Below the pieces are notes generated by a model. That model was not told the DNA's origin, ran no database searches, and saw only the letters and a list, made by a program, of their open reading frames with translations. The translations under genes were made by a program, and so were the position numbers. A stretch of 64,000 bases of DNA from a bacterium (GTDB lineage Bacteria; Bacillota; Clostridia; Lachnospirales; Lachnospiraceae). Positions within the stretch are counted from its first letter, which is position 1; every line of letters begins with the position of its first letter. The DNA lies in the NCBI GenBank assembly GCA_030524675.1, contig JAUNGE010000014.1, positions 1 to 64,000 on the forward strand, given 5' to 3'. This document shows, piece by piece, positions 1 through 64,000 of the stretch.

Positions 1-24
1 GGAAATAGGTTTTCCTGTATGTAT

Positions 25-53
25 ATTGTAGCATATATTTTACTGAAAAACAA
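25..53 (-). promoter_or_regulatory. Possible sigma-A promoter reading out of the left edge
   Basis: On the minus strand TTGTTT and TACAAT are separated by exactly 17 bases. It would transcribe leftwards out of the window, so its gene is not visible. A weak inverted repeat (TTTACT...AGTAAA, 38-66) overlaps the -35 side. Nothing coding is supported between 1 and 205. Confidence 0.4.
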
Positions 54-96
54 GTATTTTTAGTAAAGTATACATCTCTCACCATAATGCCATTCA

Positions 97-119
97 TCCC
101 ACGACCTAAAAGGTCATGG
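97..119. repeat. Small hairpin, possible IS200/IS605-type end
   Basis: CCCACGACC and GGTCATGGG form a 9-bp stem around a 5-base loop. The single C/A mismatch becomes a G-U pair in RNA from the minus strand. Hairpins of the form CCCACGAC...GTCGTGGG followed by GGTTTTC are common near the ends of IS200/IS605-family elements. No transposase is visible to the right, so this is at most a remnant or the edge of an element lying to the left. Confidence 0.3.
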
Positions 120-205
120 GTTTTCTGGCTGGTTAATTATAAAATCTGCCATAAAAGCTGCCATAACGTCGTCCTGCAGACCGTGTAAAAGCTCCTCCTT
201 CAAAG

Positions 206-250
206 AAAAAGTCGGGCTATTCCTTCGGTAATCCGAAAAAATAGCCCGAC
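206..250 (-). terminator. Rho-independent terminator of fba
   Basis: An 11-bp perfect stem (GTCGGGCTATT at 211-221 and AATAGCCCGAC at 240-250) is followed on the minus strand by five T residues (206-210). It lies about 140 bases after the aldolase stop and is the obvious end of that transcript. Confidence 0.85.
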
Positions 251-387
251 ATATTTTACACATTTTACTTCTTAATTTACTTCGCAGATTCTGTTTTTCT
301 GCTGTTTTCCTGGCCTTCTTGGCCTTACCGCTTGCTCTTACTGTTTTTCTGCTCTTCTATCATCGAGCTTATTCTCAGAGCTTATTC

Positions 388-1251
388 TCAAGCTTTTCCT
401 ACAGAACCGAACAGTTCCATTTTTTCTCTTACAGTCTGCTTGATTGCCTCTGTGCCTGGAAGGAGAAGCTTACGTGGGTCATAGCCCTTGCCCTGTACGT
501 CCTTGCCTGCCTCGATGTATTTACGTGTAGCCTCAGCAAAGGATAACTGGCACTCTGTGTTTACGTTGATTTTTGCAACGCCCAGAGAGATTGCCTTCTT
601 AATCATATCCTCCGGAATACCTGTACCGCCGTGCAGAACTAATGGCATATCGCCTACTTTTGCCTTAACATCCTCTAATACATCAAAACGAAGTCCTGGC
701 CAGTTTGCCGGATATTTTCCGTGGATGTTTCCGATACCTGCTGCCAGCATGGTAACACCTAAATCTGCAATCGCCTTACACTCGTTCGGGTCTGCACACT
801 CGCCAAGGCCTACAACGCCGTCCTCTTCACCGCCGATGGAGCCAACCTCAGCCTCTAAGGACATGCCTTTCTCCTTGCACACCTTTACCAACTCTGTTGT
901 CTTCTCAATGTTCTCTGCAATCGGATAGTGAGAACCATCAAACATGATAGAAGAAAATCCTGCCTCGATGCACTTATAGCATCCCTCATATGTTCCATGG
1001 TCTAAGTGCAAAGCAACCGGAACAGTAATCTTTAACTCTTCCATCATCGCTTTCACCATAGCAGCTACAGTCTTAAATCCAGTCATATACTTTCCTGCAC
1101 CCTCGGAGACACCCAGAATCACTGGGGATTTTAACTCCTCTGCTGTCAGCAGTACTGCCTTTGTCCACTCAAGGTTATTGATATTGAACTGACCTACTGC
1201 ATACTTTCCCTCTTTTGCTTTTTTCAGCATTTCTTCTGCGGAAACTAACAT
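388..1251 (-). CDS. fba: Class II fructose-1,6-bisphosphate aldolase
   Basis: Reversibly splits fructose-1,6-bisphosphate into glyceraldehyde-3-phosphate and dihydroxyacetone phosphate in the cytoplasmic glycolytic/gluconeogenic pathway. The 287-residue length fits the zinc-dependent class II family. The metal-site segment HLDHG is seen near residue 82, followed by a long conserved TIM-barrel with LHGGTGIPEDMIKKAI near 207 and the N-V-N-T-E-C phosphate-binding stretch after it. The start at 1251 has an AGGAGG-like site just upstream. It stands alone, with its own promoter (1318-1346) and terminator (206-250). Identification is very secure. Confidence 0.97.
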   Translation of the reverse strand: MLVSAEEMLKKAKEGKYAVGQFNINNLEWTKAVLLTAEELKSPVILGVSEGAGKYMTGFKTVAAMVKAMMEELKITVPVALHLDHGTYEGCYKCIEAGFSSIMFDGSHYPIAENIEKTTELVKVCKEKGMSLEAEVGSIGGEEDGVVGLGECADPNECKAIADLGVTMLAAGIGNIHGKYPANWPGLRFDVLEDVKAKVGDMPLVLHGGTGIPEDMIKKAISLGVAKINVNTECQLSFAEATRKYIEAGKDVQGKGYDPRKLLLPGTEAIKQTVREKMELFGSVGKA

Positions 1252-1317
1252 TTTATAATCCTCCTATCTTTTCAAGCGTTTCCCTGGGGGCTTTTACCCT
1301 TTATCGCTCTTTAGGTC

Positions 1318-1346
1318 ATTATATACCACTCTGAAAGTCCCGTCAA
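1318..1346 (-). promoter_or_regulatory. fba promoter (TTGACG-17-TATAAT)
   Basis: On the minus strand the -35 box TTGACG (1341-1346) and -10 box TATAAT (1318-1323) are 17 bases apart, almost perfect sigma-A consensus. The -35 box is the end of one arm of the large dyad at 1339-1400, so a protein or structure at the dyad would compete with RNA polymerase. Confidence 0.85.
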
Positions 1347-1400
1347 GCGGTCAACTGTTCAGATGGGCTTGCACATCTGAATAGTTGAGCATTTGACGGG
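1339..1400. repeat. 62-bp imperfect palindrome between thrC and fba
   Basis: Two 27-base arms surround an 8-base centre with only three mismatches and one G-T pair. The outer part is CCCGTCAA/TTGACGGG and the inner part TTCAGATG/CATCTGAA. There is no T-run on the minus strand, so it is not a standard terminator for thrC, although it starts only 19 bases after the thrC stop. It may be a processing or stability structure for the thrC 3' end, a large operator for fba, or both. Confidence 0.8.
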
Positions 1401-1418
1401 CTAACCTGTATGAATCAC

Positions 1419-2918
1419 TTAAAACCCAAGAATCTTTTTCACAGTCTGTGGCATATCGCATGCAGCGCACTGCAAATTGTGGCGAATCTGCGCATGGCGA
1501 ATTTCTTCTACCGCATTCGGCACCTTCACACCAGAAATTTCATGAAGCTCATCAATGTAATCCAGGTCATCTGCCTTGTTTTCTTTTCCCTTAATGGCCT
1601 CCACCACACTTCTTGCGAACTTATATGGACTCGCTGTAGATGCAATCACAGTCTTTCTTTCTCCTGACACATCACCATTCTGCGCTGCTGCGCGGTACAC
1701 TGCGGATGCCACTGCGGTGTGCGTGTCAATCACATATCCAGTATTTTTATATACATGTGCAATCTCTGCTGCCACTTCCTCCTCGGTCGCAAATCCGCCG
1801 ATGAAATCGCACATAAACTGCCGCATCTCTTCTGTCACGGTGTAAGAACCAGTCTGTGCCAGCTCCTTCATCAATTCTGCATTTTTCTTCGCATCTGCGC
1901 CGCAGCTCAAATAAATCAGGCGCTCAAGGTTACTGGAAATCAAAATGTCCATGGATGGAGAAGAAGTCAGGATAAATTCTCTGTTTCTATCATACGTTCC
2001 TGTACGGAAGAAATCATACAATACCTTATTTTCGTTGGAGGCACAGATCAGCTTCGCAATCGGCACTCCAATCTGTTTTGCAAAATAAGCAGCCAAAATA
2101 TTTCCAAAATTGCCGGTCGGCACGCACACCTGAATCGGCTCTCCGTCCGTAATCTCTCCATTCTCCAGGAGTTTTGCGTAAGCATATACATAATATACCA
2201 CCTGTGGAACGAGACGCCCAATGTTGATGGAGTTGGCAGAGGAAAAACGGAATCCTTTCTCATCCATCTCTTTTGCAAATGCCTGGTCGTTAAAAATGGC
2301 CTTCACACCGCTCTGTGCATCGTCAAAGTTTCCATCGATGCCCACAACAGACGTATTTTCACCTTTCTGTGTCAGCATCTGCAGCTCCTGCACTCTGCTG
2401 ACGCCGTTCTTCGGATAAAATACAATGATTCTGGTCCCTGGAACATCGGCAAATCCAGCCATAGCAGCCTTTCCAGTATCGCCGGAGGTCGCAGTCAAAA
2501 TCACAATCTCCTTATCCGAGTGATTCTTCTTTGCAGCAGTTGTCATCAGATGCGGCAGAATGGAGAGCGCCATATCCTTGAAAGCAATCGTATTCCCGTG
2601 GAACAGCTCCAGATAGTATGCACCGTCTGCTTTTGCCAGAGGTGCAATCTCCTCCGTATCAAATTTTTCATCGTATGCTCTGTTGATGCAGTTTTTCAGC
2701 TCTTCCTCCGTAAAATCGGTGAGAAACAGCTTCATCACTTCATAAGCGGTCTCCTGGTAGGTCATCTTGGAGAGAGCCTCCATGGAAATCTCCAGTTTCG
2801 GCATTGTCTCTGGTACAAACAGGCCGCCATCATCTGCAAGCCCTTTTAAAATTGCCATCGAAGCGGTAACATGCTCTTCGCCGCCGCGTGTACTTCTGTA
2901 ATCTACATTCATGCTCAT
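1419..2918 (-). CDS. thrC: Threonine synthase
   Basis: PLP enzyme that converts O-phosphohomoserine to L-threonine and phosphate, the last step of threonine synthesis. At 499 residues it matches the long clade of threonine synthases. Visible motifs are the PLP-lysine segment FHGNTIAFKDMAL near residues 106-118 and the phosphate-binding TATSGDTGKAA near 140-150. The start at 2918 follows a purine-rich AGAGAGGATAATG region. It lies 112 bases after the feoA stop; a weak promoter may exist there but none is clear. No other threonine genes (hom, thrB) are adjacent. Confidence 0.96.
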   Translation of the reverse strand: MSMNVDYRSTRGGEEHVTASMAILKGLADDGGLFVPETMPKLEISMEALSKMTYQETAYEVMKLFLTDFTEEELKNCINRAYDEKFDTEEIAPLAKADGAYYLELFHGNTIAFKDMALSILPHLMTTAAKKNHSDKEIVILTATSGDTGKAAMAGFADVPGTRIIVFYPKNGVSRVQELQMLTQKGENTSVVGIDGNFDDAQSGVKAIFNDQAFAKEMDEKGFRFSSANSINIGRLVPQVVYYVYAYAKLLENGEITDGEPIQVCVPTGNFGNILAAYFAKQIGVPIAKLICASNENKVLYDFFRTGTYDRNREFILTSSPSMDILISSNLERLIYLSCGADAKKNAELMKELAQTGSYTVTEEMRQFMCDFIGGFATEEEVAAEIAHVYKNTGYVIDTHTAVASAVYRAAAQNGDVSGERKTVIASTASPYKFARSVVEAIKGKENKADDLDYIDELHEISGVKVPNAVEEIRHAQIRHNLQCAACDMPQTVKKILGF

Positions 2919-3030
2919 TATCCTCTCTTATTCAGGAAGTGAAATTTTTAGGTGCTTTGTGTTTTTTGATGCTATTGTTTTAACATATTTTCTCTATGCT
3001 TGCAAGCAAAAGCGTGAAAAGTACAGGATT

Positions 3031-3261
3031 TTACTCAATCTTCGCAAAAATTTTCGCGGCATCCTCTCTGCGCAGCGCAATGACAGCATTTCTCACAAGG
3101 TACGCGGCAATCTCTCCCTTTCGCCCTCTCAGCACACATTGAATCCTGGCATCCTGCTCGAATCCCAAATCCTGCAGCCGTTTTGCCATATATGGCTCAT
3201 GCGCCATCCAGACAATCGATGCGCTCTGTCCAATTTCTATATAATTCATGGGAACTACCAT
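3031..3261 (-). CDS. feoA: Ferrous iron transport protein FeoA
   Basis: Small cytosolic SH3-like protein that supports the FeoB iron(II) transporter. The 76 residues fit the usual ~75. The conserved core I-Y-M-A-K-R-L-Q-D-L-G-F is followed by a beta-rich half. An upstream GTG at 3303 would add 14 residues, but the ATG at 3261 has GGGGAGA four bases before it and is preferred. It faces away from feoB, with 136 bases between the two starts; feoA and feoB are normally co-directional. A TACAAT box at 3293-3298 could be its -10. Confidence 0.9.
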   Translation of the reverse strand: MVVPMNYIEIGQSASIVWMAHEPYMAKRLQDLGFEQDARIQCVLRGRKGEIAAYLVRNAVIALRREDAAKIFAKIE

Positions 3262-3397
3262 GTCGTCTCCCCGAAAAACCGGCGTTGTTTTTATTGTACG
3301 CACGTCTTATTGGTTTTGTGCGGCTTTGCCGTCACACTTCCCTGCATTTCACATATTCTGTCTGTAAGATGATACCATCATGCCGGAGGGACTTTTC
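3262..3397. promoter_or_regulatory. Divergent feoA/feoB control region
   Basis: This 136-base region must hold both promoters. On the minus strand a TACAAT lies 31 bases before feoA. On the plus strand TTCACA and GATACC are 17 bases apart before feoB, a weak match. A short dyad, TGTGCGGC/GCCGTCACA with one bulge (about 3316-3335), lies midway and is a possible site for an iron-responsive repressor. No clear Fur or DtxR box can be asserted. Confidence 0.4.
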
Positions 3398-5365
3398 ATG
3401 TCTCAATCTTCTCCTGTTATCGCACTGGCGGGAAATCCCAATGTGGGCAAAAGTACACTTTTCAACAGCCTGACTGGACTGAAACAACATACCGGCAACT
3501 GGGCCGGCGTCACAGTCGCCTGTACATCAGGAACCTTTTCTCAGGAAGGACGGGAATACACTGTGGTGGACCTCCCTGGAATTTATTCTCTTGACACACG
3601 CACAGAAGAAGAGAAACTGGCAAAAGACTTCATCACATCGGGCATTGCCGACTGCATTGCCGTTGTCTGTGATGCTACCTGCATCGTTCGAGGACTCTAT
3701 TTACTGAAGCAGATCGAAGAACTGACAACTCAATCAGAGGACCTCTTGGGGCATCTGTTTCTCTGTGTCAATCTCTGCGATGAGGCAAAGAAAAAGGGAA
3801 TTGTGATTGATTTTGACATTCTGAAAGACACACTCAAAATTCCTGTTATCGGAACACAGGCACACAAAAAGAAAAGCACACAGGCATTGAAAGAAGCGCT
3901 GGCGAGCGCAATCTGTGCAGATTTCCATATTTCTGATACAGATATTTCTGATGTTCCCGATTCCGTTGCTTCTGATGTCGTCTGCTCCAGCGATATCTCA
4001 GGGCCTAGGGATACATGGAATCCAAATTCTCTGGCCGAAAAGGCCGTATCCTACACCAATCCCAACTACCGGCGCCGTGAAGAGAGGCTGGACCGTATTC
4101 TGACAGCCCCTTTTTTCGGTGGTCTGCTGATGTTTCTGCTCCTGCTTCTCATTTTCTGGATTACGATTGCTGGAGCGAACTATCCTTCTTCCCTCCTCTG
4201 GAAACTGCTGCATAGCTTTGAAGAGCCGCTTCTCACCTTTTTTGGCTTCCTTCATGCTCCGCTGTGGATGACGGATGCCCTGATTTTTGGAGTTTACCGC
4301 GTCGTATCCTGGGTAGTCTCCGTCATGCTTCCTCCCATGGCAATCTTCTTTCCACTCTTTACTCTTCTTGAAGATTTGGGCTATCTTCCCCGCATTGCCT
4401 TCAATTTAGATGGCGCTTTTAAAAAGTGCCAAACATGCGGAAAACAATGTCTTACTATGGCTATGGGGTTTGGATGCAATGCCGCCGGTGTGGTCGGATG
4501 CCGCATCATCGACTCCCCCAGAGAACGCCTGATTGCCATTTTGACAAACTCCCTTGTGCCTTGCAATGGCCGTTTTCCCACTCTCCTCATGCTGATTTCT
4601 TTCTTTTTCATGGGAACTGCCGCCGCAGACACGAAAAATGCAGCTTCCTCCGCCCTAGTCTCTCTGGGCACTGCGCTGCTTCTCACCTGCTTTATTCTTC
4701 TTGGAGTAGGCATGACACTCGCTGCATCATTCCTTCTGTCCAAAACGGTCTTAAAAGGCATCCCTTCCTCCTTTACCCTGGAACTGCCTCCCTACAGGAA
4801 ACCGCAGATTCAAAAGATTCTGGTTCGCTCTCTGCTTGACCGGACACTCTTTGTCCTGGGAAGAGCACTCGCCATCGCTGCACCGGCGGGCCTTTTCATC
4901 TGGCTCTCTGCCAATCTCGCATTTGGAGACAATGGCCTTTTCTGGATGGGCAGCGGCGTACCAGCAGACAGTCAGAGTGTTCTCTCTCTGATTACCAGTT
5001 TTCTCGACCCGCTCGGACATCTGATGGGGCTGGATGGTGTGATTCTGACAGCTTTTCTTCTGGGATTTCCAGCAAACGAAATCGTAGTCCCCATCATTCT
5101 GATGGCGTATCTGCAGACAGGGCACCTCACTGCGTTCTCCTCTACATCGGAAATGTTCTCCATTTTTACCGCTAATGGGTGGACGTTTGAAACCATTCTC
5201 TGTATGGCTGTTTTCTCTCTGTTTCACTGGCCCTGCTCGACTACCTGCCTGACTATCCGCAAAGAAACAGGGAGCTTAAAATGGACAGCTGCCGCATTTT
5301 TGCTCCCTTCCTGTATCGGTTTTCTTCTCTGTACCTGTATTCATCTGGTTATAGCTTCGCTCTGA
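3398..5365 (+). CDS. feoB: Ferrous iron transporter FeoB
   Basis: Inner-membrane iron(II) transporter with an N-terminal GTPase. At 655 residues it is a compact Gram-positive form with no FeoC-like extension. G1 GNPNVGKST lies at residues 12-20, G3 is DLPG, and the N-x-x-D G4 motif is NLCD. Core and Gate membrane segments follow from about residue 235, including the conserved GFGCNAAGVVGCRII and LVPCNGRFPT stretches. The first ATG (3380) lacks a ribosome site; GGAGGG at 3385-3390 sits seven bases before the ATG at 3398, which is used here. The 3' end runs into a decayed tandem repeat with no hairpin terminator. Confidence 0.96.
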   Translation: MSQSSPVIALAGNPNVGKSTLFNSLTGLKQHTGNWAGVTVACTSGTFSQEGREYTVVDLPGIYSLDTRTEEEKLAKDFITSGIADCIAVVCDATCIVRGLYLLKQIEELTTQSEDLLGHLFLCVNLCDEAKKKGIVIDFDILKDTLKIPVIGTQAHKKKSTQALKEALASAICADFHISDTDISDVPDSVASDVVCSSDISGPRDTWNPNSLAEKAVSYTNPNYRRREERLDRILTAPFFGGLLMFLLLLLIFWITIAGANYPSSLLWKLLHSFEEPLLTFFGFLHAPLWMTDALIFGVYRVVSWVVSVMLPPMAIFFPLFTLLEDLGYLPRIAFNLDGAFKKCQTCGKQCLTMAMGFGCNAAGVVGCRIIDSPRERLIAILTNSLVPCNGRFPTLLMLISFFFMGTAAADTKNAASSALVSLGTALLLTCFILLGVGMTLAASFLLSKTVLKGIPSSFTLELPPYRKPQIQKILVRSLLDRTLFVLGRALAIAAPAGLFIWLSANLAFGDNGLFWMGSGVPADSQSVLSLITSFLDPLGHLMGLDGVILTAFLLGFPANEIVVPIILMAYLQTGHLTAFSSTSEMFSIFTANGWTFETILCMAVFSLFHWPCSTTCLTIRKETGSLKWTAAAFLLPSCIGFLLCTCIHLVIASL

Positions 5366-5371
5366 GTTTCT

Positions 5372-5492
5372 TATAATGAGTTTTTTTATAATGCGTTTTC
5401 TATAATGTGCTTTTTATAGTAAGTTTTTTCTAGTAAGTTTCTTGTAGCAAGCCCTTTACAGCGAATCTCTTATAAGCGCTCTCTTCTAAAGT
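5372..5492. repeat. Decayed 14-15 bp tandem repeat between convergent genes
   Basis: About eight units of the form TATAATGAGTTTTT follow one another from just after the feoB stop towards the TPM-protein stop. They are recognisable near feoB (TATAATGAG, TATAATGCG, TATAATGTG) and degrade progressively rightwards (TAGTAAG, TAGCAAG, CAGCGAA, TAAGCGC). It is A/T rich and contains several -10-like boxes but no hairpin, although it fills the whole space between two convergent genes. Confidence 0.75.
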
Positions 5493-5503
5493 ACCTGAAT
5501 TTT

Positions 5504-6409
5504 CTAAAATTTCCGGCTTCCGCCGTTGAAACTGCGCCCAGAGCTTCTGTGAGAATTGCTCCCGCGGTAACTTCCTGAACTCCGGCTGGAGGAGCTGCTG
5601 CGCCCGCCTGAGCTTCTGGAAGGCGGCGGGTTTTTCGGAATTCTCACCGATGTGACGTCCTTTCCCACCAGAATATCCGTCTCCTTTCTCAGAAGGAAAT
5701 GGGACTGTGTACGGTAGCCGCTCTGAAAACCGGTTGCCGCACTTTTTCCTGGTTTCCTTCTATATCCGCCTGCAATACTGACGCACGGAAGAAACGCCAG
5801 AAGAAATGCCGCACCGCATGCAGCCGCAATCTCCACTGATGTCAGACTCTTCTTTTGCTGCACTGGCTTCATCTCCACATAGACATCCGTATCCACTCCA
5901 GCTTCCACCACATAGGATACCGTATCATTCACAGCGAGAAGAGCGGCATCTGCATAGGCGCCGTCTACCACATAAGAAAAAGCGTCATCTAAAATCTGGT
6001 CCCTGCGTGTGTCTGTCACATAATAATTCATTCTTCCCACAGGAGAATAAAAAATTTCCCGATTATCCATATCAATCAGAAAAATCATTCCGCTGTACTC
6101 TTCATCCAGTCCAAAATCTCCATCAATATAAAAGTCTTCCCCATAGCGCTCCGCCGTCTTGCCCTGTGCATCCTCTGTCGTCACTACCACAAAATCCATA
6201 GCTGTCTTTTTCACAGCATCCTGCATCGCTCGTTTCAAGTCATCCCGCTCACTCTGTGAAAACAATCCGGCATTGTCATAGAGATGCGCTTCCCTCTCCT
6301 CCGCTCTCACGCAGAACGCGCCCGCCTGAAGAAATACCACCAGAGATACTAAGACAAGCAGGACGCACAAAACGAGTTCCTTTTTTCTTGCTGCTTTTTC
6401 TATTCTCAT
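5504..6409 (-). CDS. TPM-domain membrane protein (YdjH/YgcG-like)
   Basis: A 301-residue protein with an N-terminal membrane anchor or signal segment (about 12-35) and a TPM domain (about 40-170) containing LYDNAGLFSQSERDDL and an acidic FGLDEEYSG segment. A second membrane helix lies near 190-215, followed by a serine/arginine/glycine-rich tail ending in GGSRKF. TPM domains are known from extracytoplasmic proteins and from B. subtilis YdjH. It overlaps the zinc-ribbon gene by four bases (ATGA), so they are translationally coupled. Its exact biochemical role is unknown. Confidence 0.85.
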   Translation of the reverse strand: MRIEKAARKKELVLCVLLVLVSLVVFLQAGAFCVRAEEREAHLYDNAGLFSQSERDDLKRAMQDAVKKTAMDFVVVTTEDAQGKTAERYGEDFYIDGDFGLDEEYSGMIFLIDMDNREIFYSPVGRMNYYVTDTRRDQILDDAFSYVVDGAYADAALLAVNDTVSYVVEAGVDTDVYVEMKPVQQKKSLTSVEIAAACGAAFLLAFLPCVSIAGGYRRKPGKSAATGFQSGYRTQSHFLLRKETDILVGKDVTSVRIPKNPPPSRSSGGRSSSSSRSSGSYRGSNSHRSSGRSFNGGSRKF

Positions 6410-7482
6410 ATCCAGTATCCCCCTATCAAAAACAGAATCAAAAGCGGAAAGAAAATCCCTGCAAACAGCAGCATCAATTTTTTCTGGTCCACTGGAAGCT
6501 GTCCGCAGATTTTCTCAGTCTGTCCATTCAGAGCAAAATAGTAGACTTTATCCCTCGCCTTATCCTGATACGTCAGCACCCAAACTGGAAGGAGCACATA
6601 GTTCCAGACTTCATTTCGGATCTGAACATCCTGCTGCTGAATCGTAAGCCTGTTGTAGCCGGATTCTGCCTGCCCTTTCAAATCCGCTCTGGCATACTGT
6701 TCGAGTTCCGTATAGAGGTCGTCTTTAAAAACTGTCGATTCCATATCCCGCTTTTCCGCCCCGAATCCCGAAAGATATCCGGTGGAAAATGGCTGCACCT
6801 GTGCCATATCATAGGGAAGCACTCCTTCTATCAGGTCCTTATCCGCTTTCTGCAAAGCATTTCTGGCAATGTTTTTCACATCCATTCTTCCAGAGCGGGA
6901 CACTGAAAACCGTTTGGTCTCTGTATAGCGCCTGTCTCCACTCTGCCATGTGCGTATCTTCGTCCCCTCGCCGCTCAGACTGCCGTCAATCTGACAGTCA
7001 AACATCCAGTAGGGAAAATAGATTCCGGACAGCTTTTCAATCTGACTTTTCGAGAAAAAGTCATTTGGCACAAAACGTTTTTTGTGAATCCAATCAACAA
7101 AAATCTGCTCTGCCTTTTTTCTGTCAATGGCAAACGGAATGACCTCATTCGGCTGGAAGGTTCCGCTGACTCTTCCGGAAAGCACAACCGGATTATGGCA
7201 ATAATAACAGAACGTAGCTGCTGTCGTCTCATCTGTCACAATCTGGGCGCCGCAGTTCGGGCACTGATACAGGATGGCATCCCCCTGCTCTTCCCCGCCT
7301 TCTGGTGCCTTCGTCCCCTCCTGCTGCCCTGTTTTTTCCTGCTCTTTTGTGTCCTCTGGATACAGCTCTTCCAGTTCTTCCTGCGTGAAAATAGAAAAAC
7401 AGAACTCACATTTATATTTCTGCGTATTCGGGTCAAACTGCAGTCCTCCCCCGCAGTTTGGGCACTTATATGTAAGAATCAT
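6406..7482 (-). CDS. Zinc-ribbon membrane protein (YdjG-like)
   Basis: 358 residues. Two CxxC zinc ribbons occupy the N-terminus: CPNCGGGLQ with CEFCFS (about 8-32), and CPNCGAQI with CYYCHNP (about 75-98). A large middle region is rich in aromatic and charged residues, and a C-terminal membrane helix (about 335-356) has almost nothing beyond it. The layout resembles B. subtilis YdjG, which with YdjH and YdjI forms a membrane platform linked to PspA. It sits between the SPFH and TPM genes, and no pspA gene is present in the window. Confidence 0.82.
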   Translation of the reverse strand: MILTYKCPNCGGGLQFDPNTQKYKCEFCFSIFTQEELEELYPEDTKEQEKTGQQEGTKAPEGGEEQGDAILYQCPNCGAQIVTDETTAATFCYYCHNPVVLSGRVSGTFQPNEVIPFAIDRKKAEQIFVDWIHKKRFVPNDFFSKSQIEKLSGIYFPYWMFDCQIDGSLSGEGTKIRTWQSGDRRYTETKRFSVSRSGRMDVKNIARNALQKADKDLIEGVLPYDMAQVQPFSTGYLSGFGAEKRDMESTVFKDDLYTELEQYARADLKGQAESGYNRLTIQQQDVQIRNEVWNYVLLPVWVLTYQDKARDKVYYFALNGQTEKICGQLPVDQKKLMLLFAGIFFPLLILFLIGGYWI

Positions 7483-7561
7483 CTCGCCTCTTCTCCCCCT
7501 GTCTAGTCATCTTTTCTAAACTACCCTATCGAGTTTATCCTATCTGGCCGGTCCCGTTCAT

Positions 7562-8821
7562 TCATCCTCTCGGTTTTCCGCACTCGGAGCAGAATTTTCC
7601 GGTATTCACGCTGCCGCAGGAACAGGTCCACGGGCCATTTTCCGCTGGTTTCGGGCTTCCGCACTCGGAGCAGAATTTTCCGGTATTCACATTTCCGCAC
7701 GCACAGGTCCAGGTGGCTGCCATTTTTTTTGCCGCCGCACTTTGGGTATGCCCCATACTTCCTGCTACCCCAGCACTTCCTCCTGGCATACCGCTCTGCC
7801 CTGCATATCCGTCAGCGCCCCATCGCTGGTTCATCTGCATCTGCTGCATATTCGCTGCAGAAGCACTGCCCATAAAGCCACCTGCATTCTGCATACCAAA
7901 GCCCATGCCCATATATCCTGTTGCAGCTCCTTTTGCGTTGGAACCAGCTGCCTCCAGACCGCGTGCAATCGCGCCCTGCACATATCCCTCGCGCACCGTT
8001 GGGTCCCCCAACATGGCGCCCTGGTTTCTCATATTGATTAACTTCTGTGACTGCTCATCGTAGGAAAGGCTCGCAATTCCCACCGCCTCAATCACCATGC
8101 CGCGCCGCCTGCACCACTCCTCGTCCAGCACATCAGACATATATCTTCCCAGCTCGCGGCTCTTGGAAGTCACAAAAGAAATGCGTGTTCCGTCCGCAGA
8201 CATCTGGTTGATAGCCGACTGCAGAGCTTCCAGAAATTCATTTCGGTACTGTTCATTAATGCTGCCGATTTCCACCCGCTCTGCATTTCTCGGCACCACC
8301 TCAGCATAAAATTTCAGCGGGTCTGTGATTCGTATCGAATAGGTGCCATGCGCGCGCAAAAACAGCTCCGCATTATAGAAACTGTCAAAATAATTCACTG
8401 GAGTCGGCGTGCCGAACTTGATTCCCTTAATCTCCTGAAGATTGATAAAATATACCTTCTGCATCGTCGGAGTCGCACCGCCGTACTTGATGCGCTCAAA
8501 TGTCTCCGTGAGCGCCTCGCCAAACTGCCCGTTAAACATAGATGGCATGGAAGAAGTCTGCACCACATAGTAGCCTTCCTCTGCGGTATAATCCACCACT
8601 TTTCCACCGTCCACCAGCATCATAAACTGATTTGGATACACATGAATCACAGAACCATTGGAAACCGTGCTGCCGGTTCCACGCACGTTCTGCCCCCTGC
8701 GCATTTTGATTCCGCTCACAAAAACGGTCTGGCTGTCCATATCATCTGGCTCTATCACTTCCAGCCACTGGTCTGCCAGCGATTTTCCAACTGCCTGCAC
8801 TGCTGCTCTCACTATTCCCAT
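7562..8821 (-). CDS. SPFH/virion-core family protein (YdjI-like) with two C-terminal zinc ribbons
   Basis: 419 residues. The first ~250 form an SPFH (stomatin/flotillin-like) domain of the YdjI type, including a conserved FIN-L-EIKGIKFGT segment. A flexible Gly/Met/Gln/Ala-rich linker (about 290-365) leads to two almost identical zinc ribbons, each W-T-C-x-C-G-x-V-N-T-G-K-F-C-S-E-C-G. The ribbons are encoded by a near-perfect DNA duplication (about 34 bases around 7575-7610 and 7660-7695). It heads the ydjIGH-like trio and probably organises a membrane complex under envelope stress. That role is inferred from B. subtilis. Confidence 0.85.
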   Translation of the reverse strand: MGIVRAAVQAVGKSLADQWLEVIEPDDMDSQTVFVSGIKMRRGQNVRGTGSTVSNGSVIHVYPNQFMMLVDGGKVVDYTAEEGYYVVQTSSMPSMFNGQFGEALTETFERIKYGGATPTMQKVYFINLQEIKGIKFGTPTPVNYFDSFYNAELFLRAHGTYSIRITDPLKFYAEVVPRNAERVEIGSINEQYRNEFLEALQSAINQMSADGTRISFVTSKSRELGRYMSDVLDEEWCRRRGMVIEAVGIASLSYDEQSQKLINMRNQGAMLGDPTVREGYVQGAIARGLEAAGSNAKGAATGYMGMGFGMQNAGGFMGSASAANMQQMQMNQRWGADGYAGQSGMPGGSAGVAGSMGHTQSAAAKKMAATWTCACGNVNTGKFCSECGSPKPAENGPWTCSCGSVNTGKFCSECGKPRG

Positions 8822-8917
8822 ATCCGCTGCTCCTTTTCTATTCTTTTCCTGTTATTTTTCTCGTTCTATTATTTCTCTATTGGATTCCTTTTTTCCTGCG
8901 TTCTTCGCATTTCTATT

Positions 8918-9808
8918 TTATTTTCTTCGTCCCTTTACTGGCTCAATCGCCCTCGCAGCGGCAAATAGGAAAAAGAGCGCCAGCGCCACCTGTAAAAATA
9001 CACTGACTCCCACCCAGTGCGCCGTAACCCAGTTCTCCGGAAATCTTCCAAACTGCTGCTCAAACTGGCGCATCACCTGGTTACTGCCCGCCTGCTCGTT
9101 GATAATCAGGTAGAATGTCGCTGCCGGATTTAAGAGCAGCAGATAGCACCCCGCTCCTGCTCTGGGCATATCGTCTCCAATCGCCGTGTACACAGAAGAA
9201 TTCATGCTGTTGATGGAGTAAAAGAAATGATTGAACGCATATGTCCCCGCCACCAGAATCAGCGTCACAATGTATGTCACCACGGAAGCTACCATAGTTT
9301 TTCCAAATACAGCCGAGAAAAATAGCCCCATGCTGCCCACAAACAGTGCCGTCACAGTCAGATATCCCACAAGCATTGCCAGGTCAGTTCCGTTCACACC
9401 GCCATACACAAACACCAGCGACAGAACCGGAAGGCTGGAAATCAGAAGCAGAATGACCGTCTGCAGCGACGCCATGATTTTTCCGATCACAATCTGCTCT
9501 GTGCTCATATCGGTTGTCAGCATCAAATCCAGCGTCTGCCGCTCCCGCTCCCCGCTGATGCAACCGGCCGTGATAGAGGGCACAATGAAAATTACCAGAA
9601 TAAACTCGATTGTCGCCACAAAAATGTACAACTCCAGAAAACTGGAATAGCGCACCTCCGCCGTCATACGCACCTGCTCCATCACAGAGTACATGTTAAA
9701 CAATGCCACAATTGCCAAAATTCCATTAAATGCGAGCATCATCAGCGCAAGGCGGAAACTGCGCGCCGACACTCTGCTCTCTTTCTGAAAAACCGGATTT
9801 ATTTTCAT
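8918..9808 (-). CDS. ABC-2 type transporter permease
   Basis: 296 residues with about six hydrophobic helices: one near 25-45, one near 65-85, then four from about 110 to 285. The short cytoplasmic N-terminus (NPVFQKESR) and the ISGERERQTLDLMLTTD coupling segment are typical of ABC-2 permeases related to gliding-motility and efflux exporters. It overlaps the upstream ATPase gene by four bases (ATGA), so the two make one transporter. The substrate is unknown; the neighbouring large membrane protein suggests an auxiliary subunit. Confidence 0.88.
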   Translation of the reverse strand: MKINPVFQKESRVSARSFRLALMMLAFNGILAIVALFNMYSVMEQVRMTAEVRYSSFLELYIFVATIEFILVIFIVPSITAGCISGERERQTLDLMLTTDMSTEQIVIGKIMASLQTVILLLISSLPVLSLVFVYGGVNGTDLAMLVGYLTVTALFVGSMGLFFSAVFGKTMVASVVTYIVTLILVAGTYAFNHFFYSINSMNSSVYTAIGDDMPRAGAGCYLLLLNPAATFYLIINEQAGSNQVMRQFEQQFGRFPENWVTAHWVGVSVFLQVALALFFLFAAARAIEPVKGRRK

Positions 9809-10740
9809 GAAACATCACCGCCTTTTTGGTCTATAAACTGCATGAAAATCGATTCCAGGCTTCCTCTCTCCCGCATAAAACCGTTGACAGGCACCTCCGC
9901 ATCCACCAGCCGCTGCAAAAGCACCGCCTCATCCCGCTTCTCTCCGGTGAATCCCACAGCAATCTCTTTTCCCTTGATGGAGATGGTCTGCACATACGGA
10001 TGACTCCGAAGAATCGCCATCGTTTTTTCCACTCCATCCAGAACCGAAATCAGAAGAAGATTGGAAGCGTTTACTCTCGATAAAATATCATCAATCGAGC
10101 CCTTCGCTACCATCTTTCCCTGGTCGATAATACCGATATCGGTACAAATCTCCGACAGTTCCGATAAGATGTGGGAGCTGATAAAAATCGTCTTTCCCTG
10201 CTCCTTCAATTCTTTCAAAATTCCCTTCATCTCCAGCCGGCTCTTCGGGTCGAGTCCGGAGGATGGCTCATCCAGCACCAAAAGTGCCGGATCGTGAATC
10301 AGGGCCCTCGCCATGCAGAGCCGCTGCTTCATTCCGCGGGACAGTCCATCCACATAGAAATCCATTTTTTCATCCAGGCCCACCTGCTCTAGCAGCGTCA
10401 TGCAGCGCTGCCTCGCCAAAAGCCCTTCCATCCCGCAGCAGGATGCGAAAAACTCCATATACTCAGATACCTTCAGATTGTCATACACGCCGAAAAAATC
10501 TGGCACATAGCCAATCTTTTTTTTCAGCGCTTTCCGGTTTTTCAGGGCATCCACTCCATCCACCGTTACGCTCCCGCTGTCCGCCCTCAAAAGTCCTGTG
10601 ATAATCTTGATGGTGGTCGTCTTTCCAGCACCATTGCTGCCGACAAAGCCGAACAGTTCTCCATCCTCAATCGACAGGTCCAGACCGTCCAATGCATGAA
10701 ATTTTCCATATGTCTTATGTAAATCTTTGATTTCCAGCAT
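9805..10740 (-). CDS. ABC transporter ATP-binding protein
   Basis: 311 residues, the nucleotide-binding subunit of the ABC-2 exporter encoded next to it. Walker A is GSNGAGKTTTIK (about 35-46), the signature is LSRGMKQRL, and Walker B is LLVLDEPSSGLD; the switch histidine follows in FISSH. A ~90-residue C-terminal extension after the ABC core is typical of drug and lipid exporters of this class. Its start codon touches the stop of the large membrane protein upstream, so all three are one operon. Confidence 0.95.
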   Translation of the reverse strand: MLEIKDLHKTYGKFHALDGLDLSIEDGELFGFVGSNGAGKTTTIKIITGLLRADSGSVTVDGVDALKNRKALKKKIGYVPDFFGVYDNLKVSEYMEFFASCCGMEGLLARQRCMTLLEQVGLDEKMDFYVDGLSRGMKQRLCMARALIHDPALLVLDEPSSGLDPKSRLEMKGILKELKEQGKTIFISSHILSELSEICTDIGIIDQGKMVAKGSIDDILSRVNASNLLLISVLDGVEKTMAILRSHPYVQTISIKGKEIAVGFTGEKRDEAVLLQRLVDAEVPVNGFMRERGSLESIFMQFIDQKGGDVS

Positions 10741-13187
10741 TATCGTTCCCTCCCTATCACAAAAATTGTCGGCAAAATATAATCCCAGGTGTTGGTCTCT
10801 TCGTCATTCTTCTGCACATACTTGACTGTCAGCGTATTTTCTGGTGACAGATACGGCTCCAGTTCTCCGTGTTTAAACCTCTCTTTCTCTTCTATCAAAT
10901 CATAGGTTCCTGTATTGTAGTTGTAGAAATATATATTTCCTGAAAAAACAGACAGATAATAATATTTCTCATTATCCAGGAAGACGTCCGAAAGCGGCTC
11001 AAACACCACCTCGTCAATATCCAGGTCATTTCCAAGCGCATACTCCAGAATCAGCGGGTCCGGTCCATACATGGAATTACTGTCCTCATAATAATTTCCA
11101 CTCGCCACTCTCGGGCTCTTGGAGGTCGCCAGCCTGTAAACATATCCATTCCGTTTTTCTCCCAGAGCAATCGGGGAGACCAGCATAGTACGCCCAAAAC
11201 ATTCATACTTCTGCTCTGCCAGAAAATCCGGATTTTGGTTTTCCTCATAAAATGCAACCACAACTGCACCCTGTGTGTACTGGTTAAAATGCTTCTGCAT
11301 ATAGAACCAGATCATATTGGAACTCTCCAAAGCCGCCAGATATTCACTGTCCTGAATATCTGCTTTGTTATATTTATCATAGCCGGACAGAAACTGTGCT
11401 GCCACATAGCAGTTTGCCAGCGGATAGCGGACAGCCTGCTCGCCGGACAATTCTCTCGTCTCATTCGGCTGCATATTGCCCAACTGCACCACACTGCCGT
11501 ACATCACAATCGCAGCATTCTGGATTTCAAACGGATAGCGGTTTGTCACATAGCCATACACACTGCCGTCAAACAGCGTGACCTCACCTTCCAGGTACTC
11601 TCCTGTGCTCTCCTGACTCTTCTCCATCTTAAAGTATTTCGGGGTGAAAGCCACTGCGTCCTCCACTGCAATCGTTGTGTGGTCTTTCCCATAGCGGATG
11701 CTGACCTGCGGTTCCTCTGTTCCGGTAAATGCTGGTACTTGCTCCATATAATAATAGCGGTTATCTCTCGTCATGGGCTGCAGTGTGTAATCCGAATTCA
11801 CCTGCACTTCATAGCTTTTATTGTACGGTACACGCACATTGATGTATGTCGTATCTGCCGAGGAATCCCTGCTCGCCTCATGGATGGTCGCATAGCTGAA
11901 AAATGCGGAATACAATCTCGTGGAACCGCCCATCATGTAGATAATCCCTGTGAATCCCAGAGAGGAGAGTATCACAGCTGCGCGATAAAAACGTCCCAAG
12001 TCTCTCTTCTTTAAAAACAGATAGAGTCCAGGCCCCACAAAGAGCACGTAGATAGCCATCACTGCCGTATACAGCTCCACCTTCGGAAGCTTGTTCGCAC
12101 TTCCTGACTGCACCATATTCTGCATATCCCAGTAATCCGCCGAATTTTGCTGGTCCTGATAGTTTGCCAGCTGCATCAGGCCATCCTCACCGTAGATTTC
12201 TGTGAACATTTTTCCGAGAAAAGAGGGCTGCTCTCTGCAAAACTCCTCGATGTCCACAAAATCGAACGCCGCCACTGCGATTTTTCCCTGCTCCTGATGA
12301 ATCATAGTCAACAGCGGAAAATCATCACTGGAGAGAAGCACCTGCCCATTTTTCAGCTCAATCTTCACACAGGGAAGCACCAGGCCGGAGTCCCCAGGAC
12401 CAGATTTGCCATACTCCGTGCCGAATGTCACTTCGCGCTCGGCCGTCTCGCTGTATAGCAATCCCATATAGTCCTCATCGAGAATTTCCAGTGTCTTTTG
12501 CGGATTGTTTCCGGTTCCCAAAAGCAGTGTTCCGCCGCGATTTACCCACTCCACCAGAGTGTCCTGCTGCGTGGGGGAGAGCACGTTGACATCAAAATCT
12601 GTCACCAGAAGGACATCCAAAAGGTCCATCTCCAGCAGATTGTCGGGAAAAGTCTCGGCACTCATCGGAATATAGCGCGTCTTCAGGATGCTGTAATAAA
12701 TCCCCACATTGTCAAAATAGGTGAGATGTTCCTGACTGTCACTCAAAACTCCCACAAACAGCTCTGCATTCTCCTTGTTTGTGTCCATCTTGAGGCGTTT
12801 TTTGGCTATCTGCCTGCCGTCTGTGTCTGTCAGAGTCAGATACAGCTGGTCTCGCTGCGACACCAGCGGAATGTGCACCATCTCTGTGCAGGTGCCCTCT
12901 TCCGGCAGGGAAATGGGGTACTGGTACTCATAAATCTCATAGTCGGCTTCCATGGAAAGTACAGACAGCGTCCCTTCTACAGCCTCTCCAGGATTTGAAA
13001 ACTGAATCAGAAGCGGCACATAGCGGCTTCCTTTTGCAATATTCTGATATCCGTATGTGACTTCCATCGAAATGTCATTTTCCAGCCCGCTCTGCACAGA
13101 CGCCATCGCGCACATTCCAATTCCAGTCCCTATAAAGAGGAAAAGCAGAAGAACGACTGCCGCCTTCCGCCCCTTACATCTTTTCAT
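10740..13187 (-). CDS. Large membrane protein, probable auxiliary subunit of the ABC-2 exporter
   Basis: 815 residues. One membrane helix near the N-terminus is followed by a ~350-residue outside region with beta-sandwich-like sequence. That region contains a glutamine-amidotransferase-like fold segment (L-D-V-L-L-V-T-D-F then WVNRGGTLLLGTG). Two closely spaced helices near the middle precede a second large outside region. The arrangement is reminiscent of GldG-like auxiliary proteins paired with GldA/GldF ABC transporters, but this is inference. A GTG at 13265 would extend the ORF; AGGTGA five bases before the ATG at 13187 decides the start. It lies 162 bases after the histidine kinase. Confidence 0.75.
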   Translation of the reverse strand: MKRCKGRKAAVVLLLFLFIGTGIGMCAMASVQSGLENDISMEVTYGYQNIAKGSRYVPLLIQFSNPGEAVEGTLSVLSMEADYEIYEYQYPISLPEEGTCTEMVHIPLVSQRDQLYLTLTDTDGRQIAKKRLKMDTNKENAELFVGVLSDSQEHLTYFDNVGIYYSILKTRYIPMSAETFPDNLLEMDLLDVLLVTDFDVNVLSPTQQDTLVEWVNRGGTLLLGTGNNPQKTLEILDEDYMGLLYSETAEREVTFGTEYGKSGPGDSGLVLPCVKIELKNGQVLLSSDDFPLLTMIHQEQGKIAVAAFDFVDIEEFCREQPSFLGKMFTEIYGEDGLMQLANYQDQQNSADYWDMQNMVQSGSANKLPKVELYTAVMAIYVLFVGPGLYLFLKKRDLGRFYRAAVILSSLGFTGIIYMMGGSTRLYSAFFSYATIHEASRDSSADTTYINVRVPYNKSYEVQVNSDYTLQPMTRDNRYYYMEQVPAFTGTEEPQVSIRYGKDHTTIAVEDAVAFTPKYFKMEKSQESTGEYLEGEVTLFDGSVYGYVTNRYPFEIQNAAIVMYGSVVQLGNMQPNETRELSGEQAVRYPLANCYVAAQFLSGYDKYNKADIQDSEYLAALESSNMIWFYMQKHFNQYTQGAVVVAFYEENQNPDFLAEQKYECFGRTMLVSPIALGEKRNGYVYRLATSKSPRVASGNYYEDSNSMYGPDPLILEYALGNDLDIDEVVFEPLSDVFLDNEKYYYLSVFSGNIYFYNYNTGTYDLIEEKERFKHGELEPYLSPENTLTVKYVQKNDEETNTWDYILPTIFVIGRER

Positions 13188-13349
13188 TTCTTTCACCTGA
13201 TTTTTCACCCATTCTTTCCGAATCGACAACGGCTGCGCATAGGCATCCCCACCACACCCGCACATCTATCTGCACATTCATGCGCATATGCAGCTGCCGC
13301 ATGTCTGCATTTGCCACATATTTTATAGCAGCCATACTCAATGCAGCCG

Positions 13350-14474
13350 TTACAGATTCTCTTTATTTACATCAAAATGTACCTGAAGGCGCACAGTAAA
13401 AACGGTGCCGTTCAGGTCACTTTTCACATCGATTGTGCCGCCGTGCATATCCACGATACTCTTTGCTATCGCGAGGCCCAGTCCAGTACCTCCGGTGTTT
13501 GTGGAACGCGATTGCTCCACCCGATAAAACTTGTTGAACAGAAGCGGCAGCTCTGCCTCCGGAATCACATAGCCATAATTCGTCACTGAAATCTGCACGG
13601 TCTCCTCCTCGGCTTCCACCTTGACGATGACACGTTTTCCCTCCGCTCCATATTTGATGGCGTTATTAATCAGGTTGTCAAACAGACGCGCCATCAGATT
13701 TCCGTCCGCTGTAATCACTTTCGCAGGAACATTCGTCTGCAGTTCATAGTACAGATTTTTCTCTGCAAAGCTGGGATAAAATTCCTCCAAGAGCTGCTCC
13801 AGAAGTTTCACGATATCCACCTGGCTGACGCTCATGGACATCTTTCCATAATTCAGTTTGGTAAATCCGAACAGGTCTTCTATCAACTTTTCCAGGCGGC
13901 GCGATTTTTTGTAGGCAATATCGATGTATTTGCAGCGCATCTCCTGCGGCAGGTCCGGCTTCTGCGAGAGCAGTTCCAGATAACCGATAATCGACGTCAG
14001 AGGAGTCCGCAAATCATGCGCCACATTCGTAATCAGCTCATTCTTCGTCCGCTCCGCCTCGCGCTCCTTCTCCATCAGCTCCTTGAGGTCATGTGCCATC
14101 TGGTTTAGATTGTCTGCCATCGTGGAGAACTCGTCGTCCCCGCGCACCTCGACCGTGGTATTAAAATCGCCCTCAGAAATGTTCTGCATCGCCGCAGAAA
14201 TCCGGCTGATATAGTCCAAAAAACTTTTCTGCATCAGGAGAAATGAGATGGAAAACATGCCGATTCCAAGCAAAACATACACCATCGTCATAAATGTGGA
14301 AGAACTCAAAATCCCGTACAGAGCGGATGTGCTGTAATTTGTCTTTTCCATATACCGCGTAATCATGCCGATATTGGTAATCAGAAAAATCTCAATCAGG
14401 CACGTAATCACCGTGCTGTAGAGAATGTTACTCATGACGCGCGTGTGGAAACGCTTGCTCATATCATTTTTCAA
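13350..14474 (-). CDS. Sensor histidine kinase (VanS-like)
   Basis: 374 residues with two membrane helices (about 17-40 and 57-82) and a very short extracytoplasmic loop, so the signal is probably sensed within the membrane or from a partner. A HAMP linker (about 82-135) is followed by HisKA with the phosphorylated His153 in NVAHDLRTPLTSIIGY, and an HATPase domain with the N-box FDNLINNAIKYG and the glycine box GGTGLGLAIAKSIV. It overlaps the response regulator by 11 bases. The genes downstream (membrane protein, ABC exporter) are its likely targets. Confidence 0.95.
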   Translation of the reverse strand: MKNDMSKRFHTRVMSNILYSTVITCLIEIFLITNIGMITRYMEKTNYSTSALYGILSSSTFMTMVYVLLGIGMFSISFLLMQKSFLDYISRISAAMQNISEGDFNTTVEVRGDDEFSTMADNLNQMAHDLKELMEKEREAERTKNELITNVAHDLRTPLTSIIGYLELLSQKPDLPQEMRCKYIDIAYKKSRRLEKLIEDLFGFTKLNYGKMSMSVSQVDIVKLLEQLLEEFYPSFAEKNLYYELQTNVPAKVITADGNLMARLFDNLINNAIKYGAEGKRVIVKVEAEEETVQISVTNYGYVIPEAELPLLFNKFYRVEQSRSTNTGGTGLGLAIAKSIVDMHGGTIDVKSDLNGTVFTVRLQVHFDVNKENL

Positions 14475-15168
14475 TTTTGTATCCTACCCCCCAGACAGTT
14501 GTGATAATCTTATTCTGCCGGCTGTCCTCTTTCATCTTCCCGCGAAGTCTACGGATATGTACCATAACCGTATTGTTCGCCTCATACACTTTCTCATTCC
14601 AGACTTTCTCAAAAATCTCATCCGTGCTGAACACACGTCCTGGATTCGAGGCGAGAAGATATAGGATATCAAACTCAATGGGAGTCAGTTTGATTTCCTC
14701 GCCGCAGACGATCACCTTGTGATTGTCTTTGTTGATGACAAGGCCGCGGATGGAAATCTCATTCTTCTCCTGCTCTGCCTTCGCATTGTTTGGGTTCAGC
14801 TGGGTGTAGCGGCGCAGCTGGGATTTCACTCTGGCAGTCAGCTCCAGAGGGTTAAACGGCTTTACCACATAGTCATCCGCGCCGGTTCCCAGTCCCAGAA
14901 TCTTATCCAAGTCTGTGGAGCGCGCACTCAGCATGATAATCGGGATATTGTTCGTCTCCCGAATCTTTCGGCACATCTCCAGTCCGTCCATCCCCGGCAT
15001 CATAATATCCAGAAGTACCAGATGAATGTCCTCATTCTCCAGTATTTCCAGTCCCTGCATGGCATTTTCTGCTTTATATACTTTATATCCGTCACTCACC
15101 AGATAAATTTCAACCAAATCCGCAATCTCTTTCTCGTCGTCTACTACCAATATTCCAATCTGAGACAT
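14464..15168 (-). CDS. OmpR-family response regulator (VanR-like)
   Basis: 234 residues. The receiver domain carries the acidic pair Asp10/Asp11, the phosphoacceptor Asp54 in VLLDIMMPG and the conserved Lys in DDYVVKPFNP. A winged-helix DNA-binding domain (about 135-232) includes RVFSTDEIFEKVW. It is the first gene of the two-component pair. Its ribosome site GGGAGG lies inside a 19-bp RNA stem (15170-15235), so its translation may itself be controlled. Confidence 0.96.
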   Translation of the reverse strand: MSQIGILVVDDEKEIADLVEIYLVSDGYKVYKAENAMQGLEILENEDIHLVLLDIMMPGMDGLEMCRKIRETNNIPIIMLSARSTDLDKILGLGTGADDYVVKPFNPLELTARVKSQLRRYTQLNPNNAKAEQEKNEISIRGLVINKDNHKVIVCGEEIKLTPIEFDILYLLASNPGRVFSTDEIFEKVWNEKVYEANNTVMVHIRRLRGKMKEDSRQNKIITTVWGVGYKIEK

Positions 15169-15169
15169 A

Positions 15170-15235
15170 AAAAATACCTCCCTTGTGATTTCAGAAGTTT
15201 CACTAAAAACATCTTACCACAAAAAAGGTATTTTT
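15170..15235 (-). promoter_or_regulatory. RNA hairpin burying the ribosome site of the response regulator
   Basis: In the minus-strand RNA a 19-base arm (15217-15235) can pair along its full length with the arm at 15170-15188, which contains the GGGAGG ribosome site, leaving a 28-base loop. Three G-U pairs hold where the DNA itself is not palindromic (CCC against TTT), which points to selection on RNA pairing. The start codon lies one base beyond the stem. Confidence 0.65.
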
Positions 15236-15364
15236 ACATTACTTTTCTCTTACAAATATTTTGTGTTTCTGGAAGGAATTGCCAGACTTCCTATCCTGCG
15301 CACAAATCCACTTCGCCCAAGCACCTCCATGGGATTTCCCCTGGCTGCGCTGCCGGTATCCACA

Positions 15365-17488
15365 TCAGTGCTCGCTCTCCGCAGGAATGAACACTCTCGT
15401 ATTTCCTCCCAGTTCCTGCAGCTTCTTCGCATTCTGCTCGGCCTCCAGGCAGAACGTATCCTGCGCGCAGATAGCCGCTTTTCCTCTTCTGTCTGGCTTC
15501 TCGTAGCTTCCGTCAGGCTTCAGGATATGCGCCTTCATGGTGTCTGCCAGCTGCACTGCCAGGATGTGCTTTACTTCCTCCTTCAGCTTTGGATCCTCCA
15601 CTGGGAACAGGATTTCCACGCGCTTATCGAGGTTTCTGGGCATCCAGTCGGCACTTCCCATGTAGATTTCCTCGGAGCCAGCGTTTGCGAACCAGAAAAT
15701 GCGAGCATGCTCCAGGAAATTGCCCACGATGGAACGGACCTGAATGTTCTCGCTCAGACCTGGAACGCCTGCACGCAGACAGCAGATACCTCTCACAATC
15801 AGCTCAATCTTTACGCCTGCCGCGCTCGCCTCATACAGCGCGTCGATAATCTCCTTATCACACAGAGAGTTCATCTTTGCAATCATGTGCGCTTCCTGCC
15901 CGTTCTTCGCATGTTTTGTCTCTCTCTCAATCAAACGCAGGAATTTCTTTCTCAGCCACAGCGGTGCGACAGAGAGCTTATTCCATCCAAGCGGCTCTGA
16001 ATAGCCGGACAGCATATTGAACACAGCTGTCGCATCCTCGCCAATCTGCGGATGACAGGTCAGAAGGCCGCAGTCCGTGTAGAGTTTTGCCGTGGAATCA
16101 TTATAGTTTCCGGTTCCCAGATGCACATAGCGGCGGATACCGTCCTCCTCTCTTCGCACTACCAACGTAATCTTACTGTGCGTTTTCAGGCCGACCAGAC
16201 CATAGATAACATGGCATCCTGCCTTCTCCAGCATCTTTGCCCAGATGATATTGTTCTCCTCGTCAAAACGCGCTTTCAGCTCCACGAGAACGGACACCTG
16301 TTTTCCATTGTCCGCCGCCTCTGCGAGCGCTGCGATAATCGGAGAATTGCCGCTGACGCGGTACAGCGTCTGCTTGATTGCCAGTACGTCTGGGTCTTTT
16401 GCCGCCTTTCTCACGAATTCCACCACTGGATCAAAAGTCTGGTATGGATGATGCAGCAGAATGTCGCCTTTGCGGATGTTGGTGAAAATATCGTCGTCGT
16501 TCATCAGTGCCGGAACCATCTGCGGCGTGTATTTTGCGGTCTTTAAATGGTCAAATCCAGCCAGACCGTACATCTTCATCAAGAATGTCAGGTCCAGAGG
16601 ACCATTGATACTGAAAATATCGTCATTCTCCAGCTTCAGTTCTTTCTTCAGGATTTTTAAGAGGCGCTTATCCATCTTTTCCTCAACCTCCAGACGAATT
16701 GCCTCTCCCCACTGCCTCTTTTTTAGCTGTTTCTGAATTTCTTTCAGAAGGTCGGCCGCCTCTTCCTCGTCGATATCGAAATCGGCATTTCTCATGATTC
16801 GGAACGGATGCGCACAGATAATCTCATAGTTTAGGAACAGTGTTTCCATGTTTTTCTCGATGATCTCCTCCAGAAGAATCACCTTTCGCATCTCTCCCTC
16901 CGTCGGAATCTCCACGATTCTTGGAAGGACGCTCGGCACCTGCACCATGGCAAACTCCAGGTCGCCCTCGCCCTCTTTTTTGTGCACCAGAGCAGCGATA
17001 TTTAGGGATTTATTGCGCACCAGAGGAAACGGTCTGGAAGAATCCACCGCCATCGGCGTCAGAACCGGATACACTTCCTCCTTAAAATAGCGGTCCAGAA
17101 ATTCCTCTTCCTTTTTTGTCAGATTTTCATGAGCGCCAATCACAGTCAACCCGTTCTGGCGCAGCGCCGGAAGCAGGGAACGGTTGTATGTGGAATACTG
17201 CATCTCCACCAGCTCGTGCGTCTTCTTTCCAATCTCTGTAAGCTGTTCCTGTGCAGTCATTCCTGCAATGTCTCTCTTTGTATATTTCGCATGCACCATA
17301 TCTTTCAGGGATGCCACACGCACCATAAAGAACTCATCCAGGTTCGATGCTGTGATACTCAAAAATTTCAGACGCTCAAACAGCGGCAAACTTTTATCTC
17401 TCGCCTCGCTCAAAATACGGCAGTCAAACTCGAGCCAGCTCAGCTCTCGGTTTACATATTTTTCTTTTACCTCCAGTTTTTCTTCCAT
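15365..17488 (-). CDS. ppk: Polyphosphate kinase 1
   Basis: Makes inorganic polyphosphate from ATP, reversibly. The 707 residues match the family: an N domain (NRELSWLEFDCRIL near 13), head domain, and two phospholipase-D-like C domains. The catalytic-histidine segment GLKTHSKITLVVRRE and the H-L-G-T-G-N-Y-N-D motif are present. The C-terminus ends in a short charged tail. It lies two bases after the Ppx/GppA gene stop, so synthesis and degradation of polyphosphate are encoded together. Confidence 0.97.
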   Translation of the reverse strand: MEEKLEVKEKYVNRELSWLEFDCRILSEARDKSLPLFERLKFLSITASNLDEFFMVRVASLKDMVHAKYTKRDIAGMTAQEQLTEIGKKTHELVEMQYSTYNRSLLPALRQNGLTVIGAHENLTKKEEEFLDRYFKEEVYPVLTPMAVDSSRPFPLVRNKSLNIAALVHKKEGEGDLEFAMVQVPSVLPRIVEIPTEGEMRKVILLEEIIEKNMETLFLNYEIICAHPFRIMRNADFDIDEEEAADLLKEIQKQLKKRQWGEAIRLEVEEKMDKRLLKILKKELKLENDDIFSINGPLDLTFLMKMYGLAGFDHLKTAKYTPQMVPALMNDDDIFTNIRKGDILLHHPYQTFDPVVEFVRKAAKDPDVLAIKQTLYRVSGNSPIIAALAEAADNGKQVSVLVELKARFDEENNIIWAKMLEKAGCHVIYGLVGLKTHSKITLVVRREEDGIRRYVHLGTGNYNDSTAKLYTDCGLLTCHPQIGEDATAVFNMLSGYSEPLGWNKLSVAPLWLRKKFLRLIERETKHAKNGQEAHMIAKMNSLCDKEIIDALYEASAAGVKIELIVRGICCLRAGVPGLSENIQVRSIVGNFLEHARIFWFANAGSEEIYMGSADWMPRNLDKRVEILFPVEDPKLKEEVKHILAVQLADTMKAHILKPDGSYEKPDRRGKAAICAQDTFCLEAEQNAKKLQELGGNTRVFIPAESEH

Positions 17489-17490
17489 CT

Positions 17491-19032
17491 CTATCCCCTC
17501 CTTTTTTGTTTCAGAACCGGACGGATTCCAAAGATTTCCTCAAAGAAATCTGCCTTTAAATCAAAGGTGTATTTTTCCAGCGACATATCATCCTGGTACG
17601 GCGTCGTAATCACCAGTTTATTGTCCCGCACGCTCATGTGGCAGTCCTTGAACTTCTGCTTGTGGCTGCGGTCCATGGAATTTGCCAATCTCAAAATGGC
17701 AGTCATCTTTGCGATGGTGATGACATCCTGCTCCAAAAGACTGCTTCCTGGCGACTGTACTTCGCTGTAATGGAAGGTTTCCAGATTATACTGCACCACA
17801 TTGGCGATGATTTCCCGTTCTCTGTGGGACAGTCCGATAATCTCTGTAAACATGATAATATCATATCCGCACTCACTCGGTGCTTTCATGCTGACGAATT
17901 TACCGCACGAATGTAGAATCGCCGCAATCTGTAAAAGCAGTCTCTCTCTGTTTCCCAGCCCATGATATTTCTTCATGGCATCAAAAATGCCCAGCACATG
18001 TTTCTCCATCATCTGGGTATGTACACCGTGACAGCGGTAGCGCTTTGCCATATTGCGGGATGCCGCGAGGATATCTTCCTCAAAATTGTGTTTATATTTT
18101 ATCTTTCCGATGCTCTCTCCGTATTCCGCTGCCATACCGTCAATCAGCAGCACGCCTGGTATCCACACCATCTGCGCGCCAGTGCTCTCCAGAATCCGCT
18201 TCGCCGTCATGACACACGGCTTTACGACACTCGCATATTCTGTCGTCAGGTCAAACCGTCTCTCAATCTCATCGTTTTTCATCTCAATCATCAGACGGCA
18301 AATCTGCTGGAAATCCTCCGCGCCGATAAAGTTGCTCTGCTTCTCCTGGTACATACGCTTTGCCCAGAACAATAGGCTGTCGCCAACCAGAATCAGATTT
18401 TTCACTTCTCTGTCTTTCAGATACATCTTTTTGAAGGTGTGAAGCTCATTGTCCACCATCTCCTCCAGGATGTTCTGGTGAATCTCCTCACTTCCCTGGA
18501 TAGTCGCCAACATCTCGCGAATTCTGAGCGCACCCAGACGCAGATTCTGTGTGCTCACCAGCGTGTCCTTGTCAAACAGGGAGACCTGTGTGCTTCCGAA
18601 TCCAAGGCTCGCAATCGCTGTCCCCTGCTGGATAATCTCATTAAACGTGTCGCCCTTTGTAGCAAGCGCCTTGTAAAGTAAAAACTTCTGCTCCGAATTG
18701 CTGATTGCCTGCACATCCAAGCCAGTTCTCACCTTAATCTGGTCCAGCACAATCTGGCGGTTTTTCGCCTCTCTCAGCGCACTCGCCGCATATGCCCGAT
18801 AGTTTTCTACACGGTACATCTTCATAACCTTGACAAAATCACTCAGAATCAGGCACAATTCTTCCACCATCTCATAGCTGATTTTCCCATTTGTGAATGT
18901 ATCCTTTCCCAAAGCAATCTCACGGCGCAGATGGTCTATCTTTTTCATTCCAAACTTAGAAGAAATCTCATAGATACCCAGCTCCAGCTCAAACGACCCC
19001 ACTTCTATCGCCGCAAATACATGAATTGCCAT
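17491..19032 (-). CDS. ppx: Exopolyphosphatase, Ppx/GppA family with HD domain
   Basis: 513 residues. An actin-like ASKHA phosphatase core begins with A-A-I-E-V-G-S-F-E-L-E-L (about 5-16) and includes the IASLGFGSTQVSLF phosphate loop. A C-terminal HD-like helical domain contains RERLLLQIAAILHSCGKF. It removes terminal phosphates from polyphosphate or acts on pppGpp. An ATG at 19083 would add 17 residues, but AGGAG seven bases before the ATG at 19032 decides the start. It is followed directly by ppk. Confidence 0.93.
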   Translation of the reverse strand: MAIHVFAAIEVGSFELELGIYEISSKFGMKKIDHLRREIALGKDTFTNGKISYEMVEELCLILSDFVKVMKMYRVENYRAYAASALREAKNRQIVLDQIKVRTGLDVQAISNSEQKFLLYKALATKGDTFNEIIQQGTAIASLGFGSTQVSLFDKDTLVSTQNLRLGALRIREMLATIQGSEEIHQNILEEMVDNELHTFKKMYLKDREVKNLILVGDSLLFWAKRMYQEKQSNFIGAEDFQQICRLMIEMKNDEIERRFDLTTEYASVVKPCVMTAKRILESTGAQMVWIPGVLLIDGMAAEYGESIGKIKYKHNFEEDILAASRNMAKRYRCHGVHTQMMEKHVLGIFDAMKKYHGLGNRERLLLQIAAILHSCGKFVSMKAPSECGYDIIMFTEIIGLSHREREIIANVVQYNLETFHYSEVQSPGSSLLEQDVITIAKMTAILRLANSMDRSHKQKFKDCHMSVRDNKLVITTPYQDDMSLEKYTFDLKADFFEEIFGIRPVLKQKRRG

Positions 19033-19141
19033 GTTCCTCACTCCTTTTCCTGCTTTTTCAAACGGTACCCTTCCCCAAGCCATACCGCACTTAAATTTCT
19101 ATTTTTTCTTTTCTATTGCCACTCTCGGTCAGAAAACCTGT

Positions 19142-20401
19142 CTATTTTCTCCCTAAAAGCCAGGTGATAAACTGCTCTGCGCTCCGGCCTGACATACCGC
19201 CGTGGTTCAGCTCCCACTGGTTCGCCAAAAGCAGCAGTTCGTCCTCTGGCATCACAATACCGCGACGCTTTGCGAGTTCTGTCACAATCTTCTGGAACTG
19301 CATCTTGTCTGGAAGTCCATAGTAAATCGTCACACCGAATCTGGCCGCCAGGGACAGTTTTTCCTGAACCGTGTCATTCATGTGCAGCTCGTCATCCAGC
19401 TCTCTCTTGTCGCTGAATTTCTCACGAATCAGATGCCTGCGGTTCGAGGTCGCATAAATCAGCACATTTTTCGGGCGCTTTCCAAGACCGCCCTCGATAA
19501 TCGCCTTCAGATATTTATACTCCAACTCCGACTCCTCAAATGACAAATCGTCCATGTAAATGATAAACTTATAATTTCTGTCCTTCACCTGCTCAATCAC
19601 ATCGGACAGGCAGTGGAACTGGTGCTTGTAGATTTCAATCATGCGCAGCCCACGGTCATAGTATGTGTTCAAAACCGCCTTAATGCTGGAAGATTTTCCG
19701 GTTCCGCTGTCACCGAACAGCAGGCAGTTGTTCGCTGCGCGCCCTTCGATAAACGCCTCTGTATTCTCAACCAATTTCTTCTTCTGGCTCTCATATCCCA
19801 CCAGACTGTCCAAGTATACATGCTCCACATTAGTAATCGGCTCAATCCGTGTTGTCTCATTTTTATCTATCACGCGGAATGCCTTGTTCAGGCCGAATTT
19901 TCCCACGCCAAATTCTTTGTAAAACGCAGTCACACAATCCTTAAACGCCTCGACGCTCTCTGCCGCCTCCAGCGCGCGGGACAGCTCCATAATCCGGTCA
20001 CGTACCCGCTTATTGAACACTTTTCCGCTATTTTTCTCCTGATGATAATCGGACAGAATGTCCCAGACACCGTCCCCGCCGAGTGTGCGCAAATCCCTCT
20101 TGAACAGTTCCATCAGAATCCGAAAATCGTGGCACACCAATCTATCCACATCGCCCTGTATCTGGCCGCGGATTTCGCAGGCAGTGCTGAATGCATTCTC
20201 ATGATTTGCCAGGCAAAGTGCTAAAAATGCGTGCCACAGATTTCCCTCCAATCCATATGTATCGGCCAGCTCGACCAGCTTTCCTGCCATGCAGTATGCG
20301 TTTTCCTCATCTGGTATTGCTGCTGTAAACAATGCATCCATTCCCTCAAGAACTGCCTGATATTTTAAATTGCGGTATAATACTAATTGTGATACTTTCA
20401 T
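19142..20401 (-). CDS. DUF815 AAA-type ATPase
   Basis: 419 residues. An N-terminal helical half of ~190 residues precedes a P-loop ATPase with Walker A GDSGTGKSSSIKAVL (about 232-246) and an acidic Walker B in FIIYMDDLSFEESE. Sensor-like N-R-R-H-L-I-R-E-K-F follows, and the C-terminus holds the motif HGGMSGRSAEQFI. DUF815 ATPases are widespread in Firmicutes and their target is not established. It lies upstream of ppx/ppk, perhaps in the same transcript. Confidence 0.9.
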   Translation of the reverse strand: MKVSQLVLYRNLKYQAVLEGMDALFTAAIPDEENAYCMAGKLVELADTYGLEGNLWHAFLALCLANHENAFSTACEIRGQIQGDVDRLVCHDFRILMELFKRDLRTLGGDGVWDILSDYHQEKNSGKVFNKRVRDRIMELSRALEAAESVEAFKDCVTAFYKEFGVGKFGLNKAFRVIDKNETTRIEPITNVEHVYLDSLVGYESQKKKLVENTEAFIEGRAANNCLLFGDSGTGKSSSIKAVLNTYYDRGLRMIEIYKHQFHCLSDVIEQVKDRNYKFIIYMDDLSFEESELEYKYLKAIIEGGLGKRPKNVLIYATSNRRHLIREKFSDKRELDDELHMNDTVQEKLSLAARFGVTIYYGLPDKMQFQKIVTELAKRRGIVMPEDELLLLANQWELNHGGMSGRSAEQFITWLLGRK

Positions 20402-20500
20402 TTTAGCTGCATCCTCCGATTTTTTCCAGTAAACTTTATGTAAAACTCTGTAAGTTCTGTATAACTACTTATGAAATCTTATATTTAAAATGCAATGATA

Positions 20501-21631
20501 CTACTTATAATTTCCTAAAATCTTTACATTTGACGCCTCGCTGAAAATTCCTTTCAGGGCATTTCTCACACTCGCCTCTGCCAAATTCCCCTCAATATCC
20601 ACAAAGAAGCGGTATTCCCAAGTTTTTCCTGTGATGGGGCGGGACTCGATTTTCATCATATTGACCTGATTGAAAATAAAATTTCCCAGCATATTGTAGA
20701 GAGAACCACTGACATGAGGAAGTTCAAAACAAATACTGACTTTGTTCGCCCCTTTCTCATAAATCGGACGTTTCGCTACCACAATAAAGCGGGTGGTATT
20801 GTTTTTATTGTACTGAATTGCGTGCTCCAGCACTTTCAGGCCGTAGAGTTTTCCGGCAATCTCACTCGCCACAGCAGCCTGCGTCACATCATTATCCTCC
20901 AGCACTTTTTTCGCCGCGACTGCCGTGTTCTCCACGCTGATCTGCTTCCATTCCCTGTGTGCATTCAGAAAAACAGAACTCTGCATCAATGCCTGCGGAT
21001 GGGAAAATACGGTTTTGACATCTGAGAGAGTTGCATCTGGCGTTCCTAAAAGCGCATGGCTGATCGGCACATACACCTCCGCTACTATGTAATTCTGATA
21101 TTTTACCAGCAGGTCATAATTATCTGTCACAGCTCCGGCAGAAGAGTTCTCAATCGGAAGCACCGCATAATCGGCCCTCTCCTCCTCCACTTCCTTCATC
21201 GCGTCGTCCCATGTCTTCACATGGTACATCGGCGTATTTTCGCCAAAATACTGGATAGCGGCCGCCTGGCTGTAAGCGCCTTCCACACCCTGGTACACGA
21301 CACGGATTCCCTCTGTGGGAAGCTTCTCCACCTCCAAAAATCCCATATCGACTTCCATGCCATGCTCGGCCAGCATCTGATACTGGTACCTTCTGCTGAT
21401 AGTCATCATCTGTGAAAACAGTTCGCGCATCGCCTGGCTGTTAAATTCGCTGTGTGCCAGCGCGCTCACCGCATCCAGTTTCTGCTGCTCCCTCTCTCTG
21501 TCATACACGGCCTTTCCCGTCTGAATCTTAAATTCTGCCACATCCGCGCAGAGTTTCATGCGCTTCTCTGTCAGTTCCACAATCTCATTGTCAATCACAT
21601 CCAGCTGTTTTCTGATTTCCTGCAAATCCAT
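20501..21631 (-). CDS. pheA: Bifunctional chorismate mutase/prephenate dehydratase
   Basis: 376 residues. A chorismate mutase AroQ domain (about 1-85, with D-x-x-I-V-E-L-T-E-K-R-M) is followed by prephenate dehydratase (about 105-290, with VYQGVEGAYSQAAA and the catalytic NNTTRFIVV segment) and an ACT domain (about 295-370). The ACT domain carries the ESRP phenylalanine-binding motif that mediates feedback inhibition. It makes phenylpyruvate on the way to phenylalanine. It follows plsC by 40 bases. Confidence 0.97.
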   Translation of the reverse strand: MDLQEIRKQLDVIDNEIVELTEKRMKLCADVAEFKIQTGKAVYDREREQQKLDAVSALAHSEFNSQAMRELFSQMMTISRRYQYQMLAEHGMEVDMGFLEVEKLPTEGIRVVYQGVEGAYSQAAAIQYFGENTPMYHVKTWDDAMKEVEEERADYAVLPIENSSAGAVTDNYDLLVKYQNYIVAEVYVPISHALLGTPDATLSDVKTVFSHPQALMQSSVFLNAHREWKQISVENTAVAAKKVLEDNDVTQAAVASEIAGKLYGLKVLEHAIQYNKNNTTRFIVVAKRPIYEKGANKVSICFELPHVSGSLYNMLGNFIFNQVNMMKIESRPITGKTWEYRFFVDIEGNLAEASVRNALKGIFSEASNVKILGNYK

Positions 21632-21671
21632 GTTGCTCTTATTTCCCTTTCTGATTCCTTATCTTGTTATC

Positions 21672-22424
21672 TCATTTTTTCTCATGTTCGCGCTCTTCCA
21701 GCTGTGCTTTTAACATTTCCAGAATCACGCCCCGCACATAGGCCCCCGCAAATTTTCTCTGCTGTGGCTCCAGTGCTTTTAAATCAATCGGTTTTCCGTA
21801 CTCTACAATCACATGCGATTTTTTTATTCTCGGAAACTGCTTCTCAAAAATCTCCGCTGTTCCCGTTATCGCCACCGGAATGACATAACAACCGCTCTTC
21901 TCTGCAATTTTTAAGCTGCCCTCCTTAAATGGCAGCATTTCCAGCACTTCCCCGCGGTTTCTGGTTCCTTCCGGAAAAATCCAGACTGAAATTCCCTTTT
22001 TTACCTGCTCAATTCCAACAAGAATGGTCTTTAAGCCCTCTTTCACATTTTTCCTGTCCAAAAACAGACAATTCACATTTTTCATCCATTTAGAGAGGGA
22101 TGGGATTTTTTCCATCTCCTTCTTTGCCACAAACCCCATCAGGCCAGGCACTGTCGTATATCCGACCAAAATATCAAAATAACTTCTGTGGTTTCCCACA
22201 AACAGTACTGCCCTGTCTGCTGGAATGTTTTCCGCTCCACGCACAGTCACGCGCACACCCGCCAATTTTAGAATCAGACGGAACACTGCCTGTACTATAT
22301 GCAGGCTTTTCCAGTTTTTCTTGTGTGGGTCTTCGTTTCCCAGCCTGTCCAGCCATGCCAGATACGGCAGGCTAAACAGCAGAAACCCAATCACAATAGC
22401 CGCCACGAAAATCAAACGAATCAT
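21672..22424 (-). CDS. plsC: 1-acyl-sn-glycerol-3-phosphate acyltransferase
   Basis: 250 residues. An N-terminal membrane helix (about 3-22) is followed by the acyltransferase motifs NHRSYFD (H-x4-D, near 79-85) and FPEGTRNRGEV (near 150-160). It transfers an acyl chain to lysophosphatidic acid to give phosphatidic acid at the membrane. Two further lipid or membrane genes lie just upstream, including cardiolipin synthase. Confidence 0.94.
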   Translation of the reverse strand: MIRLIFVAAIVIGFLLFSLPYLAWLDRLGNEDPHKKNWKSLHIVQAVFRLILKLAGVRVTVRGAENIPADRAVLFVGNHRSYFDILVGYTTVPGLMGFVAKKEMEKIPSLSKWMKNVNCLFLDRKNVKEGLKTILVGIEQVKKGISVWIFPEGTRNRGEVLEMLPFKEGSLKIAEKSGCYVIPVAITGTAEIFEKQFPRIKKSHVIVEYGKPIDLKALEPQQRKFAGAYVRGVILEMLKAQLEEREHEKK

Positions 22425-22477
22425 ACGTACCTCCCCATTTTCCTTTTTCTCTTCATTATAGTCAAGTTATGGGGGAA

Positions 22478-22975
22478 TTACAAGCTTTCATCTGGCGCTT
22501 TTTGAGTGATTTTTTCCAAAAATAGCCCTGTCATAAACCAGAACGGAGCAAAGTCCAAGCGAATCAGTCCATCAATATTTGTCGGACATCCTGTGTAGTC
22601 CCAGGGACAGATGCCAAAGACCCGAAACATTGAACCGCTCATATACTCCATCAAAAAAATCAGCACCATAAACAAAAATCCATGACGCAGCAGTTTCACA
22701 AGAACCGCATGTCTGTCTGCATACTGCAAGAACATTGCAAGCGGTTCATCCACCCACCGGTCCACCAAGTCTCCTACGGGTCCTAAAAGAGCTCCCATCC
22801 CGTACACCGGAAACATCAGAAGCGAAGTGTGTGCCATCATAGTAAAATCGCGCAGAATCAGAGAATGAAACGACGTAAACACAACCTCCAGGCACCATCC
22901 GGCGACGCCGCATTTAAAAAAATTTCTGACAAAATTTGTCGCTTTTTGACTAAAAATACCAGTTATTGTTTTCAT
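22478..22975 (-). CDS. Small multi-pass membrane protein (CmpB/PF06541-like)
   Basis: 165 residues from the ATG at 22975; an upstream ATG at 23005 would add ten. About four hydrophobic helices are visible, with the G-W-C-L-E-V-V-F segment and a W-D-Y near residue 135, features of the putative ABC transporter CmpB family. No ribosome site is obvious. The chosen start lies inside a long palindrome (22951-23010), so initiation may be controlled by structure. The function is unknown. Confidence 0.7.
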   Translation of the reverse strand: MKTITGIFSQKATNFVRNFFKCGVAGWCLEVVFTSFHSLILRDFTMMAHTSLLMFPVYGMGALLGPVGDLVDRWVDEPLAMFLQYADRHAVLVKLLRHGFLFMVLIFLMEYMSGSMFRVFGICPWDYTGCPTNIDGLIRLDFAPFWFMTGLFLEKITQKAPDESL

Positions 22976-23010
22976 GATATTTAGTATGAAAACAATAGCT
23001 GGCATTTATG
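22951..23010. repeat. Palindrome spanning the start codon of the CmpB-like gene
   Basis: The core arms (22959-22975 and 22986-23002) are 17 bases with one mismatch around a 10-base loop. Weaker symmetry continues for about eight bases on each side. The arms contain ATGAAAACAATA, so an identical start-like sequence appears on both strands. Confidence 0.8.
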
Positions 23011-23094
23011 CAGGCAGCAGCCCATTTTTCAGTTCCATCTTCTTCCATGAGATTTCTGATTCTACAAAAATTCGGCTTCTTTTCTAGCGATACC

Positions 23095-24687
23095 TTACAG
23101 AAGTGGGGACAGCAGACGGCTTCCCTGTTCCTTTACTCTCAGCCACAGAGGACGGTTCTGATATTCTTCCGGCGTCACCTCATGACAGTGGGACAAATCG
23201 TCCAAAAATGCCGCTTCCAGCACTTCAGTCACCTGCTCATTGTAGAGCACTGCATTGACCTCAAAATTCAGCTCAAAGCTGCGGATATCCATATTGGCCG
23301 TTCCATAGCTGCATACAATCCCGTCCACCATCACACCTTTTGCATGCAGAAAGCCGTTTTCATACGTATAGCACTTTCCGCCTGCCTCCAACAAATCTCC
23401 CATATAGGAGTAAGTCGCCCAGTACACAAAAGGGTGGTCCGGCTTGCAGGGAATCATCAGCCTGACATCGATTCCGGAGCGCGCTGCAATGATAAGTGCA
23501 GAAAGCACAGCATCATCCGGCACAAAATATGGTGTCTGAATGTAAATATGATTTCTCGCCTTGTGAAACAGCTGCAGATAGTTGTCTCGAATCTGCCGGT
23601 TCTTCGTGTCAGGGCCACTGTCAATAATCTGGATTCCCACCTGACGAATCGGAAGTTTATGTTCTGTTTTCCATTTCTTCTCTGCACCGTTTTCCAGAAC
23701 GGTTCTCAATTCCTCTTCTGCATTATTCTCCATCTTTTCTTCAAACTCTTCCGGATGCTCACTCTCAGGCAGATTTCCAAAATATTTTACGTTCAGGAAC
23801 AGATTTTCCTTTGTTGCATAGTTCCAGTCCAGCGCGAAACGAATCTGCAGACTGAGCGCTGCCTGCCCTGTAATTTTTAAATGTGTATCCCTCCAATACC
23901 CGAATTTGGGGTCTTTGGAAATATACTCTTTTCCCACATTGAATCCGCCCACATATCCGATTTTTCCATCAATCACCACGATTTTTCGGTGATTTCGATA
24001 ATTCACGCGCAGGTTCAGACGCCCCAGTATTGGCGGGAAAAACTCGCCGCACAGAATTCCTGCCTTTTTGATTTCTCTCCAGAGCTTTTTCGGCATAAAA
24101 CGCCCGCCCATTCCGTCATAGAGAATCCTAACTTCCACACCTTCTGCAGCTTTCTTCTTCAAAATTTCCAGAATAGACAAAAACACTTCATCATTTTTAA
24201 TAATATAATACTGAAAATGAATGTAGTGTCTGGCATTTCTCAAATCTTCCTTCAAATTGCGGAATTTTTCATTTCCGTCCGTGAATACCTCCACCTGATT
24301 GTCCAGTGTCAGCACAGCTCCGCCAGTCTCCAGATTATAACAAATCAAATCCTGATAATCCCTGGACAATGGCTCTATATCTGTAAATTCCTCACTATAT
24401 TTTCGGATCATCCTCTCCTGACTGCGCACAGAGCGGGTCATAGTATCCTCTATTTCTTTTATATGAAACATCCGTTTTTTTCTGAAATCCTGTCCCAAAA
24501 TCAAATAGAAGAAAAATCCCACAATCGGAATAAAATACAGACAGAGCAGCCAGGTCCATACCGACTTCGGGTCTCTTCTCTGAAAAAATACAATCATAAT
24601 TGACAAAATCATGTTAATATAAAGGATATTCTGCAATGCCCAATCGATTGCATCTCCTAAATACTCCCATATCTCCATAGGCTTCAT
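23095..24687 (-). CDS. cls: Cardiolipin synthase
   Basis: 530 residues. Two N-terminal membrane helices (about 17-37 and 43-65) precede two phospholipase-D HKD motifs: HRKIVVIDGKIGYVGGFN near 238 and HAKGVMVDGIVCSYGTANMD near 448. It condenses two phosphatidylglycerols to cardiolipin at the membrane. A charged, glutamate-rich insert (about 315-345) separates the halves. The strong match to both catalytic motifs makes the call secure. Confidence 0.96.
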   Translation of the reverse strand: MKPMEIWEYLGDAIDWALQNILYINMILSIMIVFFQRRDPKSVWTWLLCLYFIPIVGFFFYLILGQDFRKKRMFHIKEIEDTMTRSVRSQERMIRKYSEEFTDIEPLSRDYQDLICYNLETGGAVLTLDNQVEVFTDGNEKFRNLKEDLRNARHYIHFQYYIIKNDEVFLSILEILKKKAAEGVEVRILYDGMGGRFMPKKLWREIKKAGILCGEFFPPILGRLNLRVNYRNHRKIVVIDGKIGYVGGFNVGKEYISKDPKFGYWRDTHLKITGQAALSLQIRFALDWNYATKENLFLNVKYFGNLPESEHPEEFEEKMENNAEEELRTVLENGAEKKWKTEHKLPIRQVGIQIIDSGPDTKNRQIRDNYLQLFHKARNHIYIQTPYFVPDDAVLSALIIAARSGIDVRLMIPCKPDHPFVYWATYSYMGDLLEAGGKCYTYENGFLHAKGVMVDGIVCSYGTANMDIRSFELNFEVNAVLYNEQVTEVLEAAFLDDLSHCHEVTPEEYQNRPLWLRVKEQGSRLLSPLL

Positions 24688-24805
24688 CTCCCTGCTTCTT
24701 ACACTTCTTTACACCTTTTAGTATCTCTCAATCTCCTGTCTCTAAACCACTACTTTGAAACGTCTATTTTTATCGAAGTAACTTTTATACTGTTACTATG
24801 AAATT

Positions 24806-24876
24806 GATGTTGGGGTCAAAAGGTATTTTGACCCCTTTGATACCGGATTGCTCCGCATTATATGCTCCTGGTATCA
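24806..24876 (+). repeat. Palindromic element, medium form (copy 1)
   Basis: GATGTTG is followed by a perfect hairpin GGGGTCAAAA-GGTA-TTTTGACCCC, then TGATACC...GGTATCA enclosing GGATTGCTCCG. The second part matches the right-hand portion of the 208-bp element at 62274 (TGATATCACGAATTGCTCCG on its minus strand). It lies between the divergent cls and HTH genes. Confidence 0.85.
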
Positions 24877-24965
24877 TGAAATTCGAAGCACTCGGCTTTC
24901 ATATATAATAGCCCCTGTGCTGGCAGGCATATCCAAACAACACATGAAAATTTTGAGGAATTACC

Positions 24966-25304
24966 ATGAACACCAAATTTATTCGTCAGCGTATCACAGA
25001 CCTGCGTCTTCTGAGAAATTTGTCAGAATACAAGCTCAGCATAGCGCTCGGACACAGCAAAGGATATATACAAAGCATTGCTTCTGGCCATTCAATGCCG
25101 TCTCTTGAATCTTTCTTAGAAATCTGTGACTACTTCAACATTACTCCATATGAATTTTTCAACGACCAGCTCACTCTTGAGCGCCCCCAGATTCAACAAA
25201 TTCTGTATTACTTACAGCAGCTGCCAGACCATGATCTAGAAATGATAAAAGATATTGCAAGGCGCTGTCTGGAAGCTGTTGAACAGCAAGAAACCGGACT
25301 ATAA
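24966..25304 (+). CDS. Small helix-turn-helix (XRE-type) regulator
   Basis: 112 residues. A Cro/C1-type HTH (about 5-65) has the recognisable K-G-Y-I-Q-S-I-A-S-G turn and the I-C-D-Y-F-N-I-T-P-Y-E-F-F closing helix. The C-terminal ~40 residues form a helical tail. A TATAAT box lies at 24904-24909 with no good -35, and GAGGAA precedes the ATG. One of only three plus-strand genes here, it lies between a palindromic element and a strong terminator, and may be recently acquired. Its target is unknown. Confidence 0.85.
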   Translation: MNTKFIRQRITDLRLLRNLSEYKLSIALGHSKGYIQSIASGHSMPSLESFLEICDYFNITPYEFFNDQLTLERPQIQQILYYLQQLPDHDLEMIKDIARRCLEAVEQQETGL

Positions 25305-25306
25305 AA

Positions 25307-25354
25307 GCAGGGGGTGCCAAGCAGTCCCCACTGCCTTGGCTCCCCCACTGTTTT
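25307..25354. terminator. Strong terminator, bidirectional
   Basis: The stem combines GGGGG/CCCCC, GCCAA/TTGGC and an inner GCAGT-CCCC-ACTGC. It is followed by TTTTCTCGTT on the plus strand and by CTTTTATAG on the minus strand. It ends the HTH gene and, in reverse, manA. Confidence 0.88.
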
Positions 25355-25405
25355 CTCGTTCACAGACCACCCGTTGTTCTCTTTCTGTTCTCTCTTATCT
25401 GCTGC

Positions 25406-26338
25406 CTAGACCCCTGATACCATAAATGTCACATTTCCCTCAACTTCATATGTTCCATATCCGGCTGGAAGAATCAAGTTCATTCCTTTTTTCAGGGAAA
25501 CGCCATCAATCGTTCCCTCTCCATCAATCGTGCTGATCATCTGGAACGGCTCATTCTGCTCAAAAACAGCCTTTCCTGTCACAGTCACCTTTGTTACACT
25601 GTAGAATGGGCAGCGAACCAAGAGTTCTGCCTCAAATCCATCGCCACTCGTCTTCTGCACTGCAAAATCATTTTCCTGGTGCGGGCAGCGAATCACATCG
25701 ATACTCTTTTCCAGGTGCAGCTCTCTCGGTTTTCCATTCTGGAGACGGTCGTAATCATACAGACGATATGTGATATCGCTGCTCTGCTGAATTTCCAGAA
25801 TCACACTGCCGCCGCGTATCGCATGGACCGTGCCAGGATTTATCTGGAAGAAATCGCCTTTATGCAGCGGACGGATGCGGATCAGATCCATCCATCTCTT
25901 GTCCTCAATCATCTGTTTGAGTTCTTCTTTGGTTTTCGCATTGTGTCCTACCACAATCGTGCTGTCCGGTTCACAGTCCAGCACGTACCAACACTCCGTC
26001 TTTCCGAGAGCACCGTTTTCCTTCTCTGCGGCATACGCATCATCTGGATGCACCTGGATGCTTAAATGCTGTTTTGCGTCGATAATTTTCACCAGCAGCG
26101 GGAATACTTCTCCCTCCAGATTTCCAAACAGCTCTCTGTGATTGTCCCACAGCCAGCTCAGAGTCTTTCCCTCAAAGGCTCCGGAAGAAATCACACAGTC
26201 TCCGTTTTTATGCGCACTAATCATCCATCCCTCTCCAGTATGGTCACTCGGAATGTCATAGCCAAACATGGTATGCAGCTTATTTCCTCCCCAAATGACC
26301 TCCTTAAATACCGGATTCAAAAAAATCATCTCTCCCAT
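25406..26338 (-). CDS. manA: Mannose-6-phosphate isomerase, class I
   Basis: 310 residues. This cupin enzyme interconverts fructose-6-phosphate and mannose-6-phosphate. Metal-site motifs are QVHPDD near 95 and I-N-P-G-T-V-H-A-I-R-G-G near 170, and the leading N-P-V-F-K-E-V-I-W-G-G is typical. Upstream starts exist to 26392, but AAGGAG nine bases before the ATG at 26338 fits best and removes an overlap with the upstream permease. It is the last gene of the rmlC-permease-manA set and may supply mannose units for the surface polysaccharide. Confidence 0.95.
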   Translation of the reverse strand: MGEMIFLNPVFKEVIWGGNKLHTMFGYDIPSDHTGEGWMISAHKNGDCVISSGAFEGKTLSWLWDNHRELFGNLEGEVFPLLVKIIDAKQHLSIQVHPDDAYAAEKENGALGKTECWYVLDCEPDSTIVVGHNAKTKEELKQMIEDKRWMDLIRIRPLHKGDFFQINPGTVHAIRGGSVILEIQQSSDITYRLYDYDRLQNGKPRELHLEKSIDVIRCPHQENDFAVQKTSGDGFEAELLVRCPFYSVTKVTVTGKAVFEQNEPFQMISTIDGEGTIDGVSLKKGMNLILPAGYGTYEVEGNVTFMVSGV

Positions 26339-26381
26339 TACTTCCATCTCCTTTTTTAACAGCCTGCCTTCCCAGCTGTGA

Positions 26382-27197
26382 TTACAAAACATCTGAAAAA
26401 TGCGGGCGCAGTTTCTTGAACATTTTCAATCCAAACAACATCAACACTATCGTAACACCCCAGTAATATAGTGTCAATGTCGGCCTTTCCACAAACCAGT
26501 TTCCGGTCAGCATACTGTCGCGGTATCCTGCCACAATATAATAGAACGGATTCAACTTTAAAGCGGTCGCTATCCATGGCGCTTTCTCGATAAACATGCC
26601 TTCATCGTACATAATCGGCGCCATCCACATGCCAAACTGCAGGCAGATGCTGACAATCTGCGACATATCTTTAAAAAACACCTGCACCGAACAGGTAAAA
26701 TACGTGATGGCAAGTGCTAACATCGCTGCCGCAAAGGTGTAATACAAAATCTGAATCCAGGTAATCATCGGCATCTTTCCAGAAACCAAGAACAATCCCA
26801 GCATAATGCAGATAAAAAACATATGCACTGCCATCGCCGAGAGAAGTTTGATAATCGGCAGAATTTCCACACGAAAGACTACTTTTTTCACCAGATAATT
26901 GTACTCCTGCAGGCAGTTTGTTCCTGTGTTCAGCGCTTCACTGAAAAAGAACCATGGCACAATACCTGGCACCAGCCAGATGACATAGGATGCGTTCGGC
27001 ACCGGCGGCTGACTCTTAAATCCATATTCACCAAAAATAAACCAATAAATAAATACGGTGACAATCGGCTGAATGAACATCCAGACGATTCCGAAATAAG
27101 AACCGACAAACCGTTTCTTAAAATCCGCCTTTGACAAATCGAAAATCAGGCGCCTTTTTGCAGCAATCTCTTTCAGCAGCGAAAGAATATATTCCAT
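26382..27197 (-). CDS. ABC-2 polysaccharide export permease (TagG/Wzm-like)
   Basis: 271 residues with six hydrophobic helices. The N-terminal amphipathic segment D-L-S-K-A-D-F-K-K-R-F-V-G-S-Y and the later LNPFYYIVAGYRD are typical of teichoic-acid or O-antigen exporter permeases. The partner ATPase (TagH/Wzt-like), normally the next gene, is absent; manA occupies that position. The protein looks complete, so it may use an ATPase encoded elsewhere. Confidence 0.92.
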   Translation of the reverse strand: MEYILSLLKEIAAKRRLIFDLSKADFKKRFVGSYFGIVWMFIQPIVTVFIYWFIFGEYGFKSQPPVPNASYVIWLVPGIVPWFFFSEALNTGTNCLQEYNYLVKKVVFRVEILPIIKLLSAMAVHMFFICIMLGLFLVSGKMPMITWIQILYYTFAAAMLALAITYFTCSVQVFFKDMSQIVSICLQFGMWMAPIMYDEGMFIEKAPWIATALKLNPFYYIVAGYRDSMLTGNWFVERPTLTLYYWGVTIVLMLFGLKMFKKLRPHFSDVL

Positions 27198-27228
27198 TTT
27201 TGCTCCTCCGTGTGAATTCTAACCATTT

Positions 27229-27786
27229 TTACTCAAACTTAAATGTTTCCTTCAAACCTTTCCAGTTCTTGTCCTTCTCAGAGAGAATCAGCTCCATGCC
27301 CTCCTCAATCGGCCACTCAATGCCGATATCCGGATCGTTGTACAAAACGCCGCCCTCATCGCCTGGATGATAGAAGTCTGTGCACTTGTAGGCAAACTCT
27401 GCCTCGTCGGACAGTACCAAAAATCCATGCGCAAATCCTTCCGGAATATAGAACTGTTTCTTATTATCCGCAGATAAAGTCACACCGAACCATTTGCCGT
27501 ATGTTTTGGAGTTTGCGCGCAGGTCAACAGCCACATCAAACACCGTTCCGCGGATAGCACGAACCAGCTTTCCCTGCGGATACTGCTTCTGGAAGTGCAG
27601 ACCTCTCAAAACCCCCTTCACTGACATAGACTGATTGTCCTGCACAAACTGCATATTCAGTCCAGCTTCTTTGAAATCATTCTGATTGTATGTCTCCACA
27701 AAATATCCTCTTGCATCCTTAAATACAGTCGGCTCAATCACATACAGACCTTCAATCTCACAAGTTGTCACTTTAATTTTTCCCAT
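27229..27786 (-). CDS. rmlC: dTDP-4-dehydrorhamnose 3,5-epimerase
   Basis: 185 residues. Third enzyme of dTDP-L-rhamnose synthesis. Conserved cupin motifs are FKDARGYFVETYN near 22-34, S-x-K-G-V-L-R-G-L-H-F-Q near 54-65 and the P-E-G-F-A-H-G-F segment. The AAAAAAGGAG ribosome site precedes the ATG. It is the only rml gene at this locus; rmlA, rmlB and rmlD lie 30-33 kb away. About 100 bases upstream is a promoter with a 19-bp spacer that matches the one before the MerR-methyltransferase gene. Confidence 0.96.
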   Translation of the reverse strand: MGKIKVTTCEIEGLYVIEPTVFKDARGYFVETYNQNDFKEAGLNMQFVQDNQSMSVKGVLRGLHFQKQYPQGKLVRAIRGTVFDVAVDLRANSKTYGKWFGVTLSADNKKQFYIPEGFAHGFLVLSDEAEFAYKCTDFYHPGDEGGVLYNDPDIGIEWPIEEGMELILSEKDKNWKGLKETFKFE

Positions 27787-27886
27787 TGCTTTTTCTCCTT
27801 TTTTGCATAATGGTACCCGCGCCAGCAGGCATGTACACTTAGGTTATTTTACAGGAACGCCTACAAACCTGTTCTCGTATGTTCTC

Positions 27887-27917
27887 ATTATAAGGACTGA
27901 CGTAAGGTTAGTGTCAA
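27887..27917 (-). promoter_or_regulatory. MerR-type promoter of rmlC (19-bp spacer)
   Basis: On the minus strand TTGACA (27912-27917) and TATAAT (27887-27892), both perfect consensus, are 19 bases apart instead of 17. This spacing is diagnostic of promoters that need a MerR-family activator to twist the DNA. The spacer contains ACCTTACGTCA, flanked to give a TGAC-N11-GTCA dyad. It matches the promoter at 62213-62243 at 27 of 31 positions, and the flanks are unrelated. Confidence 0.85.
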
Positions 27918-27952
27918 GCTGTTTTTTTAAGTTTACGGAAGGAATTATAACA

Positions 27953-29548
27953 CTACAATCGCATACTGACAATACTAAACAGGCGCAGCAGCACATATCC
28001 GTTTCCCAGACACATAAAATACAGAAGTTTTCGGTCATGGTTCGCTGTCAGCCGCAGCCCTCTGCTCTTGATTGTCAGAAGCACAAAGGGAAGGAGCGGC
28101 AGAAAATACCGTCCCTGCACTCCATGAATGTACTCGGCGCTCAGAGGAGTCCAGGAAATCAGCATGGCCGTCATCACGCCGATGGCGCAGACAAAAAACA
28201 GCGCCCAAATCCATACTTTATGTATCCATGACAGCTCTGCCTTCTCCCCTGGTTTTAAAAAACTCATCACAATCAGGACGCCGGCGAAGACCAGAATCAG
28301 AAAAAACGGCACATTGAGGACAGGGTCCAGATTGCCCAGATAGCCGCCGAATGCGGATACAAAATAGAACTCTCCCTGAAGAAGCAGAGTTTTATACAAG
28401 ATTTCTGCATATTTTACAGGATTGTGCAGCAGATATGGAAGACTATAGCCCTCCTCCCCAGCCCAGCTAACAAAATTGTCCGCACCGCCGGCATATGAGG
28501 CGATGACTTGGCTGTTCACCAAAACCATGCTAATGACAAAGGCTGCCAGCACAGATGCCGCCGCAATGCCCCACTGCTTCCATCCTCCAAATTTTTTCAC
28601 CGGAATCAGCAGCGCGAACCCCAAAACCACAGCATACACCATTTTGCACGGTCCCATCCAGGCGATAATCGCTGCCAGAATCGTGATGTCCTTCCATTCC
28701 ACCTGATTTTTCCGGTATGCCAGATACAGGCAGTATGATGCAAAGGCAAAACACATCACAATAATCATGCCATCGTAGGAAAACGAAGCCGCCAGGTGCA
28801 GCGTCATCGGCAGAAGCCCCACACCGACCGCCAGCTCTTTTCCAAATGGCAGCATCTGAATAGCCCAGGCGCCAACCGCCGCAAAAAACAGCAAGTTAAA
28901 AAAGCGTCCCATAAATGCCAGACCGATACTGCTCATGCAGAACACACGCGCAGCAGAGATTCCGAGTGCCTGCGGCAAATATGCGAGAGGCGTCGTTTTT
29001 ACCGGAAGTTGGCAAGAAATCATCGTTCCCTCTTCTTTGACCCCAAACAATCCTCTCTCATGAATCAGAGCATATGTCTCCTCATCCAGCTTCTGCCCCA
29101 GTGTTGTCCTCCCATTCCATCCCTCTATCTGATAGATATTGTCGATAAAATCGTCCTCTCTCCGAATGTAGACATACCCGTCCTCATCCGCCTGCTCTTT
29201 TCCCATCAGCTTGTTGGACAGCTGGTAGGCGCTGATATAATGGCGCACTTCATCCGGCGCCGACAGAGGCGGCAGCACACACAGGTACAGCGTCCCGAGC
29301 ACCAGACTGCTAACCACAAAAAATACTTCCATGCTGCACTGCTTTTTTAACAGTATCCAAGACGCCAGGCCGAAAAACGCCAGAATCACTGCGAACAGAA
29401 TACCATACTGCTTTAACAGCCACATATCGCCGCTTGCCGCAGCCCCTGTGTATGTGTCTCTGAAATGCCAGAGTCCAAACAGAAACACCACGCATGGTCC
29501 CAGTATCTGAATTGTTTTTATTCTTTTGAACCGCTTTCCCCTATCCAT
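27953..29548 (-). CDS. DUF2142 multi-pass membrane protein
   Basis: 531 residues with about a dozen hydrophobic helices. After the second or third helix comes a P-D-E-x-x-H motif (S-A-P-D-E-V-R-H-Y) that is characteristic of DUF2142 and resembles acidic motifs of GT-C glycosyltransferases. It probably acts on lipid-linked sugars at the membrane within this polysaccharide cluster. Catalytic activity is inferred from context only. Confidence 0.85.
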   Translation of the reverse strand: MDRGKRFKRIKTIQILGPCVVFLFGLWHFRDTYTGAAASGDMWLLKQYGILFAVILAFFGLASWILLKKQCSMEVFFVVSSLVLGTLYLCVLPPLSAPDEVRHYISAYQLSNKLMGKEQADEDGYVYIRREDDFIDNIYQIEGWNGRTTLGQKLDEETYALIHERGLFGVKEEGTMISCQLPVKTTPLAYLPQALGISAARVFCMSSIGLAFMGRFFNLLFFAAVGAWAIQMLPFGKELAVGVGLLPMTLHLAASFSYDGMIIVMCFAFASYCLYLAYRKNQVEWKDITILAAIIAWMGPCKMVYAVVLGFALLIPVKKFGGWKQWGIAAASVLAAFVISMVLVNSQVIASYAGGADNFVSWAGEEGYSLPYLLHNPVKYAEILYKTLLLQGEFYFVSAFGGYLGNLDPVLNVPFFLILVFAGVLIVMSFLKPGEKAELSWIHKVWIWALFFVCAIGVMTAMLISWTPLSAEYIHGVQGRYFLPLLPFVLLTIKSRGLRLTANHDRKLLYFMCLGNGYVLLRLFSIVSMRL

Positions 29549-29582
29549 TTCAAAAACTCTCCTGACTTTTATGCATGTTCGC

Positions 29583-30554
29583 TTACTTCCAGTATTCCTT
29601 ATTGCTGCTCAACCGCACGACCAGACGCTTCGGAAGTTTTTTATACTTCTTTCCCAGACGATAGCCCGTATATTTGCACAGACTGAGCCATGCCAGGGAG
29701 CCAATCAGCCAAGGTTTTCCCTTCTTTACAAGAAACCAGGCCGTTTTTCCCACCAACTTCATGCCCTCGCCCTCCGCCGGCACATTCGCAAACACATCCG
29801 GAAACTCTGCCTGAGAAACACCAAGGTCAAAATTTCGGTGCAGATACCCTATTCCACTGTAATTGTGAGAATGAATCACCTGCGCGGACGCCTGGTAGGC
29901 AATCTGGTATCCTGCATGAATCACACGGGCAGCAAAAATCATATCCTCATTGAATATGGTCTTATCCACAAAACCACCCAGCTCCACAAATACGCTTCTT
30001 CGATACGCAGCGCAGACATTGGAAGCAAAGTATGTCTTAATTCCCAGCTCCGGCAGGTCCGCAAGCGACTTCACAGCGCTCTTTTTTGGATAATTGAACA
30101 TGCGGGTATACTGTTCAATCAGGCGGCAGTTCGTTGCCGGAAGCTGTCTCGCATAGGCAACGGCCGTCTTCTCCTCTTCAAACGCCTCTAACAGATGCTT
30201 TACCATACTGCTGTTAAACGGCACTGCATCCTGTGTCATAAACAGCAAAATATCTGCATCTGAAAAAGACGCTGCCAGCTTTCTCGTGCCGCCGTGGTCG
30301 TACTCTGCCTTGGAGACATGGTGCACCTCAAACTCCAGTTTGGACGGAATTTTCGTCTCCATCTTGTTGGATTTCCACCACTCCTCGTCCGTATTCATCA
30401 AAATCAGTTTTCTGACGGGCACATTCTGCAGTGCCAAAGCTTTTAACATTCTCTCAAATTTTGCGTCCGGATGATATACCGGAATCAATACATCTACAAT
30501 AAAAGATTTCACCTTTTCCTCCTCATATTGTGCCTGTTTCGTCTTTGTTTTCAT
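29583..30554 (-). CDS. Glycosyltransferase family 2 (rhamnosyltransferase-like)
   Basis: 323 residues. A GT-A fold begins with IVDVLIPVYHPD (about 19-30). The D-x-D-like area is D-I-L-L-F-M-T-Q-D-A-V-P-F, and the acceptor-side acidic residues are in FNEDMIFAARVIHAGY. The C-terminus is basic and amphipathic, suggesting membrane association. With rmlABCD in the same window, dTDP-rhamnose is a plausible donor, but the sugar cannot be read from the sequence. Confidence 0.88.
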   Translation of the reverse strand: MKTKTKQAQYEEEKVKSFIVDVLIPVYHPDAKFERMLKALALQNVPVRKLILMNTDEEWWKSNKMETKIPSKLEFEVHHVSKAEYDHGGTRKLAASFSDADILLFMTQDAVPFNSSMVKHLLEAFEEEKTAVAYARQLPATNCRLIEQYTRMFNYPKKSAVKSLADLPELGIKTYFASNVCAAYRRSVFVELGGFVDKTIFNEDMIFAARVIHAGYQIAYQASAQVIHSHNYSGIGYLHRNFDLGVSQAEFPDVFANVPAEGEGMKLVGKTAWFLVKKGKPWLIGSLAWLSLCKYTGYRLGKKYKKLPKRLVVRLSSNKEYWK

Positions 30555-30570
30555 TCTTCGGCTTTCTTCC

Positions 30571-30978
30571 TCAGTTTATTCTTTCTTTTTCTTCTTTGGC
30601 TTCCGTCTCTCTCTCCACGCTCTCTCTCAGTTCCCGCAGCTCTTTCTCCAAAAGCGCACACTCCTGGGTCAATTTTTTCACCCGCAGAGACATATGTGAC
30701 AGAGAAAGTGTCATCCCAAATATCAGGGCCAGAGAGAAGCAGAATCCCATAAAAAACAGCATGTTGCTCGGAACCTGAATTCCCAGAACATCTGCCACCC
30801 ATGAAGTAAACGGAGTGCAGACCGAAAATACTCCAACTCCCACGCACAAAAGCATCCACGGCATCGCATATTTGAGCGAAAGGGTCTTATTTTTCACCAT
30901 CCGGACCAGCAAAAACAGCATCACCAAAGCGGCTGCAACCACGATAATCTGCATTTTCAGACTCATATATCTCACCAT
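30571..30978 (-). CDS. DUF2304 small membrane protein
   Basis: 135 residues with three hydrophobic helices (about 8-27, 38-58, 70-90) and a charged C-terminal coiled coil rich in E, K and R (about 95-135). DUF2304 proteins occur next to GT2 dolichol-phosphate-mannose-synthase-like enzymes, as here, where the GT2 gene lies 27 bases upstream. Probably a membrane partner of that enzyme. Confidence 0.85.
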   Translation of the reverse strand: MVRYMSLKMQIIVVAAALVMLFLLVRMVKNKTLSLKYAMPWMLLCVGVGVFSVCTPFTSWVADVLGIQVPSNMLFFMGFCFSLALIFGMTLSLSHMSLRVKKLTQECALLEKELRELRESVERETEAKEEKERIN

Positions 30979-31005
30979 CCTCCTGAGAGTTTCCCATTTT
31001 CTGCC

Positions 31006-31698
31006 TTATTTCCGCCTCCACGCTGCAATCAGAACTGCCATCGATACTTTTACCATATAGTACACGGCGTCCGAGGAGGAAATGGAGGAGACTCCGCCCT
31101 CCCTCGCACGCATTTTCACCGGTACTTCCTTAATCTTCATTCCATTCATCAAGAGCGTAACAACACTCTCCGGCTCCGGATAATCTTTCGGATACTCCTG
31201 CGCAAACAGTGCAATGACTCGCTTATCCACCATACGCATACCGGAAGTCGGGTCTGTGATGGTTTTTCCGGTTAAAAGGCGGATTAAAGCTTCAAAGAAG
31301 CGAATTCCCATGCGCCTGGTAGCGGAAGACTGAAACCCCTCCTTCTCGAGAAAGCGGGAGCCAATCACCATATCCAGTCCTTCCTTCTCCATGCAGTCCA
31401 CCATCGCCTGCAAATACGCAGGGTCGTGCTGTCCATCTCCATCCATCTGCACGGCCACATCATACTGGTGGCGCAGTGCATACTGGTATCCAGTCTGGAC
31501 AGCGCCGCCGATTCCCAGATTGATTGGAAGATTCAGTATATTAAAATGATTTCTCTCACATATTTTTCTGGTATTGTCTGTAGAACAGTCGTTGATTACC
31601 ACATAGTCAAATTCCGGTGCATATTTTAAAATGCGCCTGACTGTCGCCTCAATGCATTCCTCTTCATTATATGCCGGAATAATGATTAATTTTTTCAT
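31006..31698 (-). CDS. Glycosyltransferase family 2 (polyprenyl-phosphate sugar transferase type)
   Basis: 230 residues. The fold starts with LIIIPAYNEEECIEATV (about 4-20), has the donor-site VQMDGDGQHDP (about 88-98) and the region IGSRFLEKEG. It resembles dolichol-phosphate mannosyltransferases that load one sugar onto a polyprenyl phosphate. The DUF2304 partner follows. In this pathway it would make a flippable sugar donor for surface modification. Confidence 0.92.
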   Translation of the reverse strand: MKKLIIIPAYNEEECIEATVRRILKYAPEFDYVVINDCSTDNTRKICERNHFNILNLPINLGIGGAVQTGYQYALRHQYDVAVQMDGDGQHDPAYLQAMVDCMEKEGLDMVIGSRFLEKEGFQSSATRRMGIRFFEALIRLLTGKTITDPTSGMRMVDKRVIALFAQEYPKDYPEPESVVTLLMNGMKIKEVPVKMRAREGGVSSISSSDAVYYMVKVSMAVLIAAWRRK

Positions 31699-31712
31699 TC
31701 GCTTTTTTTCTC

Positions 31713-32510
31713 CTACAGCTCGTTGGATTTTTCACTGGATGCATACAAAGTTGTCAAAATTTTTGCGATGGGACTCGGCCAGAATTTTAAAAACATCTGG
31801 TAGTCTTCCTCGCTTCTCCCCGTCTTTCCAATCACCATGCTGGTTGTCGAATCCTCATGAATTCTGTGGTAAACCAGAATCTCCCTGCAGTACAGAAAGT
31901 CTCCCTTCTTCCTGGAAATCTTCTCCCACGCCTCCCAGTCCTCACTGCAGAGAAATCCGTCCGAAAACACAGGGGTGGGCAAATTTGGCCTGTAATAGGT
32001 TACGGTCGGACAGCTGATAGGATTTCCAAAAGCCAGTATGCCTCTGCGCACAAGACGGCTTCCCGCAAATGCAGAATGTTCCAGTGGAATCAGCATCATC
32101 CTTTTTATTTTGAGCAATCGGCTGTTTTTTACCCATCGTTTTCCCCGTATTTCTCCATAATCTGTAAATACTAGCAGTGGGTGCTTGGATGCATTCACCT
32201 TTTCCAGCACTTTTTTTGTATAGCTTCTGCAATAAAAGTCATCTTGATGTGCAATCGTCGCCAGCGGCGTCTTTACTTTTGACAGACCAAAATTCCAGTC
32301 CTGCGTGATACCGCCTTCCCCTTCATTGATAAACAGAGGAATTCTGTATTTCTCTGCCATAGTATGCAGAAACGGACTGTCTGTTGACGTCACCATGATA
32401 ATACTGGATTTCACCGCCTGTTTTTTCAGAGACAAAATACATGCCTCCAAATATGGGCTCTCTTTGTACGCACAAATTACAAATGTATGCTCTTTCCCCG
32501 TGAGATTCAT
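31713..32510 (-). CDS. Glycosyltransferase family 2
   Basis: 265 residues. The N-terminal F-V-I-C-A-Y-K-E-S-P-Y-L-E and an A-H-Q-D-D-F donor site near residue 90 mark a GT-A glycosyltransferase. The segment CSEDWEAWEKIS supplies the later acidic residues. It overlaps the flippase gene by four bases (ATGA). Donor and acceptor are unknown. Confidence 0.88.
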   Translation of the reverse strand: MNLTGKEHTFVICAYKESPYLEACILSLKKQAVKSSIIMVTSTDSPFLHTMAEKYRIPLFINEGEGGITQDWNFGLSKVKTPLATIAHQDDFYCRSYTKKVLEKVNASKHPLLVFTDYGEIRGKRWVKNSRLLKIKRMMLIPLEHSAFAGSRLVRRGILAFGNPISCPTVTYYRPNLPTPVFSDGFLCSEDWEAWEKISRKKGDFLYCREILVYHRIHEDSTTSMVIGKTGRSEEDYQMFLKFWPSPIAKILTTLYASSEKSNEL

Positions 32511-33790
32511 TTCCCATTCCCCTTCTTCTCTCTAAAAAAGAAATATGCCGCATTGCCACCAAACCCCAGCATCAATGCCATCATCAGAACCATATAAGAA
32601 ACGGCGCCGCCAAAAATCCCGCCCATTCTCACACAGACAGGAGAAATCAGAACTGCCAGCACAGCCACCACGCCGTATGTTCCAAAAATACACTGTTGTT
32701 TTTTCATAATAATCAGCGTGTAGTAAAACAGAGTCATAAATGCATTCCACGCACCGCCCAGGATAATCAGAACCAGTGCCGGACGGCAGCTCTCCAGGGC
32801 ATAGCGGATATTGGAATATAAAAGTCCCAGAACCGGAATTCCCAAAATCCACGCGCCGCCCACAGCCAGCACCGTCAACCCCGCAATCACCGCCGCCAGC
32901 TGCAAAATCAGTCTGGAGAATCCAGAAAAATCCCTGTCCTCCCATGCGATCGACATTTTGGTGAGAAATGGGCGAATCACAAATCCAGCCACCAGATTGA
33001 TCACACTGGTCGGCATGAAAATCGCGCCGTACACTGCCAGGTCTTTATCCAGCATAATGTCCTCAATCGCATATTTGGCTGCGGAAAAAATATAAAAATC
33101 CAGAACAACAGAAAAGAACAGCAGCGTGTTGTCCCGCAGCAGATTCCAGCTTGCCCCTTTTGCCTTTTTCCAGTCAATGTTGGGCAGTTCACGGATGATG
33201 CAGACATCAAACAGCAAAATTCCCAGCACCTGAGCCGCCACTGCCACCGCACAGGCAGTCACCAGGTCCTTTGTCATTGTCAACACACCGAGAAAAGAAA
33301 AAACGGAAAGCAGGGTACGGAATGTGTTGGATTTTCCTGTCAGATACAGCCGCCCGCTGCGCTGAAATTCCGCCTCATAGGTGTCTGCCAGCGCGTCAAC
33401 CACTTTATAGCAGACCATCAAAAAGACAGTCCATGCTTTCTGACTGGTATAATCGTGGATTCCCACATAAAACATGCCGAATACGAGCGCTATCGCACAG
33501 GTAAACAGTCTAAGACTCAGATATTCTCCAAACGAATACTTTCTGCTCATATCTGTAATCTGAAACGGCCGGATTCCAAAATATGCCACCATAAACATGT
33601 GCTGTCCGAATGTGCTGAAAGCAAAGGTAAAAATACCGCCTTCCTGCTCTCCCACAATCTGAATCACTGCAATACTCAGCACCATGGACGCAAATGCATA
33701 GATAAAGCTGCCCGCCATATTCCAGAGCATGTTTTTTCTGTCCAGGTCTTTCTTGTCATCGCCGATTATCCAACGCGAAAATTCCTTCAT
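32507..33790 (-). CDS. Oligosaccharide flippase (Wzx-like)
   Basis: 427 residues with about twelve hydrophobic helices and few large loops, the pattern of MOP-superfamily polysaccharide flippases. The N-terminal R-K-N-M-L-W-N-M-A-G-S-F helix start is typical. It probably moves lipid-linked repeat units across the membrane. The cluster therefore has both a flippase route and an ABC-2 export permease. Confidence 0.88.
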   Translation of the reverse strand: MKEFSRWIIGDDKKDLDRKNMLWNMAGSFIYAFASMVLSIAVIQIVGEQEGGIFTFAFSTFGQHMFMVAYFGIRPFQITDMSRKYSFGEYLSLRLFTCAIALVFGMFYVGIHDYTSQKAWTVFLMVCYKVVDALADTYEAEFQRSGRLYLTGKSNTFRTLLSVFSFLGVLTMTKDLVTACAVAVAAQVLGILLFDVCIIRELPNIDWKKAKGASWNLLRDNTLLFFSVVLDFYIFSAAKYAIEDIMLDKDLAVYGAIFMPTSVINLVAGFVIRPFLTKMSIAWEDRDFSGFSRLILQLAAVIAGLTVLAVGGAWILGIPVLGLLYSNIRYALESCRPALVLIILGGAWNAFMTLFYYTLIIMKKQQCIFGTYGVVAVLAVLISPVCVRMGGIFGGAVSYMVLMMALMLGFGGNAAYFFFREKKGNGK

Positions 33791-33890
33791 GTGTCATTCT
33801 CTCCATCTTTCTGACTGTGCGGCTGCCGCACTCTGTATCTATACTGTACCCATACTGTATCCATATGCCTCTGCATAGGAGCATATATAT

Positions 33891-33920
33891 GATGTTGGGG
33901 TCAAAAGGTATTTTGACCCC
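33891..33920 (+). repeat. Palindromic element, hairpin form (copy 2)
   Basis: GATGTTG plus the perfect GGGGTCAAAA-GGTA-TTTTGACCCC hairpin, identical over 30 bases to copy 1, but without the TGATACC portion. It lies between the LicC-like gene (stop at 33938) and the flippase gene. Confidence 0.88.
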
Positions 33921-33937
33921 TTTCTGTCTGGTCTTCG

Positions 33938-34726
33938 TCAGCGGACCACTCTCCGGTCCGCATATCCGCGAAATTCCAGAATTCGGTCATAATCCTCAAT
34001 ATAATCCACTTCTGCCCAGAACATGCCGTGGATTTCCTCCACAAAGACTGGCTCTTTTCCCACCAGCCCATACACCACATTTTCCCACCAGACAGAATGT
34101 TCCTGTTTCCTGATTTTCCTATTCATTTCCTCAATAAACCACCGGATAAAGTCGCCGGAAAAGTACCCGATGCCGATGTACTCTCCGCTTGTCTCCCACT
34201 CTTCCAGCTCCTTGCCATATTTTTTCAAAATCCCGTCTTCGTACAAAAATTTGTAGTCCGCCTCTTTTTTCCGGCTTCCGTCCGCAAACATTACCGGCGA
34301 TTTTCTGTCCCAACAAAAAGAACGCACGGCGCCATCTTTCGCTGTGCAGGCAGATTCTGTCCCATACTTTAAAATATAGTCCATCAGCCGTTCTTCCAGA
34401 TAGACATCGCCATTCATAATCACCGTATCCTCACAGGGTTTTAAAAATTCCTGCGCAAACCATGCGGATGCGATGCTGTTTGTCACATCAAAAAACGGAT
34501 TTTCATAGTACTGAATTCCAGGATATTCCTTCAGGACGTCCCGAATCACGTCCGCGCGGTATCCGAGCGCAATCGCAATCTGCGACACACCTTTCTTCAA
34601 AAGCGTCTCCACGGTGTACTGAATCAGCTTCTTTCCGCCCCCAATGTCCACTGTACACTTTGGATTGCCTGACAAATAGCGGCTGATGCGGGTTCCCCTG
34701 CCCGCCGCCAGTATCATCACTCTCAT
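33938..34726 (-). CDS. LicC-like nucleotidyltransferase
   Basis: 262 residues. The signature MILAAGRGTRISRYLSGNPK at the N-terminus is that of CTP-dependent phosphocholine or phosphonate cytidylyltransferases. Donor-site acidic residues are in I-M-N-G-D-V-Y and the later W-A-E-V-D-Y-I-E-D-Y metal motif. The frame stays open to 35035, but that extension is antisense-like and overlaps the aminotransferase; GGGAGGGG precedes the ATG at 34726. It overlaps the aminotransferase by four bases (ATGA). Context suggests activation of 2-aminoethylphosphonate or phosphocholine. Confidence 0.88.
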   Translation of the reverse strand: MRVMILAAGRGTRISRYLSGNPKCTVDIGGGKKLIQYTVETLLKKGVSQIAIALGYRADVIRDVLKEYPGIQYYENPFFDVTNSIASAWFAQEFLKPCEDTVIMNGDVYLEERLMDYILKYGTESACTAKDGAVRSFCWDRKSPVMFADGSRKKEADYKFLYEDGILKKYGKELEEWETSGEYIGIGYFSGDFIRWFIEEMNRKIRKQEHSVWWENVVYGLVGKEPVFVEEIHGMFWAEVDYIEDYDRILEFRGYADRRVVR

Positions 34727-35793
34727 AACAGTCCCCTCCCTGCCATATCTTTTAGGGCATCGACCAATTTTGTATTGTCCTCCTTCGTCAATGCACCGAT
34801 GTGCCCGACCCGAAATATCTGGTCTCTGAGTTCGCCCCCATTCGGGCAGACCCAAATTCCATACTCCTCCTTTAAAACAGTCACAATGTCGAGGGCATGT
34901 CCATGCAGCGGCTTTAGAGGCGTCATGGCATTGGATAGAGACTCTGACGCAATTTGAAGCGGCAGTCCTCTGATTTTCTCTCGGAAATCCTCGGCCAGTC
35001 CGTGAGTTCTCGCCACCTCGGCCTCCACACCACATTCTTCCAGTGCCTTTAAGCGTTCTTGCATCTGCAGCAAAATCCCGACAGCCGGAGTGAACGGCGT
35101 CTGTCCCCGCTCTCCGTCCAAAAGTGCGCGCTTTAAATCCAAATACATTGATTTTGTCGGATTCTCCCTCACACGCTCTATGGCTCTCTCTGAGAGAACA
35201 AGCATGGAAATCCCAGGAGGACAGGCCAGCCCTTTCTGAGAACTTGCAATCATCACATCCACGCCCTTCTCTTCCATAGAAAATGCATCTGCCAGAAAAG
35301 AGCTGATGGCATCTGCCACAAACAGCAGATGATTTCGCTCACAAAAGGAAGCCATCAAATCCAAATCGTAATGCACCCCTGTGGAAGTCTCATGAACATT
35401 CATCAGAAGTCCTGTATAGCCCTGGTTTTCAAACGGGCGCAGCATTTCCTGCGTGACTGCTTTCCCATACGGCACCGAAAGTTCAGAAAATGGAATCTCA
35501 TGCATCCTGCAAAGGTCCACAAAACGCTGTCCAAAACTCCCGCCGTTGACTGCCAGCACCCTATCTTTTTTTGAAAACACATGCATCACGGCGGACTCCA
35601 TGGCGGCCGTTCCAGAAGCAGTGAGAAATACCGCTCTTGCCTCTTTCGGCGCTTTTGCCAATTTCTTTAGTATGCGCTCATTTTCCTTCATCAAAGCAGA
35701 AAACTCCGCCGTCCGAAAATAGGGAATCTGTTCTGCCCCTATGGCTCTGACCTGCTCCTCCATCTGCACGGGCCCCACTGCAAAATTTATCAT
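34723..35793 (-). CDS. Class V aminotransferase (2-aminoethylphosphonate transaminase-like)
   Basis: 356 residues from the ATG at 35793 (AAGGA eight bases before). The N-terminal F-A-V-G-P-V-Q-M resembles the PhnW and alanine-glyoxylate groups. The PLP lysine is in ASSQKGLACPPG (about 190-201), and the cofactor aspartate in LFVADAISSF. The tight coupling to a LicC-like gene downstream and licD upstream points to 2-aminoethylphosphonate made for transfer to a polymer. PEP mutase and phosphonopyruvate decarboxylase are not in the window, so this remains a hypothesis. Confidence 0.85.
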   Translation of the reverse strand: MINFAVGPVQMEEQVRAIGAEQIPYFRTAEFSALMKENERILKKLAKAPKEARAVFLTASGTAAMESAVMHVFSKKDRVLAVNGGSFGQRFVDLCRMHEIPFSELSVPYGKAVTQEMLRPFENQGYTGLLMNVHETSTGVHYDLDLMASFCERNHLLFVADAISSFLADAFSMEEKGVDVMIASSQKGLACPPGISMLVLSERAIERVRENPTKSMYLDLKRALLDGERGQTPFTPAVGILLQMQERLKALEECGVEAEVARTHGLAEDFREKIRGLPLQIASESLSNAMTPLKPLHGHALDIVTVLKEEYGIWVCPNGGELRDQIFRVGHIGALTKEDNTKLVDALKDMAGRGLL

Positions 35794-35797
35794 TCTA

Positions 35798-36658
35798 TCA
35801 TTCCTTGTCCTCATCTTCTCCGAAGCTCAATTTTTGTGGAAAATGCGTCTTTCTGTCCTCCACCGGAGGCAGTTTCATATACTCGCCATACTGATTGGTG
35901 AGATTTTCTTCCAGATTCTGCACAAAATTCAGCCAGGTATCCTCAAACGGCAGTTTCTTTAACGGGTACATTTTTGTCTTGTCGATGACATTCCAGAAAG
36001 GATTTGTGTCTGGAAGAAAGGCCATGCGCCTTGTCTTTTTATCCTCGTAGCGGCGGCAGACCATCTCACAGTGCGCCCGAAACAGCGCTGGACGGATATG
36101 CAGCGCTCGAATCGTATGATGTACTGCGCTGCACACTGCCCAAATTACGTTTGCCTTCCAACCTTTCTGGAACAGATACGGCTTCGGCACGCAGGAGAGC
36201 ACCAGAAGTTTGCTCCAAAACCACGCCTCCCATGCCTGACGCCTGTACGCTCTCTCATCATCTGCCACATTGTCCAGCACATACAAATCCAGGAAAATCC
36301 CAAACGGACAGTCCAAATCCTTCAAAGGACGCTCCTGAAACACAGTGCCGCATTTGCAGAACCTTGTCGTCATAAGTGGATAATTTTCGTCTGTCTTATT
36401 GTTTAAAATATAGTATTTTCCCCTCCACTCTCTGCGCACAATCTGGATAAATTTCTCAAAATCCTTTCTCGGCATGGCAATATCAATGTCATCATCCCAC
36501 GGGATAAAACCCTCATGGCGCAGCGCGCCGATTCCGGTTCCGGCAATACCAAAGTACTCCAGATGGTGAGACTCACAAATTTTCATAAAATCCTTCAGCA
36601 TCGAAATTTCTGTTCTCTGAATTCTCTTAAGTGTCTCCGGTTCATAAAATTCAGGCAT
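35798..36658 (-). CDS. licD: LicD-family phosphotransferase
   Basis: 286 residues. Nucleotidyltransferase-fold enzyme that transfers phosphocholine or a related head group from a CDP carrier to cell-surface glycans. The signature is GIGALRHEGFIPWDDDIDIAMPR near residues 43-65. An upstream ATG at 36694 falls in a tandem repeat; AAGGAG seven bases before the ATG at 36658 is the better start. Its stop is four bases from the aminotransferase start, so licD, aminotransferase and nucleotidyltransferase form one translational unit. Confidence 0.92.
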   Translation of the reverse strand: MPEFYEPETLKRIQRTEISMLKDFMKICESHHLEYFGIAGTGIGALRHEGFIPWDDDIDIAMPRKDFEKFIQIVRREWRGKYYILNNKTDENYPLMTTRFCKCGTVFQERPLKDLDCPFGIFLDLYVLDNVADDERAYRRQAWEAWFWSKLLVLSCVPKPYLFQKGWKANVIWAVCSAVHHTIRALHIRPALFRAHCEMVCRRYEDKKTRRMAFLPDTNPFWNVIDKTKMYPLKKLPFEDTWLNFVQNLEENLTNQYGEYMKLPPVEDRKTHFPQKLSFGEDEDKE

Positions 36659-36683
36659 GTCCAATCTCCTTTTTATAGTCTCC

Positions 36684-36743
36684 CTATCTATCATTTTCCT
36701 ATCTATTGTTTTTCTATCTATCGTTTCCTTATCTATCCTTTTT
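36684..36743. repeat. Four 15-bp tandem repeats in the licD leader
   Basis: Units starting at 36684, 36699, 36714 and 36729 read CTATCTATCATTTTC with small changes. They lie in the glf-licD gap, 26 bases before the licD start, and could vary in copy number. Confidence 0.82.
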
Positions 36744-36775
36744 TACCTGTCATTTTCATAGTATACCGTGTTGGT

Positions 36776-37879
36776 TCAGTTCAGGTACTTTTTCACACAC
36801 TGCAAGGCAGAAGCAATCACCTTGTCCATGTCATAGTATTTATATTCTGCCAGACGTCCACCAAAAATCACACGCTTCTGCTCCTTTTCAGCCAGTTTGG
36901 CATATTTGTGGTACAGACTCTGGTTTTTCTCATCGTTCACCGGATAATATGGCTCCATGCCCTCTTGCCATGCAGCCGGATATTCCCTCGTAATCACAGT
37001 TTTTTGCTGTGTTCCAAACTCAAAATGCTTGTGCTCGATAATTCTCGTGTACGGCACTTCTCTCTCTGTATAGTTCACCACAGCAACACCCTGATAATTG
37101 TCCGTATCCAGCGTTTCCGTCTCAAAGCGAAGGCTGCGGTACTCCAACTTTCCAAAACAGTATCCATAATACGCATCAATCGTTCCTGTATAAACGATAG
37201 TCTCTGCCAGCGCGTCAAATGTTTCCTTCTCTTTCAAATAATCGGTGTTCAGACGAATCTCACATCCCTCAAACAATGCATCAATCAGGACATTGTAGCC
37301 GCCAATCGGGATGCCCTGGTAAGTGTCGTTGAAATAATTGTTGTCATACGTAAAGCGCACCGGAAGCCTGCGAATAATAAAACTTGGCAAATCTTTGCAG
37401 TCGCGCCCCCACTGCTTTTCTGTATATCCCTTCACCAGCTTTTCATAAATATCCGTTCCAACCAGACTGATTGCCTGCTCTTCCAGATTTTTCGGTTCTC
37501 CCAAAATCACAGCACGCTGCTTGTCAATGATAGCCTTCGCCTCCTGCGGCGTGGAAATCCCCCACATCTTGCTGAATGTGTTCATATTGAAAGGCATATT
37601 GTACATCTGTCCCTGGTACTTTGCCATCGGGCTGTTTGTGTAGCGGTTAAATTCTGCCAGCTCATTCACATACTGCCACACTTCCTTATCGCTCGTGTGA
37701 AAAATATGTGCTCCATATTTATGCACATGAATTCCTTCTATCTCCTCGCAATACACATTTCCGCCCAGATGCGCCCGTTTTTCCACAACCAGCACCTTTT
37801 TTCCACGCTTTACTGCCTCATGCGCGAACACGCCGGAAAACAGTCCGGCTCCTACCAAAATATAATCATATGCTTTCAT
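36776..37879 (-). CDS. glf: UDP-galactopyranose mutase
   Basis: 367 residues. This flavoenzyme converts UDP-galactopyranose to UDP-galactofuranose for surface polysaccharides. The FAD-binding G-A-G-L-F-S-G-V-F-A-H-E motif lies at 9-20 and the G-G-N-V-Y segment follows. The conserved arginine/tyrosine set appears in R-x-Y-T-N-S-P-M and E-K-Q-W-G-R-D. It leads the licD module and shows that this strain makes galactofuranose. Confidence 0.97.
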   Translation of the reverse strand: MKAYDYILVGAGLFSGVFAHEAVKRGKKVLVVEKRAHLGGNVYCEEIEGIHVHKYGAHIFHTSDKEVWQYVNELAEFNRYTNSPMAKYQGQMYNMPFNMNTFSKMWGISTPQEAKAIIDKQRAVILGEPKNLEEQAISLVGTDIYEKLVKGYTEKQWGRDCKDLPSFIIRRLPVRFTYDNNYFNDTYQGIPIGGYNVLIDALFEGCEIRLNTDYLKEKETFDALAETIVYTGTIDAYYGYCFGKLEYRSLRFETETLDTDNYQGVAVVNYTEREVPYTRIIEHKHFEFGTQQKTVITREYPAAWQEGMEPYYPVNDEKNQSLYHKYAKLAEKEQKRVIFGGRLAEYKYYDMDKVIASALQCVKKYLN

Positions 37880-37995
37880 TTTTCTTCCTTTACTCCGCTC
37901 ATTTTATTGTTCGTTTTGCATCTTCGCTGTCTCATAATTAATCCGATTATACTCTGCTTTGTATGGGCTTGTCAAACCTTTGACAGCGTTTACGG

Positions 37996-38040
37996 AAAAA
38001 AGCACTCCCAAACAGCATCCTGGCCATTTAGAAGTGCTTT
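37996..38040 (-). terminator. Rho-independent terminator of leuA
   Basis: AAAGCACT and AGTGCTTT form the stem on the minus strand and are followed by a run of six T residues. It lies about 45 bases after the leuA stop. Confidence 0.85.
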
Positions 38041-38086
38041 GTATTTCTCTCTTTCTGTACGATAGTGCCTGCTTCCCTCTATTTCC

Positions 38087-39754
38087 TTAATAGAACAGTC
38101 TATTTACTGCACTGAAAATACCGCGGATAGAAGATCTTGTGATGTTGGAGCTGATACCCACGCCGTAGGTAGCACGGCCGTCTTTCTTGTCCATCAGGTG
38201 AATGTAGGTCGCTGCCTGTGCACCAGAACCGGACGTCAGCGCATGTTCGGTGTAATCGAGCACCTTGATCTCGATGCCAAGGACATCTTCCAGACCTCGC
38301 TGTACCGCATCAATCGGTCCGTTTCCGACACCCTCGAATGTCTTCTCAATTCCGTTCTCTGTGTAAGTGACAATCGCAACCGTTGCAAAATTGCCATCTC
38401 CGCAGTCGCGGTCCGTAATCTGGCATTTTCTGAAATGAAGCGGCTCTTTGCGCTCCAGATAATTCTTCTTGAACTGCTCCATAATCTGCTCTGGAGCCAC
38501 CTCGCCCTGCTTCTCTGCAATGCCTTGGATGATATCCGCAAACTCTTTGTGCATGCCTTTTGGCAGTTTGAATCCGTAGAATGTATCCATAACGAACGCT
38601 ACGCCGCCCTTGCCAGACTGGCTGTTGATGCGGACAATCGGCTCGTACTGTCTTCCCACATCGGCCGGATCGATCGGCAGATACGGCACTTCCCAGTACT
38701 GTCCGCCTCTCTCTCGCATCGCCTGCATACCTTTGTTGATGGCATCCTGGTGAGAGCCGGAAAATGCGGTAAATACCAGCTTTCCTGCATATGGATGTCT
38801 CGGATGTACATCCATCTTGCAGCATCTCTCATATACTTCAATAATCTCGTTTACATTCTCCAGATTCAGCTGCGGATCAATGCCCTGAGAGAACATATTG
38901 TAAGCGAGTGTCAAAACATCCACGTTTCCGGTGCGCTCACCGTTTCCAAACAGAGTTCCCTCCACACGGTCGGCTCCTGCCAGAAGTGCCAGCTCTGTCG
39001 CTGCAATGCCAGTACCTCTGTCATTGTGCGGATGTACGCTCAAGATAATGCTGTCGCGGTCCTTAAAATGTGTGTTCATCCACTCAATCTGGTCTGCATA
39101 CACATTCGGAGTGGTCATCTCCACAGTCGCCGGAAGATTGAAAATGATTTTATTGTCCGGCGTTGGCTGCCATACGTCCTGCACTGCAGTGCAGATTTCC
39201 AGCGCATAGTCCAACTCTGTGCCGGTAAAGCTCTCCGGAGAGTACTCAAGGATAATCTCTCCTGGGAAATCCTTCATCAAATCTTTCACCATCTTTGTTC
39301 CCTCGATGGCAATTTCCTTAATCTCCTCACGGTTTTTGTGAAATACTACATCTCTCTGCAATATGGATGTGGAATTGTAGATGTGAACCACTGCCTTCTT
39401 CACGCCCTCAAGCGCTTCAAAGGTTCTCTTAATCAGATGTTCTCTGCACTGTACCAGTACCTGCACCACAACATCGTCCGGAATCAGTTTGCGCTCTACC
39501 AGCTGGCGAAGAAAATCATACTCAATCTGGGAAGCAGCCGGAAAACCGACTTCGATTTCCTTAAAACCCAGCTTCACTAAAAGATTAAACATCTCAATCT
39601 TCTCTTCCACCACCATCGGCTCAATCAGCGCCTGGTTTCCGTCACGCAAGTCCACGCTGCACCAGATCGGTGCCTTCTGAATTTCTTTGTCCGGCCATGT
39701 TCTCTCCGGAAAATCTACTACCGGAACTCTTCGATATCTCTTATAATTCAACAT
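38087..39754 (-). CDS. leuA: 2-isopropylmalate synthase
   Basis: 555 residues, the long LeuA form. It condenses 2-oxoisovalerate and acetyl-CoA, the first committed step of leucine synthesis. The metal and substrate motif SVDLRDGNQALIEP lies near 33-46, and H-P-H-N-D-R-G-T near 242-249 gives the metal histidines. The C-terminal ~130 residues form the LeuA dimer/regulatory domain that binds leucine. It is preceded by an unusually long leader with its own small ORF. No other leu genes are adjacent. Confidence 0.97.
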   Translation of the reverse strand: MLNYKRYRRVPVVDFPERTWPDKEIQKAPIWCSVDLRDGNQALIEPMVVEEKIEMFNLLVKLGFKEIEVGFPAASQIEYDFLRQLVERKLIPDDVVVQVLVQCREHLIKRTFEALEGVKKAVVHIYNSTSILQRDVVFHKNREEIKEIAIEGTKMVKDLMKDFPGEIILEYSPESFTGTELDYALEICTAVQDVWQPTPDNKIIFNLPATVEMTTPNVYADQIEWMNTHFKDRDSIILSVHPHNDRGTGIAATELALLAGADRVEGTLFGNGERTGNVDVLTLAYNMFSQGIDPQLNLENVNEIIEVYERCCKMDVHPRHPYAGKLVFTAFSGSHQDAINKGMQAMRERGGQYWEVPYLPIDPADVGRQYEPIVRINSQSGKGGVAFVMDTFYGFKLPKGMHKEFADIIQGIAEKQGEVAPEQIMEQFKKNYLERKEPLHFRKCQITDRDCGDGNFATVAIVTYTENGIEKTFEGVGNGPIDAVQRGLEDVLGIEIKVLDYTEHALTSGSGAQAATYIHLMDKKDGRATYGVGISSNITRSSIRGIFSAVNRLFY

Positions 39755-39863
39755 AATCTCTTTTCCTCCAAGTCTGTCTATTTTCCTGTTATCATTTTGC
39801 AGTCGATGAACCTCCCCTTCTTCTGGCGGGCAAGTCTCAACGCGCTCGTCCTGTCTCTTCTAT

Positions 39864-40019
39864 TCACTCTCTTCTCACGCCGTCGTCAAAGAACGGCAGT
39901 CGGTCCAGTGCATGATAACAATGGATGATAAACAAAACTGGATTTATAAACCTAATCCCATCTTTATCAGTCCTTTTTTCTGTGGTTTTCGCTCGCTTCC
40001 TAGTAAAGCTTCTTTTCAT
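39864..40019 (-). CDS. Possible 51-codon leader ORF of leuA
   Basis: An open frame on the minus strand with AGAGGG a few bases before its ATG. Its N-terminus is very basic (M-K-R-S-F-T-R-K-R-A-K). The C-terminal half reads I-N-P-V-L-F-I-I-H then H-A-L-D-R-L-P-F-F-D-D-G-V. It has leucine codons but no leucine run, so it is not a classic attenuator peptide. A GCCGT/ACGGC hairpin sits over its last codons. It ends 110 bases before leuA. It could be a real small protein, a leader peptide, or a by-product of a structured RNA. Confidence 0.4.
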   Translation of the reverse strand: MKRSFTRKRAKTTEKRTDKDGIRFINPVLFIIHCYHALDRLPFFDDGVRRE

Positions 40020-40136
40020 CTGCCCTCTCTCCAGTTTTTCAAACAGCTATATCTGCTGATACAGACATCACCATACCAAAAATCTGGGAGTCCGGACCAT
40101 GTATTTCCTAGGGTCCGCATGAGCGACTGTTTTTCT

Positions 40137-40165
40137 ATTTTATCATACCTTACAAAATGTGGCAA
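40137..40165 (-). promoter_or_regulatory. leuA promoter with overlapping dyad
   Basis: TTGCCA (40160-40165) and TAAAAT (40137-40142) are 17 bases apart on the minus strand. ATACCTT (40145-40151) and AAGGTAT (40164-40170) form a dyad with one arm in the spacer and the other overlapping the -35, a likely operator. Transcription would begin near 40130, giving a leader of about 375 bases. Within the 39755-40188 gap there is also a CGGACC/GGTCCG hairpin (about 40092-40118). Confidence 0.65.
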
Positions 40166-40188
40166 GGTATTTTTCCAGTATATAAGAG

Positions 40189-41079
40189 TTATCCATTCTT
40201 CTTGGCATCCTCTTTTGTAATGCGCACATCCATCTGGCTGGCTGGAATCTTGATTCCATTGTCCTCAAACTCCAACTTGACGCGCTCCAAAACCTCCCAT
40301 CTGACATTCCAGTACTCTGATGCTGGCACCCAAATCCTCCCTCCAACAATCACACCGCTGTCTGTCAGAGAGTCCACCAAAAGCGTTATGCCTTCCTCTT
40401 TGAGGTAACATGACTGTCCTTCCAAAATCTCTCCTATAATCTTCTTTGCCTTTCTCAAATCGGAGTCATAGCTGATGGACACTGTGATATCCAGACGCCT
40501 CTTGTCCATCGCCGTCGCATTTGTGAGAGGCGAATTGGAGAGTGTGCCATTGGGAAGTACAACAATTTTATTATCCGGTGTTGCGAGCGTGGTGTACACC
40601 AATCCGATATCCTGCACGGTTCCCTCTCCTGAATCTGTGACAATGTAATCGCCAACCTTAAAAGGCTTCATCAGCAAAATCAAAACGCCGCCTGCAAAAT
40701 TCGCCAGACTTCCCTGCAGGGCCAGACCCAGAGCCAACCCCGCAGAACCGAAGATGGTCACAATCGAAGTGCTCTCAACTCCTATGTAATCTGCAATCAT
40801 TAAAACTAAAACAGCATACAGAAGCGCATTTGCCACAGACAGCAAAAAATGGCTCAAGCCAGTCTCCACTGCCAGCCGTTCCAAGGAACGTTTCAGCATA
40901 CCCACCAACATACGGTTGACCTTGCGTCCCACAAAAAAAATCAAAATGGCAATAAGTAAATGAGTACCCAGACTGATCAGTCCAGGTACTGCATTTTTTA
41001 ATGATTCCATAATGACAGAGGGATTCGCCTGTTCCAGCGCTTCTGCTAAATTCGCGGTATCTCCACTATTCAGCATCAT
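40189..41079 (-). CDS. mscS: Small-conductance mechanosensitive channel (MscS)
   Basis: 296 residues. Three membrane helices (about 38-58, 78-98, 105-140) include the pore-lining Ala/Gly-rich segment G-S-A-G-L-A-L-G-L-A-L-Q-G-S-L-A-N. The MscS beta domain follows with K-P-F-K-V-G-D-Y-I and V-V-L-P-N-G-T-L. It opens under membrane tension to release solutes during hypo-osmotic shock. Either of two adjacent ATGs could be the start. Confidence 0.95.
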   Translation of the reverse strand: MMLNSGDTANLAEALEQANPSVIMESLKNAVPGLISLGTHLLIAILIFFVGRKVNRMLVGMLKRSLERLAVETGLSHFLLSVANALLYAVLVLMIADYIGVESTSIVTIFGSAGLALGLALQGSLANFAGGVLILLMKPFKVGDYIVTDSGEGTVQDIGLVYTTLATPDNKIVVLPNGTLSNSPLTNATAMDKRRLDITVSISYDSDLRKAKKIIGEILEGQSCYLKEEGITLLVDSLTDSGVIVGGRIWVPASEYWNVRWEVLERVKLEFEDNGIKIPASQMDVRITKEDAKKNG

Positions 41080-41147
41080 ACATTCTCTTTCTAACTCACT
41101 TTCTGTCCTTATTTTCTCTCACTTTTCACTTTTCTCTCGTTCTTCTC

Positions 41148-41234
41148 CTGACAGCTATATTTCCAACAGCTGTTTCTGCAGCAATCGTTTCTGTGACAGT
41201 TCTTTTTTTGACAATACTTTTGACAGTTCTTCCT
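41148..41234. repeat. Degenerate ~15-bp repeats after glgB
   Basis: Units such as TGACAGTTCTTTTTT, TGACAATACTTT and AACAGCTGTTTCTGC recur with a period near 15. In one minus-strand frame they would encode a five-residue repeat (L-S-K-K-E, L-S-Q-K-R, L-L-Q-K-Q), but that frame is beyond the glgB stop. No terminator hairpin is seen here. Confidence 0.55.
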
Positions 41235-43625
41235 TTATTCTTCTGTCTTTTTCTCGGTCTCTTTCTTTACCGTTTTCTTTGTCTTCGCAGGCTTTGGTGC
41301 TTTTTCTGCCTTCTTTACCGTCTCTGCTTTTTCTGTCTTTTTCACTGTCGCCTTCTTCGCTGCCTTTTTCTTTTCCGGTGCAGGTGTACATTCAAAAATC
41401 TGCACTGCCATAGGCGCCAGCTTTATCGTGATGGAGTTTTCTTTGTCATCCCATGCCACTTCTTTCGAGGACTTCGCTCTCGGGTTCACCATGCCGCTTC
41501 CGCCGTATTTCACATCATCACTGTTCAAAATCTCTTTGAACTTTCCTGCAAACGGTACTCCCATGGTAAATGCCTCGTCCGCAACCGGTGCGAAGTTGCA
41601 TACAAACAGCAGTGTCTCTTCCGGTTTTTTGGATTTTCTGACAAAAATGACAATATTTTTCTCATTGTAGCTGCAGTTGATCCACTGGAATCCTTCCGGC
41701 TGATAATCCATCGTATACATGGACGGATATTTCTGATAAATGGCGCTCAGATCTTTGACATACTGGCGCATAGTTTCATGTAGCGGATACTGCAAAAGCT
41801 CCCATTCAATGCTCTTGTTTTCGTTCCACTCATTCACCTGCGCAATATCCTGTCCCATGAAGAGCAGCTTCTTGCCAGGATGTCCCATCATAAATCCGTA
41901 GGCCGTGCGCAGGTTGGCCGCCTTTGCCTCCAAGGAAGCACCAGGCATCTTTCCGATCATGGAACCCTTTCCGTGAACAACCTCATCGTGCGAGAATACC
42001 AGAACAAAATTCTCGCTGTATGCATACAGCATACTGAAGGTCAGCTTTCCATAATTGTGGTTTCTGAAATACGGGTCGCACTGCATGTAGCTTGTAAAGT
42101 CATTCATCCAGCCCATATTCCACTTGTAGTCAAATCCCAGGCCATCATCCTTCACATCGCTGGTAATCTTCGGCCACGCCGTGGACTCCTCAGCAATCAG
42201 AATCGCACCGTTTGTTCTTCCCTTGAAGACAGAATTCAGATGTTTCAGGAATTCCACAGCTTCCAGATTTTCATGTCCTCCATAGATATTGGCAACCCAC
42301 TCACCTGGATTCTTTCCGTAATCCAGATACAGCATGGATGCCACAGCGTCCATGCGGATACCATCTGCATGGTATTTCTCAGCCCAGAACAGGGCGTTTG
42401 CAATCAGGAAGTTGCTGACACCAGGACGGCCGTAATTATAAATCAGAGTACCCCAGTGCGGATGTGCGCCCTGTCTCGGGTCTCTGTGCTCATACACACA
42501 GGTGCCGTCAAACTGCGCCATGCCCCAGGCATCTCTCGGGAAATGTGCCGGAACCCAGTCCAAAATCACGCCGATTCCCTGCCCATGCATGTAGTCCATA
42601 AAATACATAAAGTCGTCCGGTGTTCCATAGCGGCTCGTCGGTGCATAGTAACCTGTCACCTGATAGCCCCAGGATGCATCCAGCGGGTGTTCCATCACAG
42701 GAAGCAGCTCCACATGCGTGTATCCCATTTCTTTTACATACTTTGCCAAGTTATGAGCAATTTCACGGTAATTGTAAAACTCAGAACCTACAATCGCCTT
42801 TCCATCCTCATCCACAGCAATCTCTTTGTGCATCCAAGAGCCAAGATGTACTTCATAGATGAACATTGGACTTTCTTTCTGTGTCTTCGCATTTTTTGCG
42901 CGCTCTTTCATCCATTTCTCATCGTTCCACTGATACTGGTTGATATCCCAGACAATAGATGCTGTGTTTGGACGAAGCTCTGCGTAGTTGGCATACGGGT
43001 CTGTCTTCAGTGCCGGATCCCCGTTTCTGAATTTAATCTCATACTTGTAGACATCTCCGACTTTCATTCCTGGAATGAACAGGTCAAAGATTCCTCTCTC
43101 TCCGTCGCCAAGCCGTCTCATCTGATGACGGCGTCCATCCCACATATTAAAGTTTCCCACAACACTGACACGCATAGCGCACGGCGCCCACACAGCAAAA
43201 TACACGCCGGACACGCCATTGATCGTCATAGGATGCGCGCCCATCTTCTCATAAATCTGATAATGAATTCCCGCCTCGAATTTCTTTAAATCTTCCTCTG
43301 TAATCTGTGAGGCATACGCATACGGATCATATACTTCCTCTGTCGTTCCATTGTCATACGTCACCAGAAATGTATATGGCATCACAGTCTTTCTCGGAAG
43401 CAGCACTGCAAAAAATCCTTCCTCATCTGCCATCTCCATCGGATATGTCTTCCCTGAAGACAGAAGTTTCACTTCCACTTTCTCTGCTGTCGGAATCAAT
43501 GCCTGCACCAGAACGCCCTGTTCTGTCACATGTGCTCCCAACAAATCGTGCGGCCGGCTGGCTTCTGAATAGATTAATTCCTCAATGCCTGCCCAATCCA
43601 TCATATCATATAATTGTCTGTCCAT
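41235..43625 (-). CDS. glgB: 1,4-alpha-glucan branching enzyme with lysine-rich tail
   Basis: 796 residues. N-terminal CBM48-type domains (about 1-230) precede the GH13 barrel with nucleophile Asp in DGIRMDAVASMLYLDY and acid/base Glu in LIAEESTAWP, then a C-terminal beta domain (to about 745). The last ~50 residues are a low-complexity Lys/Ala/Thr/Glu tail with repeated K-K-x-x-K units, absent from most GlgB proteins. It makes alpha-1,6 branches in glycogen. No other glycogen genes are adjacent. Confidence 0.96.
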   Translation of the reverse strand: MDRQLYDMMDWAGIEELIYSEASRPHDLLGAHVTEQGVLVQALIPTAEKVEVKLLSSGKTYPMEMADEEGFFAVLLPRKTVMPYTFLVTYDNGTTEEVYDPYAYASQITEEDLKKFEAGIHYQIYEKMGAHPMTINGVSGVYFAVWAPCAMRVSVVGNFNMWDGRRHQMRRLGDGERGIFDLFIPGMKVGDVYKYEIKFRNGDPALKTDPYANYAELRPNTASIVWDINQYQWNDEKWMKERAKNAKTQKESPMFIYEVHLGSWMHKEIAVDEDGKAIVGSEFYNYREIAHNLAKYVKEMGYTHVELLPVMEHPLDASWGYQVTGYYAPTSRYGTPDDFMYFMDYMHGQGIGVILDWVPAHFPRDAWGMAQFDGTCVYEHRDPRQGAHPHWGTLIYNYGRPGVSNFLIANALFWAEKYHADGIRMDAVASMLYLDYGKNPGEWVANIYGGHENLEAVEFLKHLNSVFKGRTNGAILIAEESTAWPKITSDVKDDGLGFDYKWNMGWMNDFTSYMQCDPYFRNHNYGKLTFSMLYAYSENFVLVFSHDEVVHGKGSMIGKMPGASLEAKAANLRTAYGFMMGHPGKKLLFMGQDIAQVNEWNENKSIEWELLQYPLHETMRQYVKDLSAIYQKYPSMYTMDYQPEGFQWINCSYNEKNIVIFVRKSKKPEETLLFVCNFAPVADEAFTMGVPFAGKFKEILNSDDVKYGGSGMVNPRAKSSKEVAWDDKENSITIKLAPMAVQIFECTPAPEKKKAAKKATVKKTEKAETVKKAEKAPKPAKTKKTVKKETEKKTEE

Positions 43626-43684
43626 GATACAACCCCCTTATTTTCCCTTTTGTTCGCACAATCATTTGCCTTGCGGCTGTCTTC

Positions 43685-43713
43685 ATTCTATCATCTTCCC
43701 AACTATCCCGCAA
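43685..43713 (-). promoter_or_regulatory. glgB promoter inside an 8-bp dyad
   Basis: TTGCGG (43708-43713) and TAGAAT (43685-43690) are 17 bases apart on the minus strand. A perfect 8-bp inverted repeat, CCTTGCGG (43669-43676) and CCGCAAGG (43708-43715), brackets the core promoter: one arm covers the -35 box and the other falls near the start of the transcript. Confidence 0.6.
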
Positions 43714-43796
43714 GGTTTTCAGTATTTTTTTTACCTTTTCCCACCGCTGTCTGGATATTACGCTGTTTTTTTCAAAAAATGGACATGCATAAAAGT

Positions 43797-45119
43797 CTAA
43801 TTTTTCTCCCTGTAATAGGCTAACATCAAATCTACCACTCTCCCATAACTCTTCACACCGTCTTCTTGACTGTTTATTTTCAGATAGGTGTCATTCATCT
43901 GGTTCGCAGCTTCTGCCACCTTCCCCTCATACTGGTCCCAAAAAAGATTATTGCGGTTCATATCCTCTCTGGCTCTCTCTGCCACTTCTTCCATGAATCC
44001 TATGTACGCCTCCCGACCGGTAGTCTTTGTCCCATCCGGCAGCTCAAACGCAGAGACCGAGTACAGGGCGTTCGTGGCATGAATCCACCCGAGCATATAG
44101 CCGCTGTAGCGGAACACTTCGGACGAGGATTCCACACAGGCCAGATAGCCGATAAAATTTGCTTCATCCTCTCTCATAAATCCCTTCAGATGGGACAGTT
44201 CATGGCATACTGTGTGCGGAATATTGTAGGGCGTCATGTCCGCATTATAGTTTGCCTCAATCGTATATGGACAGTACACTCCCGCCAGCTGTGTCACAGA
44301 CAAAAACCACGAGACAGCCAACGGTTTTGGCCTCGGATAATATCCGGAAAGCTGCGGATACTGCATTCCCAGATTTTTCATAGCCTCTATGGATTCCTCT
44401 GCATAGCGCTTTGCATCCCAGACGTCTTCCCAGTTTTCCATTTTCTCCTGCGCTTCCATCTCCTCGACTTCCTGGACGCTCTGATTCAAACGGTCCGTCA
44501 AATCTCTGCACAGTTCCCACAGCTCCACGGCAGAAGAATCCCGCATTTCCCAGTTTAAGTAGGAAGAAAATGGCTGATGGTAATAATTGATTCCGCACGC
44601 TGTGCTGAACAAAAACAACATCATCCCCGCCAGCCATACAGTGCGTGAGAACATCCACATCGGCTCTTTCCAGTGCCTTATGGTAAAAAACACAAACAAA
44701 ATCACCAGCGCATACCCGCCAAATTCCATCAAAGAAAAAGGGAACAGAGAAGAAACTCTCCCGATTGTCCCCGTCAGAACCGGATACACCCACTGCACAT
44801 ACCAGTCTGCAAACGCAGTGCTCCCCTTTGCTGTCTGACGAAGCCCGACTCCTGTCAGTGCAAGCACTATACCTGCTGCCATAAAGATACAGTCGCTCTT
44901 TCTGCTGAAAATTTTCAAAATTTTTGTATTTTTCGTATCTTTTCCATTATCCTGTCTTCTGAAACTCTTTAACATTCGCGTATTTTTCCCATTCGGTCTA
45001 CTCTTCACGTCTTTCACTCCCGCCGCTGTGTATTTTCTGTGATTCTTTCTTTTGCTCTGCTGCCAAAATCCCTCAAAAATCCTTTTTTGTAGTATAAAAC
45101 AATTTTTCTCTCCCGTCAT
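43797..45119 (-). CDS. DUF3810 putative membrane metalloprotease
   Basis: 440 residues. Three membrane helices (about 78-98, 118-138, 155-175) precede an extracytoplasmic domain. The domain has a zinc-protease-like motif in TVCHELSHLKGFMREDEANF (H-E-x-x-H near residue 306), followed by conserved acidic and tyrosine residues. DUF3810 proteins are common in Lachnospiraceae, and their substrate is not established. The first ~75 residues are basic and low in hydrophobicity; the true start may be a later ATG. Confidence 0.82.
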   Translation of the reverse strand: MTGEKNCFILQKRIFEGFWQQSKRKNHRKYTAAGVKDVKSRPNGKNTRMLKSFRRQDNGKDTKNTKILKIFSRKSDCIFMAAGIVLALTGVGLRQTAKGSTAFADWYVQWVYPVLTGTIGRVSSLFPFSLMEFGGYALVILFVFFTIRHWKEPMWMFSRTVWLAGMMLFLFSTACGINYYHQPFSSYLNWEMRDSSAVELWELCRDLTDRLNQSVQEVEEMEAQEKMENWEDVWDAKRYAEESIEAMKNLGMQYPQLSGYYPRPKPLAVSWFLSVTQLAGVYCPYTIEANYNADMTPYNIPHTVCHELSHLKGFMREDEANFIGYLACVESSSEVFRYSGYMLGWIHATNALYSVSAFELPDGTKTTGREAYIGFMEEVAERAREDMNRNNLFWDQYEGKVAEAANQMNDTYLKINSQEDGVKSYGRVVDLMLAYYREKN

Positions 45120-45171
45120 CCATTTTTACGATACATTTTTCTTTCCAAATCTTACTATTTTATGAATCCGC

Positions 45172-45200
45172 TTGCACAATTCTCTAAATTCATTTACACT
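45172..45200 (+). promoter_or_regulatory. lepB promoter with two short palindromes
   Basis: TTGCAC (45172-45177) and TACACT (45195-45200) are 17 bases apart. TTTAC-ACT-GTAAA (45193-45205) overlaps the -10, and TGGTC-TTACT-GACCA (45206-45220) lies at the expected transcript start. Either could bind a repressor or form a 5' hairpin. Confidence 0.6.
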
Positions 45201-45262
45201 GTAAATGGTCTTACTGACCAAACCATATCTTGCTTACATGCAATAGGAAAAGAGGATGCTTT

Positions 45263-45838
45263 ATGGACAAGAAAAAGAAGAACGTCACAAACCAGACAGA
45301 AGAAAAAACTCCCATTAATATAAAAGAAGAAATTATCAGTTGGCTAAAAATTATCGTGATGGCTGCCTGCATCGCCATTTTTTTAAATTCCTGTATCATT
45401 GCCAACAGCCGTGTGCCAAGCGGTTCCATGGAAAATACGATTCCCTCCCACAGCCGGATTATGGGTTCTAGGCTCAGCTACAAATTCTCAGAGCCGGAGC
45501 GCGGCGATATTGTGATTTTCCCTTTCCCCGATGATGAGTCCATCTACTATGTAAAACGCATCATTGGCCTTCCTGGAGAAACAGTGACAATCGAAGACGG
45601 AAGAATTTATATTGACGGGAGCGAAACTCCACTGGATGAGCCATATTTAAAAGAAGAATGGACCACTGACAACAGTGGTTATGTCTTTGAAATCCCAGAA
45701 GACAGCTACCTTATGCTCGGTGATAACCGAAACTGGTCGCGCGACGCCCGATACTGGGAAAATACCTATGTAAAAAAAGAAAAACTGACCGCCAAAGTGC
45801 TCTTTGAATATTTTCCAAAGCTGAAATGGCTGGATTAA
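45263..45838 (+). CDS. lepB: Signal peptidase I
   Basis: 191 residues. A basic N-terminus and one membrane helix (about 27-48) precede the catalytic serine in S-R-V-P-S-G-S-M-E-N-T and the lysine in YYVKRIIGLPGE; box E is GDNRNWSRDAR. It removes signal peptides outside the membrane. An ATG at 45230 would add 11 residues; GAGG eight bases before the ATG at 45263 supports the shorter form. One of three plus-strand genes. Confidence 0.96.
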   Translation: MDKKKKNVTNQTEEKTPINIKEEIISWLKIIVMAACIAIFLNSCIIANSRVPSGSMENTIPSHSRIMGSRLSYKFSEPERGDIVIFPFPDDESIYYVKRIIGLPGETVTIEDGRIYIDGSETPLDEPYLKEEWTTDNSGYVFEIPEDSYLMLGDNRNWSRDARYWENTYVKKEKLTAKVLFEYFPKLKWLD

Positions 45839-45865
45839 GCAAAGCTATCGACAAAAGAAAGAACG

Positions 45866-45951
45866 AAAAAGTCCTTACCGGAAACAGTACAGACTGTGAT
45901 ATGTAATATGAGATATGTCACACTCCGCCTATTCTTCCAGAAGGACTTTTT
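45866..45951. terminator. Bidirectional terminator between lepB and moaC
   Basis: AAAAAGTCCTT (45866-45876) pairs with AAGGACTTTTT (45941-45951), giving T-runs in both directions. The ~64-base interior can form further stems. It separates the convergent lepB and moaC genes; the following ~75 bases (45952-46025) are T-rich with TATTATTGATT-like repeats and nothing coding. Confidence 0.8.
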
Positions 45952-46044
45952 CTTTTGTATTATTGATTTCTTTTTATTGATTTTGTATTCTTGTTTTTTT
46001 ATTATTGGCTTCCTATTCTCGGCATCATGTAAGGTGACTGAGTC

Positions 46045-46542
46045 TTATTCTTTCTCATGTTCACCAGAGAAATGAAAGTCGCCGCTTTTTCCGCCGGTTT
46101 TCTCCAGAAGATGAATTTCTGTCATCACCATTCCTTTGTCGATCGCCTTACACATATCATAAATCGTCAGCAAAGCGACATGCACTCCTGTCAGTGCTTC
46201 CATCTCCACTCCCGTCTGTCCGGCAGTTTTGACGGTACACACAGCCTGAATCTCCCCTCTCTCTACATTCGGGAAAAATTCAACACTGCACTTCTGAATC
46301 ATCAGCGGGTGGCACATCGGTATCAGTTCCCAGGTCTTCTTCACTGCCATAATACCTGCCACCTGTGCCACTGTCAGAACATCACCTTTCTTCACGGTGC
46401 GTTTCATCACAGCATCCATCACCTGAGCACCTACACGAATCGTTCCCACTGCGACGGCAGTGCGGTTTGTCTCCTGTTTTCCTGAGACATCCACCATCAC
46501 TGCGTTTCCGTCTTTGTCAAAATGCGTCCACTCTCTTTCCAT
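46045..46542 (-). CDS. moaC: Cyclic pyranopterin monophosphate synthase
   Basis: 165 residues. Second step of molybdenum cofactor synthesis. The motifs K-K-T-W-E-L-I-P-M-C-H-P-L and M-E-A-L-T-G-V are the active-site segments of MoaC. The ATG at 46542 has AGAGG six bases before it; the frame is open to 46572. No moaA, moeA, mobA or other molybdenum-cofactor gene is nearby, so the rest of the pathway must be elsewhere. Confidence 0.95.
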   Translation of the reverse strand: MEREWTHFDKDGNAVMVDVSGKQETNRTAVAVGTIRVGAQVMDAVMKRTVKKGDVLTVAQVAGIMAVKKTWELIPMCHPLMIQKCSVEFFPNVERGEIQAVCTVKTAGQTGVEMEALTGVHVALLTIYDMCKAIDKGMVMTEIHLLEKTGGKSGDFHFSGEHEKE

Positions 46543-46578
46543 CATCAGCCTCTTCTCACAATGATTGTCCATACATAT

Positions 46579-46602
46579 GACGTTGGGGTCAAAAGGTATT
46601 TT
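46579..46602 (+). repeat. Palindromic element, half hairpin (copy 3)
   Basis: GACGTTG followed by GGGGTCAAAAGGTATTTT, then unrelated sequence: the closing GACCCC arm is missing. It lies between moaC and the alpha-galactosidase stop, at the left boundary of the sugar operon. Confidence 0.8.
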
Positions 46603-46631
46603 CTAAGGAGCTGTCATCCTGCTGCCTGCCC

Positions 46632-48824
46632 TTACACTCTCTTTGCATAGAGCATAAAGGAATCATAATTGCCTTCCGGCATGCCGATTCGATAGCCGCC
46701 ATGCATCAGGGCAGAGCCAGTATACTGCTCTCCTCTCACCTCATACACAGCGCTCTCGCAGAGTCCTTTGAAGCGAACTCTGGTCGGATAAGCATTTGCA
46801 TGCACATCAGTGAAGATAATGCTGATAACCGCATAGGATTTATCCTTCGCCGCATACTCCCACGCCACATAATCCTGGTTTTCAAATGGGCTGCTCAGAC
46901 GATAGTAGTCACCGAACTGGAACAGGGCATAGTGTTCATTGTAGGTCTGTATCTGTCTGCGCACTTCGTCCTTTTCTTCATCAGTCATCTTACTGATATC
47001 CAGCTCATAGCCAAATGTTCCCTGCATAGCACAGATAGCTCTGGTCTTTAATGGCGTGACACGTCCGTTCTGGTGATTCGGGCACACAGATACGTGCGCG
47101 GAGACCGAGGACATTGGATAGCAGAAGGAAGTCCCGTATTGAATTCTTGTTCTCTCAATGGCATCTGTGTTATCGCTGCACCAAATCTGCGGCGCATAAT
47201 ACAGCATACCAGCGTCAAAACGACCGCCTCCGCCGCTGCATCCCTCCAGCAGAAGCTTTGGATACCTCTGCAGCAGATGTTCTGTCACTTCATAGAGTCC
47301 CAACACATAGCGATGCAGCACCTCGCCCTGACGGCTCGGCGGCAACAGTGCGCTGTAAACATCGTTGATGCTGCGATTCATATCCCACTTGATATACTCG
47401 ATATTTGCAGAGTCCATAATCGCATACAAGCGTTCTTCCACATACTCTCTGACATCTTTTCTGGAGAAGTCGAGAACCAGCTGATTTCTGCTGCGGACTG
47501 GCTCTCTTCCAGGAATCTTAAACGCCCACTCCGGATGCCTGCGGTACAGGTCACTGTCCTCAGAAATCATCTCTGGCTCAAACCAGATACCAAATTTCAG
47601 TCCCATCGCATTGATCTTGTCCACCAGTTCTTTTAAGGAACAGCCCAGCTTTTCCTCATTGACGAACCAGTCTCCAAGACCGGAATTGTCGCTGTCCCTC
47701 TTTCCGAACCAACCATCGTCCAGAACCATCATGTCCAATCCCAGATTTGCCGCTTCCTTCGCAATCGCAAGCAGTTTTTCCGCATTAAAGTCAAAATAGG
47801 TTGCCTCCCAGTTGTTTACCAGAACCGGACGCTTTTTGTCCTTCCACCAGCTCCGAATCAAATGCTTCATGTAGGTATCATGATAGCAGTGAGACAAATC
47901 AGTCATACCTTTGTCAGTATAAATCATGCAGACTTCCGGCGCTGTAAAGGTCTCTTTGTCCTCAAGTGTATAACAGAAGTTCTCCTCCTCGATTCCCATC
48001 AGAAAGCGCGCTGTATCAGACTGGTCCACTTCCACTTTTGCCTCAAAACCACCACTGTACAGCAGAGAAAACCCATAGCATCCCCCCACATCCTCTGTCG
48101 TGTGTTTTTCCTTTAAAATCACAAACGGATTGTGCTGGTGGCTGGAAGTTCCTCTTGTACTTCGGATTCCGGAAATTCCGTGCATCAGCGGCTGGCACTC
48201 AAACTGGCGCTCCAGCGTGTGCTTTCCATAGAAATGAATCATTTCCAAGTCGCTGCGGTCAAAATCCACACAGGCAGACAGCACTCTGTGAAGCTGTACC
48301 GGCTTTCCGGTATGGTTCTCCACGATCACAGAGCGGGTGATAGCGCCGGTCTCCTCAAACACGCCGTACAGCAGACGAACATAGAGTTCCGAAAACTGGT
48401 CTTTCAATACCACTTCCAGAGTCGATACCGTCTTATCTTCCTTGTCGGCGAACAAAGCTGGCAGTCCCTCTAAATGGTATTTTCCCTCATATATTGTGTA
48501 ATCCCGATAGCGCAGGTCGCAGGAACATGCCCCACTTTCTCCCTGCATACAAAAACCATCAATACGAAAATCACCATTTCCAAATACCGGATATTCCTGT
48601 GGAAGACAATCCAAGGAATACTCTCTTTGATAAATGCTGTCTGCCGGATTTCCAGAAAAACCGCGATCCCTTTTTGCTATCACATAAGATAAATCACTTC
48701 CATCCATAACAGACCCAAAATACGTATGAAGCAGCACTCCATGGTCATCTACCTTCATTTGATAGGTACTTTTCTTCGTCTGCAAAGTAAATGTCTGTTT
48801 TTCCTTGCAATAGTAAACTGCCAT
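46632..48824 (-). CDS. Alpha-galactosidase, GH36
   Basis: 730 residues. An N-terminal beta-sandwich precedes a TIM barrel with the nucleophile Asp in Y-I-K-W-D-M-N-R and the acid/base region CSDNTDA; the E-G-C-S-G-G-G-G-R-F-D segment is typical of bacterial GH36. It removes alpha-galactose from raffinose, stachyose or melibiose. AAAGGAGG seven bases before the ATG at 48824 decides the start. No signal peptide, so it works on imported oligosaccharides. Last gene of the operon. Confidence 0.95.
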   Translation of the reverse strand: MAVYYCKEKQTFTLQTKKSTYQMKVDDHGVLLHTYFGSVMDGSDLSYVIAKRDRGFSGNPADSIYQREYSLDCLPQEYPVFGNGDFRIDGFCMQGESGACSCDLRYRDYTIYEGKYHLEGLPALFADKEDKTVSTLEVVLKDQFSELYVRLLYGVFEETGAITRSVIVENHTGKPVQLHRVLSACVDFDRSDLEMIHFYGKHTLERQFECQPLMHGISGIRSTRGTSSHQHNPFVILKEKHTTEDVGGCYGFSLLYSGGFEAKVEVDQSDTARFLMGIEEENFCYTLEDKETFTAPEVCMIYTDKGMTDLSHCYHDTYMKHLIRSWWKDKKRPVLVNNWEATYFDFNAEKLLAIAKEAANLGLDMMVLDDGWFGKRDSDNSGLGDWFVNEEKLGCSLKELVDKINAMGLKFGIWFEPEMISEDSDLYRRHPEWAFKIPGREPVRSRNQLVLDFSRKDVREYVEERLYAIMDSANIEYIKWDMNRSINDVYSALLPPSRQGEVLHRYVLGLYEVTEHLLQRYPKLLLEGCSGGGGRFDAGMLYYAPQIWCSDNTDAIERTRIQYGTSFCYPMSSVSAHVSVCPNHQNGRVTPLKTRAICAMQGTFGYELDISKMTDEEKDEVRRQIQTYNEHYALFQFGDYYRLSSPFENQDYVAWEYAAKDKSYAVISIIFTDVHANAYPTRVRFKGLCESAVYEVRGEQYTGSALMHGGYRIGMPEGNYDSFMLYAKRV

Positions 48825-48853
48825 AATATCCTCCTTTAACCTTAATAAGCATG

Positions 48854-50653
48854 TCACACCAACCACACAAATTCGTATGGCCCAAACAGGATACGGTTAT
48901 TATAAGAGCGAATGGGCCTTCCTGTCAACATGTCATGCATTTCTCCAGGCAGTCCAAACCAGTCAAATGTGGATGCATCCACCCACTGCTCCGTCTCAGA
49001 GAAGTTTGCCAGAAACATCATCTTATTTTCTTTATGATATCCAAACACAGCCTGATTTCCCACATCTACCGGAGTAGACTTTACATCTGCGCGGAAATAC
49101 TCACAGGATTTGCGAATTTCCAGCATTTTCTTAATTCCAGAGAAAATTCTTCCCTGAATACTAGCCAGATCATACCGTTTTTCTGCGTTCTCCCAGTTCA
49201 TTTTTCCTCTATGCAACCATCTGGAATCTCCTGCCAGTTCCTTGACCTCTTTGTAACTCCAGTCATTTAACTGTCCAATCTCATCTCCGCTGTAGAACAG
49301 AGGAATTCCTGTATAAGAGATAATAATAGAATTCAAGAGCAGAATTCTCTTAATTGCCAGTTCTATTTTATATTCATGTTTCTCTTTCAGCGCCTGCTCC
49401 AGCCCGCACATGGATGCCATAGTGCCGCTGTTTCTCGCATCCAGTGTCACCGGATTGAACTCGTACAGTTCACCCACAGAAAAACTTCCTGGATAGCGTC
49501 CTAACATAAACTGAATGATAAACTGTTTGTGCATTTCCGGATCAAATCCCAATTCTCTCAGGATTCCAGTCTCAAAACCCCAACCAATGTCATCATGACA
49601 TCTCGCATAGTTGATCCAGACACCATCGGATGGCACACCATAGTCTTTTGCTAGGGAACGCTCCATCAGGCGGACATCGCGTGTCGCCAAGGAATTCCAC
49701 AAAAGAACCATCAGAGAGGCATTGTACATGACATTGCACTCTTTCTCATCTCTGTCACCGAAATATTTGACAATCTCATGCGGCTCCACAATCGCCTCGC
49801 CCAGAAAAATAACGGACGGGCATACATCCTGAATAATCTCATACATCATCCGAAGCAGTGTATGTACATTCGGATGGTTCATACAGCTCGTTCCCACTTC
49901 CTTCCACATATAGGGAATGGCATCCAGGCGGAAAATATCGATTCCTTTATTTGCCAGTGTCAGAAGCACTTCCACAATTTTGTTGAACACTTGCGGATTT
50001 CTGTAATTCAAATCCCACTGGAATTCATAAAAACGGGTCATGACATACTTGTGCATATCCGGATAATATGTAAAATTCTTCGGTGCGACCTCCGGAAAAA
50101 TCTCTGTCATCGTCTTCTCGTACTCGTTCGGAATGGTGTCATCGTCAAACATATAGTACATATCATTATAATCTGGATTTCCATTTTTGCATTCCTGCAC
50201 CCAGGCATGTTCCTTTGCTGTGTGATTCAGGACAAAATCGATGCATGTGCGGATTCCTTTTTCTTTTAACAACCCCACTACTTTTTCCAGCTGGTCCATG
50301 GTGCCCAGTCTGTCATCCACAGCCAGATAATCTGCTACTGCATATCCTCCGTCGTTGTTTCCTTCTCTGGATTTTAACAGCGGCATAAAATGTACGTAGG
50401 TAACGCCCAAATCTGCCAAATAATCAATCTTATCCTCAAAACCATACAAATCTTTGGAAAAACGGTCTACATACAGCATCATACCGGCCATTTTTTCTGA
50501 CATATACCAGCCGTTTCCCAGTTTATCCTGCTCTTTTAAAGCAGCACTTCTCTCCTTTTTGGCCTTCTCAATGATCTCTTGAAGCTGGTTCCATCTATAA
50601 TCGGTCAGGTCATTCTGCCCATATAAATTGTAATACTTCTGTTTTAAACTCAA
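48854..50653 (-). CDS. GH13 sucrose-acting enzyme (amylosucrase/sucrose-hydrolase-like), TTG start
   Basis: 599 residues. The GH13 barrel has the nucleophile in D-I-F-R-L-D-A-I-P-Y-M-W-K and acid/base in I-F-L-G-E-A-I-V. The stretches G-N-N-D-G-G-Y-A-V-A-D-Y and F-Q-W-D-L-N-Y-R-N-P are close to amylosucrases. A GTG at 50662 directly abuts AGGAGGT, so the TTG at 50653, seven bases after it, is the likely start. With the alpha-galactosidase it would split raffinose-type sugars. Hydrolase, phosphorylase and polymerase activity cannot be told apart by eye. Confidence 0.88.
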   Translation of the reverse strand: MSLKQKYYNLYGQNDLTDYRWNQLQEIIEKAKKERSAALKEQDKLGNGWYMSEKMAGMMLYVDRFSKDLYGFEDKIDYLADLGVTYVHFMPLLKSREGNNDGGYAVADYLAVDDRLGTMDQLEKVVGLLKEKGIRTCIDFVLNHTAKEHAWVQECKNGNPDYNDMYYMFDDDTIPNEYEKTMTEIFPEVAPKNFTYYPDMHKYVMTRFYEFQWDLNYRNPQVFNKIVEVLLTLANKGIDIFRLDAIPYMWKEVGTSCMNHPNVHTLLRMMYEIIQDVCPSVIFLGEAIVEPHEIVKYFGDRDEKECNVMYNASLMVLLWNSLATRDVRLMERSLAKDYGVPSDGVWINYARCHDDIGWGFETGILRELGFDPEMHKQFIIQFMLGRYPGSFSVGELYEFNPVTLDARNSGTMASMCGLEQALKEKHEYKIELAIKRILLLNSIIISYTGIPLFYSGDEIGQLNDWSYKEVKELAGDSRWLHRGKMNWENAEKRYDLASIQGRIFSGIKKMLEIRKSCEYFRADVKSTPVDVGNQAVFGYHKENKMMFLANFSETEQWVDASTFDWFGLPGEMHDMLTGRPIRSYNNRILFGPYEFVWLV

Positions 50654-50759
50654 AAACGACACCTCCTTGTTTCAATCCTCGCTTATTTTGTTAAGGTAGC
50701 TCCATCTTATCTCAAATGGCGACACCACCTCTACTTCTGACAGATTCCTACTGCACGAA

Positions 50760-50825
50760 AGGCGGGACTCAAAATCGCTCTGTCATCAATATTCTCTCCA
50801 ACATTCTGATTTTGCGTTCCCGCCT
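50760..50825. repeat. Long hairpin between permease and GH13 genes
   Basis: AGGCGGGA (50760-50767) and TCCCGCCT (50818-50825), with inner AAAATC/GATTTT, form a two-part stem around a ~31-base loop in the 227-base gap. There is no T-run on the minus strand. It may be an RNA processing or stability element that sets different transporter and enzyme levels. Confidence 0.7.
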
Positions 50826-50880
50826 CTCTTATATTGCTAATTTTCTGCGTTTTTGCATTTTTGCTGTGAATAAAAACTGC

Positions 50881-51729
50881 TTACTTCACCGCACCGTTTA
50901 CAACACCGCTCAGAATCTGCTTCTGGCAAACAATGTAGAACAGAAGGATTGGAAGCAGAGCCAGCAGGTAAGATGCAAATGCCAGGTTATAGTTTGTACC
51001 AAACTGTGTCTGGAAGTTTAACTGTGCCAGCGGCAGAGTATTCTTTCCTGTACCAGACATGATAACCAGCGGAGTCATAACATCATTCCATGTACTCATA
51101 GCTGTCAGGATTGCTACCGTTGCGTGCATCGGCTTCATAATCGGGTAGATAACCTGCCAATATGTACGCCATGTGCTGGCACCATCTACACGGGCAGCCT
51201 CCTCCAGAGCAATCGGAATATTCTTTAAGTAACCTGCATACAGCATCAGATTAATCGGCATGTAAAATACCGTGTACAGAACGATAACACCAAACATATT
51301 GGCAATTCCCATCTGTGCAGTCTGTTTTACCAGAGGCATCATCAAGATTGCGAACGGTACGAACATACCACTTACAATGTACAGATAAACAAAATTATAA
51401 AATTTGCTGGAAGCCATGTTTCTTCCAATCGCATAGCCTGCGATGGAGTGAATCAGCATAGCCAGAACAATCACTGTGATGGTAATAATCGCACTGTTTC
51501 CGAGAGAATGCCAAAAATCAGTTACTCTCATTGCCTCTGCAAAATTTGCAAAACTCCAAGAAGCTGGAAGTGCAAGCGCACCATAAATATCATTCGTCAT
51601 TTCAGATGGCTGCTTAAATGCAATCACAACTGTCATGTACAGAGGAAAGAAGATTGTGATACAGCCAATAATCAGTAAAATTGTCACTGGCCAGTTGACA
51701 TTCTGACCAACTTTTTTCGTTTTCATCAT
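50881..51729 (-). CDS. Carbohydrate ABC transporter permease (MalG family)
   Basis: 282 residues with six membrane helices and the EAA-loop E-E-A-A-R-V-D-G-A-S-T-W-R-T-Y (about 172-186) that contacts the ATPase. It overlaps the MalF-type gene by four bases (ATGA). With that partner it imports an oligosaccharide, probably a raffinose-family sugar given the downstream enzymes. No ATPase gene is in the operon; such importers usually share a general MsmK-type ATPase. Confidence 0.94.
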   Translation of the reverse strand: MMKTKKVGQNVNWPVTILLIIGCITIFFPLYMTVVIAFKQPSEMTNDIYGALALPASWSFANFAEAMRVTDFWHSLGNSAIITITVIVLAMLIHSIAGYAIGRNMASSKFYNFVYLYIVSGMFVPFAILMMPLVKQTAQMGIANMFGVIVLYTVFYMPINLMLYAGYLKNIPIALEEAARVDGASTWRTYWQVIYPIMKPMHATVAILTAMSTWNDVMTPLVIMSGTGKNTLPLAQLNFQTQFGTNYNLAFASYLLALLPILLFYIVCQKQILSGVVNGAVK

Positions 51730-52604
51730 AACTGTTCCTCCTTCTTACTGGAAGCTGTCATCTGGAAGACAGAAATTGCTACAATCACTACGAAGAATAC
51801 CACTGCATTGGCACTCTGGAAACCGAACTGACCGCCGCTCATACCGTTCTGATAAATCAGGTAGGAGATAGACTCTGTACTCTGGGAAGGGCCGCCCTTT
51901 GTCAATGCCATGATCTGATCAAATACCATCAGGAAGTTCTTCATACACAGCACCATATTGATACTGAAGAATGGAATAATCAGCGGGAATGTCAGGTGCT
52001 TGAAACTCTTCCAACCTGTTGCACCGTCAATGGAACCAGCCTCATACACGTCCTCCGGAACTGTCTGAAGACCGGAAATGTAGATAATTGTGTTCATAGC
52101 AATCGCCTGCCAAGCACCAACAATTACGATTCCAATCCAGGCCGTGCTAGTTCTGGAAAGAATACTGGTACTGAGGAAGGAAATTCCAAGTGCCTTGCCC
52201 ATCTGAGACAGAATGTATGTGAAGAAGAAACCAAACACATAACCGATAACCAGTCCGCCCAGAATGTTCGGAATAAAGTAAATACCACGAAGAACATTTT
52301 TGCCTTTGATTTTTCCGTTTAATCCCAGCGCAAGAATCAGGCTGATTACATTTACCACGATAGTGCCCACTACTGCATACTTAAACGTAAACAGATAAGA
52401 TTTTCCGACACGGGAATCGCCAAATAAATCTTTGTAGTTTCTAAGGCCAACCCAGTCATAATCACCGTATCCCTTAAAGTTTGTAAAGCTGTACATAAAA
52501 CCTTTAATCAACGGCAATGTATTGAAACAAAAGAATAAAGCTACTACAGGAATCGTAATCAACAGAAATGTCAATTCCCGATCTGTCATTTTTCTCTTTT
52601 TCAT
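51726..52604 (-). CDS. Carbohydrate ABC transporter permease (MalF family)
   Basis: 292 residues with six membrane helices and the EAA-loop Y-E-A-G-S-I-D-G-A-T-G-W-K-S-F (about 186-200). It starts one base after the binding-protein stop with a GGGAGGA ribosome site. It pairs with the MalG-type permease for sugar import. Confidence 0.94.
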   Translation of the reverse strand: MKKRKMTDRELTFLLITIPVVALFFCFNTLPLIKGFMYSFTNFKGYGDYDWVGLRNYKDLFGDSRVGKSYLFTFKYAVVGTIVVNVISLILALGLNGKIKGKNVLRGIYFIPNILGGLVIGYVFGFFFTYILSQMGKALGISFLSTSILSRTSTAWIGIVIVGAWQAIAMNTIIYISGLQTVPEDVYEAGSIDGATGWKSFKHLTFPLIIPFFSINMVLCMKNFLMVFDQIMALTKGGPSQSTESISYLIYQNGMSGGQFGFQSANAVVFFVVIVAISVFQMTASSKKEEQL

Positions 52605-52605
52605 C

Positions 52606-53556
52606 CTATTGTCCTCCCTTCTTCTGGTAGTCCTGAACTTTCTTGATTAAATCTCGATTGTAGCGCTGCCAGTCGGTATCGAAACGAGTCATAAATGTAT
52701 CCAGAGCATTTGCGCTGTCATCCATCAGAAATGTCTGAATCATAGCATCTACAGACATCTCACTTGGATAGTGGTGATCCTGGTAGTCAGCAATCTTACC
52801 CTCGTTGATATACTCTACCATGCCATCCAGTGTGGAAGGAAGTGTAAATTCGCCTTTCTTACATGGAACTGCACTCTGGTCATCCAGATAAACCTGAACG
52901 TTCTCATCCTCTAACAGGAAGTCCAACACTTCATATGCCGCCTCTTTGTTTGGGCAGTTTGCCATAATGGAGAACTGCAAATCATTACCGGAGTTCAGAA
53001 CATTCTCCTCTGCATTGTTGCTTGCAGGGAACACGAAAGAGTCAATATTCATAGTTGGATTTACAGTCTTAATCTGCGATATTGCATAGCTTCCGATTAC
53101 ATACATTGCAGATTCCCCTCTCGCGAATGCTGTACATGCATCGTTATAGGAGTATGCATACGGGTCCGGCTGTGCATACTGAAGCAGAGATTTTGTGATA
53201 ACAGCAACCTCTCTGTATGCTTCAGAGAAGGTAGCCTCTCCGCGGTTTACCTGATTGCAGATATCCGTCGGAGCCAAATCTACACAGATTGCGTTCCATG
53301 GCGCCAGACAGGTCCATGTATCCTTAAATCCAAAATACAGTGGCTGAACTCCTGCTGCCTGAATCTCCTCGCACAGTGCTGTAAACTCATCCCAAGTCGT
53401 GGGAATCTCCCATCCATACTCATTGAAAAGGTCTTTGTTATACAGAACACCTGCTGCGTTCGCTGCATACGGCACTGCATAAATGCCGTCCATCGGTATG
53501 AACTCCAGGGTCAAAATACCTTTTGACCCCAACATCTTTATATTTGTATTATACAT
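52606..53556 (-). pseudogene. 5'-truncated sugar-binding protein of the ABC importer
   Basis: The frame matches the family 1 extracellular solute-binding fold only from about M-D-G-I-Y-A-V-P-Y-A-A-N-A onward, a segment that normally lies roughly 130-150 residues into such proteins. The signal peptide, lipobox cysteine and first lobe are missing. The first ~18 codons are simply the palindromic element (53508-53536) read through. A promoter (53548-53577) and a GGAG nine bases before the ATG at 53493 could still express a 295-residue fragment, but it could not be exported. It is therefore called a pseudogene; the permeases downstream look intact. Confidence 0.85.
53508..53536 (-). repeat. Palindromic element at the break in the binding-protein gene (copy 4)
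   Basis: On the minus strand GATGTTG, then GGGGTCAAAA-GGTA-TTTTGACCC, 29 bases identical to copies 1 and 2. The sequence homologous to solute-binding proteins begins within a few codons of its end. Confidence 0.88.
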
Positions 53557-53577
53557 ATCTCACACATATAATACCAA
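53548..53577 (-). promoter_or_regulatory. Possible promoter before the truncated binding-protein gene
   Basis: TTGGTA (53572-53577) and TATAAT (53548-53553) are 18 bases apart on the minus strand. Transcription would start at or just inside the palindromic element. The 53580-53782 stretch behind it is very A/T rich and holds no gene. Confidence 0.5.
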
Positions 53578-53782
53578 ATATTTCCTTATTTAGTAAAGAG
53601 TTTTTGGTAATTTTTTTTGGAATTTTTTTACATTTTTCTTTTTTCTTTTTTATAATTGTATGTTTTATATAATTTTCCCTTTTATATGTCTCTTTTTTAG
53701 GCTTTTTGCATATTTTTTGTTTTTTTCATTTTCTACTTTTATGAACTCATTTATCTGCCTTTATTATCTGCTATACACGATT

Positions 53783-54094
53783 CTATCTGCAAATTCCACG
53801 TGTCAGTTCGTATGCTGCTTCCTCACACAACAATTTCCAAATTTTATACAGAGCCTCCCTGGGTTCCGCATATACCAGCCCAACCATACCCACAAATGCA
53901 AGAAAGAAAAAAAGCCCCGCTGCCACAATTCTCACACATTCTTTTCCAATTTGCCAAAAATGCCAAAGCCCAATCCCCCGCTCCACAATCACTTTATCTT
54001 TGCCGACCCTGTATTTCTTTCTCAATTTTTTCTGACGTGCTTCTCTCTTCTTTGTCTCCACACTCTTCTTCTCTAATATACTCTTATACTTCAT
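53783..54094 (-). CDS. Small membrane protein of unknown function
   Basis: 103 residues. A strongly basic N-terminus (M-K-Y-K-S-I-L-E-K-K, then K-K-L-R-K-K-Y) is followed by one membrane helix (about 55-75) and a short C-terminal helix. No family is recognised. It is the last gene of the operon that starts at 55918 and lies just before the broken sugar operon. Confidence 0.6.
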   Translation of the reverse strand: MKYKSILEKKSVETKKREARQKKLRKKYRVGKDKVIVERGIGLWHFWQIGKECVRIVAAGLFFFLAFVGMVGLVYAEPREALYKIWKLLCEEAAYELTRGICR

Positions 54095-54179
54095 GTTTCA
54101 TCCTCTAACACTTCACATACTTTCTTTCTCCTTTTCTATGCTCCAGCTGCCTCCTAGCCCAATCCCTGTATCCAGCTTC

Positions 54180-54764
54180 TCATCTCTTTGGCAAAAGCAG
54201 AGAACGGCACAGCGGGGCAGAGGCTGCAGTATAGGAAAATGGATTTGGTATATAATTCATAAAATAGGTATTGTCCGCTTTTTCCATCATCATTTTCCTG
54301 ATTTCCTTTCTCTCCTCCTCACACACAAAATCAAACAGGAATCTGTCACATGCATCCCCATATTTTCGTAATGCCCACTCAGTCGCCTCAATCTCCTCCG
54401 GTTTTACGCCGCACACCAAGAGCAGCATATCCTGCTCCAGAAACGAGATTTCTTCAAATGACTCTTTTGAAACTGTGCCATAATCTTTTACCAGAAAATC
54501 ATATTCTCCTGCGCTCCCTTATCTCCAGGTTTCTTTTTTATACAGAGAAATTCCCTCAAACTTCACTGCCCCAAATTTTTCTCTTCTTGCCTTTTGATAG
54601 AGCTGCAGTACTTTTTCCGGATAATCGGAATCATTCATTTCAATATAGCAGGCGCGATATCCTGTAATCTGCAAATACTTTACAATCTGCAGCGTCTGTG
54701 TCGTCACCCCGATTCTGGGAAGTGCTCCAGCAACAGCGATTGTCTGTAGCCTCTGTCTTCTCAA
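54180..54764 (-). pseudogene. CpaE/MinD-like P-loop gene with an in-frame stop
   Basis: Codons 1-81 (54764 to 54522) encode T-I-A-V-A-G-A-L-P-R-I-G-V-T-T-Q, a P-loop-like start resembling TadZ/CpaE proteins but lacking the usual Walker lysines. A TAA follows at 54519-54521. The same frame continues without interruption to 54180 with E-Y-D-F-L-V-K-D-Y-G-T and L-L-L-V-C-G-V-K-P-E-E, the expected Walker-B-like and next strand. One nonsense codon therefore splits a ~194-codon gene. It overlaps the upstream gene by four bases (ATGA). It could be a recent null mutation or a sequencing error. Confidence 0.75.
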
Positions 54765-55918
54765 ATACCTTCCTCCCTTTCTTTCCCTTCTTCCACTTTT
54801 CTACGGACACTGCTGTCTTTTATCCTTATATTCTGATATATCCACCCGCAAAAAAAGAACAAAAACAGCAGCGCTGCCAGAGTTATCCCTGCCATATCTT
54901 CCACTTTGATTTCTCTGCCATCTTCCTGCAAATGTTCTTTTGTGCTTTCTGATGTCTTCTTTTTTTCACTCTCTTCTATGCTCTTTTCTATATTTTTTTC
55001 TGTGCCTTTTTCTATACTGTTGCCTCTATCCCTCTGCTTCTCATACCAAGCTGTCAGACGCACTTTAGAATCAAGCCCTCTCTCAGGCCGATACCCATAG
55101 ATCATCTCCTGTTGTTTTCCTACAACGGCTTCTCGGACAATTTCTCCGGTATACACTGCAGTGTAATCTCTCACCAAGCGCTCCACAAAAACAGCTGCCT
55201 CCCTGCAAAGCCCATACTCCTCATCCAGCCAAGTTCCTCCATTCCAGCGCATATCGTAAATTCGGTGTGTGTCTGTATCCAACCCTTCCTCCTGAAGCAA
55301 AAACTCCTCCATTCCTTCTAACTGAGGTCTCTCATCATCATGTGGTATCATCTTTCCGTTCAACATATAAGATGCTGCCTGGTATTCCCGAAACAAAACA
55401 GTAAAAAATACATCCCTCCTCCAATACTCTCCTTCTTCTATGACAGAGACAAGAGCTAAATGCCCATTCTCTCGATTCTTTTCAGTCGGAACCGCAAAGA
55501 TATCTTCCAATCCATAAAAATGTTCTTCTTCCGTCACGGCAATACGTGTTTCAGGCAAAATCACATCCACAATCTGAGCCTCCAGCAGCTGGTAAATCTT
55601 CCCATCCTCTTCTATATACGGCTCTGGTGTCTCCAAAATCTCCTCCGTGCTTTCATATACATCTGAATACTTCGTAATAGTCTCCATCTCTTCTTCTATC
55701 ATTTCCTGAGAAATCTCTTTCAGCCTGTAAATCCCATCCCTTTTTTCTAAAACAGGTGGAAACTGACGAAGTACTTCCTCTTTTTCCTTTTCTTTCACAA
55801 TCACCTGATGATTCACCGTATCTGCGCCAAATACTTTTCTGCCTTTTGATAAAGGAAACAGCAGAAAGAAAGCGCTCAGAATCAACAGCACCATTTTCTT
55901 CTCCCATCGTCTTTCCAC
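54761..55918 (-). CDS. Secreted, membrane-anchored protein of unknown function
   Basis: 385 residues from the GTG at 55918, or 377 from the ATG at 55894, which has a better-spaced GGGAG. A signal or anchor helix lies near residues 9-30. An acidic outside region of ~280 residues, rich in Glu, Tyr and Ile, includes a repeated R-L-K-E-I and K-I-Y-Q-L-L-E pattern. A charged Glu/Lys/Ser coiled segment (about 300-345) precedes a C-terminal membrane helix (about 348-366) and a basic tail. No family is recognised. First gene of a three-gene operon with a P-loop protein and a small membrane protein. Confidence 0.65.
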   Translation of the reverse strand: MERRWEKKMVLLILSAFFLLFPLSKGRKVFGADTVNHQVIVKEKEKEEVLRQFPPVLEKRDGIYRLKEISQEMIEEEMETITKYSDVYESTEEILETPEPYIEEDGKIYQLLEAQIVDVILPETRIAVTEEEHFYGLEDIFAVPTEKNRENGHLALVSVIEEGEYWRRDVFFTVLFREYQAASYMLNGKMIPHDDERPQLEGMEEFLLQEEGLDTDTHRIYDMRWNGGTWLDEEYGLCREAAVFVERLVRDYTAVYTGEIVREAVVGKQQEMIYGYRPERGLDSKVRLTAWYEKQRDRGNSIEKGTEKNIEKSIEESEKKKTSESTKEHLQEDGREIKVEDMAGITLAALLFLFFFCGWIYQNIRIKDSSVRRKVEEGKEREEGI

Positions 55919-55924
55919 AGTTTC

Positions 55925-55990
55925 CTTCCCCCTTATCTCTTATTCCTTATCCCTTGCCCCTTACCTCTTACCTCTTGTTCTTTGTCCTTT
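55925..55990. repeat. Short degenerate C/T repeat upstream of the unknown operon
   Basis: CTTATCTCTTATTCCTTATCCCTTGCCCCTTACC-like units with a period of about 7-8 bases lie in the leader of the operon (55919-56072). Nothing coding is visible here. Confidence 0.5.
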
Positions 55991-56079
55991 ACCCCAACAA
56001 ACTTCTCTGCTAAAAACAAATATCGCTCTCTTATTTCTTATTGAGATATACTTGTTATTTTATATCTTTATACAATATT

Positions 56080-56107
56080 ATTATATCTCTTTTTAAGCAT
56101 TTGTCAA
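56080..56107 (-). promoter_or_regulatory. Consensus promoter of the unknown operon (TTGACA-16-TATAAT)
   Basis: Both hexamers are perfect: TTGACA at 56102-56107 and TATAAT at 56080-56085 on the minus strand, 16 bases apart. It would give a ~155-base leader before 55918. GAGATATA/TATATCTC (56043-56089) forms a loose dyad around the start. Confidence 0.75.
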
Positions 56108-56140
56108 TATTTTATTTCTTTTTAAGAAACTTTATTTCGC

Positions 56141-56185
56141 AAAAAAACTTCCCTCTCTTCATCTTCAAAGAAAGGGAAGTTTTTT
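56141..56185 (-). terminator. Terminator of glmM
   Basis: AACTTCCCTCT and AGAAAGGGAAGTT form the stem, flanked by A-run and T-run so that it can work in both directions. It lies ~30 bases after the glmM stop. Confidence 0.85.
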
Positions 56186-56214
56186 ATATCTGTCACTTTT
56201 TTTGCATATGTCTA

Positions 56215-57564
56215 TTATTTTTCCTGCATATGCCCCTGTGCTCTCATCACTTCAATAACCTGGTCCACATACTTCTCGCAGATGTCATGTTCTGGCGCCT
56301 CCACCATCACACGTACCACTGGCTCCGTGCCACTCTGACGCAGCAGAATTCGTCCGGTCTCACCCAGAGCTTCTGCCACTTTCTTCACTTTCTCCTGCAC
56401 CTTCTCGTCATCCTGTGCTGCTGCCTTATCCAAAACACGCACATTTTTCAGAACCTGCGGATATACTTTCAGGTCAGAAGCCAGTTTGGAGAGGGTCTGT
56501 TTCTTCTCCAGCATCACTTCCATCACTTTCAGAGAAGTCAAAATACCGTCTCCTGTTGTCGCATGTTTGCTGAAAATAATATGGCCAGACTGTTCTCCTC
56601 CAAGGCAGTGTCCATTTGCAGACATATTTTCGTAGACATATTTATCGCCTACCTTTGTCTGTACATAGTCGATGCCCGCCTTCTCCAAAGCCTTATATAA
56701 TCCAAAATTCGACATGACAGTTGTGACAATCGTGTTGTTGACTAATGTTCCGTTCTCCTTCATGTACTTTCCGCAGATATACATGATAGCGTCTCCATCT
56801 ACAACATTTCCGTTTTCATCGACTGCCAGGCAGCGGTCTGCATCGCCGTCATATGCAAATCCCACATCCAAACCATTTTCTTTCACGAATTTCTGAAGCC
56901 CCTCAATATGAGTGGAACCGCATCCGGTGTTGATGTTCACGCCATTCGGCTCATCATTGATAACATAAGTCTCCGCTCCCAATGCATTAAACACATTTCT
57001 CGCAATCGCGGATGCACTTCCGTTTGAGCAGTCCAGACCGACTTTTTTATGTTTAAAAGAACGAGTTGCAATCGAAATCAGATATCCAATATAGCGGTTT
57101 CTTCCCGCTGAGAAGTCTGTGGTGCGGCCGATTTTCTCTCCGACAGCAAGCGGAATCTCTGGCATCTCTCCATCCAGATATTTCTCAATTTCATCAATCA
57201 CAGAATCTTCCAGCTTCTCGCCATCTCCATTGATTACTTTGATTCCATTATCATAGAATGGGTTATGGCTGGCAGAAATCATGATACCACAGTCAAAGCC
57301 CTCGGTGCGGACAACATAAGAAACGCTCGGAGTTGTTGTCACATGAAGTAAGTAAACATCCGCACCTGATGCGGTCAGACCAGCTACTAGAGAATACTCA
57401 AACATATAGCTGCTCCGTCTGGTATCTTTTCCAATTACAATCTGTGCCTGATGATCCTTTCCATAATACCAGCCCAGAAAACGCCCAACCTTAAAGGCAT
57501 GCTCCACAGTCAGTCCTTTATTTGCCTCTCCTCGAAATCCATCTGTTCCAAAATATTTTCCCAT
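56215..57564 (-). CDS. glmM: Phosphoglucosamine mutase
   Basis: 449 residues. Interconverts glucosamine-6-phosphate and glucosamine-1-phosphate for UDP-GlcNAc and peptidoglycan. The phosphoserine loop ISASHNPFYDNG lies at 96-107 (Ser99), the metal loop D-G-D-A-D-R follows near 240, and the sugar-binding G-G-E-Q-S-G-H near 323. The C-terminal phosphate-binding R-Q-S-G-T-E-P is complete. The 301-base gap upstream (57565-57865) has no clear promoter or gene. Confidence 0.97.
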   Translation of the reverse strand: MGKYFGTDGFRGEANKGLTVEHAFKVGRFLGWYYGKDHQAQIVIGKDTRRSSYMFEYSLVAGLTASGADVYLLHVTTTPSVSYVVRTEGFDCGIMISASHNPFYDNGIKVINGDGEKLEDSVIDEIEKYLDGEMPEIPLAVGEKIGRTTDFSAGRNRYIGYLISIATRSFKHKKVGLDCSNGSASAIARNVFNALGAETYVINDEPNGVNINTGCGSTHIEGLQKFVKENGLDVGFAYDGDADRCLAVDENGNVVDGDAIMYICGKYMKENGTLVNNTIVTTVMSNFGLYKALEKAGIDYVQTKVGDKYVYENMSANGHCLGGEQSGHIIFSKHATTGDGILTSLKVMEVMLEKKQTLSKLASDLKVYPQVLKNVRVLDKAAAQDDEKVQEKVKKVAEALGETGRILLRQSGTEPVVRVMVEAPEHDICEKYVDQVIEVMRAQGHMQEK

Positions 57565-57691
57565 ACTAAAACCTTCCTTTTTTTAATTTAGCCAAATATC
57601 CTACTATTTATATATATGGTATTCGTCCCTAAACCGACACGCCTGCCGTCAGCAACAATGATTTGCCACTTAGTATATCACTTTCCCTGAT

Positions 57692-57712
57692 TGGTGTCAA
57701 AAGAATTTCACC
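57692..57712. repeat. Possible decayed palindromic element
   Basis: GGTGTCAAAAGAATTTCACC resembles the hairpin at 59927-59952 (GGTGTCAAAA...TTTTGACACC) but has lost part of one arm; GTGATATCA lies ~60 bases to the right. It is the only recognisable item in the 57565-57865 gap and could be coincidence. Confidence 0.3.
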
Positions 57713-57865
57713 GCCTGCAAACAAAAATGCCCTTCTTTTGCAAATATCTTCTGATTTCTGTTCTGTATGCAGTGATATCATATCATTTCTTGCAAACGGG
57801 ACATTCTCCTCAGAATCCTTTCACAAAAGAGGGACATGTTTTCTTTCTGTGTGTATTTTTATATT

Positions 57866-58723
57866 CTACTTCTTTCTCAAGTCTGCCTCATCCAGATAGC
57901 GGCCGAGTGCATCCTGCCAGGAAGGAAGGCGCATAAATCCATTTTCTTCCAGTTTGTCTTTATCCATCCGGCTGTTTTTTGGTCTGGCTGCTTTTGCAGG
58001 AAATGCGCTGCTGTCCACAGGAGTCACTTTGACATCGCTCATACCCGCTTGGCGGAAAATCTCGCAGGCAAACTCATACCAACTGCAGAGTCCTTCATTT
58101 GTGGCATGATATCTGCCATATTTCTCTGTCTGAATCATATCTACAAGAAGTCTTGCCAGATCATACGTATAAGTCGGAGAGCCAATCTGGTCATCCACTA
58201 CGCTGACAGCACCTCTCTCATTTCCCAGACGAATCATGGTGCGGATAAAGTTTTTGCCATTCACGCCGAATACCCATGCAATGCGGACAATAAAGAACTT
58301 TTCTGTCAATGTCTCCACTGCCAGCTCACCCTCATACTTTGTCTCACCATATACATTTAACGGCTTTCTCTCATCATCTGGCTCCCACGGGCGAGTTCCT
58401 TGTCCGTCAAATACATAATCTGTGCTGATATACATGAGCTTGCAGTTCAGATCTTTGCAGACCATGGCGATATTTCTGGTTCCATCTGCATTGACTTTGC
58501 GGCACACATCCACATTGTCCTCTGCTGCATCCACAGCCGTGTAAGCTGCGCAATGAATCACAGCATCTGGAGCGGCTTCTGTAATCACCTTTTTGCACGC
58601 GGCAGCATCCGTGATATCCATCTCATCCACATCCACACCGATTCCTTCGATTCCTCTTTTGGCCAGCTCATTCATCACATCATGGCCGAGCTGCCCTTTT
58701 ACACCTGTTACCAATACTTTCAT
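57866..58723 (-). CDS. rmlD: dTDP-4-dehydrorhamnose reductase
   Basis: 285 residues. Final step of dTDP-L-rhamnose synthesis. The NAD(P)-binding V-T-G-V-K-G-Q-L-G-H-D lies at 5-15, the Y-x-x-x-K motif is in Y-G-E-T-K-Y-E-G-E (about 130), and S-T-D-Y-V-F-D-G supplies the catalytic Thr. It follows rmlB by about 100 bases and is the last rml gene of the locus. Confidence 0.96.
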   Translation of the reverse strand: MKVLVTGVKGQLGHDVMNELAKRGIEGIGVDVDEMDITDAAACKKVITEAAPDAVIHCAAYTAVDAAEDNVDVCRKVNADGTRNIAMVCKDLNCKLMYISTDYVFDGQGTRPWEPDDERKPLNVYGETKYEGELAVETLTEKFFIVRIAWVFGVNGKNFIRTMIRLGNERGAVSVVDDQIGSPTYTYDLARLLVDMIQTEKYGRYHATNEGLCSWYEFACEIFRQAGMSDVKVTPVDSSAFPAKAARPKNSRMDKDKLEENGFMRLPSWQDALGRYLDEADLRKK

Positions 58724-58825
58724 CTATTTTTTTCCTTTCGCTTTTCCCAAATCACAGGCAAAGCCCACCAGATACTGTCAGCTTTTTCCATCTGCCAGTA
58801 TCTGCCTGTTCTTATCATGTTCTTA

Positions 58826-59854
58826 TCAGTCTGCCAGTCTCTCGCCGTACATTTTTTCAAAATACTTGCTGTACTCTCCACTGATAATATGCTCCCACCA
58901 CTCTTTATGATTCAGATACCACTCGATAGTCTGCTGAATTCCGGTATCAAACACATATTTCGGCTTCCAGCCAAGCTCTGTCTCTATTTTGGTCGGGTCA
59001 ATCGCATAGCGCATATCATGACCTGGACGGTCTGTCACATATTTAATCAGGCTCTCCGGCTTTCCTAAAGCCTTCAGGATTGTCTTGACAACTTCCAGGT
59101 TTGTTCTCTCGTTGTGTCCGCCGATGTTGTACACTTCACCGACACGTCCATTCCGCACAATCAGGTCAATCGCCACACAGTGGTCCTCTACATGCAGCCA
59201 ATCACGCACATTCTCGCCTTTTCCGTATACCGGAAGTTCTTCGTCATCCAGAGCACGGCTGATAATCAGCGGAATCAGCTTTTCTGGGAACTGATAAGGG
59301 CCATAGTTGTTGGAGCAGCGGGAAATCGTCACCGGCAGTCCAAAGGTTCTGTGATATGCCATCACAAACAGATCTGCACTTGCCTTGCTGGAAGAATATG
59401 GACTGGATGTGTGAAGCGGTGTTGTCTCCGTGAAAAATAAATCTGGACGGTCAAGCGGCAAATCCCCGTACACTTCATCTGTGGAAACCTGATGGAAACG
59501 TTTCACACCAAATGCCTTTGCCGCATCCAGAAGCACAACGGTTCCCATCACATTCGTCTGCACAAAAATGCCAGGGTCCTTGATGGAACGGTCTACATGG
59601 CTCTCTGCTGCGAAGTTGATGACAACGTCAAATTTTTCTTTTTCAAACAAATCAAACACAAAGGAACGGTCTGCGATATCACCCTTCACAAATTTATAGT
59701 TCGGCTTATTCTCCACTGGTTTTAATGTTTCCAAATTTCCTGCATAAGTCAGCAGGTCCAGATTGACGATTTCATCCTCCGGATATTTATTTACCATATA
59801 GTGCACAAAATTTCCTCCGATAAATCCGGCTCCGCCAGTTACCAAAATCTTCAT
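58826..59854 (-). CDS. rmlB: dTDP-glucose 4,6-dehydratase
   Basis: 342 residues. Second step of dTDP-L-rhamnose synthesis. The Rossmann motif TGGAGFIGGNFVHYM lies at 6-20, the catalytic D-E-V-Y-G-D near 124, and Y-S-S-S-K-A near 155. Strongly conserved N-N-Y-G-P-Y-Q-F-P-E-K-L follows. A palindromic element separates it from rmlA. Confidence 0.97.
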   Translation of the reverse strand: MKILVTGGAGFIGGNFVHYMVNKYPEDEIVNLDLLTYAGNLETLKPVENKPNYKFVKGDIADRSFVFDLFEKEKFDVVINFAAESHVDRSIKDPGIFVQTNVMGTVVLLDAAKAFGVKRFHQVSTDEVYGDLPLDRPDLFFTETTPLHTSSPYSSSKASADLFVMAYHRTFGLPVTISRCSNNYGPYQFPEKLIPLIISRALDDEELPVYGKGENVRDWLHVEDHCVAIDLIVRNGRVGEVYNIGGHNERTNLEVVKTILKALGKPESLIKYVTDRPGHDMRYAIDPTKIETELGWKPKYVFDTGIQQTIEWYLNHKEWWEHIISGEYSKYFEKMYGERLAD

Positions 59855-59887
59855 ATTTTCAATCTCCTTTATTTTTCTATATCATAA

Positions 59888-59952
59888 TAATATCAGGGTC
59901 AAATGCACGAAGCAATCCGTGATATCAGGTGTCAAAAGATATTTTGACACCT
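59888..59952 (-). repeat. Palindromic element, short composite form (copy 5)
   Basis: Read on the plus strand: ATATCAGGGTCAAAT, GCACGAAGCAATCCGTGATATC, then the hairpin AGGTGTCAAAA-GATA-TTTTGACACCT (59927-59952). The pieces match the ends of the 208-bp form at 62274 (TATCAGGGTCAAAT; GCACGGAGCAATTCGTGATATC) with about 140 internal bases missing. It lies between rmlA and rmlB. Confidence 0.82.
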
Positions 59953-59970
59953 ATGTTATCCTGCATTTAC

Positions 59971-60852
59971 TTATTTATCAATATATTTTCCTGCCAGAAC
60001 ATCCATCAGATACGCACCATACTGGTTCTTTTTCAGCGGCTCGATATCCTCCAGCAGCTGGTCCTTTGTAATCCAGTGATTCAGATATGCAATCTCCTCC
60101 AGGCAGGCAATCTTTCTGTGCTGATGTGTCTCTACTGTGCGGACAAAATTCGTGGCATCCACCAGAGATTCATGTGTTCCTGTATCCAGCCATGTGAACC
60201 CCTGTCCCAGAAGTTCCACATCTAACTCGCCCTTTTCCAGATAAATGCGGTTTAAATCTGTAATTTCCAGCTCACCGCGGGCAGATGGCTTGAGGTTCTT
60301 TGCATATTCCACAACTTTATTGTCATAGAAATACAATCCTGTCACACAGTAATTGCTCTTCGGATGCGCCGGCTTTTCCTCGATGGAAATGGCCTTTCCG
60401 TCGGAATCAAACTCCACGATACCAAAACGCTCCGGATCATCCACATAATATCCAAATACAGTAGCGCCTGCTGCCTTATTTGCAGCGCGAACCAGACGTT
60501 TCTTCAGGCCGTGTCCGGCAAAAATATTATCTCCCAGCACCATTGCCACAGAATCCGTTCCGATAAATTCTTCTCCAATGATAAAAGCCTGCGCCAGACC
60601 ATCCGGAGACGGCTGCACTGCATACTGCAGATGGACTCCAAACTGATGCCCATCACCCAAAAGCGCCTCAAACCTCGGCGTGTCAAGCGGTGTGGAGATA
60701 ATCAGAATATCCCGAATTCCTGCTTCCATCAGAACCGACAGCGGATAATAAATCATTGGCTTGTCATAAATCGGCAGAAGCTGTTTTGATGTTACCATTG
60801 TCAGCGGATACAGTCTTGTACCGGAACCTCCGGCTAAAATAATACCTTTCAT
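59971..60852 (-). CDS. rmlA: Glucose-1-phosphate thymidylyltransferase
   Basis: 293 residues. First step of dTDP-L-rhamnose synthesis. The nucleotide-binding [16 protein letters not shown] lies at 3-18, followed by [11 protein letters not shown]. The donor-site L-G-D-N-I-F-A-G-H and the W-L-D-T-G-T-H region are present. The frame opens at 60906, but GGAGG just before the ATG at 60852 sets the start. It begins 132 bases after the MerR-methyltransferase stop and may share its promoter. Confidence 0.97.
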
Positions 60853-60984
60853 GTTTCCTCCATTCTGTGCCTCGCACAAGTTCTCTCTTTCTATTTTTGT
60901 AAACAATATTTTCTTCTATTCTATATTTTTACACAAATTTTGCACATGGATTTTTTCATAAATCACAGATATCTCAAAAATGGC

Positions 60985-62187
60985 TCACGGATGCTTTTCG
61001 TTTTTCCCAGTGCGGCACAAAAAAACTCCTGCATCTTTTGTGATATGCAAAACTCCGTTTTTCTTCATCTTCTCTTCCAGAAATGTCCGAAATTCCTCAT
61101 AACGGTTTCCTAAATATTCCTGCTGATTTCCATGACAAGATAAAATATAATCCAAAATCGGCTGGCTCTGTGTAATCCGCAGCTCATCCTGATAGCGGAT
61201 GCATCTCACATCCTCAAAATAGCGCTCCAGCATCTCCTGCCCATTCTCCAAGCCGAACACATCGCTCAGGCGCACTTCTGAGAGATTGATTCTCTCATCA
61301 AACTCATGAACCATCTCAGAAATCTCCTTCATATGGGAACTGCTGTATGTACTGCACAAAAAGATGCCATCTGGCTTCAAAACACGCTGCACTTCCCTGA
61401 GCGCCATATCCAGATTTTTCAGATAAAACATCACATGATTGGCAGCAACCCTGTCAAATACCTGCGGCTCTGCCGGTATCTGATGGCAGTCAAACACTTC
61501 ATACTGAAAGCGTGCATCGTCTCCTAACTGCTTTCTGGCATCCTGAATCATCCCAGATGAAATATCAGAAAGTATAATATGGCAGCTTTCAGGAATCCTG
61601 TCCAGATTTGTCCTCCAGAATTCTCCATTCCCACATCCAATTTCCAACACCTGCATTCCCTCTCTCAAATCCATCTGCCGGAACATCCATGGAAACCATC
61701 CTTCTGGATTCACACTAAACTCTTTGTGCAGCTGAATCCGAACACTGGTATTTGCCCCTGTTTTGTACTGTTCTGCCAGGCTTTTCTCCATGCTGATCAT
61801 GTGAATCAGATGAAGAATCGCTTTCCAGTCCACCGTTTTTTCCTGCTCCAAAATCCGAGACGTCTCATTGAGTGCTTCTTCCACAAGGTGCAGCCCTTCA
61901 ATCTTATTTCGTATCAGTTTTTTCTGCATTTCCAGAGAATTCCGAACATAGTCATTCACCGTCTCATTCAGTGAAATAGACTGAATTTCCTCCAGAGAAA
62001 ATCCCAGATATTTCAGAGTCAGGATTTTCTGAAGTCTGGCAAACTCCTCATCCGAATACAGGCGGTATCCCGCGTCACTGATTTTTGACGGCTTTAAGAG
62101 TCCCTGCTTATCGTAATACCGAATCGTGCGCACTGACACATTCGCCTTCTTCGCAAACTCCCCTGTTGTATACAAACGCCCCTCCAT
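60985..62187 (-). CDS. MerR-family regulator fused to a SAM-dependent methyltransferase
   Basis: 400 residues. A MerR winged-helix domain (about 4-72) contains Y-T-T-G-E-F-A-K-K-A-N-V-S-V-R-T-I-R-Y-Y-D. A helical/coiled linker (about 75-125) would be the dimer helix. A class I methyltransferase (about 160-320) has motif I LEIGCGNGEF at 181-190, the acidic L-S-D-I-S at 206-210 and L-K-P-D-G-I-F-L after strand 5. GGAGG precedes the ATG at 62187; a longer ATG at 62217 lies inside the promoter. It has a 19-bp-spacer MerR promoter directly upstream and is probably autoregulated. Ligand and methyl acceptor are unknown. Confidence 0.92.
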   Translation of the reverse strand: MEGRLYTTGEFAKKANVSVRTIRYYDKQGLLKPSKISDAGYRLYSDEEFARLQKILTLKYLGFSLEEIQSISLNETVNDYVRNSLEMQKKLIRNKIEGLHLVEEALNETSRILEQEKTVDWKAILHLIHMISMEKSLAEQYKTGANTSVRIQLHKEFSVNPEGWFPWMFRQMDLREGMQVLEIGCGNGEFWRTNLDRIPESCHIILSDISSGMIQDARKQLGDDARFQYEVFDCHQIPAEPQVFDRVAANHVMFYLKNLDMALREVQRVLKPDGIFLCSTYSSSHMKEISEMVHEFDERINLSEVRLSDVFGLENGQEMLERYFEDVRCIRYQDELRITQSQPILDYILSCHGNQQEYLGNRYEEFRTFLEEKMKKNGVLHITKDAGVFLCRTGKNEKHP

Positions 62188-62212
62188 TTCCTGCCTCCTC
62201 TCTGATAATACC

Positions 62213-62243
62213 ATCATAAGGGATGACGTAAGGTAAGTGTCAA
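62213..62243 (-). promoter_or_regulatory. MerR-type promoter of the MerR-methyltransferase gene
   Basis: TTGACA (62238-62243) and TATGAT (62213-62218) are 19 bases apart on the minus strand, with ACCTTACGTCA in the spacer. It differs from the rmlC promoter at four positions of 31. Transcription would start ~20 bases before the gene and could continue into rmlABD. Confidence 0.87.
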
Positions 62244-62273
62244 GTATTTTTCTGATATTTTTTCTAATATTTT

Positions 62274-62481
62274 GATGATATCAGGGTCAAATAGACATAA
62301 AATCCGATGCAAGCTTGCTTGCAGGAGGATTTTTGTCCAGTTGACCCGCCAAAACACCGAAAAGTAGCCATTTTTCGTAGAAAAATGAGCGGATTTGAGG
62401 TGTTTTAGAATTGCGTGAGTGCGCAGCACGGAGCAATTCGTGATATCAGAGGTCAAATTTTATATTTGACCTCAACATCTT
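62274..62481 (-). repeat. 208-bp multi-hairpin element, tandem copy A (copy 6)
   Basis: Four consecutive structures: a nested hairpin 62284-62347 (GGGTCAA/TTGACCC, inner AAAATCC/GGATTTT and GCAAGC/GCTTGC); 62351-62406 (AAAACACC/GGTGTTTT, inner ATTTTTC-GTA-GAAAAAT); 62408-62439 (GAATTGC/GCAATTC, inner GTGC-GCA-GCAC); and 62449-62473 (GAGGTCAAAT/ATTTGACCTC). The last one is the hairpin shared with the short family members. No convincing protein is encoded. Confidence 0.9.
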
Positions 62482-62689
62482 GATGATATCAGGGTCAAAT
62501 AGACATAAAATCCGATGCAAGCTTGCTTGCAGGAGGATTTTTGTCCAGTTGACCCGCCAAAACACCGAAAAGTAGCCATTTTTCGTAGAAAAATGAGCGG
62601 ATTTGAGGTGTTTTAGAATTGCGTGAGTGCGCAGCACGGAGCAATTCGTGATATCAGAGGTCAAATTTTATATTTGACCTCAACATCTT
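62482..62689 (-). repeat. 208-bp multi-hairpin element, tandem copy B
   Basis: By eye identical to copy A over all 208 bases. A third partial unit (GATGATATCAGGGTCAAA, 62690-62707) follows, where the prfA terminator begins. The perfect identity implies a recent duplication. Confidence 0.92.
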
Positions 62690-62704
62690 GATGATATCAG
62701 GGTC

Positions 62705-62749
62705 AAAAAAACTTCAGAAATGATTCTCACCCTGAACCATCCCTGAAGT
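62705..62749 (-). terminator. Terminator of prfA
   Basis: ACTTCAG and CTGAAGT form the stem on the minus strand and are followed by six T residues. It begins inside the last partial repeat unit, so the repeat abuts the terminator. Confidence 0.85.
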
Positions 62750-62797
62750 TTCCTGAAGCTTTCTAAAATTTTCTGTTATTTCCTGCTTTCCTGCTCT

Positions 62798-63871
62798 TTA
62801 ATTTTCATTCATTTTTGCCAGTTTGGCGGCCTGGTCCGCTGCGATTAAACTGTCAATGATCTCATCCAAATCACCATTCATCACAGAGTCGATCTTGTAC
62901 AGAGTCAGCTTGATTCTGTGCTCTGTCACACGGCCCTGCGGGAAATTGTAGGTACGGATTTTCTCAGAGCGGTCGCCCGTGCCAATCTGACTGCGGCGCT
63001 CTGCTGCCTCCTCATTCTGGCGCTTCTCCATCTCCATATCGTACAGTTTGGAGCGCAGAAGGCGGAAAGCCTTATCCTTGTTCTGCAGCTGAGATTTCTC
63101 AGTCTGGCTGTAAATCACAATACCTGTAGGAATATGTGTCAGACGCACAGCGGAATCTGTCGTGTTGACACACTGTCCGCCGTTTCCTGACGCACGCATA
63201 ACATCGATACGACAGTCATTCATGTCAATCTGCACATCCACTTCCTCCGCTTCCGGCATAACGGCAACTGTCGCCGTGGAAGTGTGAATTCTGCCGCCGG
63301 ACTCTGTCTCAGGCACGCGCTGCACACGGTGCACACCGGACTCATATTTGAATCTGGAATATGCGCCCTGTCCTGTCACCATAAACACACACTCCTTAAA
63401 ACCGCCCAGACCGCTCTCGTTCACGTTAATCAGCTCGGTTCTCCAGTGTCTGCTCTCTGCATAGTTTACATACATGCGGTATAATTCAGACGCAAACAGT
63501 GCGGCCTCGTCGCCGCCCGCACCTGCGCGGATTTCCACCATAATATTTTTATCATCATTCGGGTCTTTCGGAAGAAGAAGGATTTTCAGTTCCTGTTCCA
63601 GACTTTCGATTCTCTTCTTTGCGTCAGAGAGTTCTTCTTTTGCCAGCTCTCTCATCTCCTCATCTGTCTCTTCCTCCAGAATCATCAGGCTGTCTTCCAC
63701 ATCCTGTTTTGCTTTCTTATATGCAGTGTATGCCTCCACAATCGGCCCCAAATCGGACTGCTCTTTCATCAGTTTACGGAAACGGCTCTGGTCCTGGACC
63801 ACATCGGGATTGTTTAACTCCTGGGTCAGCTCTTCATATCGTTTTAAAAGGTCATCTAATCTATCAAACAT
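62798..63871 (-). CDS. prfA: Peptide chain release factor 1
   Basis: 357 residues. Ends translation at UAA and UAG codons. The G-G-Q motif is in [11 protein letters not shown], near residue 230, and the conserved [11 protein letters not shown] lies near 113. The N-terminal coiled helices (1-100) are typical. An AGGAGGA ribosome site precedes the ATG. In related bacteria prmC lies directly upstream. Confidence 0.97.
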
Positions 63872-63918
63872 TTTGGATTCCTCCTGGCATTTTTCCTATC
63901 TTTTGGCTGGTTATCTTT

Positions 63919-63999
63919 TTACTGATTCTCTTTTGATTGATTATCTTCCATACAGCTAATGCGGCCCATCTCCGCCCCTGCGAAGGCCCTCTCTCGCAT
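63919..63999 (-). CDS. Possible C-terminal end of the gene upstream of prfA
   Basis: An open minus-strand frame enters from the window edge and stops at 63919, giving a tail ending in N-Q-S-K-E-N-Q. The usual neighbour here is the release-factor methyltransferase prmC, but the 26 visible residues are not recognisable. 63919-63872 contains T-rich ~15-bp repeats. Confidence 0.3.
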   Translation of the reverse strand: MRERAFAGAEMGRISCMEDNQSKENQ

Positions 64000-64000
64000 C

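Follow-up and report, generated by a model that had tools for sequence, protein, structure and literature searches.

The 208-bp unit that is repeated in tandem between prfA and the MerR gene in the window (the whole stretch of DNA analysed here, 64,000 nucleotides of contig JAUNGE010000014.1 from the Lachnospiraceae assembly GCA_030524675.1) is very probably a non-autonomous, MITE-like transposon whose junction fold is conserved and which depends for its movement on a recombinase acting in trans and generating 7-bp duplications. We base this reading on the multiple copies of the element, its fixed ends, the 7-bp target duplications, an empty site, an insertion within a gene, the recurrence of tandems, the covariation of the fold and the non-coding character of the sequence. 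Both copies in the window match, end to end, the Rfam family RF01699 (Clostridiales-1 RNA) in the Infernal search (62276-62448 and 62484-62656, plus strand, 118 bits each, gathering score 48). The family was described in 2010 from Clostridiales and the human gut; Table 1 of that paper lists it as "probably" an RNA and probably not cis-regulatory, with no function, and the words "mobile" and "transposable" are absent from its main text (Weinberg et al. 2010, PMC2864571). Rfam files it as type Gene; sRNA. Besides PMC2864571 no further papers discussing Clostridiales-1 were found in the open literature, and none on the mobility of the motif among open-library papers. As an RNA motif the family was known before; what appears to be new, within the searched literature, is that it moves, where its ends lie and that it duplicates its target.

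That an orphan Rfam RNA family bears the hallmarks of a transposable element, and is found across an order of abundant gut bacteria at up to ~95 copies per genome, implies that RF01699 matches should not be read as sRNA genes by default. The element also accounts for tandem arrays and for assembly breaks at repeats in these genomes. It raises the question of what enzyme generates the 7-bp duplications and what requires the interior fold to stay.

The tandem unit in the window and its fold

TRF reported a tandem repeat at 62272-62707 (period 208, 2.1 copies, 100% match), and the repeat search delimited copies at 62266-62473 and 62474-62681 with 99% identity, the differences being confined to the first bases of the unit; from 62272 onward the copies are 100% identical. 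The duplication with a third start, as claimed in the preliminary description, is therefore present in the assembly, and the 18 bases given there for the third start are seen as GATGATATCAGGGTCAAA, part of 26 bases (62682-62707) shared with copy 2. With the ends set from other copies that carry exact target duplications, the element itself is 203 bp long (GATATC...AACATC) and occupies 62277..62479 (copy 1) and, in identical form, 62485..62687 (copy 2), followed at 62693..62707 by a truncated third copy, the first 15 nt of the element (GATATCAGGGTCAAA), all on the plus strand, which opposes prfA and the MerR gene. The T preceding copy 1 also pairs within the closing stem. The left flank is TTTTGAT (62270..62276), of which TTGAT recurs after each copy (62480-62484 and 62688-62692); these repeats represent a shortened target duplication or a repeat spacer. 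The window element thus shows a 5-bp TTGAT repeat only, without a clean 7-bp duplication, which counts against our explanation. Minus-strand ORFs of 72-80 aa within the unit gave no family above the cut-off in the family search, in agreement with the earlier statement that no protein-coding signal is evident.

The unit folds far more strongly than its dinucleotide shuffles, on both strands and with RNA as well as DNA parameters (z = -9.7 for plus-strand RNA, -10.5 for minus-strand RNA and -10.6 for DNA). The four helices seen at the outset as consecutive hairpins do form, with a different arrangement: one closing stem (TGATATCA with TGATATCA; 62276-62283 with 62441-62448 in copy 1, and 5' strand 62484..62491 with 62649-62656 in copy 2) encloses three arms in a four-way junction, and the fourth, perfect hairpin lies separately outside, at the 3' side. 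On the plus strand, arm 1 (62284-62347 in copy 1, 62492..62555 in copy 2) has an apical CAAGCTTGCTTG-type palindrome and corresponds to covariation helix 1; arm 2 (62351-62406 and 62559..62614) bears in most family members conserved tandem G.A mismatches (ATGAGnAAG / CGGATTnCGAAT), which have diverged in the window copies (CCGAAAAG); arm 3 (62408-62439 and 62616..62647), recovered by both folding and covariation, is GAATTGCGTGAG...CGGAGCAATTC. The 3' hairpin (62449-62473 and 62657..62681; GAGGTCAAAT-loop-ATTTGACCTC) lies beyond the Rfam model and bears most of the 3' terminal inverted repeat.

The tandem arrangement recurs elsewhere. Adjacent copies occur at many places in the relative G378, whose genome is a single contig, as well as elsewhere, and four loci of G378 (L205, L207, L208, L211) show a single copy, then the target duplication, then the first 16-25 nt of another copy, with the same layout at L198 extending over ~50 nt of the following copy. 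That the tandem copy in the window could be an assembly artefact of a repeated element, a concern raised in the preliminary description, is suggested by the draft state of the genome (127 contigs), several contigs of which end within copies of the element. We regard this as quite improbable, since the many adjacent copies and the element-duplication-truncated-start pattern of the complete genome G378 make tandem arrays with truncated third copies a property of the family, and assemblers usually collapse tandem repeats and seldom invent them. The window copies are identical, unlike most others in the genome, which is consistent with a local duplication of recent date. We infer that the tandem arises by slippage between direct repeats (the duplication plus the element start): after insertion, replication or recombination would slip between them, helped by the hairpins, and a slip halting in the first arm would leave a third start of 15-25 nt. 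In other genomes, several elements adjoin partial tandem duplications of one arm or an array of four copies, as at L169, L180, L130 and L189 (G378:C1:2403040-2403674).

The window contains four more remnants of the same element, at 33891, 46579, 53521 and 24806; the last is an internally deleted copy with an 8-bp matching flank (AATTTCAT) and the other three are lone 3' hairpin ends. Between the MerR-methyltransferase gene and the element lies a promoter-like sequence, TTGACA - 19 bp - TATGAT (62213-62243, minus strand); a 19-bp spacer is typical of MerR-controlled promoters. In the sister species G001 the element is absent from the prfA-MerR gap, which holds (L294, upstream of 3001; L221, 1694-2121) an apparent transposase remnant bounded by GCAGACTGTAGACAAAG inverted repeats. 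The remnant looks to be of the IS1182 type, so that each of the two species would have received a different mobile element in this gap.

Ends, target duplications and distribution of the family

When the copies were aligned with their flanks, the common subfamily proved to run from GATACC to AACATC and to have imperfect terminal inverted repeats (5' GATACCAGGGTCAAAAGGT, 3' complement GATGTTGGGGTCAAAAGGT; 15/19 nt identical, 12/16 in the window copy). Among 73 copies with both ends, from the own genome (G000) and G378, exact 7-bp flanking repeats were found at 46, including both window copies, which match trivially as the unit is tandem; re-pairing of left and right flanks gave a mean of 1.2 and a maximum of 5, with the few boundary shifts allowed for the real pairs favouring them slightly. 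The duplicated target is AT-rich (consensus WTnnnAT). In other genomes 15/33 loci have an exact 7-mer repeat, where displaced windows predict 1.9; in most of these loci it lies at the same ACATC boundary. In G028 one copy interrupts an IS200 tnpA gene and is flanked by the duplication TACTTAT; when the flanks are joined, the Y1 frame reads through the site again, and further stops follow downstream in the gene. For the copy at C21:9562 the sister species G001 has an uninterrupted empty site with a single copy of the target. Target duplications of 7 bp and isolated insertions need a transposition event. The conclusion that the Clostridiales-1 family is a mobile element is well supported.

The whole-genome search for the unit, envisaged in the preliminary description, found it multicopy and hence not unique to this spot. 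The own genome contains 95 RF01699 matches (68 over the cut-off, as counted from the table), while blastn with the 208-bp unit alone gave 45, and 93 RF01699 matches were found in G378. In the order-level sample 111/392 genomes have matches, with counts strongly uneven among relatives; in the phylum-level sample 4/398 have them, namely the own genome and three of the same family. Such a patchy, high-copy presence has the character of a mobile element. The unit has no match in the plasmids searched; among phage records, unannotated faecal contigs gave 6 matches of weak to moderate strength, including one that matches RF01699 in full, and in viral contigs the 3' end had 3 exact matches and the 5' end had none.

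Several variants of the element were seen. The B subfamily (TTTACTATGAAAGTC...GACTTTCATA plus a hairpin ending GTTTA, with TATGAAAGTC ends; examples G000:C22:46050-46215, C101:18446-18819 and C49:100916-101391) shares the core and differs in its ends, has a constant TTAC before the 5' end and lacks a clear target duplication, which also counts against our explanation; its tandem copies join as GTTTACTATGAAAG. A long form (G000:C12:1682-1906, C37:94459-94683, C109:55548-55772; G378:C1:3261493-3261696) has perfect target duplications and contains, between arms 2 and 3, an extra module of a hairpin (GGCGCC...GGCGCC in the own genome, GGTGCT...AGCACC in G378) and then a conserved GACCGGAGCGGAGCGnAGA; of the 25 copies of the module in its own-genome version, 24 are located within these long-form elements. 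Mini-elements of 28-36 bp with perfect 7-bp duplications were also observed (G000:C5:39410 and C5:3114, 36 bp; C37:22787, 28 bp). We do not take them as proof that the core is dispensable for movement, because they match a deletion between two GGGTCAAAA repeats of a full copy.

Selection on the fold and possible signals of transcription

A covariance model from copies in relatives, proposed with the preliminary description as a check, was built from 42 diverse members and gave 113 matches, 109 of them distinct. RNAalifold predicted 27 pairs for the 42 members, 26 of which changed on both sides; in the alignment to the model, which is fitted to the structure and so leans to it, with a shuffle control that leaves relatedness in, both-side changes occur in 27/27 helix pairs (597 such cells, 157 in shuffles) and 96.5% of cells are paired as against 74.1%. 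In slid versions of the alignment pairing drops to 28-47%. The 3' hairpin also shows compensating differences between genomes. In arm 2, two adjacent G.A mismatches (columns 131-132 and 201-202), conserved in >90%, adjoin the freely covarying pair 134-199; adjacent conserved G.A mismatches beside a covarying pair are the signature of a tandem sheared G.A motif. In helix cells of the element G-U makes up 1.9% and A-C 1.1%, compared with 7.6% and 0% in tRNAs of the same loci, a comparison biased by the fact that ARAGORN accepts G-U and not A-C. The near-symmetry of G-U and A-C suggests maintenance of the pairs at the DNA level or through a palindrome-correcting process, and not solely as RNA. 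Taken together, the covariation, the few wobble pairs and the conserved tandem G.A mismatches argue for selection on a folded single strand, be it ssDNA, a cruciform or RNA.

The same data bear on the idea that the family is primarily a gene for a functional small RNA, or a 5' leader, copies of which spread as passengers of duplications. The RF01699 match, the strong covariation and the conserved G.A mismatches speak for it, and so do the flanks in part: a promoter-like (sigma-70-like) site whose -10 box lies 6-20 nt ahead of the element was found in 23/85 five-prime flanks (own genome and G378 pooled), with a chance level of 5.0 +- 2.0 in shuffles retaining the last 8 bases, whereas three-prime flanks (2/44) do not differ from shuffles. 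To judge from these promoter-like sites, transcription of some copies probably begins at their first base. The pooled flanks and, in G378, a biased orientation relative to the downstream gene (46/64) favour insertion at transcription starts as a general rule; the own genome, where orientation is unbiased (18/32), does not, so that we retain it only as a tendency. This lack of bias in the own genome is also at odds with an RNA gene; no terminator-like site was found after the element, the ratio of G-U to A-C is unusual for selection at the RNA level alone, and the 7-bp duplications and isolated insertions require transposition. An RNA gene carried along by duplications is hence an unlikely origin of the copies.

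Captured promoters would also suit retrotransposition, in which an RNA starting at nucleotide 1 is copied by a reverse transcriptase acting in trans, as a bacterial SINE. The promoter-proximal 5' ends of a subset, the conserved folded strand and the reverse transcriptase genes in many of the genomes are compatible with it. The duplication length is, however, fixed at 7 bp, 5'-truncated copies appear by eye to lack matching flanks, the target sequence itself separates tandem copies, and RVT_1 (PF00078) is unmatched in the element-rich G402, G184 and G009; we therefore assign this route a very low probability and prefer a transposon moved by a recombinase.

The proposed mobilising enzyme and comparison with known systems

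Searches for an autonomous partner revealed no sequence shared upstream of the lone 3' ends among the regions examined in the own genome, and no end pairs 280-7000 bp apart with matching duplications in the 1.55 Mb (44%) of G378 searched, a part that includes all its listed elements. The genes between neighbouring elements are, by eye, ordinary metabolic or regulatory ones, and the only IS repeated in the examined part is an IS605 with TnpB. None of three candidate families tracks the distribution of the element: the Y1 transposase (PF01797) is common in the group, with 3 matches in the own genome, but unmatched in the element-rich G003, G360 and G184; DDE_Tnp_1 (PF01609) is unmatched in both G000 and G378; and RVT_1 is present in most element-rich genomes but unmatched in the three named above. 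From the fixed duplication length alone, we infer a DDE-type enzyme.

Movement as a REP/IS200-like single-strand element by a Y1 (HUH) transposase would agree with the dense imperfect hairpins at the ends, the frequency of Y1 transposases in the group and the constant TTAC before the 5' end of the B subfamily. REP elements and HUH transposition leave no target duplication, and the 7-bp duplications of subfamily A strongly disfavour this mechanism for that subfamily; moreover, three element-rich genomes lack a Y1 match and one copy is itself inserted inside a Y1 gene. We consider it the least probable of the mechanisms discussed here. The preliminary guess of a structured RNA or a MITE/REP-like substrate accordingly finds support in the structured core, an Rfam RNA with overwhelming covariation, and in mobility with 7-bp duplications, and finds none for its REP/RAYT version.

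For the MITE-like element, we propose that a recombinase acting in trans would cut and join the terminal inverted repeats and cleave AT-rich target sites (WTnnnAT) with a 7-bp stagger, the repair of which would leave the 7-bp target duplication. The interior four-way junction (Clostridiales-1 RNA), kept by selection, would probably be required, in the form of a folded DNA strand or cruciform, for the element to move, and might possibly also work as RNA. An order-wide conserved interior structure is unusual in a simple deletion-derived MITE and counts against our explanation. It is conceivable, though we would not expect it, that an undescribed transposition system has the junction itself as its substrate or intermediate; its recombinase would read the folded DNA junction (with its sheared G.A pairs) together with the terminal repeats and make the 7-bp duplications. 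Were this so, what has been taken for a non-coding RNA in Clostridiales-1 would be the fold of a transposon, and not the remnant of a known IS family.

We know of few bacterial MITEs with selection on a non-Watson-Crick fold across genera. The duplication made by bcr1 of Bacillus cereus is 5 bp. The bcr1-bcr3 repeats of that species (PMC3446304) resemble the present element in being intergenic and multicopy, with a MITE-like structure, and often part of transcripts; they belong to another taxon, no sequence relation is claimed, and the 7-bp duplication and the order-wide conserved four-way junction set the present element apart. REP/REPIN sequences with RAYT (PMC3116915) are likewise palindromic, intergenic and present in high copy, and differ in the points on target duplication and Y1 distribution made above. 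The Rfam family RF01699 has the same core and comes from the same taxon group (Clostridiales, human gut), but its model ends at the closing stem and covers neither the 3' hairpin nor the terminal inverted repeats, and both the target duplication of 7 bp and the mobility are missing from the Rfam entry. The element also resembles prokaryotic MITEs in general (Correia/NEMIS, ERIC, RUP; PMC10969869), which are <500 bp long, with terminal inverted repeats, target duplications, AT-rich intergenic sites and stable hairpins; set against the features listed there, the element is 203 bp long and has no transposase gene, its terminal inverted repeats fall within the range of about 4-30 bp, and it is flanked by a target duplication of 7 bp in the family and 5 bp at the window copy. 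Known MITEs usually share their ends with an autonomous IS, whereas none was found here in the parts searched. On our reading the window contains two tandem copies of a MITE-like mobile element that has Clostridiales-1 as its interior.
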